The notes beneath the pieces are model-generated. The model did not search any database, was not told the DNA's origin, and saw only the letters and a list, made by a program, of their open reading frames with translations. The translations under genes were made by a program, and so were the position numbers. DNA of 64,000 nt from Deltaproteobacteria bacterium (GTDB taxonomy: Bacteria > Bdellovibrionota > Bdellovibrionia > Bdellovibrionales > Bdellovibrionaceae), in NCBI GenBank assembly GCA_017302835.1, contig JAFLCC010000003.1:1-64000 (forward strand), given 5' to 3'. How positions within the stretch are numbered: position 1 is the stretch's first letter; each line of letters begins with the position of its first letter. Below are positions 1-64,000 of this stretch, piece by piece.

Positions 1-90
1 GAGTATTTTAAGCTTAAAATAATGCAAAAAGTTGGCTACCTAAACAGCCGTTTTGCCCTGCAATGGAAGTATGACCCTGAATCCAATTAA
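1..90 (+). CDS. C-terminal end of a cut-off protein
   Basis: Frame 1 is open from the first base to a TAA at 88-90 and encodes about 29 residues ending in FALQWKYDPESN. The alternating hydrophobic and aromatic residues (GYLNSRFALQW) resemble the last strands of an outer-membrane beta-barrel, but the fragment is too short to assign. Most of the gene lies outside the window. The frame could be chance, so confidence is low. Confidence 0.35.
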   Translation, partial: EYFKLKIMQKVGYLNSRFALQWKYDPESN

Positions 91-219
91 ACCCCTATCC
101 CCACAAAAAGAAGAAAGAGGCAAATTACCACATTTTTAAATTACAATGACTAAAGCTTATACATAAAATTGCTTGAATTTTGATGGCATATCCTTGCAAC
201 GGTTTTTTAAAATGAATCC

Positions 220-228
220 TGATATAAT
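220..228 (+). promoter_or_regulatory. Extended -10 promoter candidate
   Basis: TGATATAAT (TGN plus a perfect TATAAT) lies 23 bases before the ATG at 252. No -35 at 17 bases spacing is evident, as expected for an extended -10 promoter. It would drive the secreted protein at 252-1679. Confidence 0.4.
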
Positions 229-251
229 TTGAAAGATAAGGGCAAATAAAT

Positions 252-1679
252 ATGATATCATTTCTTAAGTTCTTGATAATTGTATTCTTAATTTCTATTG
301 AGGTGTTCAGTCAACATGCTTGTCTTGATAGTTATCTAGGCAGTTTTGAAATTGACCAATTTAAGAACTGGAGTTTTTTAAAAAAAACATTATTAGAATC
401 TGGACTGGTTACAGATATTGGTTCAATTAGAGTTGAGTTTGTTGATGCGTCAGCAGGGATTGGAAGTTCGACCTTAAAGAAAATTCAGACTGAATTTTCA
501 GACATTAATGCTGCTCTAGTCGAACGGTTTATTAAAGTAACGTATGTCGATAATAATGGCAATGATCGAACTAAATTTTTTAGTGTAAAAACAGAAAACT
601 ATAATTCTAGTAGTAAATGGAAATATTCGATTTTAAGTCATAATAATGAATTCCCCCCTGAAGATGTTTATTTGGATTTAGTTTTTGGAAAGAAAATCAA
701 TGATTCTTTTAAAATTTTATCCAGCATAAGACTTGAGATAGAGACTGTTCACAAGAAAATCATAAATTCAACTGCAGTCAATAATTATATTTTGGGAGAT
801 AAATTATTTTCTTTAAGTAATGAAATGAAACGACTAGCTGCTAAAAACTCTAGTTCTAATTTATCGCCTGATATTGTCGAATTTATAACCAAATGGAATA
901 ACTTCAAGAGACTAAATTTTCCAAATCAGGAAACAATCAAGCTTTCAAAATCTTTAGTTGAACATGCAATAAAAAGCAGATATTTCGAGGATGCAGGAGG
1001 CAACAATACAGTTACACCAACTTCCGCGAATTTTGTCGAATGGTTAAATTCAGCCTCAGTTTTCTTAAAGTTTTATACTCCTTTGTTGGGAACTAGTGTC
1101 GTTGAAAAAAATGAGAATTTTGTAAAATTCGAATTTACAGGAATGATTTCAAGAGAAATTTCGAAATCATTTGTCGAAAGAAAACTTAAGCTGATAAATT
1201 TATTAGAATTTTCAAATGTAGAAATTACTTCTTTAAAAGATTCCTCATTAAATCATGTTTCTATAAAATTTTCTAACATTTCTTTATTAAGACAAAATGA
1301 GCTTAAAAACTTGGTAACATTTTTCAATAGCCTTGAATTCTTTTTTGAAAGTGAATCAAATCAGGGCCAAGCCCTCAGTTGGAACCGTTTAGAGGTCATC
1401 TCTTATTTAAAAAAGAAAAGTAGAAAAAATTTACAAAGATTAAATTCTTTAGATAAGAAAATAATGTTTATTAGAAAAGCCTATCTGGAATTTTATAGAA
1501 ATAAAACCAGATCACTTAATTTTTCAGATTTAACTTACAATAAATCTAAAATTTCAAATCAGGAGGTTCTTCAATTTTTAGAAGAAGTCTTTCCTAATCT
1601 TTCAGTAGAAGAGAATCAGATTATTACCACAAGAAAAAATCAAAATATAAAAGATTTTTTGTCTTCGCTTAAACTGTGA
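252..1679 (+). CDS. Secreted hypothetical protein, CLDSY N-terminus
   Basis: The 475-residue product has a Sec signal peptide: a hydrophobic stretch at about residues 4-19 with probable cleavage near VFSQ. The mature protein starts close to Cys24 in ACLDSYLGS. The Cys does not sit in a lipobox, so a lipoprotein is unlikely. The rest is Lys/Asn/Ser/Phe-rich with no domain I recognise; the second half looks alpha-helical. A C-x-x-[SA]-Y-x-x-S motif right after the signal peptide also occurs in the proteins at 44726-45940 and 63163-64000 and in the fragment at 13614, so it may mark a family of exported proteins. The ATG start is preceded only by a weak AAGGGC. Function unknown. Confidence 0.75.
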   Translation: MISFLKFLIIVFLISIEVFSQHACLDSYLGSFEIDQFKNWSFLKKTLLESGLVTDIGSIRVEFVDASAGIGSSTLKKIQTEFSDINAALVERFIKVTYVDNNGNDRTKFFSVKTENYNSSSKWKYSILSHNNEFPPEDVYLDLVFGKKINDSFKILSSIRLEIETVHKKIINSTAVNNYILGDKLFSLSNEMKRLAAKNSSSNLSPDIVEFITKWNNFKRLNFPNQETIKLSKSLVEHAIKSRYFEDAGGNNTVTPTSANFVEWLNSASVFLKFYTPLLGTSVVEKNENFVKFEFTGMISREISKSFVERKLKLINLLEFSNVEITSLKDSSLNHVSIKFSNISLLRQNELKNLVTFFNSLEFFFESESNQGQALSWNRLEVISYLKKKSRKNLQRLNSLDKKIMFIRKAYLEFYRNKTRSLNFSDLTYNKSKISNQEVLQFLEEVFPNLSVEENQIITTRKNQNIKDFLSSLKL

Positions 1680-1825
1680 TTAAAACCTTAGGCGTAGACG
1701 TTTAGATTTAAGTAGTTTTTTCCATTAAACAGTCTTCTTTGTTTGTGTTCCTATAAATACATATTTAATTTTTCTTCTTAAATTTTATGCAATAAATTTT
1801 AATCATTTTTTAATAGATACGGCAT

Positions 1826-2179
1826 TCATCTCGAAGGTCCATGGATTTCTCTATTGAACTTTTGATTTTCCTCCATTTTCTTTAATAATTTTTCGTCTTT
1901 ACGCTTATGCCATTCTTCAAGAGAAAATGGTTTTTTCATACACAATTCCAAATTAATGGGTTCTTTACCATGACAGTTTATTTTCTTCGTTTCTCTTTCA
2001 CAAGAATAAACAACTTCGGTATAGGTTATTTCACTGCCTTCGTAGTTTTCGATTTTCATGTGGGCATTTACGATCTTACATTTGTTTTTAACGACCGACC
2101 TATCCTTGCCTTTTTCGTCAGCCTTAGCAGAAAACGCAGCGAGAAAAACAAAGGAATAGACCATAATAAATTGAAGCAT
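1826..2179 (-). CDS. Small secreted basic protein
   Basis: I chose the ATG at 2177-2179 because GAGGGGGGG lies four bases before it; the longer frame to 2194 would put the ribosome-binding site inside the gene. The product is about 117 residues: a signal peptide (MLQFIMVYSFVFLAAFSAKA), then a charged mature domain with four cysteines (KNKCKI, YSCERE, INCHGK, ELCMKK) that could form two disulfides, and a Lys/Glu-rich helical tail. No family recognised. It stands alone between two unrelated genes. Confidence 0.65.
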   Translation of the reverse strand: MLQFIMVYSFVFLAAFSAKADEKGKDRSVVKNKCKIVNAHMKIENYEGSEITYTEVVYSCERETKKINCHGKEPINLELCMKKPFSLEEWHKRKDEKLLKKMEENQKFNREIHGPSR

Positions 2180-2194
2180 AATGCCCCCCCTCAT

Positions 2195-2566
2195 CTAAGA
2201 TTTCTAGTTCAGCTCTCATGTCGGTGGAAAAATGAGGAAGCTAAAGTAGAAATCTTAAGTCTAGCCCAAAGTCGATAATTGATAGCCATTCTTTCTGCGT
2301 TTGTTGTTGCCTCATTGCTTCTTTGTGGCATTTTGCCTTTACTTCTTATTGAGGGTAACTAATTTATTTCGTTTTAGGGAGTTCTCCATCATTATAAATG
2401 ATTTATCTTGATAGGTTAAATCATTTTGGAGTACTCCCTTTTTAGATTCTACCGTATTCAGGACTTTGACGGGGATAATACTTTCATTTGACTTCTACAA
2501 AATCCAAATCAACTTATTTCAAATTAAATAAATATATATTTAAATTTTAATCTGATCCTTTCAGCC
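2195..2566. other. Intergenic region with one large hairpin
   Basis: About 370 bases without a convincing gene. The + strand frame that runs across 1907-2278 has no ribosome-binding site and mirrors the minus-strand gene. The notable content is the hairpin at 2376-2443, annotated separately. The rest is AT-rich with no clear promoter. Confidence 0.5.
2376..2443 (+). terminator. Two-part hairpin followed by a T run
   Basis: The outer arms AGGGAGTTCTCCA (2376-2388) and TGGAGTACTCCCT (2427-2439) pair with one mismatch. The inner arms AAATGATTTA (2396-2405) and TAAATCATTT (2417-2426) pair perfectly. A seven-base bulge lies on the 5' side and the loop is 11 bases. TTTTT follows on the + strand only, so it reads as a rho-independent terminator for rightward transcription. 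No + gene sits immediately upstream, so it may end an unannotated RNA or be a small mobile palindrome. Confidence 0.5.
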
Positions 2567-4084
2567 TTAATCAATTTCAGCAGGGGCCGAGACATTGGTG
2601 ATAGCAGAACTCCAATCAGAAAGATCAACTAAACTCGAAGTTGTTGAATTGTCGACAACAGCCGATTGCCCTGTTTTATTATAACTAAAGCTTCCAGAAG
2701 ATGACTCACAGCTATTTACAGGGTCATAGACAATGCTACTTGAAGAAGCCGTAAAATAAGTTGAACTACGAGTTAAAACTTGTTTTTGTACCTTTGTCAC
2801 CCCGTTATGATTTCCACCAGGTCCTGCCCAATTGCAAATCATACCTGAAATTGAACCAAGAGACGAAGTGCTAACTGTATTTGGACCAAAACCAAAATAG
2901 GCCACGGCATTGCTTGCATCTGTGATTTTTACATTTAAAACTCGAGTATGTGAATCCCCTTTACCTGCCTGCCAAGCATATTGGTAAGTTCCAACTCCTG
3001 AAGACGGTGTGAAATCTGCTAAAAGGATATTGGCATTATTTCCCCACCCACCATTATTTGAACTGTAAGTTTTTGTTAAATCGACACTGTAATTTGTGGA
3101 GCTGACAAAAGGGTTTGCAGAACTGCCACAAAAGTTCGCACTCTTCAGAATGTATTTCATATTTCCAGAAGCTGTTTTTTCATAAATGATAGAGCTGCCA
3201 TCCACTTGTCCAGAACTTGAACCTGAGCAATTTCCTGCAAAACCAGAATCTTGATTTGAATCAGCAATCGAAACAGAAACTTTGCCCGTAAATGTGGTTT
3301 CGTCTTGAACGCCAGCAGGCACGTGTTTTAGCCGAATAAATACCGTCTTTGTTCCTACCGTGGCATTGATTGTTGAAAGATAAACCGGTTTACCGTTTGT
3401 ATCTGATCCTCGCGCCAAAGTAGCGGAAGTCACTGTGGCAAGTTCATTATTTATTTTTACCTTTCCATTTAAAGCTGTCGTCACCGTGATGGACTCTCCA
3501 GCATTCGCAGGAGCTGACAGACCAGCTGTTTTAGCTGCACACAACATGCTAGCTACCGTAAAAAAAGCTGTATCTATTTGCGAAGCAACCCCTTTCATAC
3601 GGCTATTTAGCTCAGCGGCTGAACAAGCCTCTCCGCTAGATTCAGCTGCGTCCCATAAGCCCAAATCGCCTCCCGGCAAGCTCGAAGGATTCGGTGATAA
3701 ACTTGTATCGGGATGTGTTCCAGACAATTGAAGATTGGGACCATAGCAATTGGCATTTCCAGAACTGTAAAGATTTATATTAACAGAACAGGCTTCAGAA
3801 GTAGCTCCATCTAAGAGAGTGGTAAGGGCTTCTTTTTTCTTGTCAGCAGTATCCCCTGCATCAGCAAGGGTATTAAAATCACTTTCCGTTTTAATCAAGG
3901 TGCTTGCAGAGGCGCTTTTCTGAGCGGTAGGTGAAGATATGGCCGCCTCTTCGGGAAAAGCCGCTTTGTACAAAGAGATGACTTCACCTGCAGCACTGCC
4001 ACCATCAGAACTTTTACTACACGATGCTTGATAGATCATCCCCAAGGCCAAAATCAATATGGCTAAAATTCGTCTTTGAAACAT
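2567..4084 (-). CDS. Ser/Thr/Gly-rich lipoprotein
   Basis: A 505-residue protein with a type II signal peptide. The hydrophobic stretch LAILILALGMIY leads to the lipobox QASC with the lipidated Cys at about residue 22. The mature region is rich in Ser, Thr, Gly, Ala and Asn, low in charge, and contains scattered cysteines (for example EACSVN, NANCYG, EACSAAE, GNCSGS, MICNWAG), suggesting disulfide-stabilised beta structure at the cell surface or in the periplasm. AAAGGA is seven bases before the ATG. No domain family recognised. It is transcribed away from the DUF4178 operon and shares a 208-base divergent promoter region with it. Confidence 0.75.
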   Translation of the reverse strand: MFQRRILAILILALGMIYQASCSKSSDGGSAAGEVISLYKAAFPEEAAISSPTAQKSASASTLIKTESDFNTLADAGDTADKKKEALTTLLDGATSEACSVNINLYSSGNANCYGPNLQLSGTHPDTSLSPNPSSLPGGDLGLWDAAESSGEACSAAELNSRMKGVASQIDTAFFTVASMLCAAKTAGLSAPANAGESITVTTALNGKVKINNELATVTSATLARGSDTNGKPVYLSTINATVGTKTVFIRLKHVPAGVQDETTFTGKVSVSIADSNQDSGFAGNCSGSSSGQVDGSSIIYEKTASGNMKYILKSANFCGSSANPFVSSTNYSVDLTKTYSSNNGGWGNNANILLADFTPSSGVGTYQYAWQAGKGDSHTRVLNVKITDASNAVAYFGFGPNTVSTSSLGSISGMICNWAGPGGNHNGVTKVQKQVLTRSSTYFTASSSSIVYDPVNSCESSSGSFSYNKTGQSAVVDNSTTSSLVDLSDWSSAITNVSAPAEID

Positions 4085-4216
4085 GATGAATTCCTTTCAT
4101 TTTCTATTATTTCATTTTTTCGCAGATTAAAGAATAAGCAATTTCCTTATGTTGATTCAAGACCAATTGTTTTTTTTGGCCTTTTGTATTTACAAAACCT
4201 TTGACTATTTTATTGC

Positions 4217-4284
4217 TAGATTTTCGGAATCTAACGAAAGTCTTAAAGACTTCAATTGTCAAAATAAAGTCGCAATGATACTAA
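4217..4284 (+). promoter_or_regulatory. Promoter and palindromes of DUF4178 operon
   Basis: TTGTCA at 4256-4261 and TACTAA at 4279-4284 are 17 bases apart and form a good sigma-70-type promoter. The predicted transcription start (about 4291-4293) coincides with the ATG at 4293, and there is no Shine-Dalgarno sequence, so the transcript looks leaderless. Just upstream lie a 7+7 palindrome, AAGTCTT-A-AAGACTT (4238-4252), four bases from the -35, and TAGATT-N5-AATCTA (4217-4233). Both are candidate operators for an unknown regulator. Confidence 0.5.
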
Positions 4285-4292
4285 TTTTCTAG

Positions 4293-4919
4293 ATGAAATT
4301 ATCTTGTCCTGCTTGTGGTGCAGAAATTGTATTTAAATCTCGGTCTTCAACTTTTGGCGTATGTTCGTTTTGTAACTCGACGCTTGTCAGGCACGATAAG
4401 GATATCGAAAGCTTGGGTAAAATGAGTGAAATGCCACAGGACCTGAGTCCTTTGAAACTCGGAACGACAGGTGTTTTTGAAAAATCAAATTTTGAGATTG
4501 TCGGTCGTCAGCGAATTGGTTGGGAAAATGGGGCTTGGAATGAATGGTACCTGCATTTTGATAATGGCAAAGAGGGTTGGCTTGCTGAGGCTCAAGGATT
4601 TTATATGGTGAGTTTTCAAGTTTTTGAAAAAATAAAAATTCCCGATTTGTCGAGTTTAAAGGTGGCTGAGCCAATTCGAATTCATGAAATAAATTTTGCT
4701 GTAGAGGATATTCGTGAAGTTGCCTGCATTGCAAGTCAAGGCGAATTGCCATTGCTGAGTATTCAAGGACGAAAATCAACAAGCGTTGATCTGGTTGGAA
4801 AAAATGAACAGTTTGCCAATATTGATTATTCATCAGATGGAAATCGATTATTTTTTGGAAAGTATATTGATTTTGATAATTTAAAATTCATGAACTTAAG
4901 GGAACTTAGTGGCTGGTGA
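4293..4919 (+). CDS. Zinc-ribbon DUF4178 protein
   Basis: A 208-residue soluble protein and the first gene of a seven-gene operon. Residues 1-32 form a zinc ribbon with two CxxC knuckles (CPACG and CSFCN). Residues about 55-200 match the DUF4178 pattern: FEIVGRQRIGW, an NEWYLHFDNG segment and GWLAEAQGF. DUF4178 proteins are known to be encoded beside DUF350 membrane proteins and spermidine-synthase-like enzymes, as here; their biochemical role is not established. There are no membrane segments. The ATG has no Shine-Dalgarno but coincides with the predicted transcription start. The stop overlaps the next gene by 11 bases, indicating translational coupling. Confidence 0.85.
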   Translation: MKLSCPACGAEIVFKSRSSTFGVCSFCNSTLVRHDKDIESLGKMSEMPQDLSPLKLGTTGVFEKSNFEIVGRQRIGWENGAWNEWYLHFDNGKEGWLAEAQGFYMVSFQVFEKIKIPDLSSLKVAEPIRIHEINFAVEDIREVACIASQGELPLLSIQGRKSTSVDLVGKNEQFANIDYSSDGNRLFFGKYIDFDNLKFMNLRELSGW

Positions 4920-6255
4920 GGAATTGAAACCTAATATTGAGCCCAAGCCAGCCGTCGTGAAGGTATTTAATTGTCCCTCTTGCGGTGCAGGTGTCGTGCT
5001 CCGGGCAGCGGGCCAATCGGTTACGGCGGTCTGTAGTTCTTGTGCAGCGATTATTGATTCTTCAAGCGAAAATTATAAAGTCATCGAAAAAACTTCAAAA
5101 AAAGGTATTAGAGATCAGATCATTCCACTGGGGCAAAGAGGAAAACTTCGAGGAGTTTTGTGGGAAGTTATTGGTTATGTTGAAAGATCTGACGTTTCCT
5201 CAGATTATACTTGGAGTGAGTATTTACTTTTCAATCCTATGAAGGGATTTCGTTGGCTTACTGAATTTGATGGTCATTGGAATTATGTTATCACCACAAA
5301 ATCTCAACCAGAAGTTGATTCCACCGTTGAAAATAGACAGCTAGCAAAACTTTACAACAAACGCTATCAGTTATTTCATAAGGGCTTAGCTAAGGTTATT
5401 TATGTTATTGGTGAATTTTATTGGCAAGTAAAGCAAGGTGAGGAGGTAGAGGTTGAAGACTACGTTTCTCCCCCAGAGATTTTATCATCAGAAAAAAGCA
5501 GCAATGAAATTGTTTGGTCTCTTGGAGAGTATCTTGATGCGAACGAGATCAAATCTGCGTTTCAAATAATGGTGTCGATGCCACTTCAATCCGGAGTCGC
5601 TCCAAATCAGCCATCAACAGTAATTGAGACGTCAAAATATACCAGCAAATACTGGGGAATTTTTTTAGGTATCCTCATGTTGATTCAATTTGGATCAATG
5701 GTTCTTTCAAAAAATAAAACGGTCTATTCTGGTCAATTCACATACAGTTCAACGGATACTGAAAAATTAAAAGTGACACCTCCTTTTGAGTTAAGTCAAA
5801 GAATGTCAAATCTGGAAGTAACCTTTTCAGCGCCAGTACAAAATAATTGGATTGAGATACAGGGTGATTTGGTGAATGATGAAAATGGTGAAACCGAAGA
5901 ATTTGAGCAGGGAGTGGAATACTATTCTGGCTACGACAGTGATGGCTCCTGGAGTGAGGGGAGCCAGAGTTCATCATTGATTTTATCTTCAGTGCCAGCT
6001 GGAAAATACCATTTTAATATAGGAATAAATTCAACAAATGGCATTTCTAAAATCCCACTAAATGTTATTGTAAAACAAGATGTCATCACTTGGTCGAATT
6101 TTCTTTTGGCTGTAATTCTTATTTCTTTCTTTCCGTTCTTTACCTTTTGGCGAAATCGGAGTTTTGAAATGAACCGATGGGCCCAGAGTGACTTTTCTCC
6201 CTACTATCAAAATAAATGGGGAAACTACATTCAAAATAGCGAGGATGACCAGTGA
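4909..6255 (+). CDS. Membrane-anchored zinc-ribbon DUF4178 protein
   Basis: A 448-residue paralogue of the upstream gene. An N-terminal zinc ribbon (CPSCG at about residue 22, CSSCA at about 42) and a DUF4178 domain (LRGVLWEVIGYVERSD, then GFRWLTEFDGHW) occupy the first 230 residues. A transmembrane helix at about 248-267 follows, then an Asp/Glu/Ser-rich, probably beta-sandwich domain to about 395, and a second helix (FLLAVILISFFPFFTFW). The topology suggests cytoplasmic ends and an extracytoplasmic middle domain. The start is a GTG overlapping the previous stop, with AAGGGA eight bases upstream. Compared with the first gene, it adds a membrane sensor or anchor to the same zinc-ribbon/DUF4178 unit. 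Confidence 0.85.
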   Translation: MAGEELKPNIEPKPAVVKVFNCPSCGAGVVLRAAGQSVTAVCSSCAAIIDSSSENYKVIEKTSKKGIRDQIIPLGQRGKLRGVLWEVIGYVERSDVSSDYTWSEYLLFNPMKGFRWLTEFDGHWNYVITTKSQPEVDSTVENRQLAKLYNKRYQLFHKGLAKVIYVIGEFYWQVKQGEEVEVEDYVSPPEILSSEKSSNEIVWSLGEYLDANEIKSAFQIMVSMPLQSGVAPNQPSTVIETSKYTSKYWGIFLGILMLIQFGSMVLSKNKTVYSGQFTYSSTDTEKLKVTPPFELSQRMSNLEVTFSAPVQNNWIEIQGDLVNDENGETEEFEQGVEYYSGYDSDGSWSEGSQSSSLILSSVPAGKYHFNIGINSTNGISKIPLNVIVKQDVITWSNFLLAVILISFFPFFTFWRNRSFEMNRWAQSDFSPYYQNKWGNYIQNSEDDQ

Positions 6256-6389
6256 AATTTTTTTTTATTGTTTATGGGACAGGAATCTGTTTGTTTTTTT
6301 CCTATGCTACTTATTCAGGCTGGACCGTGGTTGATTCCATAAAGTCTGGCAAATGGGGTCCACGTGGACATAACGTATATCATAAATAA
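6252..6389 (+). CDS. Small 45-residue membrane peptide
   Basis: A GTG at 6252-6254 overlaps the TGA of the preceding gene (GTGA) and opens a 45-codon frame ending in TAA at 6387-6389. The peptide has a hydrophobic N-terminal helix (FFFIVYGTGICLFFSYATY) and a short polar tail ending GPRGHNVYHK, so it is either a single-pass membrane peptide or an exported one. It fills the otherwise empty gap before the DUF350 gene, in the same direction, 15 bases before that start. Small size, codon-level continuity and stop/start overlap argue for a real gene, but no family is recognised. Confidence 0.6.
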   Translation: MKFFFIVYGTGICLFFSYATYSGWTVVDSIKSGKWGPRGHNVYHK

Positions 6390-6404
6390 TTACAGGAGGA
6401 TTAA

Positions 6405-6635
6405 ATGGTTGAACCATTACAGCAACTCATCAACATCAAATATATTGTCGCGGCACTTGTTTTCTCAGCTATTGGGATTTTTGTTTTGTCAGTTTCCTTT
6501 GTCCTTTTTGACAAACTAACCCCAGGAAATCTTTGGAAGGAAATTGTTGAAGAGCACAATATCGCTTTGGCAATCGTAACGGCGGCAATGACTCTTGCAA
6601 TCGCACAGATTATTGCCGCTGCTATTCATAGTTAG
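6405..6635 (+). CDS. DUF350 family membrane protein
   Basis: A 76-residue protein with two transmembrane helices (about residues 12-34 and 50-74) separated by a short loop, FDKLTPGNLWKEIVEEHN. The size and this loop, followed by an Ala/Ile-rich second helix, match DUF350 (the E. coli YjfL family), where two units usually form a four-helix protein. Here there is only one unit, so dimerisation is likely. A strong AGGAGG lies six bases before the ATG, the best ribosome-binding site in the operon. DUF350 genes are repeatedly found with DUF4178 and aminopropyltransferase genes in other bacteria. Confidence 0.85.
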   Translation: MVEPLQQLINIKYIVAALVFSAIGIFVLSVSFVLFDKLTPGNLWKEIVEEHNIALAIVTAAMTLAIAQIIAAAIHS

Positions 6636-6645
6636 ATTTTAAGCC

Positions 6646-8142
6646 ATGTCTTATTTGCTACTATTCTCTGTTTTTGTTATTGCCACTTGTGGTCTGGTCT
6701 ATGAGCTCATAGCTGGCGCCCTGGCTTCCTATTTGCTTGGTGATTCTGTCACTCAGTTTTCTACCATCATAGGAGTCTATCTTTTTTCAATGGGGATTGG
6801 CTCGTTTTTATCTAAGTATATTGATAAGAACCTTATTGGAAAATTTGTACAAGTAGAATTATTGATAGGAGTTGTAGGTGGATTTTCGGGGGCAATTCTG
6901 TTTATATCTTTTGAGTACATCACGTCGTTCAGAATTTTACTCTACGGGATGGTGTCGATAACGGGAATTCTCGTTGGCTTCGAAATTCCTATTCTTATGA
7001 GAATCATGCAAGCTCATTTTGAATTCAAAGACCTTGTATCCAAAGTTTTCACTTTTGATTATGTGGGAGCCCTTTTAGCCTCTCTACTTTTTCCACTTTA
7101 TTTAGTACCTCATCTTGGTCTTGTAAGGTCAGCATTTTTGTTCGGCATATTTAATATTTTGGTGGCGATTTGGACACTTTATCTTTTTAAAGACGAAATT
7201 CCATGGGTGCGACTTCTCAAAGGTTCAGCCTTGATAGCGCTCATCAGCTTGGTGCTTGGATTTATCTATTCTGAGCGTATTGTTAGTTTTTCTGAGGCGG
7301 CAAGTTATCAAGACAAAGTCATCTACTCAAAGACTTCTAGGTATCAAAGAATTGTATTAACAAAGTCCGATGATGATTTTCGATTGTTCTTAAATGGCAA
7401 TCTTCAGTTTAGCTCAAAAGATGAGTATCGGTATCATGAGGCTTTAGTTCATATGGGGCTTGCTTCTTTGCCCGAGCCTAAAAAAGTATTGGTCCTTGGT
7501 GGAGGTGATGGCCTGGCGGTTAGGGAAATTTTAAAATACCCTTCCGTTGAAGAAATTAGTTTGGTTGATTTAGACGCAGAGATGACCGACTTGTTTAAGA
7601 GGAATGAGGCGCTTACAAAGTTAAATCTCAACTCTATTAATTCTCCGAAAGTGAAAGTCATTAATGACGACGCCTTTGTTTGGTTAAAAAATAACACGCA
7701 AAAATTTGACTTCATTGCTGTCGACTTTCCAGATCCCAGTAACTTTTCGGTGGGTAAACTTTACACTAATTCATTTTATAGACTTTTAAAGTCAGCGCTG
7801 TCTGATTTTGGAGTTGGAGTGATTCAAAGCACTTCGCCTTATGTAGCTAAAAAATCATTTTGGTGTGTCGACAACACTCTTAAGTCAGTTGGATTTAAAA
7901 CAACACCTTATCATGTGTATGTTCCTGCCTTCGGTGATTGGGGTTATATACTGATTTCAAATCATGAGTTTAAGATGCCAGATAAATTTCCGGAAGATCT
8001 TAGGTTTTTAAATTTGGAGGTAGCAAAGACTCTTTTGATTTTTCCTCAGGATATGGTTGCGGTTTCACATGATATAAATAAGCTCAATAATCAAATCTTA
8101 GTTCGGTATTTCGAAGAGGAATGGGCCAGTTATGCCCACTAA
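6646..8142 (+). CDS. Membrane-bound aminopropyltransferase-like enzyme
   Basis: A 498-residue protein in two parts. Residues 1-210 contain about six to seven transmembrane helices. Residues about 225-480 form a spermidine-synthase-type catalytic domain. The nucleotide-binding loop VLVLGGGDGLAVREIL, the acidic residues after it (ISLVDLDAEM), NDDAFVWL and the substrate-site motif VDFPDPSN are all present, so decarboxylated AdoMet binding and aminopropyl transfer are plausible. The acceptor is unknown. It starts 10 bases after the DUF350 gene. No AdoMet decarboxylase gene lies in the window, so the donor must come from elsewhere, or the reaction may differ from spermidine synthesis. Confidence 0.85.
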   Translation: MSYLLLFSVFVIATCGLVYELIAGALASYLLGDSVTQFSTIIGVYLFSMGIGSFLSKYIDKNLIGKFVQVELLIGVVGGFSGAILFISFEYITSFRILLYGMVSITGILVGFEIPILMRIMQAHFEFKDLVSKVFTFDYVGALLASLLFPLYLVPHLGLVRSAFLFGIFNILVAIWTLYLFKDEIPWVRLLKGSALIALISLVLGFIYSERIVSFSEAASYQDKVIYSKTSRYQRIVLTKSDDDFRLFLNGNLQFSSKDEYRYHEALVHMGLASLPEPKKVLVLGGGDGLAVREILKYPSVEEISLVDLDAEMTDLFKRNEALTKLNLNSINSPKVKVINDDAFVWLKNNTQKFDFIAVDFPDPSNFSVGKLYTNSFYRLLKSALSDFGVGVIQSTSPYVAKKSFWCVDNTLKSVGFKTTPYHVYVPAFGDWGYILISNHEFKMPDKFPEDLRFLNLEVAKTLLIFPQDMVAVSHDINKLNNQILVRYFEEEWASYAH

Positions 8143-9790
8143 ATTTTATGACCTATCTGGAAGTGGTGCGCTAAGAAGCGCGAGAAACCTTTCGCGAAGA
8201 AACTTTATCAAGGTGATGGGTTTCAGTTTGACAACGATGATAACTGGTTTTTGGAGTTATTTTCGTTTTTTTAAATCGAATAAGTATTTTTTTTCAGGTT
8301 CCTTAGTAGGGGCAAATTCAAAAACTGGACATCTTTTACAGTCAGGAGTGAAAGCCATCCCAACAGAAACGAAGACTCTGGATACGGTGATTGTGGGTGG
8401 TGGTATCTCGGGGTTATCAGCTGCTTGGTGGTTTAAAAAGAACAACTTTAAAGACTTCGTTCTTTTTGAAATGGATTCCGATGTTGGTGGGAATTCAATG
8501 AGTGGTTCGAATTCGATTAGTAAATATCCTTGGGGAGCCCATTATGTGCCTTTGCCTGGGCCAGAGGCGCATTATGTTCGCGAGTTTTTTGAGGAGATAG
8601 GAATTATTCAGGGATATCAGAAAGGTCTTCCTATTTTTAATGAGTATTATTTATGCTCGGATGCTCAGGAGCGATTGTTTTTTCAAGGCGAGTGGCAGGA
8701 GGGTCTTGTTCCTCAACATGGAATTCAACACGATGATAAAAGGCAGTATGATGAGTTTTTTACTTTTATCGAGTCCTTGAAAAAGAAAAAAGGGGTTGAT
8801 AAAAAATATGTTTTTAGCATTCCTTTAGATTCGAGTTCTCAAGATCCTGAATATTTAAAGTTAGATCTCATTTCCATGTCTGAATTCATGAGAGAGAAAG
8901 GTTGGAATTCTTCCTATCTTAATTGGTATGTGAATTATTGTTGTCGTGATGACTATGGAAGGCCTCACAACAAAGTTTCAGCTTGGGCGGGCCTTCATTA
9001 TTTTGCCTCCCGTGCAGGAGTTGGGGCAAATGCAGACGCTCAATCTGTTTTGACTTGGCCTGAGGGGAATGGGTTTTTAGTTTCAAAATTTAAAGAAATT
9101 ATTGGTGATCACATTCGAAGAAACTCCCTGGTGTTTTCTATCGAGTGTTTGTCACAGGGCTACTCCGTTGATGTTTTGAATACTCAGGATAATTCTTGTA
9201 CGCGTTATTTTGTCAAGAATGTTATTTTTTGTGGGCCACGATTTACTGCAAATAAAATAATTAAAGATTATTCAAGTGATAGAACTCTTGAATATGCTCC
9301 ATGGGCGATAGCCAATATGACTATAAAAGAATTTCCGTTGTCCCAAGGGGCGCCGTTGTCGTGGGATAATGTCAGCTTTTATAGTAAGTCCTTGGGATAC
9401 ATCGTAGCAAATCACCAGGATTTAAAATTTAATCGCAAAGAAAAGGTCATTACCTATTATTTGCCTCTTGATGAAAAACCGCCAAAAGAAGAGCGGATAG
9501 CCGCCTATCAAAAAAGCTACCAAGACTGGTTAGATATAATTATTCCTGATCTTGAAAAAATGCATCCAGGAATTTCAAGGACTGTTTTAAACGTGGATGT
9601 TTGGATTTGGGGACACGGAATGGTGAGTCCTGGAATTAACTATTTATGGAGCCCAAAAAGAAAAGATTTTTTGAAGCCTTTTAAAGGAATTGAATTCGCT
9701 CATTCTGATATGAGTGGTATTTCCATCTTCGAAGAGGCCCAGTACCGAGGGGTTGAAGCTGCAAAAAGAATTTTAAGCAAGCTCATTTGA
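8132..9790 (+). CDS. Tat-exported FAD-dependent oxidoreductase
   Basis: A 552-residue flavoprotein. SRRNFIK at residues 21-27, followed by a hydrophobic stretch, is a textbook twin-arginine signal, so the folded FAD enzyme should be exported to the periplasm or stay anchored there. The dinucleotide fold begins at about residue 84 with TVIVGGGISGLSA, followed by an acidic residue (LFEMD) and a GGNS segment typical of the amine oxidase/phytoene desaturase superfamily. The C-terminal GIEFAHSDMSG is the usual FAD-closing motif. The ATG overlaps the upstream stop by 11 bases. Beside two aminopropyltransferase-like genes, an amine-type substrate is a reasonable inference, but no substrate residues prove it. 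Confidence 0.85.
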   Translation: MPTKFYDLSGSGALRSARNLSRRNFIKVMGFSLTTMITGFWSYFRFFKSNKYFFSGSLVGANSKTGHLLQSGVKAIPTETKTLDTVIVGGGISGLSAAWWFKKNNFKDFVLFEMDSDVGGNSMSGSNSISKYPWGAHYVPLPGPEAHYVREFFEEIGIIQGYQKGLPIFNEYYLCSDAQERLFFQGEWQEGLVPQHGIQHDDKRQYDEFFTFIESLKKKKGVDKKYVFSIPLDSSSQDPEYLKLDLISMSEFMREKGWNSSYLNWYVNYCCRDDYGRPHNKVSAWAGLHYFASRAGVGANADAQSVLTWPEGNGFLVSKFKEIIGDHIRRNSLVFSIECLSQGYSVDVLNTQDNSCTRYFVKNVIFCGPRFTANKIIKDYSSDRTLEYAPWAIANMTIKEFPLSQGAPLSWDNVSFYSKSLGYIVANHQDLKFNRKEKVITYYLPLDEKPPKEERIAAYQKSYQDWLDIIIPDLEKMHPGISRTVLNVDVWIWGHGMVSPGINYLWSPKRKDFLKPFKGIEFAHSDMSGISIFEEAQYRGVEAAKRILSKLI

Positions 9791-9846
9791 GCAGCGAGTT
9801 CAGAACTGGTGGCTTATTTCAAAAAACTCTGATAAAACTATCCATA

Positions 9847-12120
9847 ATGATTAGATTTCAAAATTCATTTTATTGGAAAGCGATTTTTTTTCTCTCGGGG
9901 TGCTCGTCTTTAATTTATCAAGTTACTTTTACTAAGTTTTTCATTCCTGTAATGGGTTTGAGTTTACCTGCCATGACTGTTGTTGTGAGTTCTTTTTTTA
10001 GCGGAATGGCCATCGGGAGTTTGTTGGTACCTAGGTTGATAAAATGGAATAGGTGTACCCCCATTTTCTATGCACTTATAGAAATAGCCATTGGATTACT
10101 ATCTGTATTAGTTGTTTATGCAAAACCCTTGTTGTTTAGTCTTTATAGGCTCTATTCCGATGATATATTTGCAAGTACTTATCAAGTTTTTTTTCAGTTT
10201 TTATTATCATTCTTATTTCTTTTGCCATCAACATTGATGATGGGGCTTTCTTTTCCTATATGTACAGAGTTATTCTCTATGAAATATAAAAATAATATCA
10301 AAGCGAATAAGATAGGCATTGCCTATTTTTTACATTTACTGGGGGCCTCAGTAGGGTGTTTCCTATGTGGGTTTTATTTAATTGAAAACTTAGGATTAAA
10401 AAATACTTTTTTCTTTACGGCGGGAATAAATATTTTAACGGCTGTATTAATATTATTTCATTTCCAAAAATCAAAGATCTCGTTGCCGCAAAAAAGTGTC
10501 ATTTCGAATGGTAGGTCCAACAAGCTGCTATTTTTTTATTTTTTCCTCGGTGTGTTGGTCATGTCCGTCGAAGTTGTTTGGTTCCGCCTTTTTGTTTTTT
10601 ATATCGGTGGAGCTGTTTATTCATTTTCTATAATTTTAACGGTTATATTATTAGGGAATGCCATAGGAAGTTATTTGTTCGGTGAGGTTTTTACTAAAGT
10701 GTTTAGACGTTGGCGTTGGAAAAACTATGAAATAGCTTCCCTTTTGACGGCCAAATTAGCTCTCTTTATTTTAATTTCATTTTATTTTTTAACCTCGATT
10801 GATTTTAAATTGTTGGGAAAACTCTTTCCTTATTCAAGTGACTTAGTATTAAGTTTTGTTTTTAGTTGTTTTCTTGTTGTTCCTTGTACCATTTTTCTTG
10901 GAGGAATATTTGCTTTTCTTAATCGGGAACTCGAAGAGGGCGGTTTATCTATGGGTGAGTCTTCGGGATTACTTTTTGCTGTAAATAGCTTTGGTTCAGT
11001 TGTGGGAACGATTTTGACGACATTTTTTCTTTTGGATTATTTAGGATTGCAAAAAATAGTCATTTACATGTCCTTGGGAATTTTTCTATTAAGTTTTATG
11101 TTGAGCTATAATTCTTCTGTTTCGATAAGAAGAATAAAAATAGTTCAATTTTTATTCTTAGTAGGAGTTATTTTACTTATTCCCCACAATGTGATTCAAA
11201 GTATTTTTTCTAAACAACTAGGGGAATTGGTTTTTTATAAAGAGACGGCAAGGGATATTGTTGCAGTTCATAAATTTCGTCAGACAGAAGATTTACGGCT
11301 GGCATTTAATGATGGACGCGGAACCTGTGGCACAATACCCCAAGAGAATGAAGTGGCAAGACTGTTGGCACATTCTTCAATGGCCATGAATCCACGAGCG
11401 AAAGATATTTTGGTAATTAGTTTTGGATGTGGTAATACGGCAAGTGCTTTTGCCGTTCATCCCATTATTTCATTAGATATCGTGGATGTGAGTCAGTCAG
11501 TTCGTGAAGCTGCACCTTTTTTTTGGACAAACAAAAATGTCATTAACGATGCTCGATTAAAATTTTATGTGGAAGACGGAAGAAACTTTCTTTTAAGAAC
11601 TAAAAAGAAATACGATATCATTCAACTAGAGTTGCCAAATTTATTGATGGACGGAACCGTTTTTTTATACACAAAAGAATTTTATCAATTAGTTCGAGAA
11701 AGATTAAAAGACAAGGGTGTTATCTCGCAATGGATTAACGCTGCTAAAACTGGACGGGACGCCTCATTATCGCTCATTCATACCCTAGCAAATGAGTTTC
11801 CAAATGCCATTTTGTTTGAACGGCATTGGGCTTGGTGGGTGAATGCCACTCTGAATGAAAATCAAGAACTTTTTCCCAGCGAGGGAAAGTTGTATTTTGA
11901 AGAGCCTAAAATACGCAATGATTTATTGAGCATTGGTTCTTCTTACCAAGATATGCATAAGTTCGTATTAGCAAATCGCGATGAAATCGAAAAAATCACC
12001 AAAAATTCACCTTTGGTTACTGATGACCTTACCTTGGTTGATTTCACTGCTTCTAAATTTTGGTCAGAAACAATATTCCACCAGCGACCTCAAAATAAAA
12101 CACCTGGGTTTTTCAAATAG
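9847..12120 (+). CDS. Large membrane aminopropyltransferase-like protein
   Basis: About 757 residues from the ATG at 9847. A TTG at 9787, overlapping the previous stop (TTGA), would add 20 residues; neither start has a clear Shine-Dalgarno. The first 450 residues hold roughly 12 transmembrane helices. The last 280 form a spermidine-synthase-like fold (FNDGRGTCGTIPQENEVARL, then LVISFGCGNTASAF). The AdoMet loop is SFGCGNT rather than the GGGDG of the upstream enzyme, while the later YVEDGRNFL and a Tyr-Asp-Ile-Ile strand are kept. It is probably a fused membrane-transport/aminopropyltransferase protein of the kind annotated as fused spermidine synthase. It ends the operon. Confidence 0.8.
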   Translation: MIRFQNSFYWKAIFFLSGCSSLIYQVTFTKFFIPVMGLSLPAMTVVVSSFFSGMAIGSLLVPRLIKWNRCTPIFYALIEIAIGLLSVLVVYAKPLLFSLYRLYSDDIFASTYQVFFQFLLSFLFLLPSTLMMGLSFPICTELFSMKYKNNIKANKIGIAYFLHLLGASVGCFLCGFYLIENLGLKNTFFFTAGINILTAVLILFHFQKSKISLPQKSVISNGRSNKLLFFYFFLGVLVMSVEVVWFRLFVFYIGGAVYSFSIILTVILLGNAIGSYLFGEVFTKVFRRWRWKNYEIASLLTAKLALFILISFYFLTSIDFKLLGKLFPYSSDLVLSFVFSCFLVVPCTIFLGGIFAFLNRELEEGGLSMGESSGLLFAVNSFGSVVGTILTTFFLLDYLGLQKIVIYMSLGIFLLSFMLSYNSSVSIRRIKIVQFLFLVGVILLIPHNVIQSIFSKQLGELVFYKETARDIVAVHKFRQTEDLRLAFNDGRGTCGTIPQENEVARLLAHSSMAMNPRAKDILVISFGCGNTASAFAVHPIISLDIVDVSQSVREAAPFFWTNKNVINDARLKFYVEDGRNFLLRTKKKYDIIQLELPNLLMDGTVFLYTKEFYQLVRERLKDKGVISQWINAAKTGRDASLSLIHTLANEFPNAILFERHWAWWVNATLNENQELFPSEGKLYFEEPKIRNDLLSIGSSYQDMHKFVLANRDEIEKITKNSPLVTDDLTLVDFTASKFWSETIFHQRPQNKTPGFFK

Positions 12121-12167
12121 TTTTCATAATCACTAGTTTTCAAACTCAAGACTTATTCCCTTAAGAC

Positions 12168-12195
12168 CCCAGAAAGTTCAAGTGAACTTTCTGGG
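12168..12195. terminator. Perfect hairpin between convergent genes
   Basis: CCCAGAAAGTTCA and TGAACTTTCTGGG form a 13-bp perfect stem with a two-base loop, between the end of the operon at 12120 and the end of the flagellin at 12290. Neither strand has a T run after it, so it is not a canonical rho-independent terminator. It may serve as an RNA 3'-end stabiliser for both convergent transcripts. Confidence 0.5.
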
Positions 12196-12289
12196 TAGGT
12201 TGGTCCGCTAAAAGTATCGGAGGGCTCTTTCAGCTAAACTACAATAAGAAACACTTAAATTAAAATATATTTATTATTCTACTGTTGAA

Positions 12290-13123
12290 CTAACCAATTA
12301 ATTTCAAGGCATTTCCAGGTATTTGATTAGCCTGAGCCAATGTAGATACCGAAGCTTGAAGTAAAATATTATTTCTTGTCAACTCGCTGCTTGCCTGAGC
12401 CACATCAGTATCACGAATCCGTGAATTCGCAGCTGATAAATTTTCACGCATGGTTTGAGTGTTATCAAAAGTTGTTTGTAAACGGTTTTGGATGGCACCA
12501 AGGTTCGCTCTGAATCCATTCACCGTAGATTGGGCCTCGTCAAGAACAGAGAGTGACTCTTGAGCTCCCTCTTTTGAAGAAAAATCAAAGCCATCAATAC
12601 CTAAATTGGAAGCGGTAGCATCTGACATACTAGAGTCAAATTTAATCCTATCAGAATCAGGGTCATTGTTGATGCCCACTTGAAACTCATACATTTTGCC
12701 ATTTCCATTGATTAATTCTTGATTTCCAAATTTAGTTGTTTGCGCTATTCTTTGCACTTCTTGTTTTAACTGTTGTACTTCCTTATCAAGTAAGTTTCTT
12801 TCTTTATCTGATACAGAATCAGAAGCCGATTGAATTCCTAGCTCTCTCATTCTTGTGAGAATATTTGATATTTCACCAAGACCACCTTCAGCTGTTTGAA
12901 TTAAGGAAATGCCATCATTAGAATTCCTTCCAGCTTGGTCGATACTTCGGATATTTGATTTTAAGTTTTCACTTATCGCCAACCCTGCGGCATCATCTGA
13001 TGACTTCGTAATTCTGGATCCCGAAGCTAACTGAGTAAATGACTTTTGTATCTCTCTTTGCGAGTTTGTCATCGACTTTTGAGCGCTTAAAGACGCTACG
13101 TTTGTTGAAATTCTCATTCCCAT
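12290..13123 (-). CDS. fliC: Flagellin
   Basis: A 277-residue flagellin with complete, conserved N- and C-terminal D0/D1 regions: RISTNVASLSAQK, a GSRITKSSDDAAGLAISE core, MRELGIQSASD, and a C-terminus ending LAQANQIPGNALKLIG. The variable centre is very short, so the filament subunit is a minimal flagellin, as in Bdellovibrio. AGGAGG lies seven bases before the ATG. It is the furthest downstream of three flagellin genes on this strand, each with its own ribosome-binding site and a spacer of 0.5 kb or more, so each is probably transcribed separately. No chaperone or cap gene is present. Confidence 0.93.
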   Translation of the reverse strand: MGMRISTNVASLSAQKSMTNSQREIQKSFTQLASGSRITKSSDDAAGLAISENLKSNIRSIDQAGRNSNDGISLIQTAEGGLGEISNILTRMRELGIQSASDSVSDKERNLLDKEVQQLKQEVQRIAQTTKFGNQELINGNGKMYEFQVGINNDPDSDRIKFDSSMSDATASNLGIDGFDFSSKEGAQESLSVLDEAQSTVNGFRANLGAIQNRLQTTFDNTQTMRENLSAANSRIRDTDVAQASSELTRNNILLQASVSTLAQANQIPGNALKLIG

Positions 13124-13613
13124 GGAAGACCTCCTGATAGTTGCTCCATTTTAGGAGCGGTTAAGGCCCAGCTTTATAACCTACATAAAGACAGGGCCAG
13201 TTTGAACACGTTGGCACGACTCGACCTTGGTACGGCTCTTGGGATTTCATCGAATTCTTTTTTCGCAGTCACTCGAGAAAAGTTTTCTCCATCCTTTGGG
13301 CTTAGCACTTTAGTCAGTGTTGAACCATTTGATAATTCCTTCGGCCAGGTCTTGAAAGGCTTTAGTCCTGCGAGTGAAATCTAGACCTTAGTCAATTGCA
13401 AACTAGACTTTGATCTGTGAAAAGGACGACTATGGTCCGTGAAAAACTCGACCAAGATCTAGAGATTTTGCAAATGTGAAGTGAAATTTTTGTATTGAGA
13501 TAAGAAACGAAAGGTTTTTATCTACTGATCTATGGTCAAGTCTAAGTCTGGTAGGGTTTTGATGGAGTTGGATTTCTATATTTTGATGGTCTGTCATTAT
13601 ATTTCCAGTTTTA
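13124..13613. other. Flagellin upstream spacer with repeated motifs
   Basis: About 490 bases without a convincing gene. The first 150 bases form the 5' leader of the flagellin below, including GCTCC-N6-GGAGC next to the ribosome-binding site. TGAACACGTTGG (13203-13214) and GACTCGACCTT (13218-13228) recur in reverse complement at 16996-17007 and 17132-17142, in the spacer of the next flagellin. Variants of CTAGACCTTAGTC occur at 13381, 13403 and 13447. I could not identify a flagellar sigma-28 or sigma-54 promoter with confidence. Confidence 0.45.
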
Positions 13614-13952
13614 ATGCATGCAAATCAAGAGTGCATAAAGTCTTACGAAGATAGCTATGTAAAGAGCCTTAAAAATCTCACCTTTTTAGCCAAGTCTGAT
13701 AGAGCTGATTTGTTATTAGCTATGAAAAATAAGGATAGAAAAGCGCCAACTAAGAATCCTTTCATTTTTGAAAATCCTTTACTACGTGAAAAAATTCAAA
13801 GAATAGAAGCGTCCTTCCAAAATGCTACAGAAGAGAACTTAAGGCGACAAAAATTACAGAGACAAGAATCATTTGTTGTTGATACTAAAGTCACTTATCA
13901 AAATGTTAACTGGCAAGCATTCGGTGGCAAATTTCTTATTCAATTTTCATAA
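13614..13952 (+). CDS. Short hypothetical, possible decayed secreted protein
   Basis: A 112-residue frame starting MHANQECIKSYEDSY. The C-x-x-S-Y pattern near the N-terminus resembles that of the exported proteins at 252, 44726 and 63163. In this frame, codons upstream of the ATG encode a hydrophobic stretch (SVIIFPVL) typical of the end of a signal peptide, but a TGA at 13584-13586 and the lack of a start codon cut it off. The remainder is helical and Lys/Arg/Glu-rich. No ribosome-binding site precedes the ATG. It may be a real small protein or a remnant whose signal peptide was lost by mutation. Confidence 0.35.
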   Translation: MHANQECIKSYEDSYVKSLKNLTFLAKSDRADLLLAMKNKDRKAPTKNPFIFENPLLREKIQRIEASFQNATEENLRRQKLQRQESFVVDTKVTYQNVNWQAFGGKFLIQFS

Positions 13953-14300
13953 ATTTTGGTTTCGCGCCAGTGAGCAAAGCTCTCAAGGCCTCCTTGCCAT
14001 CTTCACCACAAATGTGGAAAATCAAAACATGGAAACCAAATAAAGTAATAAAATTTAAATACAAAATTGAAAGAAAATAAAATAATTTCTTTCAATGGCT
14101 CAAGGATAAACAGCTGAAAATACATCAAACTTTTGGGCAGCGACGTTTATTGCTTAGCTGTTCAAATCTCTACAGGTGAAAAACTTAAAGTAATATTTTA
14201 TATTAATTTCTAATTTAAACCGGAGCGGTGAACTCATGGGAAATTAATCCCACAACATTTGGAACGGTATCTATTAATAAATGGATAGAAGGAAAAGGAA
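13953..14300. other. Intergenic region with inverted repeats
   Basis: About 350 bases without a gene. It holds TTTGGTTTC near 13956 matched by GAAACCAAA near 14031, and a perfect 11-bp stem ATTGAAAGAAA / TTTCTTTCAAT with a nine-base loop at 14066-14096. Neither has a following T run. The remainder is AT-rich. Confidence 0.4.
14066..14096. repeat. 11-bp perfect hairpin
   Basis: ATTGAAAGAAA (14066-14076) and TTTCTTTCAAT (14086-14096) are perfect complements around a nine-base AT loop. It lies between the fragment at 13614 and the secreted protein at 14301. No poly-T follows on the + strand. It may be a weak transcription end or mRNA stabiliser. Confidence 0.4.
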
Positions 14301-14765
14301 ATGAAAAGCATTATAAGCATTATATTTATGTACTTTTTGATTTTGAATTCTTTGGCGTTGGCTCAGTCGTCTGACAGTTTAATTTCTGTTAACACTGTAG
14401 AAGGTAAACAAGTTTTTGTTTCCAAAAAAGAATTGCTTGATGCCTTGGCCTCAAATATCCCTAAAAATAAGCTTCAATATGCTATACTCCAGGTACATTC
14501 AGACGGATATGTTGATATCGGAAATTTTGCCATTAGCATTGCTGGTACTAAATATACTTTTGAATCTCCGCAAAGGAACACAATGAACCAAGCAACTTAT
14601 GCATGCCGTTCCGCAGGTTTTAAAAGGGCTGTTAAATATGAAACTTCTGGTTTTTCTAGTAAAAGAGCCTTTATTGACGAAGAAGGGTATCCGGTTCAGA
14701 CTGGCGAAGGATGGTCAGGTTATGCTTCTGGTGGGGCGTATTCAGTTATTACGTGTCAGTATTAA
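14301..14765 (+). CDS. Small secreted protein
   Basis: A 154-residue exported protein. MKSIISIIFMYFLILNSLALA is a clear Sec signal peptide with an ALA-Q cleavage site, so the mature protein begins at about residue 22. The mature domain contains exactly two cysteines (TYACRSAGF and VITCQY), probably one disulfide, and a Gly/Tyr/Ser-rich end. GGAAAAGGAA precedes the ATG. No family recognised. Its TAA stop lies inside the left inverted repeat of the adjacent IS630-type element; the pre-insertion sequence, reconstructed from the right flank, would also have ended in TAA, so the protein was not truncated. Confidence 0.65.
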   Translation: MKSIISIIFMYFLILNSLALAQSSDSLISVNTVEGKQVFVSKKELLDALASNIPKNKLQYAILQVHSDGYVDIGNFAISIAGTKYTFESPQRNTMNQATYACRSAGFKRAVKYETSGFSSKRAFIDEEGYPVQTGEGWSGYASGGAYSVITCQY

Positions 14766-14790
14766 TAAGTTCGTTGAATAACCAACATTA
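14763..14790 (+). repeat. Left inverted repeat of the IS
   Basis: TAATAAGTTCGTTGAATAAC plus CAACATTA, matching the reverse complement of 15634-15661 at 27 of 28 positions. Its first three bases are the stop codon of the gene at 14301. Confidence 0.85.
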
Positions 14791-14828
14791 TCTTGCAAGC
14801 TGATTAGGTTATTTATAACGTCTTTTTT

Positions 14829-15597
14829 ATGAGAAAAGATGATGCCCGACAATTGGATCACAAGACTCTTGAAGAATTACGAATCAGATCCATCAAGCGA
14901 GGTCATGCTGGAGAAAGTCCAGAAGCGATTTCAAAAGCTCTCGGTCCCAACCGATCAACAATTTATACTTGGCTTGCACTTTATCGCGATGGTGGTTGGA
15001 GCGCTTTGAAGTCGAGGCCGACGCCGGATGCAAAGCCAAGAATTGATGGTAAGAAAATGGTTGATGGAAATTTATCCAAAGATAAAGAGTCGCTCCAAGA
15101 TCGAGAAAGCGGATATATATTTTGACGATACAGCTCACATTAAGTCGGATCATCATGCCGGAAAAACCTGGGGAATTAAAGGCGATACTCCAGTCGTAGT
15201 TAGTAGTGGTGCTCGGATTTCTTTTTCATTGATCTCGGTAATATCATCGCGGGGCTTGATGAGATTTATGGTGCGTGAAGGTGGAGTCAACTCAGCAGTT
15301 TTTATAGAATTTTTGAAAAGGCTAATTGCTGGAGCGAAAAGAAAAATATTTCTAATTGTTGATGGTGGATTTGCTCACTAATCAAAGGTTACAAAAGGAT
15401 TTGTTGAATCAGTAAAGTCACAGTTGGAAATATTTTTTCTGCCACCTTACTCGCCAGATCAAAACTCTGACGAACTTGTTTGGAATCACTTGAAAACTCA
15501 TACTGTTGGCAGGTCAACTGTGGTTGATAAAATTGACTATAAAAAGAAGGTCACAAAGTCCATGAAATCGCTTCAAAAAAATAAAAGAAAAGTTTGA
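14829..15597 (+). pseudogene. IS630-family transposase, frameshifted and deleted
   Basis: The first part (14829 to about 15060) encodes the helix-turn-helix N-terminus (ESPEAISKALGPNRSTIYTW, then LKSRPTPDAKPRIDG). The second part, in another frame from about 15028, encodes the DDE catalytic domain: ADIYFDDTAHIKSD (first Asp), FLIVDGGFAH (second Asp), then after an in-frame TAA at 15379-15381, PYSPDQNSDELVWNHLK (Glu). Compared with intact family members, the stretch between the helix-turn-helix and the first catalytic Asp is missing roughly 60-80 residues. An internal deletion that changed the frame, plus a nonsense mutation, inactivate it. Confidence 0.85.
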
Positions 15598-15633
15598 TCT
15601 TTCTTCCAAAAACCTAGCTTAAAATACGCTGCT

Positions 15634-15661
15634 TAATGTTGGTTATTCAACGCACTTATTA
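15634..15661 (-). repeat. Right inverted repeat of the IS
   Basis: TAATGTTGGTTATTCAACGC plus ACTTATTA, the inverted copy of 14763-14790 with a single difference (G for T in the GTGCG/GTTCG segment of the complement). Confidence 0.85.
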
Positions 15662-15670
15662 ATGTATCTA

Positions 15671-15759
15671 CAAGCTTGGTTAAGCGCTAAATGTCTCCGA
15701 GGGGCAGAGAGCCCCCCGGAGTGGGCTTAACGAGTAGCTTGTGTGTGGGCGACTACTCA
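15671..15759. other. GC-rich nested hairpin region after flagellin
   Basis: Nested arms CAAGCT...AGCTTG (15671/15736), GTTAAGC...GCTTAAC and CTCCG-A-GGGG...CCCC-C-CGGAG fold into one long stem. An alternative hairpin, GAGTAG (15733-15738) with CTACTC (15754-15759), overlaps its 3' arm, so the two folds compete. It lies just downstream of the minus-strand flagellin and right beside the IS end. It is strikingly GC-rich for this genome. It could be a terminator or processing element for the flagellin mRNA or a remnant of another mobile sequence. Confidence 0.5.
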
Positions 15760-15817
15760 TTTCAATTTTATCTTTTTTTTAATGAACTAAGATTTCTTAA
15801 TTTTTTTAAATCTAAAC

Positions 15818-16645
15818 TTATCCAATCAGTTTCAATGCAATACTAGGGAACTGATTGGCCTGTGCGAGTACCGACACGGCAGCACTTTGTAAAACTTGAG
15901 CTGAAGCTAGTTCTGAGGATTCCTTTGCGACATCTGTATCTGAAATTCTGGATCTAGCTGCTGATAAATTTTCGATTTGCGTGTCTAAATTTGCTGTTGT
16001 TGTTTCAAGTCTATTTTGAATCGCTCCAAAATTGGCGCGCATTTCTCCGACCTTTTGCATGGCCCCGTCGACTACATTTAATAAGTCTTTTGCGGAGTCT
16101 TTATCTGCTAAGGACAATCCATCAATGCCAATTTCTGAAGCGGTTGCATTTGATGATAAATCAAAAGTGATCGTGTTTTCTTCTCCTCCGTTGGGTCCAA
16201 CATGATAAGTTTGTTTTCCCCCAGAGCCATCAAGAAGTTTCTTGTCTCCAAAAGTGGTAGTTCTTGCAATCCTGTCGGCTTCTTCGATTATGTTTTTTGC
16301 TTCTAAATCTAAAAAAGACCTCTCTTTTTCACCGACATTGTCTGAAGCTGCTTGAATGCCCAGCTCTCTGAGTCTTACTAAGATATTGCTGACTTCATTC
16401 AGTCCGCCTTCTGAGACTTGAATGGCACTTACGGCATTGAAAGAATTGGTTCTTGCCATTTGCATTCCTCGTACTTGTGCCCGCATGGATTCAGAGATCG
16501 CGAGTCCTGCGGCATCATCACCAGCTTTAACGATTCTAGAACCTCCAGCTAATGCTTGGGAAGCATGTTCAGCTCGGACTTGTTGTTTAGACAAGACCTT
16601 TTGTGCCGAAATCGACGCCATGTTTGTTTGTATTCTTAAGCCCAT
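15818..16645 (-). CDS. fliC: Flagellin, second copy
   Basis: A 275-residue flagellin with intact conserved ends: RIQTNMASISAQKVLSKQQ, KAGDDAAGLAISESMRAQ, LRELGIQAASDN, and a C-terminus LAQANQFPSIALKLIG. The central variable region is minimal, ending in a GPNGGEENTITF stretch. AAGGAGG lies five bases before the ATG. The transcript leader contains a 60-base two-part hairpin (16667-16726) a short distance before the ribosome-binding site. The protein clearly shares ancestry with the flagellin at 12290 but differs along much of its length, so the genes are paralogues rather than a recent duplication. Confidence 0.93.
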   Translation of the reverse strand: MGLRIQTNMASISAQKVLSKQQVRAEHASQALAGGSRIVKAGDDAAGLAISESMRAQVRGMQMARTNSFNAVSAIQVSEGGLNEVSNILVRLRELGIQAASDNVGEKERSFLDLEAKNIIEEADRIARTTTFGDKKLLDGSGGKQTYHVGPNGGEENTITFDLSSNATASEIGIDGLSLADKDSAKDLLNVVDGAMQKVGEMRANFGAIQNRLETTTANLDTQIENLSAARSRISDTDVAKESSELASAQVLQSAAVSVLAQANQFPSIALKLIG

Positions 16646-16666
16646 AGTTCCTCCTTAGGAAATAAT

Positions 16667-16726
16667 GGAATTTAGTTGTTAATCCTTGAAAACATCGCAC
16701 CACCTTTGTTTTCAAAGCTAAATTCC
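16667..16726 (-). promoter_or_regulatory. Leader hairpin of the second flagellin
   Basis: On the + strand, GGAATTTAG (16667-16675) pairs with CTAAATTCC (16718-16726) and TTGAAAACA (16686-16694) with TGTTTTCAA (16707-16715), around a 12-base loop and an asymmetric internal loop (10 versus 2 bases). Both 9-bp stems are perfect. The structure lies 22 bases before the ATG at 16645, leaving the AAGGAGG free. It resembles 5'-stabilising leader hairpins or a regulator-binding structure in the flagellin mRNA. Confidence 0.55.
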
Positions 16727-16808
16727 GGTTAAATTTATATCCATTTTTGCCAAACCAATTCTTTTTTTTGCTAATACAATGCCTTGAATTTTTAAGAAAA
16801 TTCTTAGA

Positions 16809-16836
16809 AAATTACTTAGAAATTTCTAAGTAATTT
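16809..16836. repeat. 28-base perfect palindrome
   Basis: AAATTACTTAGAAA followed directly by its complement TTTCTAAGTAATTT (no loop). An imperfect extension (TTAAGAA/TTCTTAA-type segments) runs from about 16792 to 16856. It lies between the second and third flagellin genes. A loop-free palindrome suits a dimeric DNA-binding protein better than an RNA hairpin. Confidence 0.55.
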
Positions 16837-17153
16837 CTTAAAAAATTCTTAAGAATACCAAGCGCAAAAAAAAGTTTTAATTTGGGAGGAGCTAGACAAG
16901 GAAATAAATCTGAGGTGACTGGTCTCTTATTTATTTCTTGTCAGCCTTAGGAGAGGTCTTTTCGACTGCTATCGAGGTCCTGCTCTGAAGGTGCTCCAAC
17001 GTGTTCATAGATATCTTCGGCCTAGGTCTAGAAAACTTTAGCCCTTGGTCTAGCATTATTAACAACGCAAAGCGTCTTCTTGTTGAAACTACTTAAAAAT
17101 AAAAAATTAATTTTTTTTAAAAAACTAGCTTAAGGTCGAGTCTGGGTCCTGAA

Positions 17154-17975
17154 TTAAGCGACTAATCTCAAGGCCAGCCCATCGGATTCGTTCGAAGCCG
17201 CTAGCATAGCGATTTGATATTGCTGCATGATCTGCGATCTTTTGATATCAGAAATTGTTTTTGCCACATCTGTGTCTGCAATTTTTGATTGAGCCAAAAT
17301 AAGGTTTTCTCTTTGGCTTTCGTTATTGTTAATCACATACTCCATTCGACTTTGTACGGAGCCTAATTTTGCTCGTGTCGAACCAATTTTTTCCAGAGCG
17401 GAATCCAAAGCATCCAAGCTTTCTCTAGCTCCGCTTTGATCTTCGATGCTTAATCCATCTAAGCCCAATTGAGCCGCTGTGGTATTGCTATCTTGCTGAT
17501 ACCTGATAATGTTATCAGCTTTACTACCAATCCCCACGTGAAACTCATAAGTTCTTTCTGTTCCATCCAGCAAATTCTGTGAACCGAATCGAGTGGTTTT
17601 TGCAATTCGATCTAATTCTTCAGTCAGTTGCACAAATTCATTATTTAAAAAACCTCTTTCAACTTCAGAAAAGGTATCACTTGCTGATTGAACTGATAGT
17701 TCTCTGAGTCGAATCAATATATTATTTTGCTCATTCAGGGCCCCCTCAGCTTGCTGAACAAGACTCGAGGCATTTTGGGCATTCATCGTTGCGGATTCGA
17801 AACCACGAGCTTGAGATTTTAATGTTTCGGATATGGCTTGCCCTGCAGGATCGATGCTGCTGTTTGCAAAACGTGACCCACTGGCAAGTTGCTGCATGGA
17901 TACTTCTAATTTCTTTTGAGTTTGCGCCAAATATTTTTGCGCACTTAATGATGCAGTTTGTGACGTGATACGCAC
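17154..17975 (-). CDS. Divergent flagellin, third copy
   Basis: The GTG at 17973-17975 was chosen because AGGGAG lies seven bases before it and translation then begins VRITSQTASLSAQK, the normal flagellin start; the longer frame to 18005 adds ten residues that no flagellin has. The product has 273 residues. The N-terminal core is altered (SSIDPAGQAISE in place of the usual DDAAGLAISE), and the C-terminus reads AMLAASNESDGLALRLVA, replacing the LAQAN signature and the terminal ALKLIG of its two neighbours. MRELx-like LRELSVQSASD is retained. It is probably a minor or specialised filament subunit, possibly at the hook end or the tip. Confidence 0.88.
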   Translation of the reverse strand: MRITSQTASLSAQKYLAQTQKKLEVSMQQLASGSRFANSSIDPAGQAISETLKSQARGFESATMNAQNASSLVQQAEGALNEQNNILIRLRELSVQSASDTFSEVERGFLNNEFVQLTEELDRIAKTTRFGSQNLLDGTERTYEFHVGIGSKADNIIRYQQDSNTTAAQLGLDGLSIEDQSGARESLDALDSALEKIGSTRAKLGSVQSRMEYVINNNESQRENLILAQSKIADTDVAKTISDIKRSQIMQQYQIAMLAASNESDGLALRLVA

Positions 17976-18233
17976 GTTAGGCTCCCTTTTTAATCTGGTG
18001 CCCACACAAAAAACCAGAGTGTTTCAGAGTCATAAAATAGGAGATCCATCATGAATGAACGGTCCAGTCACGAACTAGTTCTCCAAGCCCTCATAACCTC
18101 GAATAGCAGTCTCACTTTCTATTATTGACTAATAGCGTTAAATTTCAATTAAATATAACATGAATTTATAATAAGACAATTAACCCAACAATATCATATA
18201 GATAGGAATTTCATTTTGAGAAGTACAACAAAT

Positions 18234-19052
18234 TTAATTATTAACATAAATATCAAGAACAGGTTCCTGGCTAGGATCGACGGCATAACTTTTTGGGTCT
18301 AATTTTAATTGATCCATAATAATTTCTTCATCAAGGTAGATCTGCCCAGAGACTGAGTTTCCAGTGAGAATCCATTTCGCTGCTTCAGCGACAATTTCTG
18401 GCTTGCGACTTTTTTTAATCATGGATTCTCCTCCTAAAAGATTTAAAACAGCCGCTGTGGCAATCAGCGTTTTTGGCCACAATCCATTCACAGGTATTTG
18501 ATTCTTAAACTCTTCAGCCCAACCTGTAACGGATAGGCTAAGTCCAAATTTGGCTAAGCTATAGGCTAAATAAGGAGACAACCATTTAGCTTGAATATTT
18601 AATGGCGGGCAGAGCGCTAAAATATGTGGTTCTTTAGATTTCATTAAATAGGGCAGGCAATTTTGTACGGTGAAAAAAGAACCTCTTAAAATCACTTCAT
18701 GCATTAGATTCCATCTTTTAAATTCAGTCTTATCTGTTGGAGTTAAATAAATGGAGCTGGCATTGAGCACTAAGATATCAATTCCACCAAATTGATTTAC
18801 AGCTTTTTGAACTGCCATTTTAATCGCCTGTTCATCCCTGATATCGCACTCTAGGGGTAAGGCAGTCCCCCCTAGTTTGGTAATAGACTCTGCAGCCGTA
18901 AAAATAGTGCCATCAAGTTTTGGATGTCTTTCGACTGTTTTAGCAGCGATAACAATATTGGCTCCCTCTTGAGCCGCTTTCTGAGCTATGGCCAAGCCAA
19001 TCCCACGGCTTCCACCGGTTAAAAATAGAGTTTTATTTTTTAGTGATTTCAT
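18234..19052 (-). CDS. SDR oxidoreductase, HSDL2-like
   Basis: A 272-residue short-chain dehydrogenase. The cofactor loop is TGGSRGIGLAIA at about residues 12-23, an NASS segment follows strand 4 (LVLNASSIYLTP), and the catalytic pair sits in YSLAK. AAKTVERHPKLDGTIFTAA, right after the nucleotide-binding strand, together with DIRDE, is characteristic of the SDR subfamily containing human HSDL2, whose bacterial members are thought to act in lipid or sterol-like metabolism. Lys after the second strand favours NADP(H). There is no SCP2 domain here. It stands alone, downstream of the CFI-box gene on the same strand but 45 bases away. Confidence 0.85.
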   Translation of the reverse strand: MKSLKNKTLFLTGGSRGIGLAIAQKAAQEGANIVIAAKTVERHPKLDGTIFTAAESITKLGGTALPLECDIRDEQAIKMAVQKAVNQFGGIDILVLNASSIYLTPTDKTEFKRWNLMHEVILRGSFFTVQNCLPYLMKSKEPHILALCPPLNIQAKWLSPYLAYSLAKFGLSLSVTGWAEEFKNQIPVNGLWPKTLIATAAVLNLLGGESMIKKSRKPEIVAEAAKWILTGNSVSGQIYLDEEIIMDQLKLDPKSYAVDPSQEPVLDIYVNN

Positions 19053-19096
19053 ATTGAATACCTCATTGCCATTATATTTCCCAAATTATTATTATT

Positions 19097-21532
19097 CTAG
19101 TAATCTACAGAAATTCCAATATTTATTACAGAAGATGAAATATCTAAATCTTCATTAAAACTTTTGACATATTTGTACTCTGCGGTAAGCCACATATTGT
19201 TGATTCCATATTCCCTATCCATGGTAAAAGAAACATCCCTATCCCATGCAGTGATATTAAACATGAGGCCGCCTCCGCCGTAGCCTCCAGGAGTTCCTAC
19301 CACATGAGTTTTTTTTCCATCATCTCTGATTTCACCTAAAATGAAATAGCTGAGTCCTGCATTTACAAAGGGAACCACCCACTGTCTGTGAGCAAACTCA
19401 AAACGAAAAAGACCTCCTGCGGAAATTGGTAAACCTATAAAGGTAAAGCTCTCTTTTGCATTTCCGTATACTTTTTGAACTTCATCATTTTTGTAAAAAC
19501 CATCTGCGCTGCTTGTAAAAAGCCCCATTCCTAAGACAAACCCCATTTTTCTAAAGGAGGCAAAGGGTTGCCACTCATAATCCAAAATCAAATAGGGGAC
19601 AGGACTGTCTCCATACATATCAGCGAAAGTAAACGTAGACGCATCTGTTGTGGATTCAATTTGTGGTGGTTCAATATAACCCAAACGTAAGGAAGTTGTT
19701 TGGTTTTTCTTAGTGTTTTTATCAGTTTTGTAATAATATTTTCCCGTATTTTGATCAATGAGATAAAGACCTTTAGCTGCATTCGGATGGGCTATTTGAA
19801 AGCGATCTTTCGGATTTGAACTCGTTGTTGGGCTTTCAATTGGGGCAGATTTGATTTTATCGGTTTCAATTAAATCCGCTTGAATCTGATCCTCAGATTT
19901 GACATAGGGAGGTTCGTTGGGAGGAGCATCTGGTGGCGTTTCTGTGGGCAAGTTTGTAGGAGAGCTTGGGACTTCCATAAATTCATCTTGCCCTTGGGCC
20001 CTAAGCTGGATTGGAAACAAGAATAAAGAAAATACAAAAAATATAAAAATATATTTTGAAAGTTTTTTAGTTACATTTAAAATAATAAACTGTTTTTTCA
20101 AAAAAACAATTATCATGCCCAAGAGTATCAAGATGAAAATATTTAAAATAACAAAATGATTTAAGAGGGCATAGGCAATTCCTATTAGGGGAATTAAAAG
20201 TAGCTTGACGAAGGGTTTTATAAAATCATTTTTCTCAATCCAATGGGCTCCTTGAGGGCCATTTTTGTAGTACCATTTTACAAACTTTTTCCCAAATGAA
20301 TATTTAAGTAATATTTGGTCTCTAAATTGTCTCAGAATATTTAAATAGGGGTGAAGAGCAGATCCAAAAGTGGCCGTGGCGATAAAACAGTTTTTATCAC
20401 CGAGGACTCCGATGACTTCAGAAGGGGCCGCACAAAAATTTTTCAATTGATCCGTTGTTAATTCACTGCTGGTGGAATTATATCTTTGCACGTCTAAAAA
20501 GTATTGAATATTTCCTGTCAGATCTTTCATTGCGGGTAAAAAACAGTAACTCTTTTCATTTTCTAGATCTGTGATTTTGTATTCTTCCAAAGGGTCGGCT
20601 TCTTTATCGGTAAGTTTTATCATGGCTCGAGGGGAGGCGTTGGAAATTTTCTTTAAATTATCAATCACAGAAAGAGACGTGTCTTGTTCAGTATGATACA
20701 TGACAAGATGACTATACTTAATTGTTGAGTCCGTATCTTTGGCGTCGGAACCCCAGCCATTGATGTGATTGGTAATATAGGCTTTCTCATCCCCAGGTAT
20801 CATTTCAAAATAGCAGAATCCCGGCGAAGAAACATCTGAGCCAAAAGTACCAGTTGTTCGTGGCTTGCAGATATTGGCAAAAGATCTTGAGATCACATTT
20901 TTTTTATCACTTGGGGTATAGTCGACATAGCTTAAATTGACGGTGACTGCAATTTTTTCTACATAAGCTGACTCTTTGATGGGGCCAAAATAAAAAGTTC
21001 GGGTTCCACCGCAACTGCTGGTGCAGTCAGTGATATTAAACTTCCCTGTTCCTCCGGAGCTTTCACTATCTAAAGTAGAAACAAGCGTGCCCCAATCAAT
21101 GGAGTAGGAATAACTTTTTCCATTGACGACGGGCTTGGTTCCAACACTGATGATTCCGTCTCCATAGTTCGCTGTTTTCGAGGCACCCACTTCCAGCTTG
21201 CCAATATCTGTTTTATCGGAATTGACCGAAATACTTAGAACTAAAGAGCTATAAATACTGTTCTCATTACAAGGCGATGGGAACGTGACAGATCCCACAC
21301 TACTGCTGGTATCGGTAATCATAAGTCCCGTGCAAGAATTGCAAGTCGAGCTATTATCTTTAGACTTGCATTGCTCTGGGAGGGCATGGCCGGCATATAT
21401 TGTTAGATTAGTAGCCGTGGTTGCATCTTGCAATGAGCTACTGGCGCCAGTTACAGAGATTGAAAGCCCCGCTGATTTAGATTGCAAAAATAAAAATAAT
21501 AATAATATCTTGAAGAATTTTTTTATGACCAT
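19097..21532 (-). CDS. Secreted CFI-box protein fused to beta-barrel
   Basis: Start set at the ATG 21530-21532 (VIKKFFKILLLFLFLQ); the GTG at 21562 only adds ten residues before the signal peptide. About 811 residues. Residues 1-25 are a signal peptide; 26-375 form a Ser/Thr-rich exported region with paired cysteines (CKSKDNSSTCNSC). At about residue 382 lies CFIATATFGS, followed by LRQFRDQILL and KFVKWYYKNGP, the hallmark of CFI-box-CTERM sorting domains. Two membrane helices follow. Instead of ending, the protein then shows a second signal-peptide-like segment (FIFFVFSLFLFPIQLRAQ), a Pro/Glu/Thr linker and about 200 residues of beta-barrel-like sequence ending in INIGISVDY. This looks like two exported proteins fused in one frame. 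Confidence 0.75.
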   Translation of the reverse strand: MVIKKFFKILLLFLFLQSKSAGLSISVTGASSSLQDATTATNLTIYAGHALPEQCKSKDNSSTCNSCTGLMITDTSSSVGSVTFPSPCNENSIYSSLVLSISVNSDKTDIGKLEVGASKTANYGDGIISVGTKPVVNGKSYSYSIDWGTLVSTLDSESSGGTGKFNITDCTSSCGGTRTFYFGPIKESAYVEKIAVTVNLSYVDYTPSDKKNVISRSFANICKPRTTGTFGSDVSSPGFCYFEMIPGDEKAYITNHINGWGSDAKDTDSTIKYSHLVMYHTEQDTSLSVIDNLKKISNASPRAMIKLTDKEADPLEEYKITDLENEKSYCFLPAMKDLTGNIQYFLDVQRYNSTSSELTTDQLKNFCAAPSEVIGVLGDKNCFIATATFGSALHPYLNILRQFRDQILLKYSFGKKFVKWYYKNGPQGAHWIEKNDFIKPFVKLLLIPLIGIAYALLNHFVILNIFILILLGMIIVFLKKQFIILNVTKKLSKYIFIFFVFSLFLFPIQLRAQGQDEFMEVPSSPTNLPTETPPDAPPNEPPYVKSEDQIQADLIETDKIKSAPIESPTTSSNPKDRFQIAHPNAAKGLYLIDQNTGKYYYKTDKNTKKNQTTSLRLGYIEPPQIESTTDASTFTFADMYGDSPVPYLILDYEWQPFASFRKMGFVLGMGLFTSSADGFYKNDEVQKVYGNAKESFTFIGLPISAGGLFRFEFAHRQWVVPFVNAGLSYFILGEIRDDGKKTHVVGTPGGYGGGGLMFNITAWDRDVSFTMDREYGINNMWLTAEYKYVKSFNEDLDISSSVINIGISVDY

Positions 21533-21597
21533 AACACCCACTGATTTTTGTGATAAAATCACCCTAGGTCTATGGCATCATTAAAAAAAACTTTTGT

Positions 21598-22608
21598 CTA
21601 GGCCAGATCAAAAAGCTTTTCGGCAATTTGAATACCGTTCAAGGCGGCACCTTTTCTGATATTATCGGAAACAACCCACATTAACCACAGCTTTGAATCT
21701 ACCTGATCTTGGTGAATCCTACCCACATACACAGGGTCTTTCCCAGAAACATTTCTAGGTGTTGGGTAGACAGAATTCTTAGGATCATCTTGAACAATAA
21801 TTCCACTAAAATCAGCCAGCGTTTGAGTTATCTCGGCCTTCGTGGTCTCTTTTTTGAGAGTGATCCAAACAGATTCGCTATGGGAGTTTAAAGCGGGCAC
21901 TCTGACCGTGAAAGCAGAAACGTGAAGATCATTTTGACGCAAGATTTTTTTAGTTTCCTTTTGAATCTTGATTTCTTCACTGCAAAAACCTTGGTCATCA
22001 AAAGAGCCAATTTGAGGTATGGTATTAAAGATAATCGGATGAGGGAAGACCTTCGCCACGGGATTTTCATTTTTATAATCTTGGACTTGGTTTAATAGTT
22101 CCTCATAGGCGGGAAGTCCCCCACCGCTGACAGCTTGATAAGAACTTACTTTGACACTTTCGAGGCCAAATTTATCTTGTAAGGGTTTGAGAGCAACAAC
22201 TAATTGAATCGTCGAGCAATTGGGATTGGCTATAATCTGTGGAGTTTTCATATTCAGAAGTAAGTCGCCATTGACCTCAGGAACCACTAGGGCCACCGTC
22301 GCATCCATTCTGAACGCGGCCGAGTTATCAACGGCATAAGCCCCAGATTTAGCCGCTTGAGGAGCCCACTCTTTAGAGATATCATCCCCTGAAGAGAAAA
22401 ACACAAGATCTAAACCTTCAAAACACCCAGGTTTTAAAACCTCACATTTCCATTCTTTATTTTGGCAGCTAATTTTTTTTCCTAAGGAAGCGTCACTAGC
22501 AAAGGGTTTCAATTCAGAAATTGGAAACTTTCTTTCTTCAAGAATACTCATAAAGGTTTGACCAACCATTCCCGTGGCCCCAACCACTCCAATTTTTAAT
22601 GACTTCAT
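21598..22608 (-). CDS. asd: Aspartate-semialdehyde dehydrogenase
   Basis: A 336-residue enzyme that makes aspartate semialdehyde from aspartyl phosphate for lysine, diaminopimelate, threonine and methionine synthesis. The NADP-binding loop is GVVGATGMVGQTF at the N-terminus. The catalytic Cys lies in IANPNCSTIQ, followed by SSYQAVSGGG, and the active-site His in RVPALNSHSESV. The length matches the family. AAGGAG is six bases before the ATG at 22608; the GTG immediately before it (22611) is less well spaced. It lies in a minus-strand run with pssA, 45 bases apart, so co-transcription is possible. Confidence 0.95.
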   Translation of the reverse strand: MKSLKIGVVGATGMVGQTFMSILEERKFPISELKPFASDASLGKKISCQNKEWKCEVLKPGCFEGLDLVFFSSGDDISKEWAPQAAKSGAYAVDNSAAFRMDATVALVVPEVNGDLLLNMKTPQIIANPNCSTIQLVVALKPLQDKFGLESVKVSSYQAVSGGGLPAYEELLNQVQDYKNENPVAKVFPHPIIFNTIPQIGSFDDQGFCSEEIKIQKETKKILRQNDLHVSAFTVRVPALNSHSESVWITLKKETTKAEITQTLADFSGIIVQDDPKNSVYPTPRNVSGKDPVYVGRIHQDQVDSKLWLMWVVSDNIRKGAALNGIQIAEKLFDLA

Positions 22609-22656
22609 CACATACTCCTTAATTTTTTCTCATTTTTACTGATTAGTTGCGTTCAG

Positions 22657-23472
22657 CTATTTATATTCATCTTCGGATATCAAATCATTTTCATCTGTTT
22701 TTGCAGGAGCATAAACAGAAGCATTAATTTTTCGAACCGTTTTTCCCCATTTGAAAAAACCAAAAACAGCTCCCAAAGTGGCATAGGAAAGAAACAAAAC
22801 AAATAGCATGACTTCGGGGTGAAGTAAGACAACAAAAAGAATTCCAACCCCAATGATCAAGTAATGGAAAGGGAGTCGTTCCTTTAAATCAAGATCTTTA
22901 AAGCTACGGTATCTAAAATTGCTGACCATCACAAAGGCAAGCAGAATCATAATTCCAAGCAATAAAACATTGCCCCAGGGACTCCAGTCAAGCTCAGTGA
23001 AGGCCAAAACACTGGAAGCGACAATTCCACCAGCCATGGGAATAGGTAATCCCTGGAAGTAATTTTTTTCAATGATATTTACTTGAACATTAAATCTGGC
23101 GAGTCGAATTGCGCCACAGGCGACATATAAAAAGCAAGCCATCCAGCCAAGTCGACCAAAGGGTTGGAGTGCCCATTGAAACATTAAGATCGCTGGAGCA
23201 ACGCCAAAACTGACCACATCGCAGAGAGAATCATACTCAGCTCCAAATTTACTCGTAGATCTTGTGAGGCGAGCTAATCTGCCATCCAATTGGTCGAATA
23301 AAGCGGCAATAACGATAGCGTAGGAAGCATAAACGTAATTTTGTTTCATCGAATAAATAATGGCAAAGAAACCACAAAAAATATTACAAGTGGTAACTAA
23401 ATTTGGAAGGATATAGACATACATTCCAAATTTTTTTTCACTTAATTCAGGCTGCTGCGACGATGATTCCAT
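22657..23472 (-). CDS. pssA: CDP-diacylglycerol-serine phosphatidyltransferase
   Basis: A 271-residue integral membrane enzyme with about seven to eight helices that makes phosphatidylserine, the precursor of phosphatidylethanolamine. The CDP-alcohol phosphatidyltransferase signature DGx2ARx8Gx3Dx3D is complete: LDGRLAR followed by FGAEYDSLCD, at about residues 60-85. The N-terminus (YILPNLVTTCNIFCGFFAI) is typical of PssA type I. A charged C-terminal tail extends past the last helix. It is followed on the same strand by asd and preceded by a CTP-dependent lipid kinase-like gene, 42 bases upstream. Confidence 0.93.
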   Translation of the reverse strand: MESSSQQPELSEKKFGMYVYILPNLVTTCNIFCGFFAIIYSMKQNYVYASYAIVIAALFDQLDGRLARLTRSTSKFGAEYDSLCDVVSFGVAPAILMFQWALQPFGRLGWMACFLYVACGAIRLARFNVQVNIIEKNYFQGLPIPMAGGIVASSVLAFTELDWSPWGNVLLLGIMILLAFVMVSNFRYRSFKDLDLKERLPFHYLIIGVGILFVVLLHPEVMLFVLFLSYATLGAVFGFFKWGKTVRKINASVYAPAKTDENDLISEDEYK

Positions 23473-23514
23473 TTTGATTTTAGAGAAAAAACTCTATCTC
23501 CTACACTAAATAAT

Positions 23515-24141
23515 TTATAAAAAACCGAATAAATAAAATAATCCTGATAAACCTAATCCGCTTACAATGGGAATAGTCAAGTTATCATCCAATTTAGCTA
23601 TGGGCACTAACTCGGCTAAGGCTCCAATAATTCCAGCTAAAACAGCTACTAAAATAACGCGATCTAACAAAAGATCATGATAAATAAGATAAAGAATCGT
23701 TAGTCCGGCACAAATTAAGAAGGCAGCAAAAAATCCTTGAATGGTCTTGTCTCCATAAATTTTGTCCCTTCCAAAGCGAATGCCAAAATAGCTAGCGAAG
23801 GGATCAGCAAAGGCTAAAAAAAGAAGGCTCAACGAGACCACTAGGGGGTTAAAAAATAGCACTAAAATCATAACTCCTAAAAATAAATAAGTAGTTCCCG
23901 CCAGATGATTTATCTCGTGTTGTCTCATGATAGGTTTAAAATAGTAGATAAAAAAAGTGTTAACATTTTTATTATTTTTTCTAAGAATATCCATAGAGAC
24001 AAACAAGATAGCGCCAAGAACAACAAGAAATTTAGAAAAATTAGTTGGCAATATTTGAAACAGAAGAAAAATTAAAACCACGCCTGAAATATGCCATATT
24101 TTTCTAGCCCAATGAATATCAGAACGCTTTTTAAAGTTCAT
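23515..24141 (-). CDS. CTP-dependent lipid kinase-like membrane protein
   Basis: A 208-residue protein with about six to seven transmembrane helices, of the dolichol/phytol/diacylglycerol kinase superfamily. Diagnostic segments are KIWHISGVV near the N-terminus, FADPFASYFGIRFGRDKI with the conserved Asp and Gly residues, GDKTIQGFFAAF in place of the usual KSxEGS, and the terminal DDNLTIPIVSGLGL. Family members phosphorylate isoprenoid alcohols or diacylglycerol using CTP. Just upstream of pssA, a role in phosphatidate recycling is likely, but phytol or dolichol-like substrates cannot be excluded. Confidence 0.8.
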   Translation of the reverse strand: MNFKKRSDIHWARKIWHISGVVLIFLLFQILPTNFSKFLVVLGAILFVSMDILRKNNKNVNTFFIYYFKPIMRQHEINHLAGTTYLFLGVMILVLFFNPLVVSLSLLFLAFADPFASYFGIRFGRDKIYGDKTIQGFFAAFLICAGLTILYLIYHDLLLDRVILVAVLAGIIGALAELVPIAKLDDNLTIPIVSGLGLSGLFYLFGFL

Positions 24142-24184
24142 TTCGGTAACATAGAAGAAGAGCCTAATCGTGTCAATAGGGTGA

Positions 24185-24682
24185 TTAGTTGTCTCGATTG
24201 ATAATAAAAAAAGCTGTTTTTTCCGTGGGTTCTTTCTTCTTGGCGGTTATCTTATAAGCTACAGAAATTTTGTTAGCACCTACCGTCAAAGGAATGAGAT
24301 CGGTTTTATATTTTTTTTCCGCGATTTCGAATATGGAAGCTGTGTACCCGTTGGACAAATTTATTATTTTAAGCTGATCTAATTTCAAGCAATGATTTCC
24401 GGTGAGAATGGCTGATTCATTTTTGGTTTTAATGGTGAGGCTATCATTATTGCAAGCTAAATTTATAACTAATTCATTGCTGTAGGAAAAATTTTTTAAT
24501 TTGTTTATCGAGCGAGGAAATAATTCAGGATTTTTTTTAATGGAAGCTGGCGCTCTTCCTTCGGGTGTTAAGGTTGTTTCAGAAGGCGACCGAAGGGGAC
24601 TTTCCATTGGACCTTTTAATTGGTATATAATTCCAATTCCCAAGAAAGATAATATAAATAAGTTTGCCAGAATGAACTTCAT
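24185..24682 (-). CDS. Membrane-anchored periplasmic protein
   Basis: A 165-residue protein. One N-terminal hydrophobic helix (residues about 4-20) leads to a Pro/Ser/Thr-rich linker and a periplasmic domain of about 100 residues, with two cysteines (NLACNNDS and GNHCLKL) and a beta-rich end (VGANKISVAYKI) reminiscent of PEGA or Ig-like modules. It lies 95 bases downstream of the ExbD-like gene in the same orientation, and so could be a partner of that energising complex. No TonB or TolA C-terminal domain is recognisable. Confidence 0.6.
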   Translation of the reverse strand: MKFILANLFILSFLGIGIIYQLKGPMESPLRSPSETTLTPEGRAPASIKKNPELFPRSINKLKNFSYSNELVINLACNNDSLTIKTKNESAILTGNHCLKLDQLKIINLSNGYTASIFEIAEKKYKTDLIPLTVGANKISVAYKITAKKKEPTEKTAFFIINRDN

Positions 24683-24777
24683 GACAAATCATTCGGCAAT
24701 ATTTTGACAGGTATTAAGGCCAGTTTTTTAGGGCTCTTGCAAGAAAAGTTCTCCTAGCGCGAGTCCTAAGTAAGATT

Positions 24778-25182
24778 CTATTTGTTTTTATCAATAGAGA
24801 TTGCAAATTTTTTGACGCCTGCAGCTTTAATAATATCTAACACGGCGATGACTCGGCCATGGGAAACATCTTTGTCTGCAGAAATAACAGCCTGAACCTC
24901 TGGATTTTTAGCTAGCTCTTCCTTAGCCTTTTCAGAAATTTTTGTTTCACTTGAAAAAACACCATTTAAATTTAATCGTCCATCTACAGTGATTGACACA
25001 TTCAGCTTGCTCGCCTGGGTTTGATCTCCAGTAGCGGCTTTTGGTAGGTTGACATTGATAGAAGGCTTCATAAACATGGGAGCTGTTACCATAAAAATAA
25101 TTAAAACAACCAAAATGATATCAACCAGCGGGACAACGTTAATGTCAGATAAGGGTTCTTCATCTTGATATTTCATTCCCAT
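24778..25182 (-). CDS. ExbD/TolR family proton-channel protein
   Basis: A 134-residue single-pass protein. After a short cytoplasmic start (PLSDINVVPLVDIILVVLIIF) the transmembrane helix carries the conserved proton-path Asp in PLVDIILV, followed by PSINVNLPKA and a periplasmic domain (QAVISADKDVSHGRVIAVLD). With the ExbB/TolQ-like protein it would form a proton-motive-force-driven motor in the inner membrane. The gene starts two bases after the end of the ExbB-like gene, a tight operon. Whether it serves a TonB-type or Tol-type system cannot be told from this window. Confidence 0.9.
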   Translation of the reverse strand: MGMKYQDEEPLSDINVVPLVDIILVVLIIFMVTAPMFMKPSINVNLPKAATGDQTQASKLNVSITVDGRLNLNGVFSSETKISEKAKEELAKNPEVQAVISADKDVSHGRVIAVLDIIKAAGVKKFAISIDKNK

Positions 25183-25184
25183 AA

Positions 25185-25814
25185 TTATAAACCTTTTCTT
25201 TTGGCATAGGTAAGGCCGAGTTCTTTGACACTCTCAATGCTTTGTAGAATAGACTTAACTTGACGGCTAAAGTAGTTATAGAAAATAACAGCGGGGATAG
25301 CTACAAAAAGTCCAGCAGCGGTAGCTACTAAAGCTAATGAAATTCCTGCCATTACGGTTTGTTGACCCGCGTCCTGTGAGGTTGCGAGATCGTTAAACGC
25401 TTTCATGATTCCCAAAACAGTTCCTAATAGTCCAATATAGGGAGCATTGGATCCAACTGTAGCTAAAAAACTCAAAAACTTTTCTAACTCAGGTTTGATG
25501 CTTAAGGTATAGGTATTAAACAATTCTTCCAAACCTTTAGAGCCACTTTCTTTGATATGTTTCAAAGCATAATTAGCAATCCTTCCCTCAAAAGAAAGAG
25601 GGTCCCGAGCGAGATCTTCAAAAAATTCAACTTGATGGTTTTGAATTGAGTTTTTAATTTGCTCACGCACTCTCTTAGTTTCACTGTGGACTTTTTTAAG
25701 ATTGAAAAATCGTTCTAAAATCATACCAACACTCACTAAGCTCAGAAATAAAAGAATCCAGAGAACGGCTTGATCAATAACATGAGCAAAAGTAAAAATT
25801 TTTTCAGTTAACAC
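25185..25814 (-). CDS. ExbB/TolQ/MotA family proton-channel protein
   Basis: A 209-residue protein with three transmembrane helices (about residues 13-35, 115-140 and 155-185). The conserved pore segment reads ATVGSNAPYIGLLGTVLGIMKAF, and the last helix GISLALVATAAGLFVAIPAVIFYNYF is typical of TolQ/ExbB. A large cytoplasmic loop lies between helices 1 and 2. It is paired with the ExbD-like gene directly downstream and divergent from the sulfatase-like lipoprotein at 25872 across a 57-base gap. Confidence 0.9.
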   Translation of the reverse strand: MLTEKIFTFAHVIDQAVLWILLFLSLVSVGMILERFFNLKKVHSETKRVREQIKNSIQNHQVEFFEDLARDPLSFEGRIANYALKHIKESGSKGLEELFNTYTLSIKPELEKFLSFLATVGSNAPYIGLLGTVLGIMKAFNDLATSQDAGQQTVMAGISLALVATAAGLFVAIPAVIFYNYFSRQVKSILQSIESVKELGLTYAKRKGL

Positions 25815-25871
25815 AAATCACCTACCTTATTGCATGAATCTATGAATACAATATTCACTGGGAGTCTCATG

Positions 25872-27572
25872 ATGGTCAAGGTGATTTTTATTCTATTTAT
25901 TTTAGTCTTATCTTCCTGTAAAAATAAGAACGATCCAAATTATCTAATTATCCTTATTGAAAATCTCAACTCCAAAGCTATTTATTGTGATACTGAAGAA
26001 AATCAAAAAAAAAGATCTGGGTTTCAAGTCGTTTGTGATGAGTTTCATAAATTTACTCATGTCTATACCACATCAACTCAAGGTTTACCGGCACTGACTT
26101 CTTTGCTTACGGGGCTCTATCCTTATGATCATAAGGTGCGATCTAATACTGAAAATTATTTAACACCGGAGTTTCAAACCTTTATCGAAGACGCTAAGGA
26201 AAATGAAAATTATAAGACTCGCTTTATTTCTGGAGGCCAACCATTTTTTAGAAAAAGTGGAATTCATCAAGGTTTCGACTTGTTTGATGACCATATTTCA
26301 TCAGAAAAAGACATGAGATCATTAAATGAAAATCTAGAAATTTATTTTAGTCAGTTGCAAAATGAAAAAAAGAAAAAACATATTAGCTTGATTCATGTTT
26401 CTGACCTTAAGTACACTTTTAAAGAGACCCAAAATGAATTGGCGGAAACGAGAAATTTAACTTTTGATAGTCAAATTGAAGAAGTGGACGAAAAATTATT
26501 TTTTTTGTTTTCAAAATTAAAATCAGAGAAAAGTTGGGATAATTTAAAAGTATTTATAATTGGACTCAATGGTCTTCCTAATGTCGATATAAATGCTGAA
26601 TTCTCACAGCTAAATCTAAAAAGTGATAGCACACAGGTTGCATTTTATTTTAAAGATGTTAAAAAAAATGCTATCAACGCCAAACCCCAAGTCGTCAGTA
26701 CCGTTTTATCATTGAAAGATATCGGGGAAATGTTTAAAAATTCATTTCAAAAAACCAAAACTGAATCTGAATCTTATGAATCTTCTGAATCTTCTGAATC
26801 TAGAGAAAAAATAAATGAGCAAGCTGCTAACTTTAAAGATTTTGACATCGAGAAAGTTAAAGAAATTAACCAAGAAAGAAGCGATTACATTGTTATCGAA
26901 TCGGCCTGGGCTAAAAGTAATCAGTTGGGTGATATTAGGGCAGCTATCATAGATGAAAACTATCTGTTTATTTTTGATAAACAATTTCAACTTTTTAATA
27001 GATTGTCTGATAGTAATGAACAATACCCACAACCCCTCAATGGATTTCTCGTTGAACGAATAAAAAGGTACGAGAAGTATTTATTCGAAAAAAACTATCA
27101 ATTATTTGAAAAAAGCAAAAATTTAAAGTTGGTTTTAAACGACTTCAATTTGTTAATTAAGGAAAATTATAGTCAAAACTATCGTTCTGAGTTTTATGAA
27201 TATTTTAAACTTTTAAGTTTAATTGAAAAAAAAGATTTAGCTCAAATTGAATTGATGATAAATAAAAATCCTGATCTCAAAAAAGATGAGTGTTTAAATG
27301 GTTATCCTAAATTGTTCATTAGTATTGGAAAAAAAAGAAACTGTCACCACTTGGCCAGTAGATTATTTTTAGATTATATTGACCCCGAATTATCTAACAA
27401 TAAAGATTTAAAAGTTTTCGTTCAAAGTGAGCTTTCCAGTTTGCAAGTGATAAGAAATCTTTATCGAAAGAATTTAAAGTTAAATTTGGATTACTTTCCA
27501 ATCGCCACATTTAAGGTAGAAAATATTAGGCCTTATATTATTTTAACATTAGGGCACTTTCCTACAAATTAA
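25872..27572 (+). CDS. Sulfatase-fold lipoprotein, catalytic residues lost
   Basis: Start set at the ATG at 25872, seven bases after GGGAG; earlier in-frame ATGs (25830, 25869) place extra polar residues before the signal peptide. The 566-residue product has a lipobox VLSSC at about residue 16. The region after it follows the alkaline-phosphatase/sulfatase fold: LIILIENL, TTSTQGLPALTSLLTG, LYPYDHKVR. In active sulfatases the second block reads CxPSRxxLLTG; here the nucleophile position is Gly and the Arg position Leu (GLPALTSLLTG), so sulfatase chemistry is unlikely. A Ser/Glu repeat (ESESYESSESSESRE) splits the protein at about residue 310. Role unknown, possibly a binding protein. Confidence 0.7.
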   Translation: MVKVIFILFILVLSSCKNKNDPNYLIILIENLNSKAIYCDTEENQKKRSGFQVVCDEFHKFTHVYTTSTQGLPALTSLLTGLYPYDHKVRSNTENYLTPEFQTFIEDAKENENYKTRFISGGQPFFRKSGIHQGFDLFDDHISSEKDMRSLNENLEIYFSQLQNEKKKKHISLIHVSDLKYTFKETQNELAETRNLTFDSQIEEVDEKLFFLFSKLKSEKSWDNLKVFIIGLNGLPNVDINAEFSQLNLKSDSTQVAFYFKDVKKNAINAKPQVVSTVLSLKDIGEMFKNSFQKTKTESESYESSESSESREKINEQAANFKDFDIEKVKEINQERSDYIVIESAWAKSNQLGDIRAAIIDENYLFIFDKQFQLFNRLSDSNEQYPQPLNGFLVERIKRYEKYLFEKNYQLFEKSKNLKLVLNDFNLLIKENYSQNYRSEFYEYFKLLSLIEKKDLAQIELMINKNPDLKKDECLNGYPKLFISIGKKRNCHHLASRLFLDYIDPELSNNKDLKVFVQSELSSLQVIRNLYRKNLKLNLDYFPIATFKVENIRPYIILTLGHFPTN

Positions 27573-28227
27573 CAAGACCCATCCAAAATGGATTTTCTGA
27601 ATGATGTTTAATTTGTGATTTTACAAAAGAATCTAGAGTGCTATCCTTCTTATTGAGGAGCCAAGAGCTCGGAGATAGACTGTTATCTGAAAATAGCAAC
27701 AGTTTGTCACCATCTTGTATTTCGACTGTTCCCACTTGAAAATGGCAATGCATTTCAGTGCCTAGGAATTGTCCTGGTAATGAAAGACTAGATCCTTTTT
27801 TTGGCTTCATTGCAGGAGGCGAAAAAGTAATAGGAATAGGATCATCGCTGAGGAGTATCGCATTGGGATTTCCTACTTGCACCCAGGTTAACTGAAATTT
27901 ATTTTTAAGTAAGATCAGTATTTCATAGCAAGTTCTTAGCTCAGAATTATTTTCGGAGCGGTAAATTTGATCGTTAGCAATAAGGGTAGCCATTCTCAAG
28001 CTGTTGCTGTCTTTTGTTAATGCCAAATTGTATTCAAACGGAGAAGTCGCTTCGAAATCTCCTTGCGCGGCAAAAAGAAATTTTTCAATTTCGTTAGTAA
28101 TCACCTCTTTCATTTTTCCTTCACCCCATGAAGTAAGAATAATCAAAAGATCCAAGCTTTGGCTCTGGAAAACAAAAGGAGCAGGTCTTACTAACTTGGT
28201 ATTGTAGTTTTTTTCTTCAATTCTCAT
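27562..28227 (-). CDS. PP2C-like protein without metal ligands
   Basis: A 221-residue protein whose order of blocks follows PPM/PP2C phosphatases: FLFAAQGDFEATSPFEYNLALT, then QLTWVQVGNPNAILLS (usual VGDSRAYLL) and DGDKLLLFSDNSLS (usual DxLLLCSDGL). The first metal-binding DGxGG motif is absent and two Asp/Gly positions are changed (VGNPN, SDN), so catalytic activity is doubtful. It overlaps the preceding FHA-TPR gene by one base (TAATG) and is the last gene of the TadC/FHA operon. It could be a phosphoprotein-binding or regulatory pseudophosphatase. Its 3' end overlaps the convergent gene at 25872 by 11 bases. Confidence 0.65.
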   Translation of the reverse strand: MRIEEKNYNTKLVRPAPFVFQSQSLDLLIILTSWGEGKMKEVITNEIEKFLFAAQGDFEATSPFEYNLALTKDSNSLRMATLIANDQIYRSENNSELRTCYEILILLKNKFQLTWVQVGNPNAILLSDDPIPITFSPPAMKPKKGSSLSLPGQFLGTEMHCHFQVGTVEIQDGDKLLLFSDNSLSPSSWLLNKKDSTLDSFVKSQIKHHSENPFWMGLVNL

Positions 28228-30260
28228 TAGTGCGCCCCGTATTTTTTAAGTTTAGTAAAGGCCTTAATGTAATATTCTCCATCTTGTACATCCATCAGAA
28301 TGATTTTTTTCCATTTCTCAATAGCGCAGGATTTATTTTCAGTGCATTCTACCTGGCTATAAGTCTCTTCGATGGTGGCCTCTTCCCATATGGGTTTAAT
28401 CTCTTTTGCTAACTCCCGTTTAAAGAGAGTAATTTTTTGATCTAAGGTCATATCAATGGGATTCACTTTGAGTGCCGCCTTTAATCTTTGAATAGCTTCT
28501 TTGTACTTTTTTTCAGAAGCTAGTTTTTCAGCTTCTTGCACAAAGCTAATGGATTTCATGGAAATCATTTTTTCAATTGAAATGATTTTACTATTGGATT
28601 CTTTTTTTAGACCTTCAGGGTCTGGAAGATTTTGTTTGAGAACCGCTTTGTAGTCTTCAATGGCTTGCAGGAAGTTTCCTTCCTGCTCGGTTTTAACGGC
28701 TTTCTTGTATATCCACTTCAATTTAGACACATTTTCTCTATAGACCTTATTCTCTGCCATTTTTCTTAATTTTTCTTCTTCAGCCTGTTGAATTTTCAAT
28801 TTGGCAGACTGAATTTTTGGATGAGCGGGATTTAAATAAATAACAGAAGCAATACAATTGTCGTATTCCGACATGGTCATCGATGGATTGCTTTTTAATT
28901 TAGTGGCACATTGATCTGCTATCTGAGTCAGTTTCTCTTCATTTTTTCTTTGCTCTTCCTGCTTTGTATTATATTCTATGATTTCCTTTTCCGCCTCTAT
29001 AGCCAGAGCCGATTTCTTATCTAGTTCCTCTACTTCTTGCCCAAACTTCGTTTTTTTAAAATTGATCTCTAGCTCCTCGAATCTTTTTAAAATTTTTTGA
29101 GTTTCATCAAGAGCTAAACGAAAAGACTTTTTAAAGTAGTAATCATTCGCAATTTCTTTTCTCTGTTTTAATAGGGAGAGTTCATTTGGATTCATTTTAG
29201 CAAAAGGATCATTTGATCTATTTGGCTTGGTCGAAGTTGGAGGAGCCAATACTTCCGTATAAAATACGGCGGCCAAGACTAAAAAAACAACACCTATCAA
29301 TACCATGCGAATTTTCTTCTTTTTTAAACTTTCATCATCCTCTTCTTGAATCTGGCTATTCAGTTGAGCTTGATTGTTTAGCGGGTCATTTAATTGATAA
29401 GCAAGATTTGGATCCATATAATGAGAAGACATTGGAGGTGGAAAGCTAGAATTCAAATTTGGTAGATTTTGTGGTTCGTAGAGTGATGGAACATGGGGTT
29501 CTTGACTATTAAGTTCTTCAAGTGGAATTGGTTGCAGGGCCATTAAGCCTTTATCAAAGTTTGAGTTTTTTAATTCGAAAAGCATTGTGGTATCAAGAAC
29601 TTGAATTTTATCCCCGCTTCTTAATTTGACTTCTTCATTTGGGACAATGTTTTTGTTATTTAAAATAGTTCCATTAACGCTTCCCAAATCCACTAAGAAA
29701 AATTCTGAGTGGAGGCTTTTGATTTTAAATTGTTTTCGACTCACCCGCTGATCATCGATTAAAATCTCGCAGTTTGGGTCTCTTCCAGCAGTCCATTCCT
29801 TCAGATGAGTCAGACTAATGGTTTTTTGCAAGTGAAGGTCTTCGTTGACAAATTGAATTTGTGGAATAGTTTCGATCTTTCCAACGACGGTTTTTTCAAA
29901 TTCATCATTTTGGTTTTCAGTTTCTGGACTTGGAGGGTTCTCCGTTGCCGAAGGTAAACCAACGGACCTATTTTTATAAAATTCAAATTCATAAGGCGGA
30001 ATAAAAAAAATCGTATCCTCTGAAAAAGAGATATTTTTTACTTTTTCATTTTGGTAAATCACATCACCAAATTTAGAAAGGACTTCTAAATGCCAATAAT
30101 CATCAGAGTATTTTAAACTAAAATGTTCTCTTGATACAGCCTTTTCGGCCCCAAGTAAAATTTCAACGCCTTCTTTCCTCCCAGCAGTGTAGGTTAACGC
30201 TGGGTCTAATTCAATTTGATGAATATATTTTCCATTTTTTTTTACTTTAAGGAGAGCCAT
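28227..30260 (-). CDS. Double-FHA membrane protein with TPR-like region
   Basis: A 677-residue protein. FHA domain 1 spans about residues 5-95 (TAGRKEGVEILL, AVSREHFSL). FHA domain 2 spans about 140-230 (TAGRDPNCEILI, RVSRKQFKI, DLGSVNGTILNN). A Pro/Gln/Asn-rich linker leads to one transmembrane helix at about 318-338 (VLIGVVFLVLAAVFY), and the last 330 residues are Lys/Glu-rich helical hairpins like TPR units. FHA domains bind phosphothreonine, so this is likely a cytoplasmic phospho-reader with an extracytoplasmic helical repeat domain. It starts two bases after the neighbouring FHA gene ends. Confidence 0.85.
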   Translation of the reverse strand: MALLKVKKNGKYIHQIELDPALTYTAGRKEGVEILLGAEKAVSREHFSLKYSDDYWHLEVLSKFGDVIYQNEKVKNISFSEDTIFFIPPYEFEFYKNRSVGLPSATENPPSPETENQNDEFEKTVVGKIETIPQIQFVNEDLHLQKTISLTHLKEWTAGRDPNCEILIDDQRVSRKQFKIKSLHSEFFLVDLGSVNGTILNNKNIVPNEEVKLRSGDKIQVLDTTMLFELKNSNFDKGLMALQPIPLEELNSQEPHVPSLYEPQNLPNLNSSFPPPMSSHYMDPNLAYQLNDPLNNQAQLNSQIQEEDDESLKKKKIRMVLIGVVFLVLAAVFYTEVLAPPTSTKPNRSNDPFAKMNPNELSLLKQRKEIANDYYFKKSFRLALDETQKILKRFEELEINFKKTKFGQEVEELDKKSALAIEAEKEIIEYNTKQEEQRKNEEKLTQIADQCATKLKSNPSMTMSEYDNCIASVIYLNPAHPKIQSAKLKIQQAEEEKLRKMAENKVYRENVSKLKWIYKKAVKTEQEGNFLQAIEDYKAVLKQNLPDPEGLKKESNSKIISIEKMISMKSISFVQEAEKLASEKKYKEAIQRLKAALKVNPIDMTLDQKITLFKRELAKEIKPIWEEATIEETYSQVECTENKSCAIEKWKKIILMDVQDGEYYIKAFTKLKKYGAH

Positions 30261-30262
30261 TT

Positions 30263-31306
30263 TTATTGCCTCCCCAATTCGTCAAGGGAAGCGCATTCAT
30301 CATAAAATTGCTTTGCTTCTTTGTATCGAGAATGTTTCATATTATTTTTAATATATAATAAGACATTTTGAAAGGCGGCTTTGCACATTCTATAATTATT
30401 GCTTTCGCGGTATTTTTTTCCTTCAGAAAAATTAAAATCAATAAGTCGATCTAAATTTTGTTTGGACTTTAAATGGTACTTAGCTGCATCTTCTAAACTT
30501 GGATCGCTTTGAAAAGCGGAAGCAAGAAATTCAATGGCCTTATGATATTGGCCATTATTATATTCGCGCATTCCACTAACAAAGAATTGTTTGGCCATGG
30601 ATTTTCTTGAGTCTTTATTTTTCTTTAGTTCTTTCGCTTTCTCTAATTCTTCCATGGACTTTTTAAAACGGACTTCATCCTGTAAGAGAGGGGTTATGAT
30701 ACCATTGTTTGTTGGTACTTCTTCTGCATTTTTTTTTGGTATTAACAAAATGATACCGATGAGGACAGCCACACCAAAAAGGATGAGATAAAGTTCATTG
30801 CCACTTTTTTTCTTATTCGATTTTTGTAAATGTGGTCGAGGTAAAGGTTCCGATTTTATAGAAGAAGGAGGCGCCAAATGAATTGGAGATGTTAATTTTA
30901 GTGGAGAAGTCGTTTTGGGAATTGGTTGCAGGGGATTCTTAAATTGAATTGACAAGGGTTCTGGAAGTTCCAAAGTGTCTTCCTTGGGAGAGGATATTTT
31001 TAATTCAGTATCTCCGGCAGTGAGGGTCGTATTATCTTCAATTAGGGCTTGGTCTTCTTTTAGACCATTGATTAATATAAAGTTTTTAGTGGACATGTTA
31101 TAAACATAATAATTTCCATCAGAAAATTTTATTTCTGCATGTAACCGACTTGTTTTGGGATCATTTGATAAAACAATATCGTTTTCTTGACCACGGCCAA
31201 CAGTGATTAAACTCTTGTCTTTGAAATTAAATTTTTGGCCTAAATGGGGGCCAGAAATTATTTCTATTTCAAGTTCATAGGGAGTTAATTTCAAAGCTTC
31301 TCCCAT
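30263..31306 (-). CDS. FHA-domain membrane protein
   Basis: A 347-residue protein; the ATG at 31304-31306 overlaps the upstream stop as TGATG and has AAGGAAG six bases before it. An N-terminal FHA domain (residues about 10-100) shows TVGRGQENDIVL, SRLHAEI and NFILINGL. The usual NG following the second strand is shifted, but Arg and Ser are retained. A proline-rich linker, a transmembrane helix at about 177-195 (LYLILFGVAVLIGIILLI) and a C-terminal Lys-rich helical-repeat region follow, the same layout as its downstream neighbour. The two genes look like diverged paralogues with one and two FHA domains. Confidence 0.85.
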   Translation of the reverse strand: MGEALKLTPYELEIEIISGPHLGQKFNFKDKSLITVGRGQENDIVLSNDPKTSRLHAEIKFSDGNYYVYNMSTKNFILINGLKEDQALIEDNTTLTAGDTELKISSPKEDTLELPEPLSIQFKNPLQPIPKTTSPLKLTSPIHLAPPSSIKSEPLPRPHLQKSNKKKSGNELYLILFGVAVLIGIILLIPKKNAEEVPTNNGIITPLLQDEVRFKKSMEELEKAKELKKNKDSRKSMAKQFFVSGMREYNNGQYHKAIEFLASAFQSDPSLEDAAKYHLKSKQNLDRLIDFNFSEGKKYRESNNYRMCKAAFQNVLLYIKNNMKHSRYKEAKQFYDECASLDELGRQ

Positions 31307-32952
31307 CAAGAATCTTCCTTTTTAGGAATTATTGTGAATAAAAAATAACTTGGTTGATCATTTTCAGTAATAACATGACACCTGATAATAACGCTTCCCC
31401 TGCCCATATCGAGCTCTTCCTGATGAATCTGATTGGGTATAGCTGTTGCTTTTTGCATCAGGTTATCAATATTTAACTTTAAAGAGGCATCTACGATAGC
31501 GTCGATTCCTTGGTTCATTAAGTTTTCCATAGAATTCTGACAAAGCGATTCAAAGTTGCTATTGAGGTTAATGATTTTTCGGTTAGGAGTCACAGCAAAA
31601 GAAGGATCCCGAAAATGTTGAATGAGCATTGAAGCTTCAAAATCTTTATTTTTTAAATTGGACGAGGGGCGGTTGTCCCCATGAAGGTATCTTGTCATTA
31701 AGCTGGATAAGTTCCCAGCAAGGGCTTGTAAAGGCGGAAACAAGAAGGTGTTTTCAATATGTTCATTTTTTTCTCTCATAGCTAAATCCAATTGTCTGTT
31801 CAAGCTTGCAATGGGAAATTCAATTAATTTATAGAGGAAAAAATATAAAATCAGCCCTACGAGAATAGCAATAACCAAATTCTGCATAAACAAACTAATA
31901 ACAATACCTTCATCAAAAGCCAGGGTAGAGATATCATAGATGACAATGGCATAGGCGACCGGAACGGCTTCTTGCTTATCTAGATCATACTTATCTATGG
32001 GGAAGGCCGCAGCGATGGTGGTGTAATCGATACTCTTAACGAGGTCACGACCAGATCGCAGAGCTTCATTGATAAATGGAATGTCCAAGGTTCTTCCTGA
32101 TTTGGTGGCTGGTGCCATGACACTTCCATCGTGTCTGTTAACAATAAGAGCTTCTTTGACTCCGTCTTCTTTTTCTATGGAATAAGTGTAAAGTGAAGCT
32201 CCATTATTTTCAGAAATGGCTTTCTTATTTGTTTCAGCTAGGGCACGTGCCAGAGACATCGTTCTTTTTTTAGCCTCTCCTTGGATGCTATCTCTGGTAA
32301 TGGACACCATAGGGATGAGGGATAATAAGGTGACTACAAAAATAAAAATGCCAACAAATCCGCCCAAAACATATTTAAATTCAAAAAGTTGAGCTAACTT
32401 GTAAACGGAGGGTAAAACCACTTGATTCATATAGGTCTCAAATTTAACTTTAAAACTTAATGACTCTTGAGGATCAAAATCATGAGGTTGTTTAAAATCA
32501 GGTTCAGCATTTCTTGATGCGAGATTCAGATGAGGTTGAGGGATGGCTTGTGGATCTCCATGTGAGTTTAATTGCTGATTTAACCGGGGACTTGCGTAGG
32601 TTTGAGCGGCCAAGTTTCCAGAATGAGTTCGTGTCGTTACAAAGGCCGTATTCGTTTTCGGTTGTGGAGTTGGAATGATGTCTAAATAGATATCATGCAA
32701 TGAAAATTTTTCGCCGAATTTAATCTCAGATTTCTGAATTCTAGTGCTATTGACATAGGTCCCGTTGCTTGAGTTTAAATCAATGAGAATCGTTTTGTTT
32801 TTAGTCAGGTGAAGTTCACAATGCTCTTTAGAAACTCCCTGGGCCATCAATTGAATATCACATCGAGAAGACCTACCGATGGTATTTTTTCCCTGCTTTA
32901 AAGTAAAAAATTGGCCAGCTTGAGGACCGTTGAGAACTCTAAGAGACCACAT
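31306..32952 (-). CDS. FHA-domain membrane sensor protein
   Basis: A 548-residue protein. The N-terminal FHA domain (about 1-95) carries TIGRSSRCDIQL, GVSKEHCEL and DLNSSNGTYVN. Then come a linker and a transmembrane helix at about 195-220, an extracytoplasmic sensor-like region of about 140 residues (GRTLDIPFINEALRSGRDLV), a second helix at about 355-385, and a C-terminal PAS-like module (AVTPNRKIINLNSNFESL). No kinase, cyclase or methyl-accepting domain is present. It probably couples an envelope signal to an FHA phospho-reader. It is the first FHA gene after TadC in the operon. Confidence 0.85.
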   Translation of the reverse strand: MWSLRVLNGPQAGQFFTLKQGKNTIGRSSRCDIQLMAQGVSKEHCELHLTKNKTILIDLNSSNGTYVNSTRIQKSEIKFGEKFSLHDIYLDIIPTPQPKTNTAFVTTRTHSGNLAAQTYASPRLNQQLNSHGDPQAIPQPHLNLASRNAEPDFKQPHDFDPQESLSFKVKFETYMNQVVLPSVYKLAQLFEFKYVLGGFVGIFIFVVTLLSLIPMVSITRDSIQGEAKKRTMSLARALAETNKKAISENNGASLYTYSIEKEDGVKEALIVNRHDGSVMAPATKSGRTLDIPFINEALRSGRDLVKSIDYTTIAAAFPIDKYDLDKQEAVPVAYAIVIYDISTLAFDEGIVISLFMQNLVIAILVGLILYFFLYKLIEFPIASLNRQLDLAMREKNEHIENTFLFPPLQALAGNLSSLMTRYLHGDNRPSSNLKNKDFEASMLIQHFRDPSFAVTPNRKIINLNSNFESLCQNSMENLMNQGIDAIVDASLKLNIDNLMQKATAIPNQIHQEELDMGRGSVIIRCHVITENDQPSYFLFTIIPKKEDS

Positions 32953-33031
32953 ATAATTGATCTCCTTTAGATTTCAGATCCGTGAGCAATTGTTGATTTT
33001 TTGTCTTATTCCATAATTCACTCATATATAC

Positions 33032-33931
33032 CTATTTCATAAAGCTTAGCGCCACAGGTCCTAAAATCATAATAAATACGGCAGGGACAATACAAAACAT
33101 TATGGGGATCATAATCATTTGTGTGGCTTTCTCTCCTGCCTTTTCAGCCCTTACAAATCTTTCCATTCTAATTTGTTCTGATTGATCCTTTAATACTCTC
33201 GCTATCGGAGCCCCTGATGCCTGAGCATCCAGGATAACGGCGATAAACGAAGTGATTTCTGTCATCTCCAAGCGATCAACCATTTTTTTTAGGGCCTCTT
33301 CCCGAGAAGAACCCATCTGGGTTTCATGAATGACAATGGATAATTCCTGAGCTAAAACACTGTCAGTTCCTTTGGCTTTTTCTATTAATTTTTGAATCGC
33401 AGAGAAAAATTCTAAACCCGCCTCAACAGAAAGAGCCAATAGGTCTATAAAAAAAGGCAAATCTCCACGAACACTGACTTCTCTTTTTTTCTTTTCTCCA
33501 AGAGAATGCATGATCGGAAGATAAAATCCTAAAGGAATTAAAATGAAAATCATCAAGTAGGGTATCTCTAATTGAAGAGCAAAATTCAGTAAGGAAAAAA
33601 ACAATGGAAACATAACTCCCCAAAGGATTTGCAGGCCAATAAATTCGTCTTCGTTGAGTTCAGAAGAGAGACCACCAATTTTTATAAATCTTAAAATTTT
33701 TTTTCGATAATCTTGATTTTTTATTTTAAGAGCGTGTTGAAGGGTAAATTGATGAACCAGGGGACGAGACATATTGATTATTGGGTTCTTTGAAATGGCA
33801 GGAGTTTCATTATTCGCCCAGTTTAATTGCGCTTTATCATTGTTATTTTGAATAAAAGCAGAAACAAAAAAATATATCGAAATTCCACCAGCAAAAACAC
33901 CTAAGAATAACATTATATTATCGCTTCCCAT
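33032..33931 (-). CDS. TadC-like secretion system membrane protein
   Basis: A 299-residue protein of the T2SSF/TadC family, the inner-membrane platform of Flp/Tad pili and type II secretion. One N-terminal helix, two central helices (about 105-145) and one C-terminal helix (MIMIPIMFCIVPAVFIMILGP) flank cytoplasmic domains with the family's GDLPFFIDLLALSVEAGLEF and IARVLKDQSEQIRMER segments. GAAGGATG precedes the ATG. No tadA/cpaF, tadB, pilin or secretin gene lies in the window, so the apparatus must be completed elsewhere. It leads an operon with three FHA proteins, hinting at phosphorylation control. Confidence 0.88.
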   Translation of the reverse strand: MGSDNIMLFLGVFAGGISIYFFVSAFIQNNNDKAQLNWANNETPAISKNPIINMSRPLVHQFTLQHALKIKNQDYRKKILRFIKIGGLSSELNEDEFIGLQILWGVMFPLFFSLLNFALQLEIPYLMIFILIPLGFYLPIMHSLGEKKKREVSVRGDLPFFIDLLALSVEAGLEFFSAIQKLIEKAKGTDSVLAQELSIVIHETQMGSSREEALKKMVDRLEMTEITSFIAVILDAQASGAPIARVLKDQSEQIRMERFVRAEKAGEKATQMIMIPIMFCIVPAVFIMILGPVALSFMK

Positions 33932-33962
33932 ATTTCATCCTTCGTGGTTTATTTACGTTGCT

Positions 33963-34547
33963 ATGAAAAAAATATTTCTTGCCTCTCAATCGCCCAGAAG
34001 ATCACAATTGCTTGAAAAAGCAGGAATTTTATTTCAAACGCTTCCCATCTCTACATCGGAATTTGTGGACAAAAAATTGATGATTGAAGCTCAGATTTTG
34101 AATATAACACGACAAAAGTTGGTAGAAGCAGAAAAATATTTAAGCTACCAGACTGGTCCTTCAGCACTGATCATTTGCGCTGATACAGAAGTTGTTTTTG
34201 AGGGGGCGCTGCTGGGAAAACCAAAAAATCAAGAGGATGCCAGACAAACTTTAAGACGCCTGTCTGGGAAAAACCATTTCGTCAAGACGGCTTACATCAT
34301 TAAAGATGTCGTCACTCATTTAGAAATTTCTCATATTGAGACAACCATTGTTTACTTTAGACAATTACCTGAAGAGTTAATTAGGGATTATGTGGCAACA
34401 GGTGATCCCATGGACAAGGCCGGCTCCTACGGCGCTCAAGGAATAGGTGGAAGTTTTATTGAAAGGCATGAGGGCCTTATGAGTAATGTTATCGGACTAC
34501 CCATCGAAGTATTAATTTTAGATTTGAAGCGATTTGAAAGAGGCTAG
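33963..34547 (+). CDS. maf: Maf family nucleotide pyrophosphatase
   Basis: A 194-residue protein with the Maf signatures SQSPRRSQLLEKAGI at residues 8-22, ADTEVVFEG at about 72-80 and the DPMDKAGSYGAQG block near residue 148. Maf proteins hydrolyse non-canonical or methylated nucleoside triphosphates (dTTP, UTP, m7GTP or related) to monophosphates and act as housecleaning enzymes or in septum control. It is divergent from tadC with only 31 bases between starts and converges with recX, overlapping it by four bases. Confidence 0.93.
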   Translation: MKKIFLASQSPRRSQLLEKAGILFQTLPISTSEFVDKKLMIEAQILNITRQKLVEAEKYLSYQTGPSALIICADTEVVFEGALLGKPKNQEDARQTLRRLSGKNHFVKTAYIIKDVVTHLEISHIETTIVYFRQLPEELIRDYVATGDPMDKAGSYGAQGIGGSFIERHEGLMSNVIGLPIEVLILDLKRFERG

Positions 34548-35047
34548 TTTTTTTTAGCTTTAATAAGTAAAAAACATTTTTGTATGATGTCCGAATCAAA
34601 TCCTCTTGAAAGTAAAAAACGGGTTAACTTATTCTTATCTTCTTTTTCAAGAATTAGAGTTTCATTTGACGCATTGGCTTGAGGCAATTTTTTTCTTAAG
34701 GAAATATTGTTTAATTTTTTCTCGAGTAATAGAAAGGCCTTTTCGATTTCAATCTCTGGATTTTTTTTAATAGCAGGCAAGCCTTTTTGTGCTAAGTAAG
34801 CATTGATGTATTTAATGCCTTTTTTCTTTCGATTTAATGATTCTGCCCAACGTTCAGAAAGATAAGCACCTTCTTGCAACCAACGGTTGTCCCTGGCCCA
34901 ATTGATGACAGAAAAAATCTCTTCGTCGGAATAAAGCCTCTCTTTTCTGTTGTCCCATTTCTTAACTCTGGAAAGCTTCTGCTTAAGTTCTTTTTCAGAA
35001 TGATCTCTTTTGGCTAAAAGATCCATCACTCTTTTTTTGATACTCAT
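34544..35047 (-). CDS. recX: RecX-like regulator of RecA
   Basis: A 167-residue, very basic protein made of three-helix repeats typical of RecX: RVMDLLAKRDHSEKELKQKL, WARDNRWLQEGAYLSERW, GIKYINAYLAQKGL. RecX binds and modulates RecA filaments. No recA is present in the window, so it is an unlinked recX, as in several other bacteria. The C-terminus (FLLSRGFDSDIIQKC) matches the last repeat. Its stop overlaps that of maf. Confidence 0.88.
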   Translation of the reverse strand: MSIKKRVMDLLAKRDHSEKELKQKLSRVKKWDNRKERLYSDEEIFSVINWARDNRWLQEGAYLSERWAESLNRKKKGIKYINAYLAQKGLPAIKKNPEIEIEKAFLLLEKKLNNISLRKKLPQANASNETLILEKEDKNKLTRFLLSRGFDSDIIQKCFLLIKAKKN

Positions 35048-35071
35048 GTTTTGATACTCAGAAAAAATCTA

Positions 35072-35665
35072 TTAAAATAATAAAGAAAAATTCAATAAAA
35101 GAATGTTCACTCGTGTTTCCCCACCAACGAGGACGATCCTTGCTTCTGGATTATAGGTAAATTTTTCAAGAAGACGGATTCGTTTTCCTCCGCCAACCAT
35201 AATTCCCACTTTAGCTTCATTTCCACCTTTATCATTAACTACATTTTGAATTCCAATGCCAGCCTTAGCATACAAGGACTCCTTAAGATCGGTATCAAAG
35301 TTATAAACACCGAATCCCATGGCTTCTAAATAATTGGATGAATACCCACCTCCACTTAAGTTGTTCAAATGTATTTCGCCACCGGCTTGGATATTATTTT
35401 TGATGACTTTTGATAGAGACACCTGCGCTTCTACTTTAGTATAACTTGCAGAACTTTCTTTGTAAGTGCTGATTTCACTTCGAGAGAGAGCTGTTTGTAA
35501 TTCATAGTCAAATCCTGCTAAATAGGAATCTTGAACGGGTGAAATCAAAGAACTGGCTGGCTTTTGGGTTGATCCAGAGGGTTTTCCTTTAGCCAAGGAA
35601 AAGGGTGTTAATGCTAATGATAGTGATAATAAAACAAAAACAAAAACTGAACTGATATTTTTCAT
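35072..35665 (-). CDS. Exported outer-membrane beta-barrel-like protein
   Basis: Start set at the ATG 35663-35665, preceded by AGAAGG; the longer frame adds seven residues in front of the signal peptide. The 197-residue product has a signal peptide (SVFVFVLLSLSLALTPFSLA) and a mature part of alternating polar and hydrophobic strands ending in INILLLNFSLLF, with a terminal Phe typical of outer-membrane proteins. Glycines cluster at turns. Specific function unknown. It lies 16 bases downstream of the helicase gene on the same strand, which may allow co-transcription by read-through. Confidence 0.65.
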   Translation of the reverse strand: MKNISSVFVFVLLSLSLALTPFSLAKGKPSGSTQKPASSLISPVQDSYLAGFDYELQTALSRSEISTYKESSASYTKVEAQVSLSKVIKNNIQAGGEIHLNNLSGGGYSSNYLEAMGFGVYNFDTDLKESLYAKAGIGIQNVVNDKGGNEAKVGIMVGGGKRIRLLEKFTYNPEARIVLVGGETRVNILLLNFSLLF

Positions 35666-35702
35666 AAAACCTTCTTTGTTGATCAATTAATTTTGATAAA
35701 GC

Positions 35703-38012
35703 TTATAATATTTCTAATCTGGCATATTTAACAACAAATTTTTTAATTGTTTGATCGGAAAACAAAACGCTGACCTTGAGCATGTCCCCATCCCCCTCAG
35801 TTTCAAAGACAGAACCTGTGCCAAATGTAGGGTGTTTCACGCGCATCCCTTTGCGAAAGCTTGTAGATTTACCAGGTCCCTCATCGGGGAAGGACTGATC
35901 TTCAAAGCCAGAATCTGAATAGACATTTTTCGATTTTCTCTTGTCGTGGGCGAAAGAATTGGATTCAAAAAAAGTTTCTTTTTCAACAAATCCATGTTTT
36001 TCTGAAAATCCATGGCTACGATGTGAATATTTTTGAACAAAGGAACTTGTTGTCGAGGTTTTGAATTGAATCAACTCTTTAGGGATTTCTTTTAAAAAAC
36101 GAGAAGGAGGATTGACTTGATCCTGTCCCCATATTTTTCGTGTTCTTGCATAGGTTAAAAATAGTTTCTTTCTAGCACGGGTCATCCCCACATAGGCTAA
36201 TCGTCGCTCTTCTTCCATATCATCTTCAGAATTATCATCATGGCGCAAGCTCGGGAATAAACTTTCCTCCAGGCCAACAATAAAAACATAGGGGTACTCT
36301 AGGCCCTTTGAAATATGTAAGGTCATTAAGGTCACTGAGTTAAGCTCCTGATTGAGCTGATCTGCATCAGAAACCAAAGCCATTTCTTCTAAAAAAGATT
36401 GTAGAGTGGCCTCATCCCCGCGTTCTTTCATAAATTGAGTGATTGCATTATCAAGTTCTTCGAGATTGTCGATACGAGCTTCGGCCTCCGTGGTATCTTC
36501 GGATTTAAGAGCTTTCAGGTATTCAGTTTTTTCAAGAACTAAATGATAAAAATCATTCAGTTTGTAATTTGTGGAATCCTCTCTTAATCCCTCGAGGAGA
36601 TCAAGAAAGCGCCTTAATTTACTGGTGGTGCCTGAATTAAAAATTTTACTATCAATGGCTTTTTGAATACCTTGAAGAAGTGTCATTTTATTTTCAAAAG
36701 AGAGGGCTTCCACTTTCTCAAAAGTAGCTTTTCCTATTCCCCTTGTCGGCACATTGATGATTCTTTTTACCGCCATGTCATCAGCCGGATTGAGACTTAT
36801 TTTTAAATAGCCCAGTACGTCTTTGATCTCCATGCGTTCATAAAAGCGAACTCCCCCCACGAGACGATAAGGGATTGAAAAAGTTCGGAGTTGCTCTTCC
36901 AGAACTCGGGACTGAGAATTTGTTCGATAGAAAACAGCATAATCCTGATAGGTTCCTTCGCCTTCAGAGATCATCGTTTGAATACTTTTGATCACAAAGC
37001 GGGCTTCATCATATTCATTGCGTTCTTCTTGAAGAGAAATCAAGTCGCCTGAATGATTGTTGGTAAACAAGGTTTTATCTTTTCGTTGTTGGTTATTTTT
37101 AATAACCGCTGTAGCTGCCTGAACGATATTATTTGTGGATCTGTAATTTTCTTCAAGTTTAACTACTTTGGCTTCATTAAAATCTTGTTCGAAGTCTAAA
37201 ATATTTTTGATATCGGCTCCGCGCCAGCTATAAATAGACTGATCTTCATCGCCTACCACGCATAAATTTCTATGAGATTGAGCTAACATTTTCACAATTA
37301 AATACTGAATATGGTTAGTGTCTTGATATTCATCTACCATAATGTATTTAAATTTTTCTTGATAATCTTTAAGTAAGTCAGGATACATCACAAACAATTC
37401 ATGAGTTTTTAACAAAAGATCGTCAAAATCCAATGCGTTCGCTTTTTTCATTTCTTGCTCATAGTGTTTAAAAACCTCTAAGGTTTTTACATCCATGGTT
37501 GAGCGATTCCCTTTGCTGATAGCTTCGGGAGTGAGGCCATTCATTTTGGCAAAACTAATTCGAGACTGAAAACTTTTTGGAGGAAAAATCTTATCATTGA
37601 TATTCAGTTGCTGACAAACTTTTTTAATTTGAGCTAGCTGGTCTGAAGAATCATAAATCGTGAAAAAAGGTTTATAGTGCAACAGAGTTAAATGTTTTTT
37701 CAAAACGCGTACGCAAAAACTATGAAAAGTGTTAATCCACATTTCCCCGTGAATGATCACATTCATGTCAGACAAGAGTTGAAAAATACGACTTTCCATT
37801 TCTCTGGAAGCTTTGTTAGTAAAAGTCACACATAAGATTTCATCCTCACTGGCTTTTCCAGAGGCAACAATTGCGGCTACCCTATGTGTTAAAACTCTGG
37901 TCTTGCCCGAACCGGCCCCAGCAAGAATCAATAAGGGGCCATCCAGAGTCATGACAGCTTCACGTTGAGGAGAATTTAATTTTTCAGTTAAGAAAGCAGG
38001 AATTGCGTGCAT
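35703..38012 (-). CDS. pcrA: UvrD/PcrA-type ATP-dependent DNA helicase
   Basis: A 769-residue superfamily 1A helicase. Walker A is AGAGSGKTRVL at about residue 32; motif II is IMVDEYQDTN, motif III VVGDEDQSIYSWRGAD, motif IV LEENYRST, motif V TLHISKGLEY and motif VI YVGMTRARK. These show a 3'-5' DNA translocase used in nucleotide-excision and mismatch repair and in removing RecA. The length fits PcrA/UvrD. The C-terminal tail is Ser/Lys/Phe-rich and ends with a Tudor-like GMRVKHPTFGTGSV module that in PcrA contacts RNA polymerase. No TTACN3GTAA LexA box is visible just upstream. Confidence 0.95.
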   Translation of the reverse strand: MHAIPAFLTEKLNSPQREAVMTLDGPLLILAGAGSGKTRVLTHRVAAIVASGKASEDEILCVTFTNKASREMESRIFQLLSDMNVIIHGEMWINTFHSFCVRVLKKHLTLLHYKPFFTIYDSSDQLAQIKKVCQQLNINDKIFPPKSFQSRISFAKMNGLTPEAISKGNRSTMDVKTLEVFKHYEQEMKKANALDFDDLLLKTHELFVMYPDLLKDYQEKFKYIMVDEYQDTNHIQYLIVKMLAQSHRNLCVVGDEDQSIYSWRGADIKNILDFEQDFNEAKVVKLEENYRSTNNIVQAATAVIKNNQQRKDKTLFTNNHSGDLISLQEERNEYDEARFVIKSIQTMISEGEGTYQDYAVFYRTNSQSRVLEEQLRTFSIPYRLVGGVRFYERMEIKDVLGYLKISLNPADDMAVKRIINVPTRGIGKATFEKVEALSFENKMTLLQGIQKAIDSKIFNSGTTSKLRRFLDLLEGLREDSTNYKLNDFYHLVLEKTEYLKALKSEDTTEAEARIDNLEELDNAITQFMKERGDEATLQSFLEEMALVSDADQLNQELNSVTLMTLHISKGLEYPYVFIVGLEESLFPSLRHDDNSEDDMEEERRLAYVGMTRARKKLFLTYARTRKIWGQDQVNPPSRFLKEIPKELIQFKTSTTSSFVQKYSHRSHGFSEKHGFVEKETFFESNSFAHDKRKSKNVYSDSGFEDQSFPDEGPGKSTSFRKGMRVKHPTFGTGSVFETEGDGDMLKVSVLFSDQTIKKFVVKYARLEIL

Positions 38013-38150
38013 CGGTCCAACTTCTATAGCCTAAGGAGGCAGCTGTCATTTATTGAAACACAGCGCAACCTGATCTGTGTCATATTTTTTAGCACTTACC
38101 ATGGGAGAATAGATTCTGCAGATTCAACTATCATGTGACAGGAGGACAAA

Positions 38151-38651
38151 ATGAGTTATTTAGCCAAGGATACAATGTCAAATAACCTAATCACGATTGA
38201 TTGGAAAGCGTCTTTAGCAAGGGCCTATGAAATAATGAAAGAACATAATATCCGTCACTTGCCAGTGAGAAATGACGAAACAGTCATCGTTGGCATGTTA
38301 TCAGAAAGAGATCTCTTAAGGGCGATGAAGTCTGATTTTAGCAAAGATCATCTCGTTCCTTCCGAGTACAGTCAATTTTCTCCGGAAGCTATTGTGAGAG
38401 ATTTCATGAATTGGCCAATCAAAACAGTGAACAAAAGGGACAAATTAGAAACAGTAGTGCATAAGATGCTGAATGAAAAAATTTCTTCAGTTCTTGTTGT
38501 TGATCAGGCTCAAGAACTAGTTGGTATCATTACTACCGATGATTTGATTTCTCTATTATTAACCTTTTTACGTGATGACTCTGAGAAGAAAACCATGGAA
38601 ATTGGTAATTTATTCAATTCAGACTGGATCCCCACCACGATCTTATCCTAA
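38151..38651 (+). CDS. Two-CBS-domain protein
   Basis: A 166-residue protein made of a tandem CBS pair. The first (residues about 6-65) has NLITIDWKASLARAYEIM and VGMLSERDLLRAM; the second (about 85-150) has MNWPIKTVNKRDKLETVV and VGIITTDDLISLLL. CBS pairs bind adenosine nucleotides or AdoMet and regulate other proteins. AGGAGG lies five bases before the ATG. It is monocistronic by spacing, since the downstream TRAP gene has its own promoter. Confidence 0.9.
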   Translation: MSYLAKDTMSNNLITIDWKASLARAYEIMKEHNIRHLPVRNDETVIVGMLSERDLLRAMKSDFSKDHLVPSEYSQFSPEAIVRDFMNWPIKTVNKRDKLETVVHKMLNEKISSVLVVDQAQELVGIITTDDLISLLLTFLRDDSEKKTMEIGNLFNSDWIPTTILS

Positions 38652-38660
38652 ATTGAAAGT

Positions 38661-38731
38661 GTCTCTTTTTGATATGAATAAGCGTCTCTTTTTGCTCATT
38701 ATTTGACAATTTCCATAGTGGTTGTTGTAAT
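38661..38731 (+). promoter_or_regulatory. Promoter with tandem upstream repeats
   Basis: TTGACA at 38703-38708 and TGTAAT at 38726-38731 are 17 bases apart, one of the best sigma-70-type promoters in the window. It lies 18 bases before the DctP gene's start. Immediately upstream, GTCTCTTTTTG occurs twice (38661-38671 and 38684-38694), 23 bases apart, about two helical turns, ending eight bases before the -35. The repeats are candidate activator-binding sites. Confidence 0.6.
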
Positions 38732-38749
38732 TTAGAGAGGGGGAACCTT

Positions 38750-39877
38750 ATGTTTTTAAATAATTATAGATTATTAAGAATTTTTTTACTCACTTTTGTT
38801 TTTGCAGTCCTGGGTGTTTGGGTTTTTCACAGTTCTCAAGAAAAGTCCCAGGTGGTAAAGGGAAAGTGGCTGATCGCTCATACCCCTGAGAACGCCCGGC
38901 TTGTTGAACAAGCGAGGGAATTTGCAAAAAATGTTTTTGAGAGAACCCAAGGGAAATTGCAATTTGAACTGATATTTCCTCCTCCGAAAGTACGAGATGG
39001 AAATAATTTTTCTGTAGCCGTGGACACGATGCTCGCAGGAGAAGCTGACGTGAGCCAGATAGGAATTGGCGCTTTGGCTACCTTAGACGATAAATTTCAA
39101 ATTTTAGATATGCCGTATTTATTTAAAAATCATGATCATGCAGCCAGAGTTTTAGATGGCGACATTGGTCAGAGAATCAGAGATAATTTTCTGGCCTCTA
39201 ACAAAGAGATTAGATCTTTAGACTTTACCTATTCTGGAGGGTATCGAATTTTTGTTTCAAATAAGCCAATAAGGAGCGCCGAGGATTTAGCAGGAAATAG
39301 GATATTGAGTTATCGAAAGAAATCTCTTTTTGAATCACCAGAAGCCCCTCCCGAAGATGAAGGCGTAAGAAAACTAACACAAAAAGTTTTTGGTTTTAAA
39401 TTAATTTCACCAACAAATATTGAAAACATGAGTTCTGTATTAGACTTTTTTAGACGGGGTGATATTTCGATTGCTGAAGATCATTTTAGTCATTTTACGA
39501 GAGTTTTTAAAAAATTTGGTATTGTCCCAAATAAGATGCATTATTTCTGGGAAACCAATCATAGTTTGTTTATGACTTCCATAGTTGTAAGAGAAAAATT
39601 TTTTCAATCTTTAAGTCCAGAAGCTCAAAAAATTTTAGTGGAGGAGTCTCGAATTTTAGCTCTTAAGGAAAGGGAGGATTCCATTCAGGTCGATGCATAT
39701 GCCAAAACTTGGTTGATAAATAGCGGTTACGATGTTTCAGTTCCAAGTCGTTCAGAGAAGAAGAAACTAGAAAAAATGGTAGAACCGGTTTATTCTCAAT
39801 TTAAAGAAAAACTTGGCGCTGACATTATTGAAAAGATTCAAGAGCTTGGAAATAGGATGGAAATTTCTGCTAAGTAA
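38750..39877 (+). CDS. TRAP transporter substrate-binding protein, DctP family
   Basis: A 375-residue exported solute-binding protein. An N-terminal hydrophobic segment (FLLTFVFAVLGVWVF) is followed by the DctP pattern: KGKWLIAHTPENARL, ADVSQIGIGALATL, FQILDMPYLFKN, IRSLDFTYSGGYRIFVSNKPI, SAEDLAGNRI. The region that usually carries the carboxylate-binding Arg is conserved (GGYRIF). No DctQ or DctM membrane genes lie nearby, so it is an orphan binding protein acting with a transporter elsewhere or as a sensor. A strong promoter with tandem repeats precedes it. Confidence 0.88.
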   Translation: MFLNNYRLLRIFLLTFVFAVLGVWVFHSSQEKSQVVKGKWLIAHTPENARLVEQAREFAKNVFERTQGKLQFELIFPPPKVRDGNNFSVAVDTMLAGEADVSQIGIGALATLDDKFQILDMPYLFKNHDHAARVLDGDIGQRIRDNFLASNKEIRSLDFTYSGGYRIFVSNKPIRSAEDLAGNRILSYRKKSLFESPEAPPEDEGVRKLTQKVFGFKLISPTNIENMSSVLDFFRRGDISIAEDHFSHFTRVFKKFGIVPNKMHYFWETNHSLFMTSIVVREKFFQSLSPEAQKILVEESRILALKEREDSIQVDAYAKTWLINSGYDVSVPSRSEKKKLEKMVEPVYSQFKEKLGADIIEKIQELGNRMEISAK

Positions 39878-39970
39878 TTCAGCAAATTCTAACCTGTGTA
39901 AACTGATGACAGTGGATAAATTTTTACATGGGGCTAGTTAAATCCATCGATTGAGATTATATTCCGATCG

Positions 39971-41473
39971 ATGTTTCAGAGGTTGTTTCTTTTTTTTATC
40001 CCAATCCGCCCTATAAATTTGGAGACTAGTGTCGTTTGGTGGCTCAGCAGGCGCGCCCTAGGTGCCACTTTAACCACAGGGTTATCAACAATTTTTTTGC
40101 TTTCTGGTTGTGGCAGGTCTTTTAACTCGGAGGCATTGACTGCCAATGGAAACATTAAAGTTTTAATATTGAAAAACAAAGAAGCAATTTCTGAAATAGA
40201 AGCTGAAGAGACAAATCCATTTGAATTTAAGGTTGTTGAGCTTCTTAATATTTATGATTTGATTTCCTTGTCTGGAAAATATGCCCGATTTTACACAAAC
40301 GCCACAAATAAGAATAATAACTTAAAAGGAACACAGCCTAAAGCTCAGTTTTTTAAAAACAAAAAGGGATACTTCGTTGCTAAAAATAATTTTTCTCTGG
40401 AGTTAGCGACTCTTTATTATCACACTCAAAACCTTGCCCTCATTGATCAAAAAATTGGTGCAAATCAACTCAATTCACTACCAAGAAAAATAGTGATTGG
40501 AACAAAAATTTCCAATAGTTCATTTCAAGAAAATAATGCCATTTATGATGGGGGAATGGATGCCATCATTTATCTTGATTACACGGAATCCAATTTGGCA
40601 TTGCCATTTAACGGAGGAATTTTTGCCCATGAGTACTTTCATTCTTTGTTTTATAAAGCGGTTCAAAAGGGACTTGAATCAAATGCATTCTTTAAAGAAA
40701 ATAGAGACACTTCAGAAGAAAAATTTGATTTAAATTTAGCCGTGCCCAAATTTGAGAAAAACAAATTTATTGAAAATAGCAAAATGAATCCTCATTCTTT
40801 TAAAAAGAATTTATCCTTAGAGCTAAATGATATCAAATCTCTCTCAAAGCAAAATATCAAGGATTACTATGTACTCTTGCTGAAAGGCCTAAATGAAGGA
40901 ATTGCAGACTTTTGGGGTTGGACCTATACACAAGATAAAAACTTTATCTTACATTCGATTTCCAAGATTCCATCGATACGAACCCTAGACTTAAGAAAAC
41001 ATGATTTGCAGAAGCCCGAATTAGTGACTCAAAATATGATTTTAAATGAAGTGATGGGAACTTTTGTGGATCAGGAAGAAAAGTCAGCCTACATCAATTA
41101 CTTTTCGTACATTATAGGGACTCGATTTGCCTTGTTTTTTAAGGAGTTAGTTGCTGTTATTTCTAAAGAGCGAAAATTATCCACAGATGAAGCCTCAACC
41201 ATTGTCATGAAATCAATTTTTAGCTATTTAACCCAATTAGGGGAAAAGCTTGTAAAGCATGAATTTAATCAAAATAAAGTTAATTTAATTTCATCTCAAG
41301 ATTTGATTTTAGAGTTTAGTCAGCTTCTTAAGCCGACAAAGTTACCTGAGTGTCAATTGATTCTAGATACGATTAATAGTGACACAAAAAATTCAAAAAA
41401 ATTATCTTGTTTGATGAAGAATGAGATTTACACTCTTTCGTCCCCACAGGAAGAGAGTGCCAGTGATAATTAA
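39971..41473 (+). CDS. Lipoprotein zinc metallopeptidase-like, possibly Tat-exported
   Basis: A 500-residue protein. SRRALGATLTTGLSTIFLLSGC contains a twin-arginine pair at about residues 26-28 and ends in the lipobox LSGC (Cys47), so a Tat-exported lipoprotein is possible; the stretch before the twin Arg is unusually long and hydrophobic. The central HEYFH (His220 to His224) is a HExxH zinc site and the NEGIADFWGW block, about 85 residues downstream (Glu309), is a plausible third ligand, as in gluzincin peptidases. No known peptidase family is assigned. The stop overlaps the next gene by 11 bases, a coupled pair with the outer-membrane protein. Confidence 0.7.
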   Translation: MFQRLFLFFIPIRPINLETSVVWWLSRRALGATLTTGLSTIFLLSGCGRSFNSEALTANGNIKVLILKNKEAISEIEAEETNPFEFKVVELLNIYDLISLSGKYARFYTNATNKNNNLKGTQPKAQFFKNKKGYFVAKNNFSLELATLYYHTQNLALIDQKIGANQLNSLPRKIVIGTKISNSSFQENNAIYDGGMDAIIYLDYTESNLALPFNGGIFAHEYFHSLFYKAVQKGLESNAFFKENRDTSEEKFDLNLAVPKFEKNKFIENSKMNPHSFKKNLSLELNDIKSLSKQNIKDYYVLLLKGLNEGIADFWGWTYTQDKNFILHSISKIPSIRTLDLRKHDLQKPELVTQNMILNEVMGTFVDQEEKSAYINYFSYIIGTRFALFFKELVAVISKERKLSTDEASTIVMKSIFSYLTQLGEKLVKHEFNQNKVNLISSQDLILEFSQLLKPTKLPECQLILDTINSDTKNSKKLSCLMKNEIYTLSSPQEESASDN

Positions 41474-42044
41474 GTTTTTAATTCAATTATTAATTCTATT
41501 GTTTTTCAGTGGACTTCAGAGCGCTTATGGTTTTTCCATTTCTATTTTTCCAATAAATTTAGAAAATCGATTTGTTCAAACAAATTCTAAAGAATACAAA
41601 TTCATTCCCCTATCGAATTTTTCATTTTCAATTGGCCACCAATCACATCAAGTATTAATAGAGCACACAGAGTTTGAAAAAAGATCAGGCAATGAAACTC
41701 TTAATTTTCTAGAAATAAATCAAGAATATCATTTGAATTATCTCTATCAAGTGACATCGCTTTTTCAAGGCCAGAGCCAAGTTCAGACTAAGAATCAATC
41801 AAATATGTTTTTTTTATACATGGGAATAGGTACTGGAGTCTATAACAGCTCGGTGAAAACGCAGTATCTGGCTGTTGAATCAATCGAAAATTCCGGTAAT
41901 GCCATTTTTATTTCGGGTTTAGTTTCCTTGCAGTTTCAATATTCTTACTTTCACAGTCAACTGGATTTGCGCCTTTTCCAAGCAAAGGACTATTCCCCTC
42001 AGCCCCAACCAGGAGTTATATGGCGGGCTGGAATCAAGTTTTAA
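41463..42044 (+). CDS. Outer-membrane beta-barrel-like protein
   Basis: The GTG at 41463 was chosen because AGGAAGAG lies seven bases upstream and translation then begins VIIKFLIQLLILLFFSGLQSAYG, an ideal signal peptide; the longer frame places basic residues first. The 193-residue product shows alternating beta strands and ends in VIWRAGIKF, with the terminal Phe of outer-membrane proteins. It overlaps the metallopeptidase lipoprotein gene by 11 bases and so is translated with it; the two may act as a surface pair. Function unknown. Confidence 0.65.
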   Translation: MIIKFLIQLLILLFFSGLQSAYGFSISIFPINLENRFVQTNSKEYKFIPLSNFSFSIGHQSHQVLIEHTEFEKRSGNETLNFLEINQEYHLNYLYQVTSLFQGQSQVQTKNQSNMFFLYMGIGTGVYNSSVKTQYLAVESIENSGNAIFISGLVSLQFQYSYFHSQLDLRLFQAKDYSPQPQPGVIWRAGIKF

Positions 42045-42048
42045 AAAA

Positions 42049-43179
42049 CTATCGAATGATTTCTGCCTGTTCCAGGTAGGGTTGAAATTTTTTAAAAATA
42101 GCTTCTTCGGCAAGGGTAAAGAGAGTAATTGCCGTGCCACTCTTTCCAGCGCGAGCCGTTCTTCCAATTCGATGTAAAAAATCATCGGCCTCATGGGGAA
42201 GATCAAAGTTGACGATTAATTTAATATTGGGAATATCCAACCCCCGTGCTAGTAGGTCTGTGGTGACCAGAACTCGAAATTTTTCACTTCGAAAATCTCT
42301 TAAAACTCTTTCTCTGTGTCCTGTAGAAAGGGCACCGTGAATCACCTCTGTGGTGATTCCATTAGAGACGATATGATGGTGTACGCTTTCACTGTTTGCT
42401 TGATTATTTACAAAAACAATACATTGTCCTTTTCTTAATTTAAGAGCCTCAAGAAGGCGATCTTTTTTAGAATTAAAGTGAGTGAAGATCACGATTTGTT
42501 TAAGGGTAGAAACAGGTTTATGAGTGCCTTCAGCTTGAATTAAGAAAGTATTTTCTCGTAAAAAACTTTTCGCAAACTTTTCTGCTTTTGGTGAAAAACT
42601 GGCTCCAAACATGAGGGTTTGAAAATGACCTCTCATTGTGGATCGAATTGATTTTAGTTGAGGTTCAAAACCCACGTCGAGCATTCGATCAGCTTCATCA
42701 ATAACTAAGATGCTCATTTTTTGTAATAACAATTTGTTATTGGATAAATGTTCAAGAAGTCTTCCTGGAGTGGCGACAATAACACGAGGCAGTTTGTTCA
42801 ATTGACTTACCTGCTTTTTGTCTACCTTTCCAGAAACAACCAGACAGGTTGAAAAGTTTAAGTCAGAGCAAAGATCATTAATTACTTGATAAATTTGATC
42901 TGCTGTTTCACGACTCGGGGTCAGTATCAAGGCTCTCGTACTAGGATCCTGAAGCAGCTTAGCCATGATGGTCAAACCATAAACTAAGGTTTTTCCGCTG
43001 CCCGTTGGCGCAATTCCTATAAGATCCGGTGTGTCTTCAGCAAGGGTTAAAGGAAGGGCTTGTTCTTGAATCGGAGTAGGTTTGTTAATTTGAATCCTTT
43101 GTAAGGTGGATAGTACAGGGGCAGGCAATGGCATTTCAGAAAAAGAATCTTTTTTAATTTCAGATTTCAACCAAGTCAT
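42049..43179 (-). CDS. DEAD-box RNA helicase
   Basis: A 376-residue minimal DEAD-box helicase core. The Q motif is RIQINKPTPIQEQALP, motif I APTGSGKT, motif Ia TPSRE, Ib TPGR, motif II VIDEADRML, motif III GASFS (usually SAT), motif IV ILxF-like CIVFVNNQ, motif V TTDLLARGLD and motif VI HRIGRTARAG. It lacks the C-terminal RNA-binding extension of DeaD or RhlE, so it resembles short RhlB/SrmB-like enzymes. The GAS in motif III is a mild departure that may weaken coupling of ATP use to unwinding. Confidence 0.93.
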   Translation of the reverse strand: MTWLKSEIKKDSFSEMPLPAPVLSTLQRIQINKPTPIQEQALPLTLAEDTPDLIGIAPTGSGKTLVYGLTIMAKLLQDPSTRALILTPSRETADQIYQVINDLCSDLNFSTCLVVSGKVDKKQVSQLNKLPRVIVATPGRLLEHLSNNKLLLQKMSILVIDEADRMLDVGFEPQLKSIRSTMRGHFQTLMFGASFSPKAEKFAKSFLRENTFLIQAEGTHKPVSTLKQIVIFTHFNSKKDRLLEALKLRKGQCIVFVNNQANSESVHHHIVSNGITTEVIHGALSTGHRERVLRDFRSEKFRVLVTTDLLARGLDIPNIKLIVNFDLPHEADDFLHRIGRTARAGKSGTAITLFTLAEEAIFKKFQPYLEQAEIIR

Positions 43180-43219
43180 GGGTGTATCCTTTGTGAATGA
43201 TTAGGGTATAAAAAATACT

Positions 43220-44638
43220 CTAGGTTTTTTTAATTTTCTCTTCGAATTGAGTTAAGATTTCAGGATGTGTTCTGATTTTTAGGGTAACACCTTTTTCATC
43301 ATAGGATTCAGAAAGAACTCTTGTCTTGGCCCTTACTTCGCCAACAATTCCTTTGGCAAGGTAGGGTACGAAAAGATCAACGTCGGTCATATCATTTTCA
43401 AAATAGCTAAGAATTTTATTTCTAAGACTTGTTATATCCTCTTTATTTCGAGTAGAAATAAAAATAGAATTGGGAAATTCTTTTTTCAACGCCATTTTGA
43501 TTTCATCATTTAATCGATCGCTTTTGTTTAAGATCATCAGAGAAGGAATCTCTGTGGCTCCAACCTCAGCCAGAACCTTTTGCGTTACCTCTAATTGCGA
43601 GCGAAAAGACTCGTCTGAGGCATCAACAACATAAAGCAAAAGGGAAGCATGCAGAGCTTCATCGAGTGTGGACTTAAAAGAGGCGACAAGATCATGGGGT
43701 AGCTTTTTTATAAATCCAACAGTATCAGAAATTAGAATTTTAGGGCGGCTTTCTGGATACATTGGACGAATCGTCGTGTCCAAGGTTGCAAATAATTTAT
43801 CAGCGATTAAAATATCACTCCCAGTAAGAGCACGCATGAGTGAAGACTTCCCTGCGTTTGTGTATCCAACCAGCGCCACGCTGATTTCCTGTCCTCTGCG
43901 GGCTCTTCGGACTTCATGTTCATTTCCTAAAGCCGCAAGATCTGTTTTCAACTCCTTGATGCGATCGCGAATTTTTCTTTTATCCAGCTCCAAACTCGTT
44001 TCACCAGAGCCTTTACCACCAATGCCTCCACCTTGACGATCACCGCCTTTATTAGTTTCTCGCAATCGAGGAGCTACATAAGTCAGTCGCGCAATTTCGA
44101 CTTGAAGTCTAGCTGCTTTCGTCTTTGCATGGCGGCTAAATATTTCTATAATGACTCCCGTTCGGTCAAGAACGGGGACACCACTGGCACTTTCAAGATT
44201 TCTAAGCTGTGAAGGTGAAAGATCACTATCAACAATAACGATATCGGCAGAACCTGACTCCATCAGGTTGTCTGAAAAATCTGAGTTTTCTGAGTTATCT
44301 GAGCTTACTGAATCTTCCAGACTAGCGGGCTCTTCTGAGTTTTTTTCGAGAGCCCACTTCAAGGCAGCCTTCGATTTTTTATGCTCCACCAAAGAAGCAA
44401 TCTTTCCACTTCCACCCGTCCAGCGAGCTAATTCCAGTAATTTACCATCCCCAAGTACGTTAGGTGATTTATCGGAACTACGTCGTTGTACCACTTTTCC
44501 AATAACCTCATAACCTAAAGTATTTACCAATCGAGTTAGCTCTTGCAAAGAACTTTCAAACTCTCCTTGAGTCAGCTTTGGAAGTTGAATACCTACAAGA
44601 ACGGCTTTTTGAGTTAAGGAATCATTCGATGCTAGCAT
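43220..44638 (-). CDS. hflX: GTPase HflX
   Basis: A 472-residue ribosome-associated GTPase that splits stalled ribosomes. The N-terminal HflX domain (residues about 10-190) is followed by the GTPase: VALVGYTNAGKSSLMRALTG, LFATLDTTIRPM, DTVGFI and MILNKSDR. The usual glycine-rich RRGGKGSGE region is present as KGGDRQGGGIGGKGSG. An Asp/Glu/Ser-rich insert (about residues 100-128, SVSSDNSENSDFSDN) interrupts the N-terminal domain and is encoded by imperfect TCTGAGTT repeats. No hfq lies next to it. Confidence 0.95.
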   Translation of the reverse strand: MLASNDSLTQKAVLVGIQLPKLTQGEFESSLQELTRLVNTLGYEVIGKVVQRRSSDKSPNVLGDGKLLELARWTGGSGKIASLVEHKKSKAALKWALEKNSEEPASLEDSVSSDNSENSDFSDNLMESGSADIVIVDSDLSPSQLRNLESASGVPVLDRTGVIIEIFSRHAKTKAARLQVEIARLTYVAPRLRETNKGGDRQGGGIGGKGSGETSLELDKRKIRDRIKELKTDLAALGNEHEVRRARRGQEISVALVGYTNAGKSSLMRALTGSDILIADKLFATLDTTIRPMYPESRPKILISDTVGFIKKLPHDLVASFKSTLDEALHASLLLYVVDASDESFRSQLEVTQKVLAEVGATEIPSLMILNKSDRLNDEIKMALKKEFPNSIFISTRNKEDITSLRNKILSYFENDMTDVDLFVPYLAKGIVGEVRAKTRVLSESYDEKGVTLKIRTHPEILTQFEEKIKKT

Positions 44639-44725
44639 GGTTAGGAAGTGTACTCGGTTTTTTTCTATATAGCAATGAATCTGACTTGGTCTTAAGATTC
44701 TGGCTCCATGCTAATTCCAAGTAAG

Positions 44726-45940
44726 CTAAATAGCCCCTGTTGGAGTTGGAGTTTGGTGCTCGTTATAAATTTCTCGAAAATAGTTCACGTGATCATCAAC
44801 CATTTTCTCTAAAATAGGACTTAATTCATCAAAGTTATTGTTGAACTCCTCGGCATACTTTTCTTTTTGTTTAGCATGAAACTTTCCCAGCCAATAAAAC
44901 ATGTGTTTTGCATAATCTAAATGATTTTGAACTTCATCTAGGGTTGCAGGTAAAGCTCCGCCATCAAAGTTTGGTTTTACCTTCTCTCTAACGATATAAA
45001 ATCCTGTCTGGGTATTTAAGACTTTAATTATATTACCTTTGGTTTCCTTGGGTCTAAAGTTCGTTAAGACCTCTTTAATTCTTTTATCAGGTGTGCTTTG
45101 AGCTAAATTTAAAGCACTTGCTGCAGGATCTACTTGAGCTTTGAACTCAATAATTTTATAATTGTCAGAATCATTTTCTTTAATCAGATAGGAAAATCGT
45201 GGGACTCCCATGCTACCTCCATTTTCCTTAATTCGTACTCCAAAATGAATAATGGTACCCATTTCTTTCAGTTCATTTTCAAAGAGGTTTTGATTTTTAT
45301 TGTATATTTCTTGGACTTCAGAGCTCGTGTCTTTTAAATCAGATAAACTTAATCTTGTCTTAAAATATTCTTTATCTTCTGCGAGTTTTTTATAATTAAA
45401 GGATCTGGGGGGTGTTTTATTTAAAATTTCCTCCAAGGATTGAACCTTGGAGAGGTCTTTTCCTTTGAGTCCTAATTTATAGGAGAGGATAGCATCTTCA
45501 AAACTAAGACGGTTGGGCCAAACTTGATTGTAGGATAAAGTATGAAAAAGATCTGCTAAAAACATTCCAGTTCCACCATCATCGACATCAATAATACCAA
45601 TATCCGCTTTATCTGTTTTATCTGATTTATTTTTGAGTTTTACAATATCTACATTATCAGGTTTGGCGTCAGCCGCTATGATCCCAATATGGGAAACTAT
45701 TTTTGCAAAAGGGTTTGATTTTGCTGATACCATTTTTGCATTATCCCGAAACCAAGCTAAGGAGGCAGCTGGGTTAGACCTCATAAATACAAGAAAATCG
45801 CCAGGCACTTTTCTAATATAGCTTTCAGGTGTGTTTCTATTACTTTTAGCGTAGGAGTCAACGCAGTTATTTTGAGCGAAAGCAATAAAATGAAAACTCA
45901 GCAGTATAATAAAACTATTTAAAAAAAGATTTTTTATCAT
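44726..45940 (-). CDS. Secreted DUF2252-like protein, CVDSY N-terminus
   Basis: A 404-residue exported protein: signal peptide to about residue 22 (FIAFAQ), then NNCVDSYAKSNRN with the C-x-x-[SA]-Y motif shared with the proteins at 252 and 63163. The body resembles the kinase-like DUF2252 family: RKVPGDFLVFMRSNP, then IGIIDVDDGGTGMFLADLFHTL, RFSYLI and FKAQVDPAASALNLAQ. DUF2252 proteins have a kinase fold but usually lie in the cytoplasm, so an exported form is unusual. AAAGGAAG precedes the ATG. The similarity is a pattern judgement. Confidence 0.6.
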   Translation of the reverse strand: MIKNLFLNSFIILLSFHFIAFAQNNCVDSYAKSNRNTPESYIRKVPGDFLVFMRSNPAASLAWFRDNAKMVSAKSNPFAKIVSHIGIIAADAKPDNVDIVKLKNKSDKTDKADIGIIDVDDGGTGMFLADLFHTLSYNQVWPNRLSFEDAILSYKLGLKGKDLSKVQSLEEILNKTPPRSFNYKKLAEDKEYFKTRLSLSDLKDTSSEVQEIYNKNQNLFENELKEMGTIIHFGVRIKENGGSMGVPRFSYLIKENDSDNYKIIEFKAQVDPAASALNLAQSTPDKRIKEVLTNFRPKETKGNIIKVLNTQTGFYIVREKVKPNFDGGALPATLDEVQNHLDYAKHMFYWLGKFHAKQKEKYAEEFNNNFDELSPILEKMVDDHVNYFREIYNEHQTPTPTGAI

Positions 45941-46322
45941 AAACTTCCTTTAACTTCCTTTCAAGCAAAGAAATTTCGTTCAATGCCATTAAGAAATTCC
46001 AATCAATGCGATTGTTCATCTTAAGTTACATTTTTTACAAACTACCTGAGCCAATAGCCGAGAGAGCTTTATTCCCAAAATCTGATAAAGCAAGGCAAAG
46101 GCCAAAAAGAAAGCTCAATCAAGACAAGGAGGTCTGGGATCTAGAGAAATAACCATTCAGAATCTTTAATAAATTTCAAGTAGGTATTTTCTAGAGTTTT
46201 TAAGAAGTTACTATTTTGTATTCTTTGCTGGAAAATGGTCACACACGATGTCTGACTTTTGTACACAAATTTTAAAATGATCCCACAAATTCCTCTCACT
46301 AAAAAAGCATTCTCTAGAAGAT
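45941..46322. other. Intergenic region, nothing clear
   Basis: About 380 bases with no convincing gene, promoter or terminator. The only directly supported element is the ribosome-binding site of the minus gene at 45940 (AAAGGAAG). The remainder is AT-rich sequence downstream of the permease gene. Confidence 0.35.
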
Positions 46323-47588
46323 TTAGAGTCGAGTGGCGAGGCCGTCTTTGAGGGCCGAGCGGCTTGCTTTTATTGCCGGTATCATACCAACGAGCGTGCC
46401 GCTAAGAAGAATAACTGCTAAATAGAAAATTTCAATCTGAGTGAACATAGCTCCTGAAGTGTAAAATCCAAATTGAGTTTCTAACCATTCAGCCAAGACA
46501 AAAAAGCCTCCCGTTTGAATGAGAATGCCACCAAGAATGCCGCTTAAAGTGAGGAGAGTGCTTTCAAATACGAGCAGTAATGTGATATTGAGTGGGCCAG
46601 CACCAATAGATCGAAGTATCGACATTTCTCTGCGTCTTTCGTTAAGTCCGGCTAAAATAGTACTGATCATGGCAGCAAGGCCGACAATTAGTACCATAAA
46701 GGAAATAATTTTAAGGATGGTTTCAATATGACTTAACCCACGCCATAAATCGGCAAGCGTCGCACCTGGAATAATAGCCAAGAGAGGTTCAGATTCATAA
46801 TTGTTAATGGTCCTTTGCAGTTTCAAAGTTTCAATTCTTGAATTTGTTCGTAGAAAAAAGGAAGTGATGGGACCGATTTTTATGGATTCTTTGTTGACTT
46901 GATTTTGATGAATTACATTTTTTGCCGAGGGAGCTGCGCCGTTTTTCCAATCGATATGAATGGCTTCCATTCCATAAAGTGAAATGTAAATACTTTGATC
47001 CAGAGCTGTTCCCGTTGGTTTCAATATTCCACTGACGGTAAAAGGTTTATCGTCGTGCATTTGAATGCCGTCACCACGAGTCACTCCATGGGCAATGATA
47101 ACGTTATCGCCTAATTTATATTTTAATTTTTGCTGAGCCTCTGCTCCCACAACCACTTCCCAAATATCTAAGGCAGGGGTTCCCTCCGCTAACTCTACTT
47201 TTTGATTTCCTCGGTAATGATAGTGCTGGTAAAAATTTTCGTCGGTGGCAACCACTCGAAATCCCTTATGTCCATCACCTAAACTATAGGGAATAGTCCA
47301 AGCCACTTCGGGCATTGCTTTAATTTCTTGATAACTTTCCCAAGAGATGTTGTTAGAGGGGCTACCCATATTAAAAATAGTATAGAGAATCAAATTTAGA
47401 GGTCCAGTTCTTGCGCCAACTAGCAAATCGACCTGACTCACAGATTGGGTGAAGCCCTCTTCCGCAGCTCTTTTGGTTCTTTCAACGGCTAATAATAAGG
47501 CAACACTCAATGAAATAGAAAATACAGTGAGCAGAGTGGAGTTCAATCGATTTTTGAGTGACTTTAGAGCGAGGGTAATAAAAATCAT
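46323..47588 (-). CDS. ABC transporter permease, MacB/FtsX type
   Basis: A 421-residue permease. The first helix (about 5-30) is followed by a large periplasmic domain, and three C-terminal helices (about 290-420) form the FtsX domain: LIVGLAAMISTILAGLNERRREMSILRSIGAG and GTLVGMIPAIKASR. The NERRREM coupling motif contacts an ATPase. Its ATG overlaps the ATPase stop (ATGA). With the ATPase and the ZrgA-like protein it forms a three-gene operon resembling Vibrio ZrgABC, implicated in zinc uptake. Confidence 0.9.
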   Translation of the reverse strand: MIFITLALKSLKNRLNSTLLTVFSISLSVALLLAVERTKRAAEEGFTQSVSQVDLLVGARTGPLNLILYTIFNMGSPSNNISWESYQEIKAMPEVAWTIPYSLGDGHKGFRVVATDENFYQHYHYRGNQKVELAEGTPALDIWEVVVGAEAQQKLKYKLGDNVIIAHGVTRGDGIQMHDDKPFTVSGILKPTGTALDQSIYISLYGMEAIHIDWKNGAAPSAKNVIHQNQVNKESIKIGPITSFFLRTNSRIETLKLQRTINNYESEPLLAIIPGATLADLWRGLSHIETILKIISFMVLIVGLAAMISTILAGLNERRREMSILRSIGAGPLNITLLLVFESTLLTLSGILGGILIQTGGFFVLAEWLETQFGFYTSGAMFTQIEIFYLAVILLSGTLVGMIPAIKASRSALKDGLATRL

Positions 47589-48265
47589 TTGGGACCTGCT
47601 AAATTAATTTCGGGTAAACTCAAGGAACGATCAAATAAGCTTTTCAAAGTACGATCATGACTTACAAATAAAACTGAAATTTTGTATTTTTGACAAATTT
47701 CAAATAATAATTTAATGAATTTTTCACGATGATCAAAATCTAATGAAGAGGTTGGTTCGTCGGCTAAAATAATATCTGGTTGCCCAAGAATAGCTCTAGC
47801 TGCGGCAACTCTTTGTTGTTGGCCAACAGATAACTTAGTTACTTTCTTTTCAACAAGTTCTGAAATGCCGAGCTGTGAGCAAAGTTCTTTCGCTATGACA
47901 ATTTCCGATTCCTTGGGTACCTTGGATCTTTTTAAAGGACTTAAATAAAGAGGGAGAGTTATGTTTTCTAAAACACTGAGGTAAGGAATAAGATTAAAAC
48001 TTTGAAAAATGTAACCTATATGGTTAGCTCTAAAACGATCTCGAGCTGAGGGACTCAATTTAGTTATATCCTCATTAGAGATATTAACCAATCCAGAATC
48101 GGGAATTATCACGCCCGCCAAAGTTTCTAACAGAGTTGTTTTTCCACAACCACTGGGACCGTATAAAAAAACTTTTTCTCCTCGAAAAATGGAAAAAGAA
48201 GGTATGTCCAAAACTAATTGAAGGCTATCGGAATATTTAAATTTTACATTTTTAATTTCAATCAT
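47585..48265 (-). CDS. ABC transporter ATPase, LolD/MacB type
   Basis: A 226-residue ATPase. Walker A is GPSGCGKTTLLETLAG (about residues 36-51), the Q loop GYIFQSFNLIPYLSV, the signature LSVGQQQRVAAARA, Walker B ILADEPTSSLD and the switch VSHD. This group works with FtsX-type permeases in lipoprotein release, efflux or, as in this context, zinc-linked transport. The gene begins one base after the ZrgA-like gene and overlaps the permease gene. Confidence 0.93.
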   Translation of the reverse strand: MIEIKNVKFKYSDSLQLVLDIPSFSIFRGEKVFLYGPSGCGKTTLLETLAGVIIPDSGLVNISNEDITKLSPSARDRFRANHIGYIFQSFNLIPYLSVLENITLPLYLSPLKRSKVPKESEIVIAKELCSQLGISELVEKKVTKLSVGQQQRVAAARAILGQPDIILADEPTSSLDFDHREKFIKLLFEICQKYKISVLFVSHDRTLKSLFDRSLSLPEINLAGPK

Positions 48266-48266
48266 A

Positions 48267-48785
48267 TTACTTCAAATCAATGGTAATGACTTTTTGTTTT
48301 GCTTCAGCTGATTTTTGAATATCACCAGCTAATACAATGATATCCAAATCTCTAAGCCCTTTGAAGGATGTGAAATCAATTATTAATTTAGTTCCGATAA
48401 CAGTTTTCTTGCAACGTATTTTAAAATCAGCAACGAAATCAGAATGATTTTCATTATGATCGGGGCCTTGAGTGGTCATTCCTATTTTTTCTTTCGAAAA
48501 AGAACAGCCGGTGGAAGGATCAAAAATAATCATTTTTGAAATTTCGGCTTCAAATTTAGCGATCAGATCTTTTAATTTTTTCTGTTCAAACTCTGTTTTA
48601 GCTTTATGTTCGAAGCCTAAAAGACTATCGGATGCCGTTTTAAACTCAACCTCACCATCTAAGGAATCTAATGCAATGTTTAAGGAAGCCGCGCCATGGA
48701 CATGAGCATCTTGATGACGATGAGGGGCTTTATCAGAAATTGCAGATAAGGAAATAACAGTGATCAAAAAAAATAGTGATTTCAA
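48267..48785 (-). CDS. ZrgA-like zinc-associated periplasmic protein (DUF2796)
   Basis: A 172-residue exported protein that starts with TTG (48783-48785), supported by an AAGGAG about six bases upstream. After a signal peptide comes a His-rich segment, HRHQDAHVHGAASLNIALD, which aligns with the metal-binding N-terminus of DUF2796/ZrgA, followed by the family's LLGFEHKAKTE block and a second half containing NHSDF and KTVIG beta strands. Known ZrgA proteins bind zinc and are needed for growth at low zinc. The three-gene layout suggests a zinc acquisition system. I see no convincing Zur box. Confidence 0.8.
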   Translation of the reverse strand: MKSLFFLITVISLSAISDKAPHRHQDAHVHGAASLNIALDSLDGEVEFKTASDSLLGFEHKAKTEFEQKKLKDLIAKFEAEISKMIIFDPSTGCSFSKEKIGMTTQGPDHNENHSDFVADFKIRCKKTVIGTKLIIDFTSFKGLRDLDIIVLAGDIQKSAEAKQKVITIDLK

Positions 48786-49013
48786 TTTTTCTCCTTGCTC
48801 TAGTCCTTTAAACTCACGTTTTAAGGAATTTTTGATTGCTGTTGGAGTATATATCTAAATTTTAAAAAATCATTAATAAGTTTCTAAGCTGCCTTTTTTT
48901 TTACTCACAGGTTGGCAATTTTGGACTCCTGTTTCATAAATCAGGGACGTTGTCTCATTTTGAGAGCTCATTATAGCTCCTAGTCTATCTGAGGCATTCC
49001 TATCGGCATGTTC

Positions 49014-49041
49014 TTTGTACCGTCTTAAAGTGAGGTACAAA
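49014..49041 (+). promoter_or_regulatory. Hairpin masking a ribosome-binding site
   Basis: TTTGTACC (49014-49021) and GGTACAAA (49034-49041) form a perfect 8-bp stem around 12 bases. The 3' arm includes the GAGG of the likely ribosome-binding site and the A of the ATG at 49041. Folding would hide the start of the lytic transglycosylase and could make its translation conditional. Confidence 0.45.
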
Positions 49042-49733
49042 TGAAAAATTCACTGCTTTTTTTATTGTCGATAATCCCCTTATTTTTTCAGAATTTTTTA
49101 ATTTCCAATATGTTCGATAAAAAATTATTTATAGATGAAAAATCAAGAAAAAATCATGCGAAAGAAGTGTTAGGAAATAGCTATCACAAAAGCTCGGCTT
49201 CAAAGTTAGAAGGAGAAAAATTTTTTCATATTTATTTGTTTGATATCGTTCAGTCCAAACTTCCCATAAAGTATAAACAGAAGGCCAAAGAGATAACTAA
49301 AAGTATCATTCAAGAGTCCAAGAAATTCCAAATAGATCCTCTCTTTGTCGTTTCGCTTATTTTTGCTGAAAGCTCATTTAATCCTGAGGCCAGAGGGCTA
49401 GCTGGTGAGATTGGACTTATGCAATTAATGCCAACGACAGGGAAAGAAGTTGCTAAGAGAATAAACGTGTCATGGAAGGGATCTAAGACTTTAAAAGATC
49501 CTGTCAAAAATATTATCATTGGAACTGCTTATTTGGGACAACTAAGGGGTTACTTTGAAAACAGCCCCCCGCGCTATATCTCAGCCTATAATTCGGGACC
49601 AGGAAGAATAAAGAAAATCGAAAAAATTAAAGACTTGCCTCATTTCTATTCTACGAAGATTCTAAAACATTATGAAAATTTTTATAAAAAAATGGCTTCA
49701 AACAAAGTTCCAGATAGTTTAGCTTTTAATTAG
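49041..49733 (+). CDS. Lytic transglycosylase, SLT domain
   Basis: A 230-residue exported murein hydrolase. After an N-terminal hydrophobic segment and a linker, the SLT domain (about 90-215) shows the catalytic Glu in LIFAESSFNPEA, the GEIGLMQLMPTTG block, and AYNSGPGRIKK near the end. These enzymes cut the glycan strand to make 1,6-anhydromuropeptides. It is close in size to Bdellovibrio SLT family members involved in wall remodelling, though no specific role is shown. It converges on the ABC permease gene with an eight-base overlap. Confidence 0.9.
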   Translation: MKNSLLFLLSIIPLFFQNFLISNMFDKKLFIDEKSRKNHAKEVLGNSYHKSSASKLEGEKFFHIYLFDIVQSKLPIKYKQKAKEITKSIIQESKKFQIDPLFVVSLIFAESSFNPEARGLAGEIGLMQLMPTTGKEVAKRINVSWKGSKTLKDPVKNIIIGTAYLGQLRGYFENSPPRYISAYNSGPGRIKKIEKIKDLPHFYSTKILKHYENFYKKMASNKVPDSLAFN

Positions 49734-50685
49734 ATGAGCCTTCAAACAGAAGATTTTTTTCAAGTAATTTTTTGATCCCATATAATAGTGAAAAAATCAT
49801 GAACATAAACAAAGCAGGTAACCAGAATATCCAAGGGGCCACAAGAAATTGAGTTTGTGCTTGTTGAAAAATTTCACCCCAGCTCGCTGTGGGTGGCGCT
49901 ATTCCCATTCCAAGAAAATCTACAATTGATAAAAATGTAATAAAACTGATGATGGAAAAAGGTGCAGTTGTAGAGACTAAAGAGAGAGAATTAGGTAACA
50001 TATGTTTTAAAATAATTTGAAAATCACTCATACCAAGAAGACGAGCCGCGTGAATAAATTCCTGATTTTTGAGCTCAAGGATTTGAGTGCGCATGAGGTT
50101 GGCAACTTTCACCCAACCTAGCGAGGACAAATAAATTGCTAAGAGGTAGATGCTGGGTTCAAAAATACTAATCAAAACAAGAATTAAGAACAATTGAGGA
50201 ATACTTTCTATGATTTCAATAACACGCATGCCAAATAAATCAACATAGCCTCCGTAGAAACCCATGCAGACTCCAAAGCAAATGCCAATAAGGGAAGAAA
50301 CAAGCAGACAAATAATTCCATAAGTCATGGTATTACGATATCCGTAGATAACTCTGGCAAATAAGTCTCTTCCTCGATCGTCTGTTCCAAAAAAATGATG
50401 AAGGCTAGGAGGTGAAGGGAAGACATCAAGCGCCAAGTCTGTTTCATTTGGGTTCCATCTGATAAGGGGCCAAAGAGCAAAGGTATTTTTCTGGGGATCT
50501 AATTGTTTATAATTAATAATGATTTCATTTTTTATTCCTAAGTCTTCTGGAGAATAATGATAAAAAATTGGAAACAATACTTTGTTATTATAAATAAGAA
50601 AAAGAGGTTTGTCATTTATCCATAATTCTGCAAAAAAACTTAGTAGAGTTGTGAAAATAAAGAAACCTAAGCTCACTTTTGTCAT
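49726..50685 (-). CDS. Peptide ABC transporter permease, DppC/OppC type
   Basis: Start set at the ATG 50683-50685, seven bases after GGGGAG; the longer frame begins with an improbable TTG. The 319-residue permease has an N-terminal helix, a periplasmic loop with HHFFGTDDRGRDLFARVIYG (the OppC signature) and about five further helices. The EAA loop reads EFIHAARLLGMSDFQIILKHMLPN. It starts just after the end of the DppB-like gene. No DppD/DppF ATPases follow; the next gene is convergent. Confidence 0.9.
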   Translation of the reverse strand: MTKVSLGFFIFTTLLSFFAELWINDKPLFLIYNNKVLFPIFYHYSPEDLGIKNEIIINYKQLDPQKNTFALWPLIRWNPNETDLALDVFPSPPSLHHFFGTDDRGRDLFARVIYGYRNTMTYGIICLLVSSLIGICFGVCMGFYGGYVDLFGMRVIEIIESIPQLFLILVLISIFEPSIYLLAIYLSSLGWVKVANLMRTQILELKNQEFIHAARLLGMSDFQIILKHMLPNSLSLVSTTAPFSIISFITFLSIVDFLGMGIAPPTASWGEIFQQAQTQFLVAPWIFWLPALFMFMIFSLLYGIKKLLEKNLLFEGSSN

Positions 50686-50687
50686 TC

Positions 50688-51668
50688 TTAATCTCCCCAA
50701 TCAATTCTGCGGTCTAAAAAATGAAGACAAAGATCTGAAAAACATCTCAAACCAATTAAAAAGAAAGCTGTAAGTAAATTAATAAAAATAAGTGTGTTAT
50801 AGTCCCTATTGATGATCACACGAAAACTTAAATAGCCAAGACCTTTTATATTAAATACATTTTCAACAATAAGTGAAGATGAAATGAGTAAAAGAACCAG
50901 AGTGTTTAAATAAGACAATAGAGGCAGAATTGAATTTCTTAATACATGATGAACAATGATATCTTTTTTAGATAATCCTTTGGCTATGGCAGTTTTAATA
51001 TATTCTTTCTTAAGAATGGATGTCGTGGAATTTTGTGTAATGAAAGTAACTTCAGCAAGATGGCTTAATACATAACAAAAAACAGGAAGAAATCCAAAAT
51101 AGAGTCTATCTATAAATTGGTTAGGTAAAGCTAAGCTATTAAAATTGTCGGATTGTCTTCCTCCCAAGGGAAATAAATTTAAATGGTTATGTCCTGAGAA
51201 AAACATCAATAAGAAGATAGCCAGAATATAAATCGGGGTCATATTTAGAAAAAGCAATACTGAATTACTGGCATGATTGGCAAATGAAGAGAAAGAAAAA
51301 ACCTTAAAAACGGTGATAATAACAGAAAAGAACAATATGAAAAAAACTGAAACTAGAAAATAAGGAGCCGTGATAAAAGCTTTTTGTAGTACCAAGGAGC
51401 TGACTTCCACATTGAAGATTAAACTATTTCCAAAATCAAAATGAACTGCCTTTTTTAACCACTGCATGTAATTTATTAGAATCCCTTTTTTAATCTGGTT
51501 AGAAGGGGAAGGCGTGTTCATAGGTGAATCAGATGTCATAAAGTTTTTATTTTTTAAGACATCTAAATCTGTCACGGTATTAATTGATAACAAAGCCACA
51601 GAAAGAAAGGAAACTGATAAAATTGTAAGAAGAGCGAGAGCAAATCTTTTGATAAAATAAATTAACAA
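50688..51668 (-). CDS. Peptide ABC transporter permease, DppB/OppB type
   Basis: A 326-residue permease starting with TTG (51666-51668) preceded by AGGA. It has about six helices. The EAA loop is EYIKTAIAKGLSKKDIIVHHVLRN, diagnostic of DppB/OppB, followed by LLSYLNTLVLLL and IIxENVFNIKGLG-like segments. It sits between the binding protein (10 bases away) and the DppC-like gene, a standard order with the ATPases missing. Phe and Ile content is unusually high. Confidence 0.9.
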   Translation of the reverse strand: MLIYFIKRFALALLTILSVSFLSVALLSINTVTDLDVLKNKNFMTSDSPMNTPSPSNQIKKGILINYMQWLKKAVHFDFGNSLIFNVEVSSLVLQKAFITAPYFLVSVFFILFFSVIITVFKVFSFSSFANHASNSVLLFLNMTPIYILAIFLLMFFSGHNHLNLFPLGGRQSDNFNSLALPNQFIDRLYFGFLPVFCYVLSHLAEVTFITQNSTTSILKKEYIKTAIAKGLSKKDIIVHHVLRNSILPLLSYLNTLVLLLISSSLIVENVFNIKGLGYLSFRVIINRDYNTLIFINLLTAFFLIGLRCFSDLCLHFLDRRIDWGD

Positions 51669-51677
51669 TTTAGAGTC

Positions 51678-53315
51678 CTATTTCTCTAGCCACCAGGTAT
51701 TAGAGCCAACGTTATAATTAAAAGTAGGTTTGAGTTTTTTAATTTTTGCCGAGGTTGCATAGTAACTGTAGCGATCACTGAACATAAACAAATAAGGAGA
51801 ATCTTCAGCAATGAGTCGATAGGTTTTTTGTAATAAAGCAATTCTTTTCTTTTTGTCTGATACAAATCGTGCTTCATCAATGAGTTTATCTACTTCTAAA
51901 TTTTTATAACCAATAAAATTTGAACTACCTTTGGTTGCAGAGGAAGAATGCCACACTTGTTTAGGATCAGGATCAACACTTCCTCCAGCCCAGGAAAGCG
52001 CCATCGCATCAAATTTGGACTCATCAAGTAGTTTGAGCATCGAGTTAAATTCTAAAAATTTTAGATTCATTACGATGCCCACTTTGCGCATATCTTCTTT
52101 TAAAATAGTCCAAAGCTTTTCAAACTCCTTATTGGCAAAGACAAGGGTAAACTTAAATTCGACCAGTTTTCCATCTAGTGTTTTATCCAAAACCCCATCT
52201 TTGTTGCTATCTTTCCAGCCAGCATTGGTAAGAAGTTCCAGAGCTTTTTTTGGATCATAAAGAATGGGTTTGATATTGGGTGCGTATTCGCTGACCGGAG
52301 AGATAGGAGCGGAAACTAACAAAGAGTTATTGTTAAAAAACTTTCTATTTATTTCTTCTCGATTGGCGAGATAGGATATTGCCAATCGGATATTTTTATC
52401 TTTAAATAAAGTATTTTCTAGATTCCAGCCAATATAACTCCAAACTTTTGGTATTTTGTTTTCAACTTTATATTTAACTAATTCCTTCCCCCAGGGGTCG
52501 CCAATAGCTCGCTTTTCATAGATCTCTGAATTTCTCCACTCAATGTAATCAATTTCATTTTTTTTCAATTTTTCAATTTTTATATTTTCATCAGCCAGAA
52601 ATTTATATTTAACTTCTGAATAATTAAAAATATTTTTATTTTTTAAGGATTTTTCACTGTAATGCGTGGCAAATTTAATTAGATCTATACCAAGTCCTTG
52701 TTCGTATTTTTGTAATTTATAAGCACCTGAACAAGTTAATTGGTAATTTAAATCTTTATTTTTTTCTGGTAAATTATAAATATGTTTAGGAATAATGAAA
52801 TGACCTGCAACAATATCAAAATTTTTAAAATAGTTATTTTTGAAATTAATTTTAAGATTTAATTTATCGATAACATCTACGGATTCAATATTTTCGAAAT
52901 ATGTTCTGATCGGCGCGTTTGTCATTTTTTCATTTTTAACAATATCGAAAGAGAATTTAACATCTTCCGATGTTAATTCCTTATCATCATGAAAAAACAA
53001 ATTGCTCTTGAGAGTGAAGTAAGCTGTTTTACTGTCGTTCGAGAGAGCCCATTTTTCAGCTAAAGCAGGTTCCCATTCATAAGTTTCTGGATTTCTCGTA
53101 AGTAAAGAATCACATATCCAACTCTGGATTTCATGGGCGTAGCCGGAAGTGGCAGAAATAGGATTTAGAGATTCTGGTTCCTCATCAATAGTTAAGACAA
53201 TCGAGCCACCCTTAGTTACCTGTTCTTCATTTTTGGCAGCAAGGGATGATTTCATTGAAAAAAAGGATAAGAGTAATATTCCAATTATTGATAATAAAAT
53301 TTTATTTCTTATCAT
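51678..53315 (-). CDS. Peptide ABC transporter substrate-binding protein
   Basis: A 545-residue exported protein of the DppA/OppA (SBP_bac_5) family. It has a signal peptide to about residue 26, then GGSIVLTIDEEPESLNPISAT, PALAEKWALSNDSKTAYFTL and TSEDVKFSFDI; near the end ALSWAGGSVDPDPKQVW and SPYLFMFS match the family. It has no lipobox, so it is probably a soluble periplasmic protein. GGAG lies seven bases before the ATG. It is first in an operon with two permeases and follows a strong terminator. Confidence 0.93.
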   Translation of the reverse strand: MIRNKILLSIIGILLLSFFSMKSSLAAKNEEQVTKGGSIVLTIDEEPESLNPISATSGYAHEIQSWICDSLLTRNPETYEWEPALAEKWALSNDSKTAYFTLKSNLFFHDDKELTSEDVKFSFDIVKNEKMTNAPIRTYFENIESVDVIDKLNLKINFKNNYFKNFDIVAGHFIIPKHIYNLPEKNKDLNYQLTCSGAYKLQKYEQGLGIDLIKFATHYSEKSLKNKNIFNYSEVKYKFLADENIKIEKLKKNEIDYIEWRNSEIYEKRAIGDPWGKELVKYKVENKIPKVWSYIGWNLENTLFKDKNIRLAISYLANREEINRKFFNNNSLLVSAPISPVSEYAPNIKPILYDPKKALELLTNAGWKDSNKDGVLDKTLDGKLVEFKFTLVFANKEFEKLWTILKEDMRKVGIVMNLKFLEFNSMLKLLDESKFDAMALSWAGGSVDPDPKQVWHSSSATKGSSNFIGYKNLEVDKLIDEARFVSDKKKRIALLQKTYRLIAEDSPYLFMFSDRYSYYATSAKIKKLKPTFNYNVGSNTWWLEK

Positions 53316-53341
53316 TTACAAACTCCATAGGCTTTGAGAAT

Positions 53342-53390
53342 AAAAAACAAACAGGCTTCTTTCAATGAGAAAAAAGCCTGTTTGTTTTTT
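53342..53390. terminator. Bidirectional rho-independent terminator
   Basis: AAAAAACAAACAGGCTT (53342-53358) and AAGCCTGTTTGTTTTTT (53374-53390) form a perfect 17-bp stem with a 15-base loop, with A and T runs at the base on both strands. It ends the DksA-like gene on the minus strand and separates it from the peptide transporter operon. Confidence 0.9.
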
Positions 53391-53416
53391 AGAGCGCGTT
53401 TGAAAAGTTAGGGCTG

Positions 53417-53797
53417 CTAACCTCTGGCATACCTTTTATTCATGGATTCTCTGATCTCGGCCCCTTCGATGCTTAATCTCGTCCAAGGAATGGCTTTAAG
53501 TCTTTCTGGCTCAATAGCCTCTTCTGTTTCTTCGCAGAATCCGAAGGAACCATTTTCGATTCGAGCTAATGCGCTCTCAATTTCAATAAGCTGATTTCTA
53601 AGGCGATCTTGCATATTAACAAATTCTTGCTCGGCAAGAATTCTAACCGTTTGATCAGCTTCATCCCCTCCGGTCTCTAAACCGTCAAGCTGATGTTTGG
53701 CATCGCGAACTCTATTTAAGAGCTCGGCTTTAATCTGCAATAATCGCTTTTTACAATCAGCAATTATACTTTGTGAAACTCCGGCACTCCCTGCCAT
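53417..53797 (-). CDS. TraR/DksA-like protein with degenerate zinc finger
   Basis: Start set at the ATG 53795-53797, preceded by AAGGAGGGGG; the longer frame adds 15 residues. The 126-residue protein has the long DksA coiled coil (about residues 15-85) with DEAD-like tip residues GDEADQTV, followed by IENGSFGFCEETEEAIEPERLKAIPW. DksA family members carry a four-Cys zinc finger; here only one Cys (GFC) survives, and the others are Thr and hydrophobic residues. It could still insert its coiled coil into the RNA polymerase secondary channel, as cysteine-poor DksA variants do, but without zinc. Confidence 0.85.
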   Translation of the reverse strand: MAGSAGVSQSIIADCKKRLLQIKAELLNRVRDAKHQLDGLETGGDEADQTVRILAEQEFVNMQDRLRNQLIEIESALARIENGSFGFCEETEEAIEPERLKAIPWTRLSIEGAEIRESMNKRYARG

Positions 53798-54058
53798 TTC
53801 CCCCTCCTTATTAACCAAGTTATAGTTTTTGAGGTAGTTCATTACTCTTAAACTACGCTTATCGGAACAATTTGGAACTTCTAGAGTCTATGTTCCAAAT
53901 TGGAACTGACTTATTAAGAATGAGAATTGTAAATTTTGCAAGAAATTTCTTAAAATTGCTTAAATTTATTCAACTATATGATTATACTCATGTAATTCAA
54001 TATTCTATTTATGCTGAGCGCTGATATAAATTAAAAATTAAGGTCAAATGTCATAATC

Positions 54059-54430
54059 TTATTTTAAATTTTTGCAAGATGCTAATTTTAAGAGCAATGC
54101 GTTGGAGGCCTGATTTAATTTTTCAATTAAATGGCTGGAATTTTGACTTCTCTTCTGTAGGGCCAAAGATTTATTTTTTAGCTCAAGAATTTTGATTTTG
54201 CTGATTTGTCCCTGATTTAATTCAGCTTCGGCAGAGATACTATTAAGCTCATCAATAATGAGTTTTTGGTTAGTTTGAATTGAATTCAATAATTGTTGGT
54301 AGGCGGATTTCATTAAAGCAATATCATTGGAGGATTTCTGACAAGTAGTTTGAGTGGCTTGGGAAAATGAACCGCCAAGTATCAAAATTAAGAATAAAAA
54401 TAAGACAATGTTTTTTGATACTTTTAGCAT
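54059..54430 (-). CDS. Small exported coiled-coil protein
   Basis: The ATG at 54428-54430 follows GGGGTGG; the longer frame begins with GTG two codons earlier. The 123-residue product has a signal peptide (NIVLFLFLILILGGSFSQA) and a mature region of long helices with heptad-like leucines (LQKRSQNSSHLIEKLNQ) and two cysteines, near the start (TTCQKS) and the end (ASCKNLK), likely forming a disulfide that closes a helical hairpin. No family recognised. Confidence 0.6.
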   Translation of the reverse strand: MLKVSKNIVLFLFLILILGGSFSQATQTTCQKSSNDIALMKSAYQQLLNSIQTNQKLIIDELNSISAEAELNQGQISKIKILELKNKSLALQKRSQNSSHLIEKLNQASNALLLKLASCKNLK

Positions 54431-54525
54431 GACCACCCCAATGGTATGATGAGTCCGAAACTAACCTAGCAAGTTAGATCTAGCAATTTAGACTCCAGCT
54501 CAAATGCATTAGAATATTTATAATA

Positions 54526-55146
54526 TTAAACAATAGTTTCTGAGTTGATAAAGTTTTCAAACTCGTCTCTTGTTTTGTCAATAGTATAGGGTAGTAACAA
54601 TCTTGCGACGTGGGTTTTGCCTCTATCAATGGATTTTCTTCCCGTCGTTTTTTCGGTACTTTCAAAAAATTGAAGAAAGGTTGTTGCCATGGCTAATAGA
54701 GATTCAAAAACATAAAGCATTTCATTATCATTTTTAACTTTTGTCATTTTTCCCTGCTCAACCCAATGACGATAAAGAACTCGCATGTGTTTCATCATCT
54801 TTTCAACGTGGATTTTCCACATTTTACTCAAGCTTGGATCTTTGCGACGTATGGAATACATCTCTCTATGGAAAAAACGATATTTCCAATAGACTTCGAA
54901 ATTTTCATCCACAAACTCCATGGGGCTTGTCTTCAGACTTCTTTTGGGCCGCCAAATTTGATAAGTCTCTTTGCACATTCTTTTGAAAAGTTCTAGGATG
55001 ATTTCTTCTTTGTTATCATAGTGAAAATATAAATTACCAGGGGAAATACTCATTTCTTTGGCAATGTGGTTTGTAGTTACAGCCACAACACCATTTCGAT
55101 TAAAAAGTTCTATGGAAATATCTAAAATACGATCTTTTGTTTTCAT
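54526..55146 (-). CDS. TetR family transcriptional regulator
   Basis: A 206-residue regulator with the TetR helix-turn-helix at residues about 6-52: RILDISIELFNRNGVVAVTT, IAKEMSISPGNLYFHYDNKEEI. The C-terminal ligand and dimer domain is unassigned. It is divergent from the penicillin-binding protein gene 106 bases away. The shared region contains TATAGGCTTAGGTCTATA, a rough inverted repeat just upstream of the start, which may be its operator. Its target genes are unknown. Confidence 0.9.
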   Translation of the reverse strand: MKTKDRILDISIELFNRNGVVAVTTNHIAKEMSISPGNLYFHYDNKEEIILELFKRMCKETYQIWRPKRSLKTSPMEFVDENFEVYWKYRFFHREMYSIRRKDPSLSKMWKIHVEKMMKHMRVLYRHWVEQGKMTKVKNDNEMLYVFESLLAMATTFLQFFESTEKTTGRKSIDRGKTHVARLLLPYTIDKTRDEFENFINSETIV

Positions 55147-55251
55147 AGAGTAACTATATAGGCTTAGGTCTATAATTCTTCAATAACTATTTGATTTTAA
55201 CACCAAGTCCAACTTGTCCAATGAAAAAAATCCGTGTTAGAATGTTAAGAT

Positions 55252-56520
55252 ATGGTTATTTTTAAAAAATTTAGATTTTCACTCTCAATTGTTGTTTTTA
55301 TTATACTGTCTTCGGTAATCCTCACTGCCTTTAGTTCTGAAGAATCTGATATCGAGATTCTTTCTAAAAAAATTAAATTAAATATAGAGCAACGTATTTT
55401 GGTTTCAAAAGGAATTTCATCATTCGTAAAAGATAATCATTTCCCTGCCTCCGCCGACTTTCAATTGAGTACAAATAATGAAAATCTGAATATTGAATAC
55501 ACCTTAGATAGCCGAATGCAAAATGAAGCTGATAATCTATTTAAGAGATACAAACCAGATTATGGAGCTGTTGTTCTAATGGACGCCACCACGGGTAAAA
55601 TTTTAGCATTATCAAGTTATCAAAAAGACAATCCCAAGGCTTCAAATTTAGCCGTCAGAGCGAGCTACCCAGCCGCCTCGTTGTTTAAAATCATAACTGC
55701 TTCAGCGGCCGTTGAAAAGGCAGGGATTACTCCGTATCATACCATTACCTTTAATGGCGGTAACTATACTCTCTACAAAAAAAACGTGATGTCAGATAAA
55801 GTAAATCGTTGGAGTCGAAAGATCACTCTCAAGGAAGCTTTTGCTCGGTCGATCAATACGGCTTTTGGCAGACTCAGTTTAGAGACTTTAGAACCAAGCG
55901 ATATTTTAGATTTTGCAAATAGATTTATGTTTAACCAAGATATTCCGGCAGATTTTGACGTCGAGAAGGGGGTTGCAAGTGTGCCCTCTGAAAAAAATTT
56001 CGAGTTGACGGAGGTGGCTTCTGGCTACAATAAACAAAACAGAATTAGTCCCATTCAGGGAGCGATGATTGCTGCTTCCGTAGTAAATGATGGTAAAATG
56101 TTAATTCCTTACATCATTGACAAACTCAAAGACGCCAAGGGTGATGTTGTATACAAAGGAGAGCCTTTGGAAAAAGGATTTGTGATGACTCCTGAATCTG
56201 CTGCGCAAATAAGACAAATGATGGAACAAACGGTTCTTGGGGGGACCTCCCGAAAGAGCTTTCGCCAACTTGTTAAAGATCGGCGTTTTAAAGAAATTGA
56301 AATGGGCGGCAAGACTGGCCACCTTACGGGTGACAATCCAAAGGGAAGGGTCGATTGGTTTATAGGTTATGCCAATGATGATGAAAACAAGCGGTTGGCA
56401 GTCGCGGCCATCACTGTAAATAAAAAATATTGGACTGTGAAATCATCTTATATAGGTCAATTTATGTTTAAATCCTATTTTGAGCCCTTCATGAAAAAAA
56501 AAACGGTGGCTCGTAGATAA
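55252..56520 (+). CDS. Penicillin-binding transpeptidase
   Basis: A 422-residue DD-transpeptidase-fold protein with an N-terminal membrane anchor or signal (residues about 8-28). The three active-site motifs are present: ASLFK (SxxK, about residue 150), SINTAFG (SxN, about 204) and GGKTGHL (KTG, about 355). The region before the SxxK carries RMQNEADNLFKRYKPDYGAVVLMDATTGKILALSSY, typical of PBP class A/B transpeptidase domains, but there is no glycosyltransferase or dimerisation domain, so this is a short monofunctional PBP. It is probably involved in wall synthesis or remodelling. Confidence 0.9.
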   Translation: MVIFKKFRFSLSIVVFIILSSVILTAFSSEESDIEILSKKIKLNIEQRILVSKGISSFVKDNHFPASADFQLSTNNENLNIEYTLDSRMQNEADNLFKRYKPDYGAVVLMDATTGKILALSSYQKDNPKASNLAVRASYPAASLFKIITASAAVEKAGITPYHTITFNGGNYTLYKKNVMSDKVNRWSRKITLKEAFARSINTAFGRLSLETLEPSDILDFANRFMFNQDIPADFDVEKGVASVPSEKNFELTEVASGYNKQNRISPIQGAMIAASVVNDGKMLIPYIIDKLKDAKGDVVYKGEPLEKGFVMTPESAAQIRQMMEQTVLGGTSRKSFRQLVKDRRFKEIEMGGKTGHLTGDNPKGRVDWFIGYANDDENKRLAVAAITVNKKYWTVKSSYIGQFMFKSYFEPFMKKKTVARR

Positions 56521-56535
56521 TTTGAAACGGATACC

Positions 56536-56557
56536 TAGGGGCCCGTCCAGAAATAAA
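56536..56557 (+). repeat. Intergenic repeat TAGGGGCCCGTCCAG copy A
   Basis: TAGGGGCCCGTCCAG plus AAATAAA, matched in inverted orientation at 61899-61919 (20 of 22 positions, with one missing G and one C/T change). This copy lies 16 bases after the penicillin-binding protein gene. GC-rich beside AT-rich sequence, it looks like a member of a dispersed intergenic repeat. Confidence 0.6.
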
Positions 56558-56565
56558 TGCTCATT

Positions 56566-57120
56566 CTACTCTTTTTTATTGGTCGAAGACTCAACTAAAA
56601 AATCTGAATTTGTTTCCTCAATTTTTTTGAATTTGGCTTCAATAATATCTTTATCCATTGTGTGAGAAACAGTTTGGGAATTGGCTTGGGGGCTTTGCCA
56701 ATCTGATGACGGAAAGGGGCCGGATTCAAATTTTTGATAATAAAATTTAAAACCATTGGTCCCAAATTGAGTGAAAGAATTATTTTTCGCAAAGACCTTT
56801 TTAAGTAAAAATCCCTGAAAACCCCAAGCTAAAAGAGTTCGAACAAAGGGAAGTAATATGAATAATCCCAATAGCTTACTTATAAATGAGGGAAAGATTA
56901 ATAGAATGGCAGCGATAAATGTCAAACCTTGTTTAATTAAAGTTTGAGGAGGATTTTGGGTGTTTTGGATATTGAGAATGAGGGTTTTATTTTGATTTCG
57001 AAAAATAAGAATTCCTATTATTGTAGGAACCAAATAGACGAGTAGGGAGTCTATAAATCCAATTTGATTTATCATGGTAACAAATATAAAAATTTCTAAC
57101 AAAAAAAATAATAACGGCAT
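56566..57120 (-). CDS. fxsA: FxsA family membrane protein
   Basis: A 184-residue protein. The first 110 residues hold the FxsA membrane core: MPLLFFLLEIFIFVTMINQIG, then LVYLVPTIIGILIF, LTFIAAILLIFPSFISKLLG and LFILLPFVRTLL, about four helices. The rest is a polar cytoplasmic tail rich in Ser and Gln. Family members are inner-membrane proteins with an unclear role (E. coli FxsA suppresses F exclusion of phage T7). The gene is followed on the opposite strand by the transpeptidase, sharing a convergent end. Confidence 0.85.
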   Translation of the reverse strand: MPLLFFLLEIFIFVTMINQIGFIDSLLVYLVPTIIGILIFRNQNKTLILNIQNTQNPPQTLIKQGLTFIAAILLIFPSFISKLLGLFILLPFVRTLLAWGFQGFLLKKVFAKNNSFTQFGTNGFKFYYQKFESGPFPSSDWQSPQANSQTVSHTMDKDIIEAKFKKIEETNSDFLVESSTNKKE

Positions 57121-57155
57121 ACAGATTTTCTCCCTCGAACTCGAGTTAATAGAAA

Positions 57156-57920
57156 TTAAGTATAATTTGCAACAACGGGGCAGTGATCACTGCCCTCAAT
57201 ATCATCCAAAATGGCAGAAGATCGTAACTTTAAATTCAAATCTTTGGTAGAGCAGATATAGTCAATTCTCCAGCCTCTATTGGAAATTCTAGCAAGTTCA
57301 CGATAGCTCCACCATGAATATTTATTTAGAGTGTTCGGATTTAATTTTCTAAAAGTGTCTTCAAAACCAATTTCTAAAAAATCATCAAACCATTTCCGTT
57401 CCTCTGGTAAAAAACCACTGACAGTCGCTAATCTTATGGGATCATAAACATCAATGTGACGATGAGCTACATTGTAATCACCGACAACAATAAGTTGCTT
57501 TCCCTTGCTGACGAGATCTTTGAGATGTTTATTTAATCTTTTTAAAAAGATTTGTTTGAAGTGATGTCTTTCTTCGCCAGAGCCTCCATTTGGAAAATAG
57601 ATATTGTACAAAATAAAATCTCCAAAATCAGAAAGAATGGTTCGTCCTTCCTCTTCATATTCTGAGTAGCCAAAATGAGTCTGCCAGCTCAGTGGTTTTT
57701 TTTTCGAAAATGTGGCAACCCCTGAGTACCCTTTTTTTTTGGCAGAGGACCATAAAAAATTCTCGTAGCCAAGATTTTTAAGATCATCAGATACTTGGTC
57801 TAATTGTGCTTTGGTTTCTTGAATACAAAAAATATCTGCATTTTGCTGTTTAACAAAATCTACGAGCCCCTTTTTTGCGCAAGCCCTTATCCCATTTACA
57901 TTCCAGCTGACAATTTTCAT
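57156..57920 (-). CDS. xth: Exodeoxyribonuclease III / AP endonuclease
   Basis: A 254-residue enzyme of the exonuclease III family. KIVSWNVNGIRACAKKG at the N-terminus, DIFCIQETKA (metal-binding Glu), NIYFPNGG, VVGDYNVAHRHIDVYDP (catalytic Asp/Asn) and the C-terminal EGSDHCPVVA (catalytic His) are all complete. It nicks abasic sites and degrades 3' ends in base-excision repair. The length matches Xth. It is 35 bases upstream of fxsA on the same strand, so the two may share a transcript. Confidence 0.95.
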   Translation of the reverse strand: MKIVSWNVNGIRACAKKGLVDFVKQQNADIFCIQETKAQLDQVSDDLKNLGYENFLWSSAKKKGYSGVATFSKKKPLSWQTHFGYSEYEEEGRTILSDFGDFILYNIYFPNGGSGEERHHFKQIFLKRLNKHLKDLVSKGKQLIVVGDYNVAHRHIDVYDPIRLATVSGFLPEERKWFDDFLEIGFEDTFRKLNPNTLNKYSWWSYRELARISNRGWRIDYICSTKDLNLKLRSSAILDDIEGSDHCPVVANYT

Positions 57921-58035
57921 TGAGTGAACCTGTCTCTTTCTGGGATTTGTCTACACTAGTTTAAGGATAATTTCTACTAATTAAGTGCTTGCTGGTTGCA
58001 TAAAGATACATACACAATTAGAGTCACTTTAAATT

Positions 58036-59208
58036 ATGAAAAATTTAAAACAAGAATATATTCATCATTTAAATCACCGGTTTGCAGATTTCAGCTCGCA
58101 AATTCCTTCGAATTTTTCTATTGAAGAACTTATCGATGAGAATTTATTAAGTTCATTTGTTCTCGAATTGCCTAAAGAAGTGCTTGAAAAACTAAATGAC
58201 TTTGTAGGGGCTTTTTATGCTTTAAGAGAATCTCCAGAATACAGCTCCTATCTTAAAGGTAAATACCATAAAGACATTCCTGATCCAGGAAATAAATCAT
58301 TGTTCATGAGCTATGATTTTCATTTAAGTGAAGAGCAGGTGCCTAAACTCATTGAGATAAATACCAATGCTTCTTTTTTAGCTCTAGGTTTTTATTTTTA
58401 TGAGCTGTTAAAATTACCATTAGGTACGGATTTTAATATTTCAGATTTAAAAAAAGATATTCTTGAAGAGTTGCGGTTAAATGGAAGAAATGTTCATGAT
58501 CCAAAAATATTAATTGTAGATGAAACTCCAGAAAAACAAAAACTATATATAGAATTTTTGGTCTATCAAAGTTTGTTTCGTTCTTTTGGATGGAATTGCC
58601 AGATTGTTGATTATAGAGGGGTCTTTGAACCTTTTCCCGACCTTATATATAACCGTTGGACCGATTTTTATTTTGAAAAGGGAGAATCCAAATATTTAGA
58701 CGCTATTTTTAGAAGTAAAAAAGTTTGTTTTTCTCCTAATCCCTTTGAGTACTTTCTTCAGGCAGATAAGCAGCGTTTGGTTGATTTGAATGAGCTTTCA
58801 TTTTGGGAGGGAATGAAGATCCCGGTTGAAATGCAAAAAACAATTAGGAGATCCATCCCTTCAACACAATTGGTTTCTGACCTTGATAAAAATGAGTTGT
58901 GGAATTCACGAAAAAATTTATTTTTTAAACCGACAAATTCTTTCGGTTCCAAACAAACCTACAAAGGGGCTTCTATTTCAAGAAGGGTATTTGAAGAAAT
59001 AACTACTTCTGAATTTATTGCCCAAGAATATGTAGGGGCGTCAGAAAGAATTTTTAAGACTCCCGCAGGGCCGGAATCCTTTAAGTTTGATCTTCGGTGC
59101 TATGCCTATAGGGATAAATTACAAATGGTCATAGGTAGACTCTATAAAGGTCAAGTGACCAATCTTAAAACCCCTTATGGTGGATTTTGTCCCATAAAAT
59201 GGATATGA
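58036..59208 (+). CDS. ATP-grasp-like protein of unknown function
   Basis: A 390-residue protein. The pattern KLIEINTNASFLALG, then a central DLIYNRWTDFYFEK and KKVCFSPNPFEYFL, then NLFFKPTNSFGSKQTYKG and FIAQEYVG, FKFDLRCYAYRDKLQMVIGRLYKGQVTN, follows the order of an ATP-grasp fold such as in glutathionylspermidine-synthase-like and peptide ligase enzymes, with the Lys-rich ATP site and FDLR metal-site-like residues. The substrate is unknown. There is no signal peptide. Its stop falls in a 15-base direct repeat (59201-59215 and 59221-59235, GGATATGATGCAAAT with one change). Confidence 0.6.
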   Translation: MKNLKQEYIHHLNHRFADFSSQIPSNFSIEELIDENLLSSFVLELPKEVLEKLNDFVGAFYALRESPEYSSYLKGKYHKDIPDPGNKSLFMSYDFHLSEEQVPKLIEINTNASFLALGFYFYELLKLPLGTDFNISDLKKDILEELRLNGRNVHDPKILIVDETPEKQKLYIEFLVYQSLFRSFGWNCQIVDYRGVFEPFPDLIYNRWTDFYFEKGESKYLDAIFRSKKVCFSPNPFEYFLQADKQRLVDLNELSFWEGMKIPVEMQKTIRRSIPSTQLVSDLDKNELWNSRKNLFFKPTNSFGSKQTYKGASISRRVFEEITTSEFIAQEYVGASERIFKTPAGPESFKFDLRCYAYRDKLQMVIGRLYKGQVTNLKTPYGGFCPIKWI

Positions 59209-59235
59209 TGCAAATATATTGGATAAGATGCAAAT
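59201..59235 (+). repeat. Tandem 15-base direct repeat
   Basis: GGATATGATGCAAAT (59201-59215) and GGATAAGATGCAAAT (59221-59235) differ at one base. The TGA stop of the upstream gene lies in the first copy and is AGA in the second, so the variable base sits in the stop codon. Confidence 0.55.
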
Positions 59236-59267
59236 CTGACGGAATCACGCTTTATATCTGACCTTTT

Positions 59268-59304
59268 GGGGACAGGCTCTAAACCTGTAACGGCTCCTTG
59301 TCCC
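59268..59304. other. GGGGACAGGCTC / CTTGTCCC hairpin-like element
   Basis: GGGACA (59269-59274) and TGTCCC (59299-59304) are complementary, and ACAGG (59272-59276) can alternatively pair with CCTGT (59284-59288). GGGGACAGGCTC at the front and CGGCTCCTTGTCCC at the end resemble short repeated palindromes seen in some proteobacterial genomes (REP-like). It lies upstream of the lexA promoter. No T run follows. Confidence 0.35.
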
Positions 59305-59330
59305 TTGAATACGCGTCGTCAAAATAAGTA

Positions 59331-59360
59331 TTGACTTACATATATTTTACATAGTAATTT
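59331..59360 (+). promoter_or_regulatory. lexA promoter with LexA box TTACN3GTAA
   Basis: TTGACT at 59331-59336 acts as -35; TAGTAA or TAATTT (59352-59360) is the -10. TTAC-ATA-GTAA at 59347-59357 exactly matches the LexA-binding motif TTACN3GTAA reported for Bdellovibrio bacteriovorus and overlaps the -10, giving classic autorepression. Further TTACATA and TATGTAA words flank it. The predicted transcription start falls at or near the ATG at 59369, so the mRNA may be leaderless. Confidence 0.85.
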
Positions 59361-59368
59361 GTATGTAA

Positions 59369-60241
59369 ATGAAGAAAATGATGCCATCGTCCCTCCCTTT
59401 AAACAGTGTAAGAAGATTTGAAGAAAGTCCAAAACCTTTAACTCCTAAAGAGTCAAAGGTTTTGGACTTTCTTGCCGAGTATTTTATATGCAACGGAAAT
59501 AGTCCGAGCTATCAAGAAATAAAAGATTATTTCAAGTTAGCTTCATTTAATTCCGTTCAAAACTATTTAAAACAATTGGCAAAAAAAAATTATATTCAGC
59601 TATTCCCTCATCAAAAAAGATGTATAGAGATCATTAAAACATCTGATTTTTTAAAAGAAAAACTTTGTCTATCTTCAGGAATGGTAGCTGAAAACTCTCC
59701 CTTTAGTCTCTCGAAGAAGGCAGGGCTTAATTCTGATTCTCAAAACAGGCTCCTCCAGAAAAGCTTGCGGGATCAGAATAAAGCTCTGCCCTCTCCCCTT
59801 AATCAACAAGCTTCTTATGGGAAATCATTCATGGAGTCTCCATTTCATGAGCTCCCTTTTCTTGGACGTGTTGCTGCTGGAAATCCAATTGAACGTGTTA
59901 TCGATAATGAAACTATGGCTATCCCTCCTTATTTAGTAAAAGACCCCGATCTTACCTATGTCCTTCAAGTAGAGGGTCTTTCAATGATTGAAGAGGGAAT
60001 TAATCCATTAGATTTAATTCTTGTTCAAGAACAGTCTTCGGCAAAAAATGGGGATATTGTTGTGGCTTCTGTGGAAAACGAAGCTACAGTTAAAAGAATT
60101 TATTTTCATCCTGCAGATAAAAATAAAAAGGAAACGCTCATTGAGTTAAGACCTTCGAATAAAAATATGAAATCTATGTTTTTTGGGGACGAGAAGGTGC
60201 AAATTCGTGGAATAGTTATTGGACTGATACGTAAAATATAA
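59369..60241 (+). CDS. lexA: SOS repressor LexA
   Basis: A 290-residue LexA, longer than the usual 200 or so. The winged helix-turn-helix occupies about residues 20-90 (LTPKESKVLDFLAEYF, SFNSVQNYLKQLAKKNYIQL). A Ser/Gln/Leu-rich insert of about 60 residues separates it from the autocleavage domain: the Ala-Gly cleavage site is in GRVAAGNPIE, the catalytic Ser in VEGLSMIEEG and the Lys in ENEATVKRIYF. The ATG at 59369 has no Shine-Dalgarno; later ATGs (59378, 59381) are also possible starts. The TTACN3GTAA box in its own promoter shows autoregulation. Confidence 0.93.
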   Translation: MKKMMPSSLPLNSVRRFEESPKPLTPKESKVLDFLAEYFICNGNSPSYQEIKDYFKLASFNSVQNYLKQLAKKNYIQLFPHQKRCIEIIKTSDFLKEKLCLSSGMVAENSPFSLSKKAGLNSDSQNRLLQKSLRDQNKALPSPLNQQASYGKSFMESPFHELPFLGRVAAGNPIERVIDNETMAIPPYLVKDPDLTYVLQVEGLSMIEEGINPLDLILVQEQSSAKNGDIVVASVENEATVKRIYFHPADKNKKETLIELRPSNKNMKSMFFGDEKVQIRGIVIGLIRKI

Positions 60242-60394
60242 TCTCAGCTATAAGTTTTTTTTATCACACTAAGGTAGTTCACTATTTTTATTATAACTTG
60301 TGAAGTTATTTCTCGACTTAAGTTCATTACCAATGTTGCAATCGAAAAAGAATTTTTAAATTGAGTTAAAAAAATAATTACAAGGAAGATGATT

Positions 60395-61888
60395 ATGACA
60401 AAAAGGATTTTGTTTTCATTGCTATCATTAGCATTCGCTTTTTCACCCCTCACTACAGCTACAAATTCAGTTCTGCCGATATATCGATTGAATGAGGTTC
60501 AGCACCGAATCAGTGTTCAAGCTCCTCAGAATTATGAAGCGGTTCGACAACTTATGGGTTGGCTTAAGCAGAGTGATTATGACATTGCGGGAGTTAACTG
60601 GAAAAATGGACTTATCGAAGTGATTACGGATGATCCAGGTCTAGCGAAACTAAATCAATATAGGATTTCCTATAGTATTATCAAATCCAGACGTTCGGGT
60701 GTTGATTCTACTGAAAAGATAGATTCAAGGTTTTTAAACCCACAAACAGTCGAAGCTAAATTGAAGCAATTGAGCCAACAGTTTCCTCAATTCACCAGAC
60801 TGGAACAAATTGGAGCTTCCAACCAAGGAAGACCTATTTGGGCGATGTTATTATCATCGACTCCGCAAAAAAATGATCCGGCATATTTTAATAAGCCAAC
60901 ATTAATAGTCGATGGAATGCACCATGCGCGTGAAATTATGACTTCAGAAATTGTGATGGACGTTGCAGATGTTGTTCTTGGAATGAAGAGAATGGTAACG
61001 CCATGGAATCAAATCATGGATAGATGGAATATTTGGATTGTTCCCATGTTGAATGTCGACGGTAATAATATTGTTTGGACTCAGGACAATTGGTGGAGAA
61101 AAAATGGCCGAGCCAATAATAGCAAAGTTTTTGGTGTCGATATTAATCGTAATTACCCTTTTCGTTGGAATACTTGTAATGGTTCTTCAGGTTCTACCAC
61201 TTCAGATACTTATCGGGGCGATAAACCTGGTAGCGAACCAGAAAGTCAGGCCTTGGCTCGGTTAGGCTATATGACGAACCCAACAACTTCTTTAAGTTAT
61301 CACTCTTACAGCGAAATTGTTTTGTATCCTTATGGATGCCAAGGAAGCTTTACTAGCCAAGCAGCATTGTACCAAAAAGTTGGGAATGAATTGGCAAAAA
61401 TGATCCCCAGTGATTCGGGTAATGGAACCTACACGGCGGGTACTCCGTGGCAGTTGTTATACTCGGTTGATGGTGATTCAATGAGCTTTATGCATTCTGA
61501 ATTTGGTGCTTTATCCTTTACGCTTGAAGTAAATCAAAGTTTTCAGCCGCCTTACGAATTGAGAGCCCCAACATTAGCAAAACATCGTAAAGCATGGTCT
61601 TATTTCATACAAAGAACATCACAGAATCTTTTCAGTCTAAAAGTAACAGCTAGTTTAAGGAATAGAGGAAATGCAGAGAGCTTTGCCGCTGGAGATGCTA
61701 CCGTTGCGATCTCCAGTATTAATAATACTCTTGGAGAAAAACCTTTTAAAACAAACCCAGCAGGTAATTTTTTTAAAGTACTAGATCCAGGGGTCTATAA
61801 CATCACAGTGAAGTTAGCAGATGGAAGAAGCAAGCAATTCCAAATTGAAATGAAGGGGCAACCGTTAACAGAAATGATTCAATTTTAG
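60395..61888 (+). CDS. Exported M14 zinc carboxypeptidase
   Basis: Start set at the second ATG (60395), seven bases after AAGGA; the first (60389) is too close. The 497-residue protein has a signal peptide (residues about 1-22) and an N-terminal propeptide-like region. The zinc site is complete: HHARE (HxxE), the substrate Arg in DINRNYPF, a third ligand His in SYHSYSEI, and the catalytic Glu in FTLEVNQSF. A beta-sandwich-like C-terminal domain (about residues 405-497) follows, probably stabilising or anchoring. It removes C-terminal residues from peptides. Confidence 0.92.
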   Translation: MTKRILFSLLSLAFAFSPLTTATNSVLPIYRLNEVQHRISVQAPQNYEAVRQLMGWLKQSDYDIAGVNWKNGLIEVITDDPGLAKLNQYRISYSIIKSRRSGVDSTEKIDSRFLNPQTVEAKLKQLSQQFPQFTRLEQIGASNQGRPIWAMLLSSTPQKNDPAYFNKPTLIVDGMHHAREIMTSEIVMDVADVVLGMKRMVTPWNQIMDRWNIWIVPMLNVDGNNIVWTQDNWWRKNGRANNSKVFGVDINRNYPFRWNTCNGSSGSTTSDTYRGDKPGSEPESQALARLGYMTNPTTSLSYHSYSEIVLYPYGCQGSFTSQAALYQKVGNELAKMIPSDSGNGTYTAGTPWQLLYSVDGDSMSFMHSEFGALSFTLEVNQSFQPPYELRAPTLAKHRKAWSYFIQRTSQNLFSLKVTASLRNRGNAESFAAGDATVAISSINNTLGEKPFKTNPAGNFFKVLDPGVYNITVKLADGRSKQFQIEMKGQPLTEMIQF

Positions 61889-61898
61889 ACAATAAGTA

Positions 61899-61919
61899 TT
61901 TATTTCTAGACGGGCCCTA
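61899..61919 (-). repeat. Intergenic repeat copy B, inverted
   Basis: The reverse complement reads TAGGGCCCGTCTAG plus AAATAAA and matches copy A at 56536-56557 except for one missing G and one base change. It lies 10 bases after the carboxypeptidase gene. The two inverted copies flank the 5.3-kb fxsA-to-carboxypeptidase segment. Confidence 0.6.
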
Positions 61920-61949
61920 AGTTAATATTAGCTGGGAGAAATTTTATTT

Positions 61950-62312
61950 ATGAATAAAAAAACTGTCGTTATTGGTGCCTCCGAAAATCCAGAAAGGTAT
62001 TCCTACAAAGCAGTTGAAAAACTGTCTTTGTATGGACATTCTGTTATTGCAATTGGACGTTCTGAAGGTGCCATCAATGAGATCAAAATTCAGACGGGAA
62101 CTCCTTTCCTGACAGGTATTGATACTGTGTCTTTATATTTGAGCCCCGAAAATCAAGAATCGATAATGGATTATATTGTCAATTTGAAACCCAAGAGAAT
62201 TATTTTTAATCCAGGAACAGAAAATCCAAAGTTAGAAAAATTTGCACAAAGTAAAGGCATACAAACCATTGAAGGATGTACGCTGGTAATGTTAAGTACC
62301 AATCAGTATTGA
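61950..62312 (+). CDS. CoA-binding domain protein (YccU-like)
   Basis: A 120-residue protein built as one Rossmann-like CoA-binding domain: VVIGASENPERYSYKAVEKL at the N-terminus, GHSVIAIG, then SLYLSPENQESIMDYIV, RIIFNPGTENPKLEKFA and GCTLVML. The NPGTEN block and the conserved Cys near the end (EGCTLVML) are typical of the CoA_binding_2 family. The role in the cell is unknown. GGGAGAAA lies some bases before the ATG. Confidence 0.85.
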   Translation: MNKKTVVIGASENPERYSYKAVEKLSLYGHSVIAIGRSEGAINEIKIQTGTPFLTGIDTVSLYLSPENQESIMDYIVNLKPKRIIFNPGTENPKLEKFAQSKGIQTIEGCTLVMLSTNQY

Positions 62313-62396
62313 AGAGGCTAATTTTTTTCTGTAAAACCAATCAAGATTAGAGTAATTAATTTGAACTAAAATAATTTAGTTATACATTGGTTATAT

Positions 62397-63008
62397 ATGG
62401 GAAAAAAAAGTGAACAAACCTACGAAAAAATTTTAGATGCGTCTCTAAGTTCTTTATCCAAGTATGGAGATCGCGGTACAACGTTTCAAACTATTGCAGA
62501 TATAGCTGGTGTCAGTCAGCCTTTGGTTTCAAAATATTTTAAAACCAGAGAAGCCGTTTTGCCTATTGTTATTGAAAAGTATTTGGGGGAAGTTCGTGAT
62601 TTGACAAGCCTTGAGTTAAAAAAAAAAAAGAAGGCAAAAGATCAACTTAAGCGCTACCTTAGTTTTACTATAAGTTTCTATCGAAAAAATCCTGACCTTT
62701 TTAAAATTTATTTACTTTTACAATATCAAGCTGGATTTGATGAAGAATATTTAAAAATAAATACCCAAAGAAAAAATTTAGCTACGGAACGAATAAAAAA
62801 AATAATTGATCTTGGTATAAAGAATAAAGAATTTGTAGGTTGTCGATCAGCTGTTGTTGCCAAAGTGATTCATAGTTCTCTCGTTGGGCTGATTATAAGT
62901 ATGACGACAGAGAAGTTGGAATGTTCTGACAACCAATTGTTAAAAATATTAAATGATTTGGTAATGAACTATTTGCGACAACCACAAGCTAACAATTTCA
63001 ACAATTAG
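62397..63008 (+). CDS. TetR family transcriptional regulator
   Basis: A 203-residue regulator. The helix-turn-helix is at residues about 9-55: KILDASLSSLSKYGDRGTTF, IADIAGVSQPLVSKYFKTRE. A Lys/Leu-rich helical C-terminal domain follows, with no assigned ligand. No Shine-Dalgarno is evident before the ATG. The next gene in the same direction is the secreted protein at 63163, 154 bases away. It is not closely similar to the regulator at 54526. Confidence 0.88.
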   Translation: MGKKSEQTYEKILDASLSSLSKYGDRGTTFQTIADIAGVSQPLVSKYFKTREAVLPIVIEKYLGEVRDLTSLELKKKKKAKDQLKRYLSFTISFYRKNPDLFKIYLLLQYQAGFDEEYLKINTQRKNLATERIKKIIDLGIKNKEFVGCRSAVVAKVIHSSLVGLIISMTTEKLECSDNQLLKILNDLVMNYLRQPQANNFNN

Positions 63009-63162
63009 GTTTAAAAGAGAATTTGGTTTACTGGTTGCAGTGATTCAATAATGTTCTTTTATATCATTTTATAATCTTAATGGAGTTGACAGTGAAAATA
63101 TTAATGGCAATTTTGCGCCTCTATGTCATTTTTTTTGACAGTTATCAGAGGTAAATTAACTC

Positions 63163-64000
63163 ATGAAGAAAATCTTATTATTGTTATTTATATTCACCTT
63201 TGTACAGGCGATTGAAAAAAATCAATGTGTGAGGGCCTATCATGATTCAAATTTTCGTTCAAATGATGAGTGGGTTAAATATATAAAAGAAGCTCAAAAA
63301 GTATTTGATCGGCCATTTGATTTTATTGCCGCAACGAGAGTTCTGATGAAACCTTCAGGCATGAGCAAAGATGAGTCACTTTATCTTATGAGAACATACG
63401 ATACAGATATTCCTGGTTTAACTTTTCCCGTTCCCTTGACGGGTATTTCAACCATTAAGAACGGTGTTGTAACAAAATACCTTCAAGAGGCCTATCGAGC
63501 CATGGCTTATGAGTACTTAGAGGGGGATCACAAATATAAAAATGAACGAGCTGTAAAAATCGCTCAAGAACTTGAGCGCCATGCACAGGATATTGAAAAT
63601 CATTTTGATGAGCGATCCTATTTTTATATGATTAAAAACCCCTTGACCTTGAACGAAGGCCTATTAAAGGCAGATCGCTTTTCCAGTTTTTTGATGTTGT
63701 ACGATGGCTCTAAATACAATGGGGAGTTAAAGTTAACAAGAATGGAAAGAATTTTAAATGAAGATTTTCAAGTACCTTTTTCTGAACTAAGGCCCAATGA
63801 AGAAGAAGGTATTGTAGAGCTATTTCATGGATATAATCATTCAGATCCAGAACTTAAAGGTTTAAATCATTTTTTGTATTTATTGAAAGAGGCTGGGACT
63901 TATATTGATATGCAGTTTCTGAAACAAAAAAGACCAGTGCGTATTCGGATTCTTGCAAGTTCTTCACGTTCTCGTCTTTATGAAAAAGTTTATGGTTTCA
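63163..64000 (+). CDS. Secreted hypothetical protein, CVRAY N-terminus, cut
   Basis: The frame is open from the ATG at 63163 to the window end (279 codons), so the C-terminus is missing. The signal peptide (MKKILLLLFIFTFVQA) is followed by IEKNQCVRAYHDSNF, again the C-x-x-[SA]-Y-x-x-S motif of the proteins at 252 and 44726. The body is mixed alpha/beta with AYRAMAYEYLEGDHK and a large helical part; no family recognised. AGAGG lies before the ATG. Confidence 0.7.
   Translation, partial: MKKILLLLFIFTFVQAIEKNQCVRAYHDSNFRSNDEWVKYIKEAQKVFDRPFDFIAATRVLMKPSGMSKDESLYLMRTYDTDIPGLTFPVPLTGISTIKNGVVTKYLQEAYRAMAYEYLEGDHKYKNERAVKIAQELERHAQDIENHFDERSYFYMIKNPLTLNEGLLKADRFSSFLMLYDGSKYNGELKLTRMERILNEDFQVPFSELRPNEEEGIVELFHGYNHSDPELKGLNHFLYLLKEAGTYIDMQFLKQKRPVRIRILASSSRSRLYEKVYGF

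Follow-up and report, generated by a model that had tools for sequence, protein, structure and literature searches.

Gene content of the operon

The window, by which we mean the whole stretch of 64,000 nucleotides analysed, contains an operon of seven open reading frames, all on the plus strand and each either overlapping its neighbour or lying at most 16 nt from it. Open reading frames and Pfam matches bore out the positions and families given by a first-pass annotation, which had described seven genes on one strand, nearly all of them overlapping or adjacent. The operon begins with two genes for DUF4178 proteins. Protein a (4293..4919, +; Pfam PF13785, 44 bits) combines an N-terminal zinc ribbon with a DUF4178 domain and is predicted to be soluble; in the neighbourhoods of relatives it is conserved as gene 1 or 2 of the cluster. 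Protein b (4909..6255, +; PF13785, 84 bits) has a zinc ribbon and a DUF4178 domain as well, and two membrane helices flanking a beta-rich domain. They are followed by p45 (6252..6389, +), a single-TM peptide of 45 residues with a GTG start and the C-terminal sequence GHNVYHK, and by a short DUF350 gene (6405..6635, +) whose product, a two-helix membrane protein of 76 residues, was assigned by Pfam PF03994 (51 bits) and alignment.

The remaining three genes encode larger proteins. SpeE1 (6646..8142, +; Pfam Spermine_synth, 150 bits; NF002956) consists of a 7-TM domain (residues 1-207) and an aminopropyltransferase domain (about residues 220-498). The fold of the following flavoprotein (8132..9790, +), a predicted Tat-exported FAD oxidoreductase, is of the amine-oxidase type, as assigned by an FAD-type Rossmann domain in Pfam (NAD_binding_8), an alignment and a structural model. 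SpeE2 (9787..12120, +; Spermine_synth, 53 bits; NF037959) has about 13 TM helices and a degenerate SpeE-like domain; its start is uncertain, being either the TTG at 9787, which overlaps the flavoprotein stop, or the ATG at 9847. Pfam detected no ATP-grasp ligase domain in any of the seven genes.

Scans for regulatory signals gave no excess of promoters over shuffled sequence (28 sites versus 24.1) and a weak excess of terminator-like sites (11 versus 6.1), none of the latter lying close to the operon end. Just 3' of the operon are two flagellin-like genes (window 12290-13123 and 15818-16645, both on the minus strand). Between them lies a transposase-like sequence (window 14829-15597, +), a winged helix and then DDE-type residues, whose coding is broken up over several frames; it probably represents an IS630-type element in decay.

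Conservation of the cluster across phyla

Six of the seven genes form a conserved cluster that occurs in at least six phyla. A search with the flavoprotein returned 19 loci, which belong to Bdellovibrionota, Bacteroidota, FCPU426, Gammaproteobacteria and Acidobacteriota (Terriglobia). Where the contigs extend far enough, most of these loci have the gene order SpeD or band-7-SHOCT, DUF4178a, DUF4178b, small peptide, DUF350, SpeE1, flavoprotein, and a membrane protein of approximately 370 residues. A DUF4178 survey, with neighbourhoods annotated by profiles built in this analysis, counted 23 of 291 genomes in the phylum of the window, 23/349 in the phylum of locus L020 and 15/345 in that of L012. 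Absence of a conserved neighbourhood in relatives had been named beforehand as an outcome that would speak against the first-pass reading; the comparison of gene order found the neighbourhood conserved. Since this holds across phyla, a flavoprotein for export and two DUF4178 genes are the norm and belong to the standard core of the cluster. They had been regarded as its less expected parts, and we rejected the idea that they are odd additions.

Peculiar to this genome is instead the last gene, SpeE2, which stands in place of the gene for the 370-residue membrane protein found in relatives. Moreover, band-7-SHOCT and SpeD, which close relatives carry in the operon, are located elsewhere in the genome. 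SpeD is present only as a SpeD-SpeE fusion away from the operon, and band-7-SHOCT (L023, G000:C2:99110-100099), also away from it, adjoins a TelA-like gene. On an Alteromonas plasmid, one operon (L174) has genes for DUF4178, DUF350, SpeD and SpeE together with a toxic anion resistance gene of the TelA type.

The membrane protein that follows the flavoprotein in relatives (e.g. L003:11602-12717) matched no Pfam family and no PDB sequence. Its invariant His, Glu, Asp and Tyr residues lie in the motifs HVYST, HFxRQQYGF, WH, HGxPY, EEGxW and THYxLDGxIW, and from these it looks like an uncharacterised metal-dependent membrane enzyme. A search of the present genome, run without a positive control, gave no match to its gene.

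Features of SpeE1, SpeE2 and the flavoprotein

SpeE1 scored 669 bits against the model for membrane polyamine aminopropyltransferases of the PRK03612 type (NF002956; cut-off 472). The motifs for dcAdoMet binding and catalysis (GGGDG, VDLD, NxDA, DxxDP) are present, D288, D310, D342, D360 and D363 are conserved in 64/64 homologues, and the canonical residues on the acceptor side (D360, D363, Y263, Q394, W432) are retained. In the structural model seven TM helices precede an aminopropyltransferase domain that superimposes on the Thermus aminopropyltransferase 1uir with Z 33. Lysine plus arginine averaged 9.5 in loops 2, 4 and 6 versus 1.8 in loops 1, 3 and 5; the even loops are also longer, yet relative to their length they remain about two to ten times richer in K+R. 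This bias had the same direction in all 64 sequences. Given seven TM helices and a positive-inside charge bias without exception, the catalytic domain of SpeE1 is predicted to face the periplasm. The cytoplasmic transfer branch assumed in the first-pass annotation is thus at odds with the predicted topology.

SpeE2 belongs to the fused MFS/spermidine synthases (MFS_SpdSyn, NF037959; 101 bits versus a cut-off of 40), and its charge pattern resembles that of SpeE1 over most of its length. At the positions of SpeE1 D288, D310, D360 and D363 it has C, S, E and N. Its description as aminopropyltransferase-like therefore stands for the fold and fails for the enzyme, the catalytic acids being replaced, and for the same reason we discarded the reading of SpeE2 as another active aminopropyltransferase. 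Because some 13 helices and this charge pattern are combined with a degenerate domain, a role in transport or as a scaffold is more likely for SpeE2 than activity as an enzyme of the aminopropyltransferase class.

The Tat motif of the flavoprotein, S-R-R-N-F-I-K (residues 21-27; 8192..8212, +), was examined in an alignment of 17 homologues. R22, the first arginine of the motif, is invariant and F25 nearly so; the second arginine, or a lysine in its place, is found in nearly all, and a hydrophobic segment follows. In the Bacteroidota proteins this segment is followed by a cysteine, which suggests that they are lipoproteins. The structural model (pLDDT 83.6) matched putrescine oxidase (Z 28) and monoamine oxidases (Z 26-28) best, with protoporphyrinogen oxidases (Z 26) and spermidine dehydrogenase close behind. 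Matches to amine oxidases extended over about 415-450 residues (Z 25-28) at about 16% identity, so that the likeness is one of fold, which by itself does not fix the substrate. The Tat motif together with the best matches supports the exported oxidation step that had been suggested from the sequence of the operon.

Lysine-ended tails and a proposed modification

No role had been assigned to p45, which we regard as the leading candidate for the target of these enzymes. It is a real gene, with homologues in many phyla, some of them missing from the lists of open reading frames and recovered by checking the gaps by hand. Its dN/dS versus the two nearest relatives was about 0.15-0.17, in keeping with purifying selection on the peptide. 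In the alignment the homologues vary in length and sequence, yet end in -HK; the corresponding codons of p45 lie at 6381..6386 (+).

The C-terminal lysine extends beyond p45. Each of the 73 loci in which a tail was identified has one membrane-anchored or exported protein with lysine at its extreme C-terminus, directly before the stop codon (73/73 recorded tails, a count that is not blind for operons without flavoprotein, where tails had been sought as Lys-ended open reading frames). By comparison, a terminal lysine is present in 8/355 of the other proteins encoded in these operons. Because some tails had been sought by their lysine, open reading frames with a hydrophobic segment upstream of SpeE1 were also scanned unguided: lysine stood last in 41/59 loci, and each other residue did so in 5/59 or fewer. 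Once the rule had been formed, five plasmid-borne loci were fetched, all of which fit it; a sixth fits on the strand that was initially left out.

The lysine is invariant in all tail architectures. It is carried by a 1-TM peptide, by a lipoprotein or by a DUF4178 protein that has the tail fused to it; in some relatives the fusion partner is protein b. Operons without the flavoprotein have tails such as FAFGRIK, FGRVK, GLRGGK or similar, and in the PspA-type operons of Bacteroidota the tail is the end of a lipoprotein (e.g. GGFGK). At loci lacking a separate peptide, a Gly/Ser-rich tail (e.g. GGYTSGGSHK) is fused behind the membrane helix of the DUF4178 protein, a fusion that arose several times. 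On the SpeE1 tree the tail switched architecture at least six times, and the lysine was kept throughout. No such tail was found in the few cases without SpeE1, either beside flavoprotein genes (L018, L076) or beside DUF4178 plus DUF350 (L127); as far as these few loci allow a comparison, the tail appears to go with SpeE1.

The penultimate histidine appears to go with the flavoprotein. Tails end in HK or HGK in 49/49 operons with the flavoprotein versus 1/22 without it (Fisher's test, p about 4e-17). On the SpeE1 tree this comes down to two changes that agree and one that does not: flavoprotein and histidine were gained on the same branch and lost together in L165, and they disagree in L148, which has an HK tail without flavoprotein. 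As the tree leaves few independent changes, the association is only suggestive.

Charges flanking the membrane segment of p45 give no clear topology for the peptide itself. The lipoprotein tails and those fused behind the zinc-ribbon protein are predicted to lie in the periplasm, as is the catalytic domain of SpeE1; transferase domain, tail and flavoprotein would then share one side of the membrane. That a residue with a primary amine stays at the tip of a flexible tail through every change of carrier, in operons whose core enzyme aminopropylates amines, makes the tail lysine in our view the most likely acceptor and suggests that it is what the enzymes act upon. On these grounds we tentatively propose, at somewhat less than even chances, that the operon encodes a periplasmic system which modifies its own membrane peptide at the lysine-ended tail, with SpeE1 aminopropylating the lysine and the flavoprotein oxidising the product. 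The general idea of an envelope-linked amine as the target, put forward in the first-pass annotation, is upheld by this reading.

The proposed steps would be as follows. dcAdoMet would be made in the cytoplasm, in this genome by the SpeD-SpeE fusion and in many relatives by the SpeD of the operon, and would reach the periplasm via the membrane part of SpeE1, via DUF350 or via both. There the SpeE1 domain would move the aminopropyl group onto the C-terminal lysine of p45, and the Tat-exported flavin amine oxidase could then oxidise the modified -HK tail to an aldehyde capable of cross-linking or signalling. The DUF4178 zinc-ribbon proteins may be located at the cytoplasmic face and serve there as a sensor or a scaffold. 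Delivery of the donor is the weakest step, as it calls for a transporter that is only postulated, and we know of no precedent for periplasmic dcAdoMet.

An alternative that we consider unlikely is that, at the membrane, SpeE1 transfers the aminopropyl group to a lipid or to a small free amine and the flavoprotein oxidises the product, the Lys-tailed peptide being an accessory subunit. It would agree with the canonical acceptor-side residues retained by SpeE1, with putrescine oxidase as the closest fold of the flavoprotein, and with Ravi et al. 2024 (PMC11237479), who allow for polyamines or other substrates. However, it does not account for a variable tail that always ends in lysine while moving between unrelated carriers. 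Equally improbable, in our judgement, is that the tail is a ligand or gate, its terminal lysine filling the acceptor pocket of SpeE1 (or of the flavoprotein) and thereby controlling activity, assembly or localisation. Invariant C-terminal residues are often recognition elements, so the lysine could be a recognition signal instead of a target, and Gly/Ser-rich linkers would suit a tail reaching into a pocket. Against this, the catalytic residues of SpeE1 are fully conserved and some substrate must therefore exist, while the operons encode no other Lys-ended or amine candidate. Least probable of all is a cytoplasmic catalytic domain that draws on cytoplasmic dcAdoMet and acts either on the tail prior to its export or on an amine in the cytoplasm: dcAdoMet belongs to cytoplasmic metabolism, and the peptide-spermidine ligases of E. 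coli, being ATP-dependent, are presumably cytoplasmic too, but the seven helices and the 64/64 positive-inside signal of SpeE1 oppose it, and SpeE2, with about 13 helices and a like charge pattern, also points outward.

Modification of the tail lysine in the periplasm, if true, would constitute a new post-translational modification; it would mean that dcAdoMet is used beyond the cytoplasm, and would tie polyamine-type chemistry to envelope stress systems. A literature search on DUF4178 and DUF350 turned up one relevant paper, and one on aminopropylation together with C-terminal lysine returned no match. Operons with membrane SpeE, DUF350 and DUF4178 occur widely and, although known for years, have had no substrate assigned to them; the C-terminal lysine, invariant whatever its carrier in all such operons examined, provides a specific residue to test.

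Several known systems share components with the operon. Flavin amine oxidases (putrescine oxidase, MAO, spermidine dehydrogenase) have the fold of the flavoprotein, which differs from them by its predicted Tat export and by invariant motifs of its own (WYxxYxxxDDxG, SAWAGxHYFAxR, SGISIFEEA). MFS-SpdSyn fusions, in work attributed to Li et al. in 2019, were reportedly linked to AdoMetDC and DUF350 and proposed to use an acceptor other than putrescine, none being named. Those systems likewise bring AdoMet decarboxylase together with a SpeE fused to a membrane part; for the present operon we propose a substrate, its own Lys-ended tail. E. coli YjfC and YgiC are annotated as peptide-spermidine ligases, an activity traced to Pederick et al. 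2023 in passages of PMC12270671 and PMC12568646. Both adjoin DUF1190 proteins, and YjfC also adjoins DUF350. YjfM (L167:8388-9026) and YgiB (L168:3-416), encoded beside the ligases, have Gly-rich tails with a terminal GG. The yjfJKLMC and ygiBC operons thus resemble that of the window in setting a Gly-rich-tailed protein, in yjf next to DUF350, beside a peptide-polyamine enzyme, and we take them as a precedent that favours the proposed modification; they differ in having an ATP-grasp ligase and GG tails where the window has an aminopropyltransferase and K tails. A parallel is possible, by analogy, between amide ligation to a C-terminal carboxylate and aminopropylation of an amine.

The closest counterparts are the PspA/band-7-linked operons of Ravi et al. 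2024 (PMC11237479), which contain a 7TM-spermidine synthase, DUF350, DUF4178, lipoproteins, AdoMet decarboxylase and polyamine oxidase, and for which the authors suggest that polyamines are monitored or that other substrates are aminopropylated. Their gene families are those of the window, including variants with band-7-SHOCT, AdoMet decarboxylase and polyamine oxidase; compared with the band-7-SHOCT variant, the window operon is without band-7 and SpeD, and SpeE2 replaces the 370-residue protein. The main text of that study does not use the word lysine, so that a C-terminal Lys tail is no part of what it reports. Related operons, polyamine oxidase included, have hence already been described, and what the present analysis adds to them is the lysine-ended tail.
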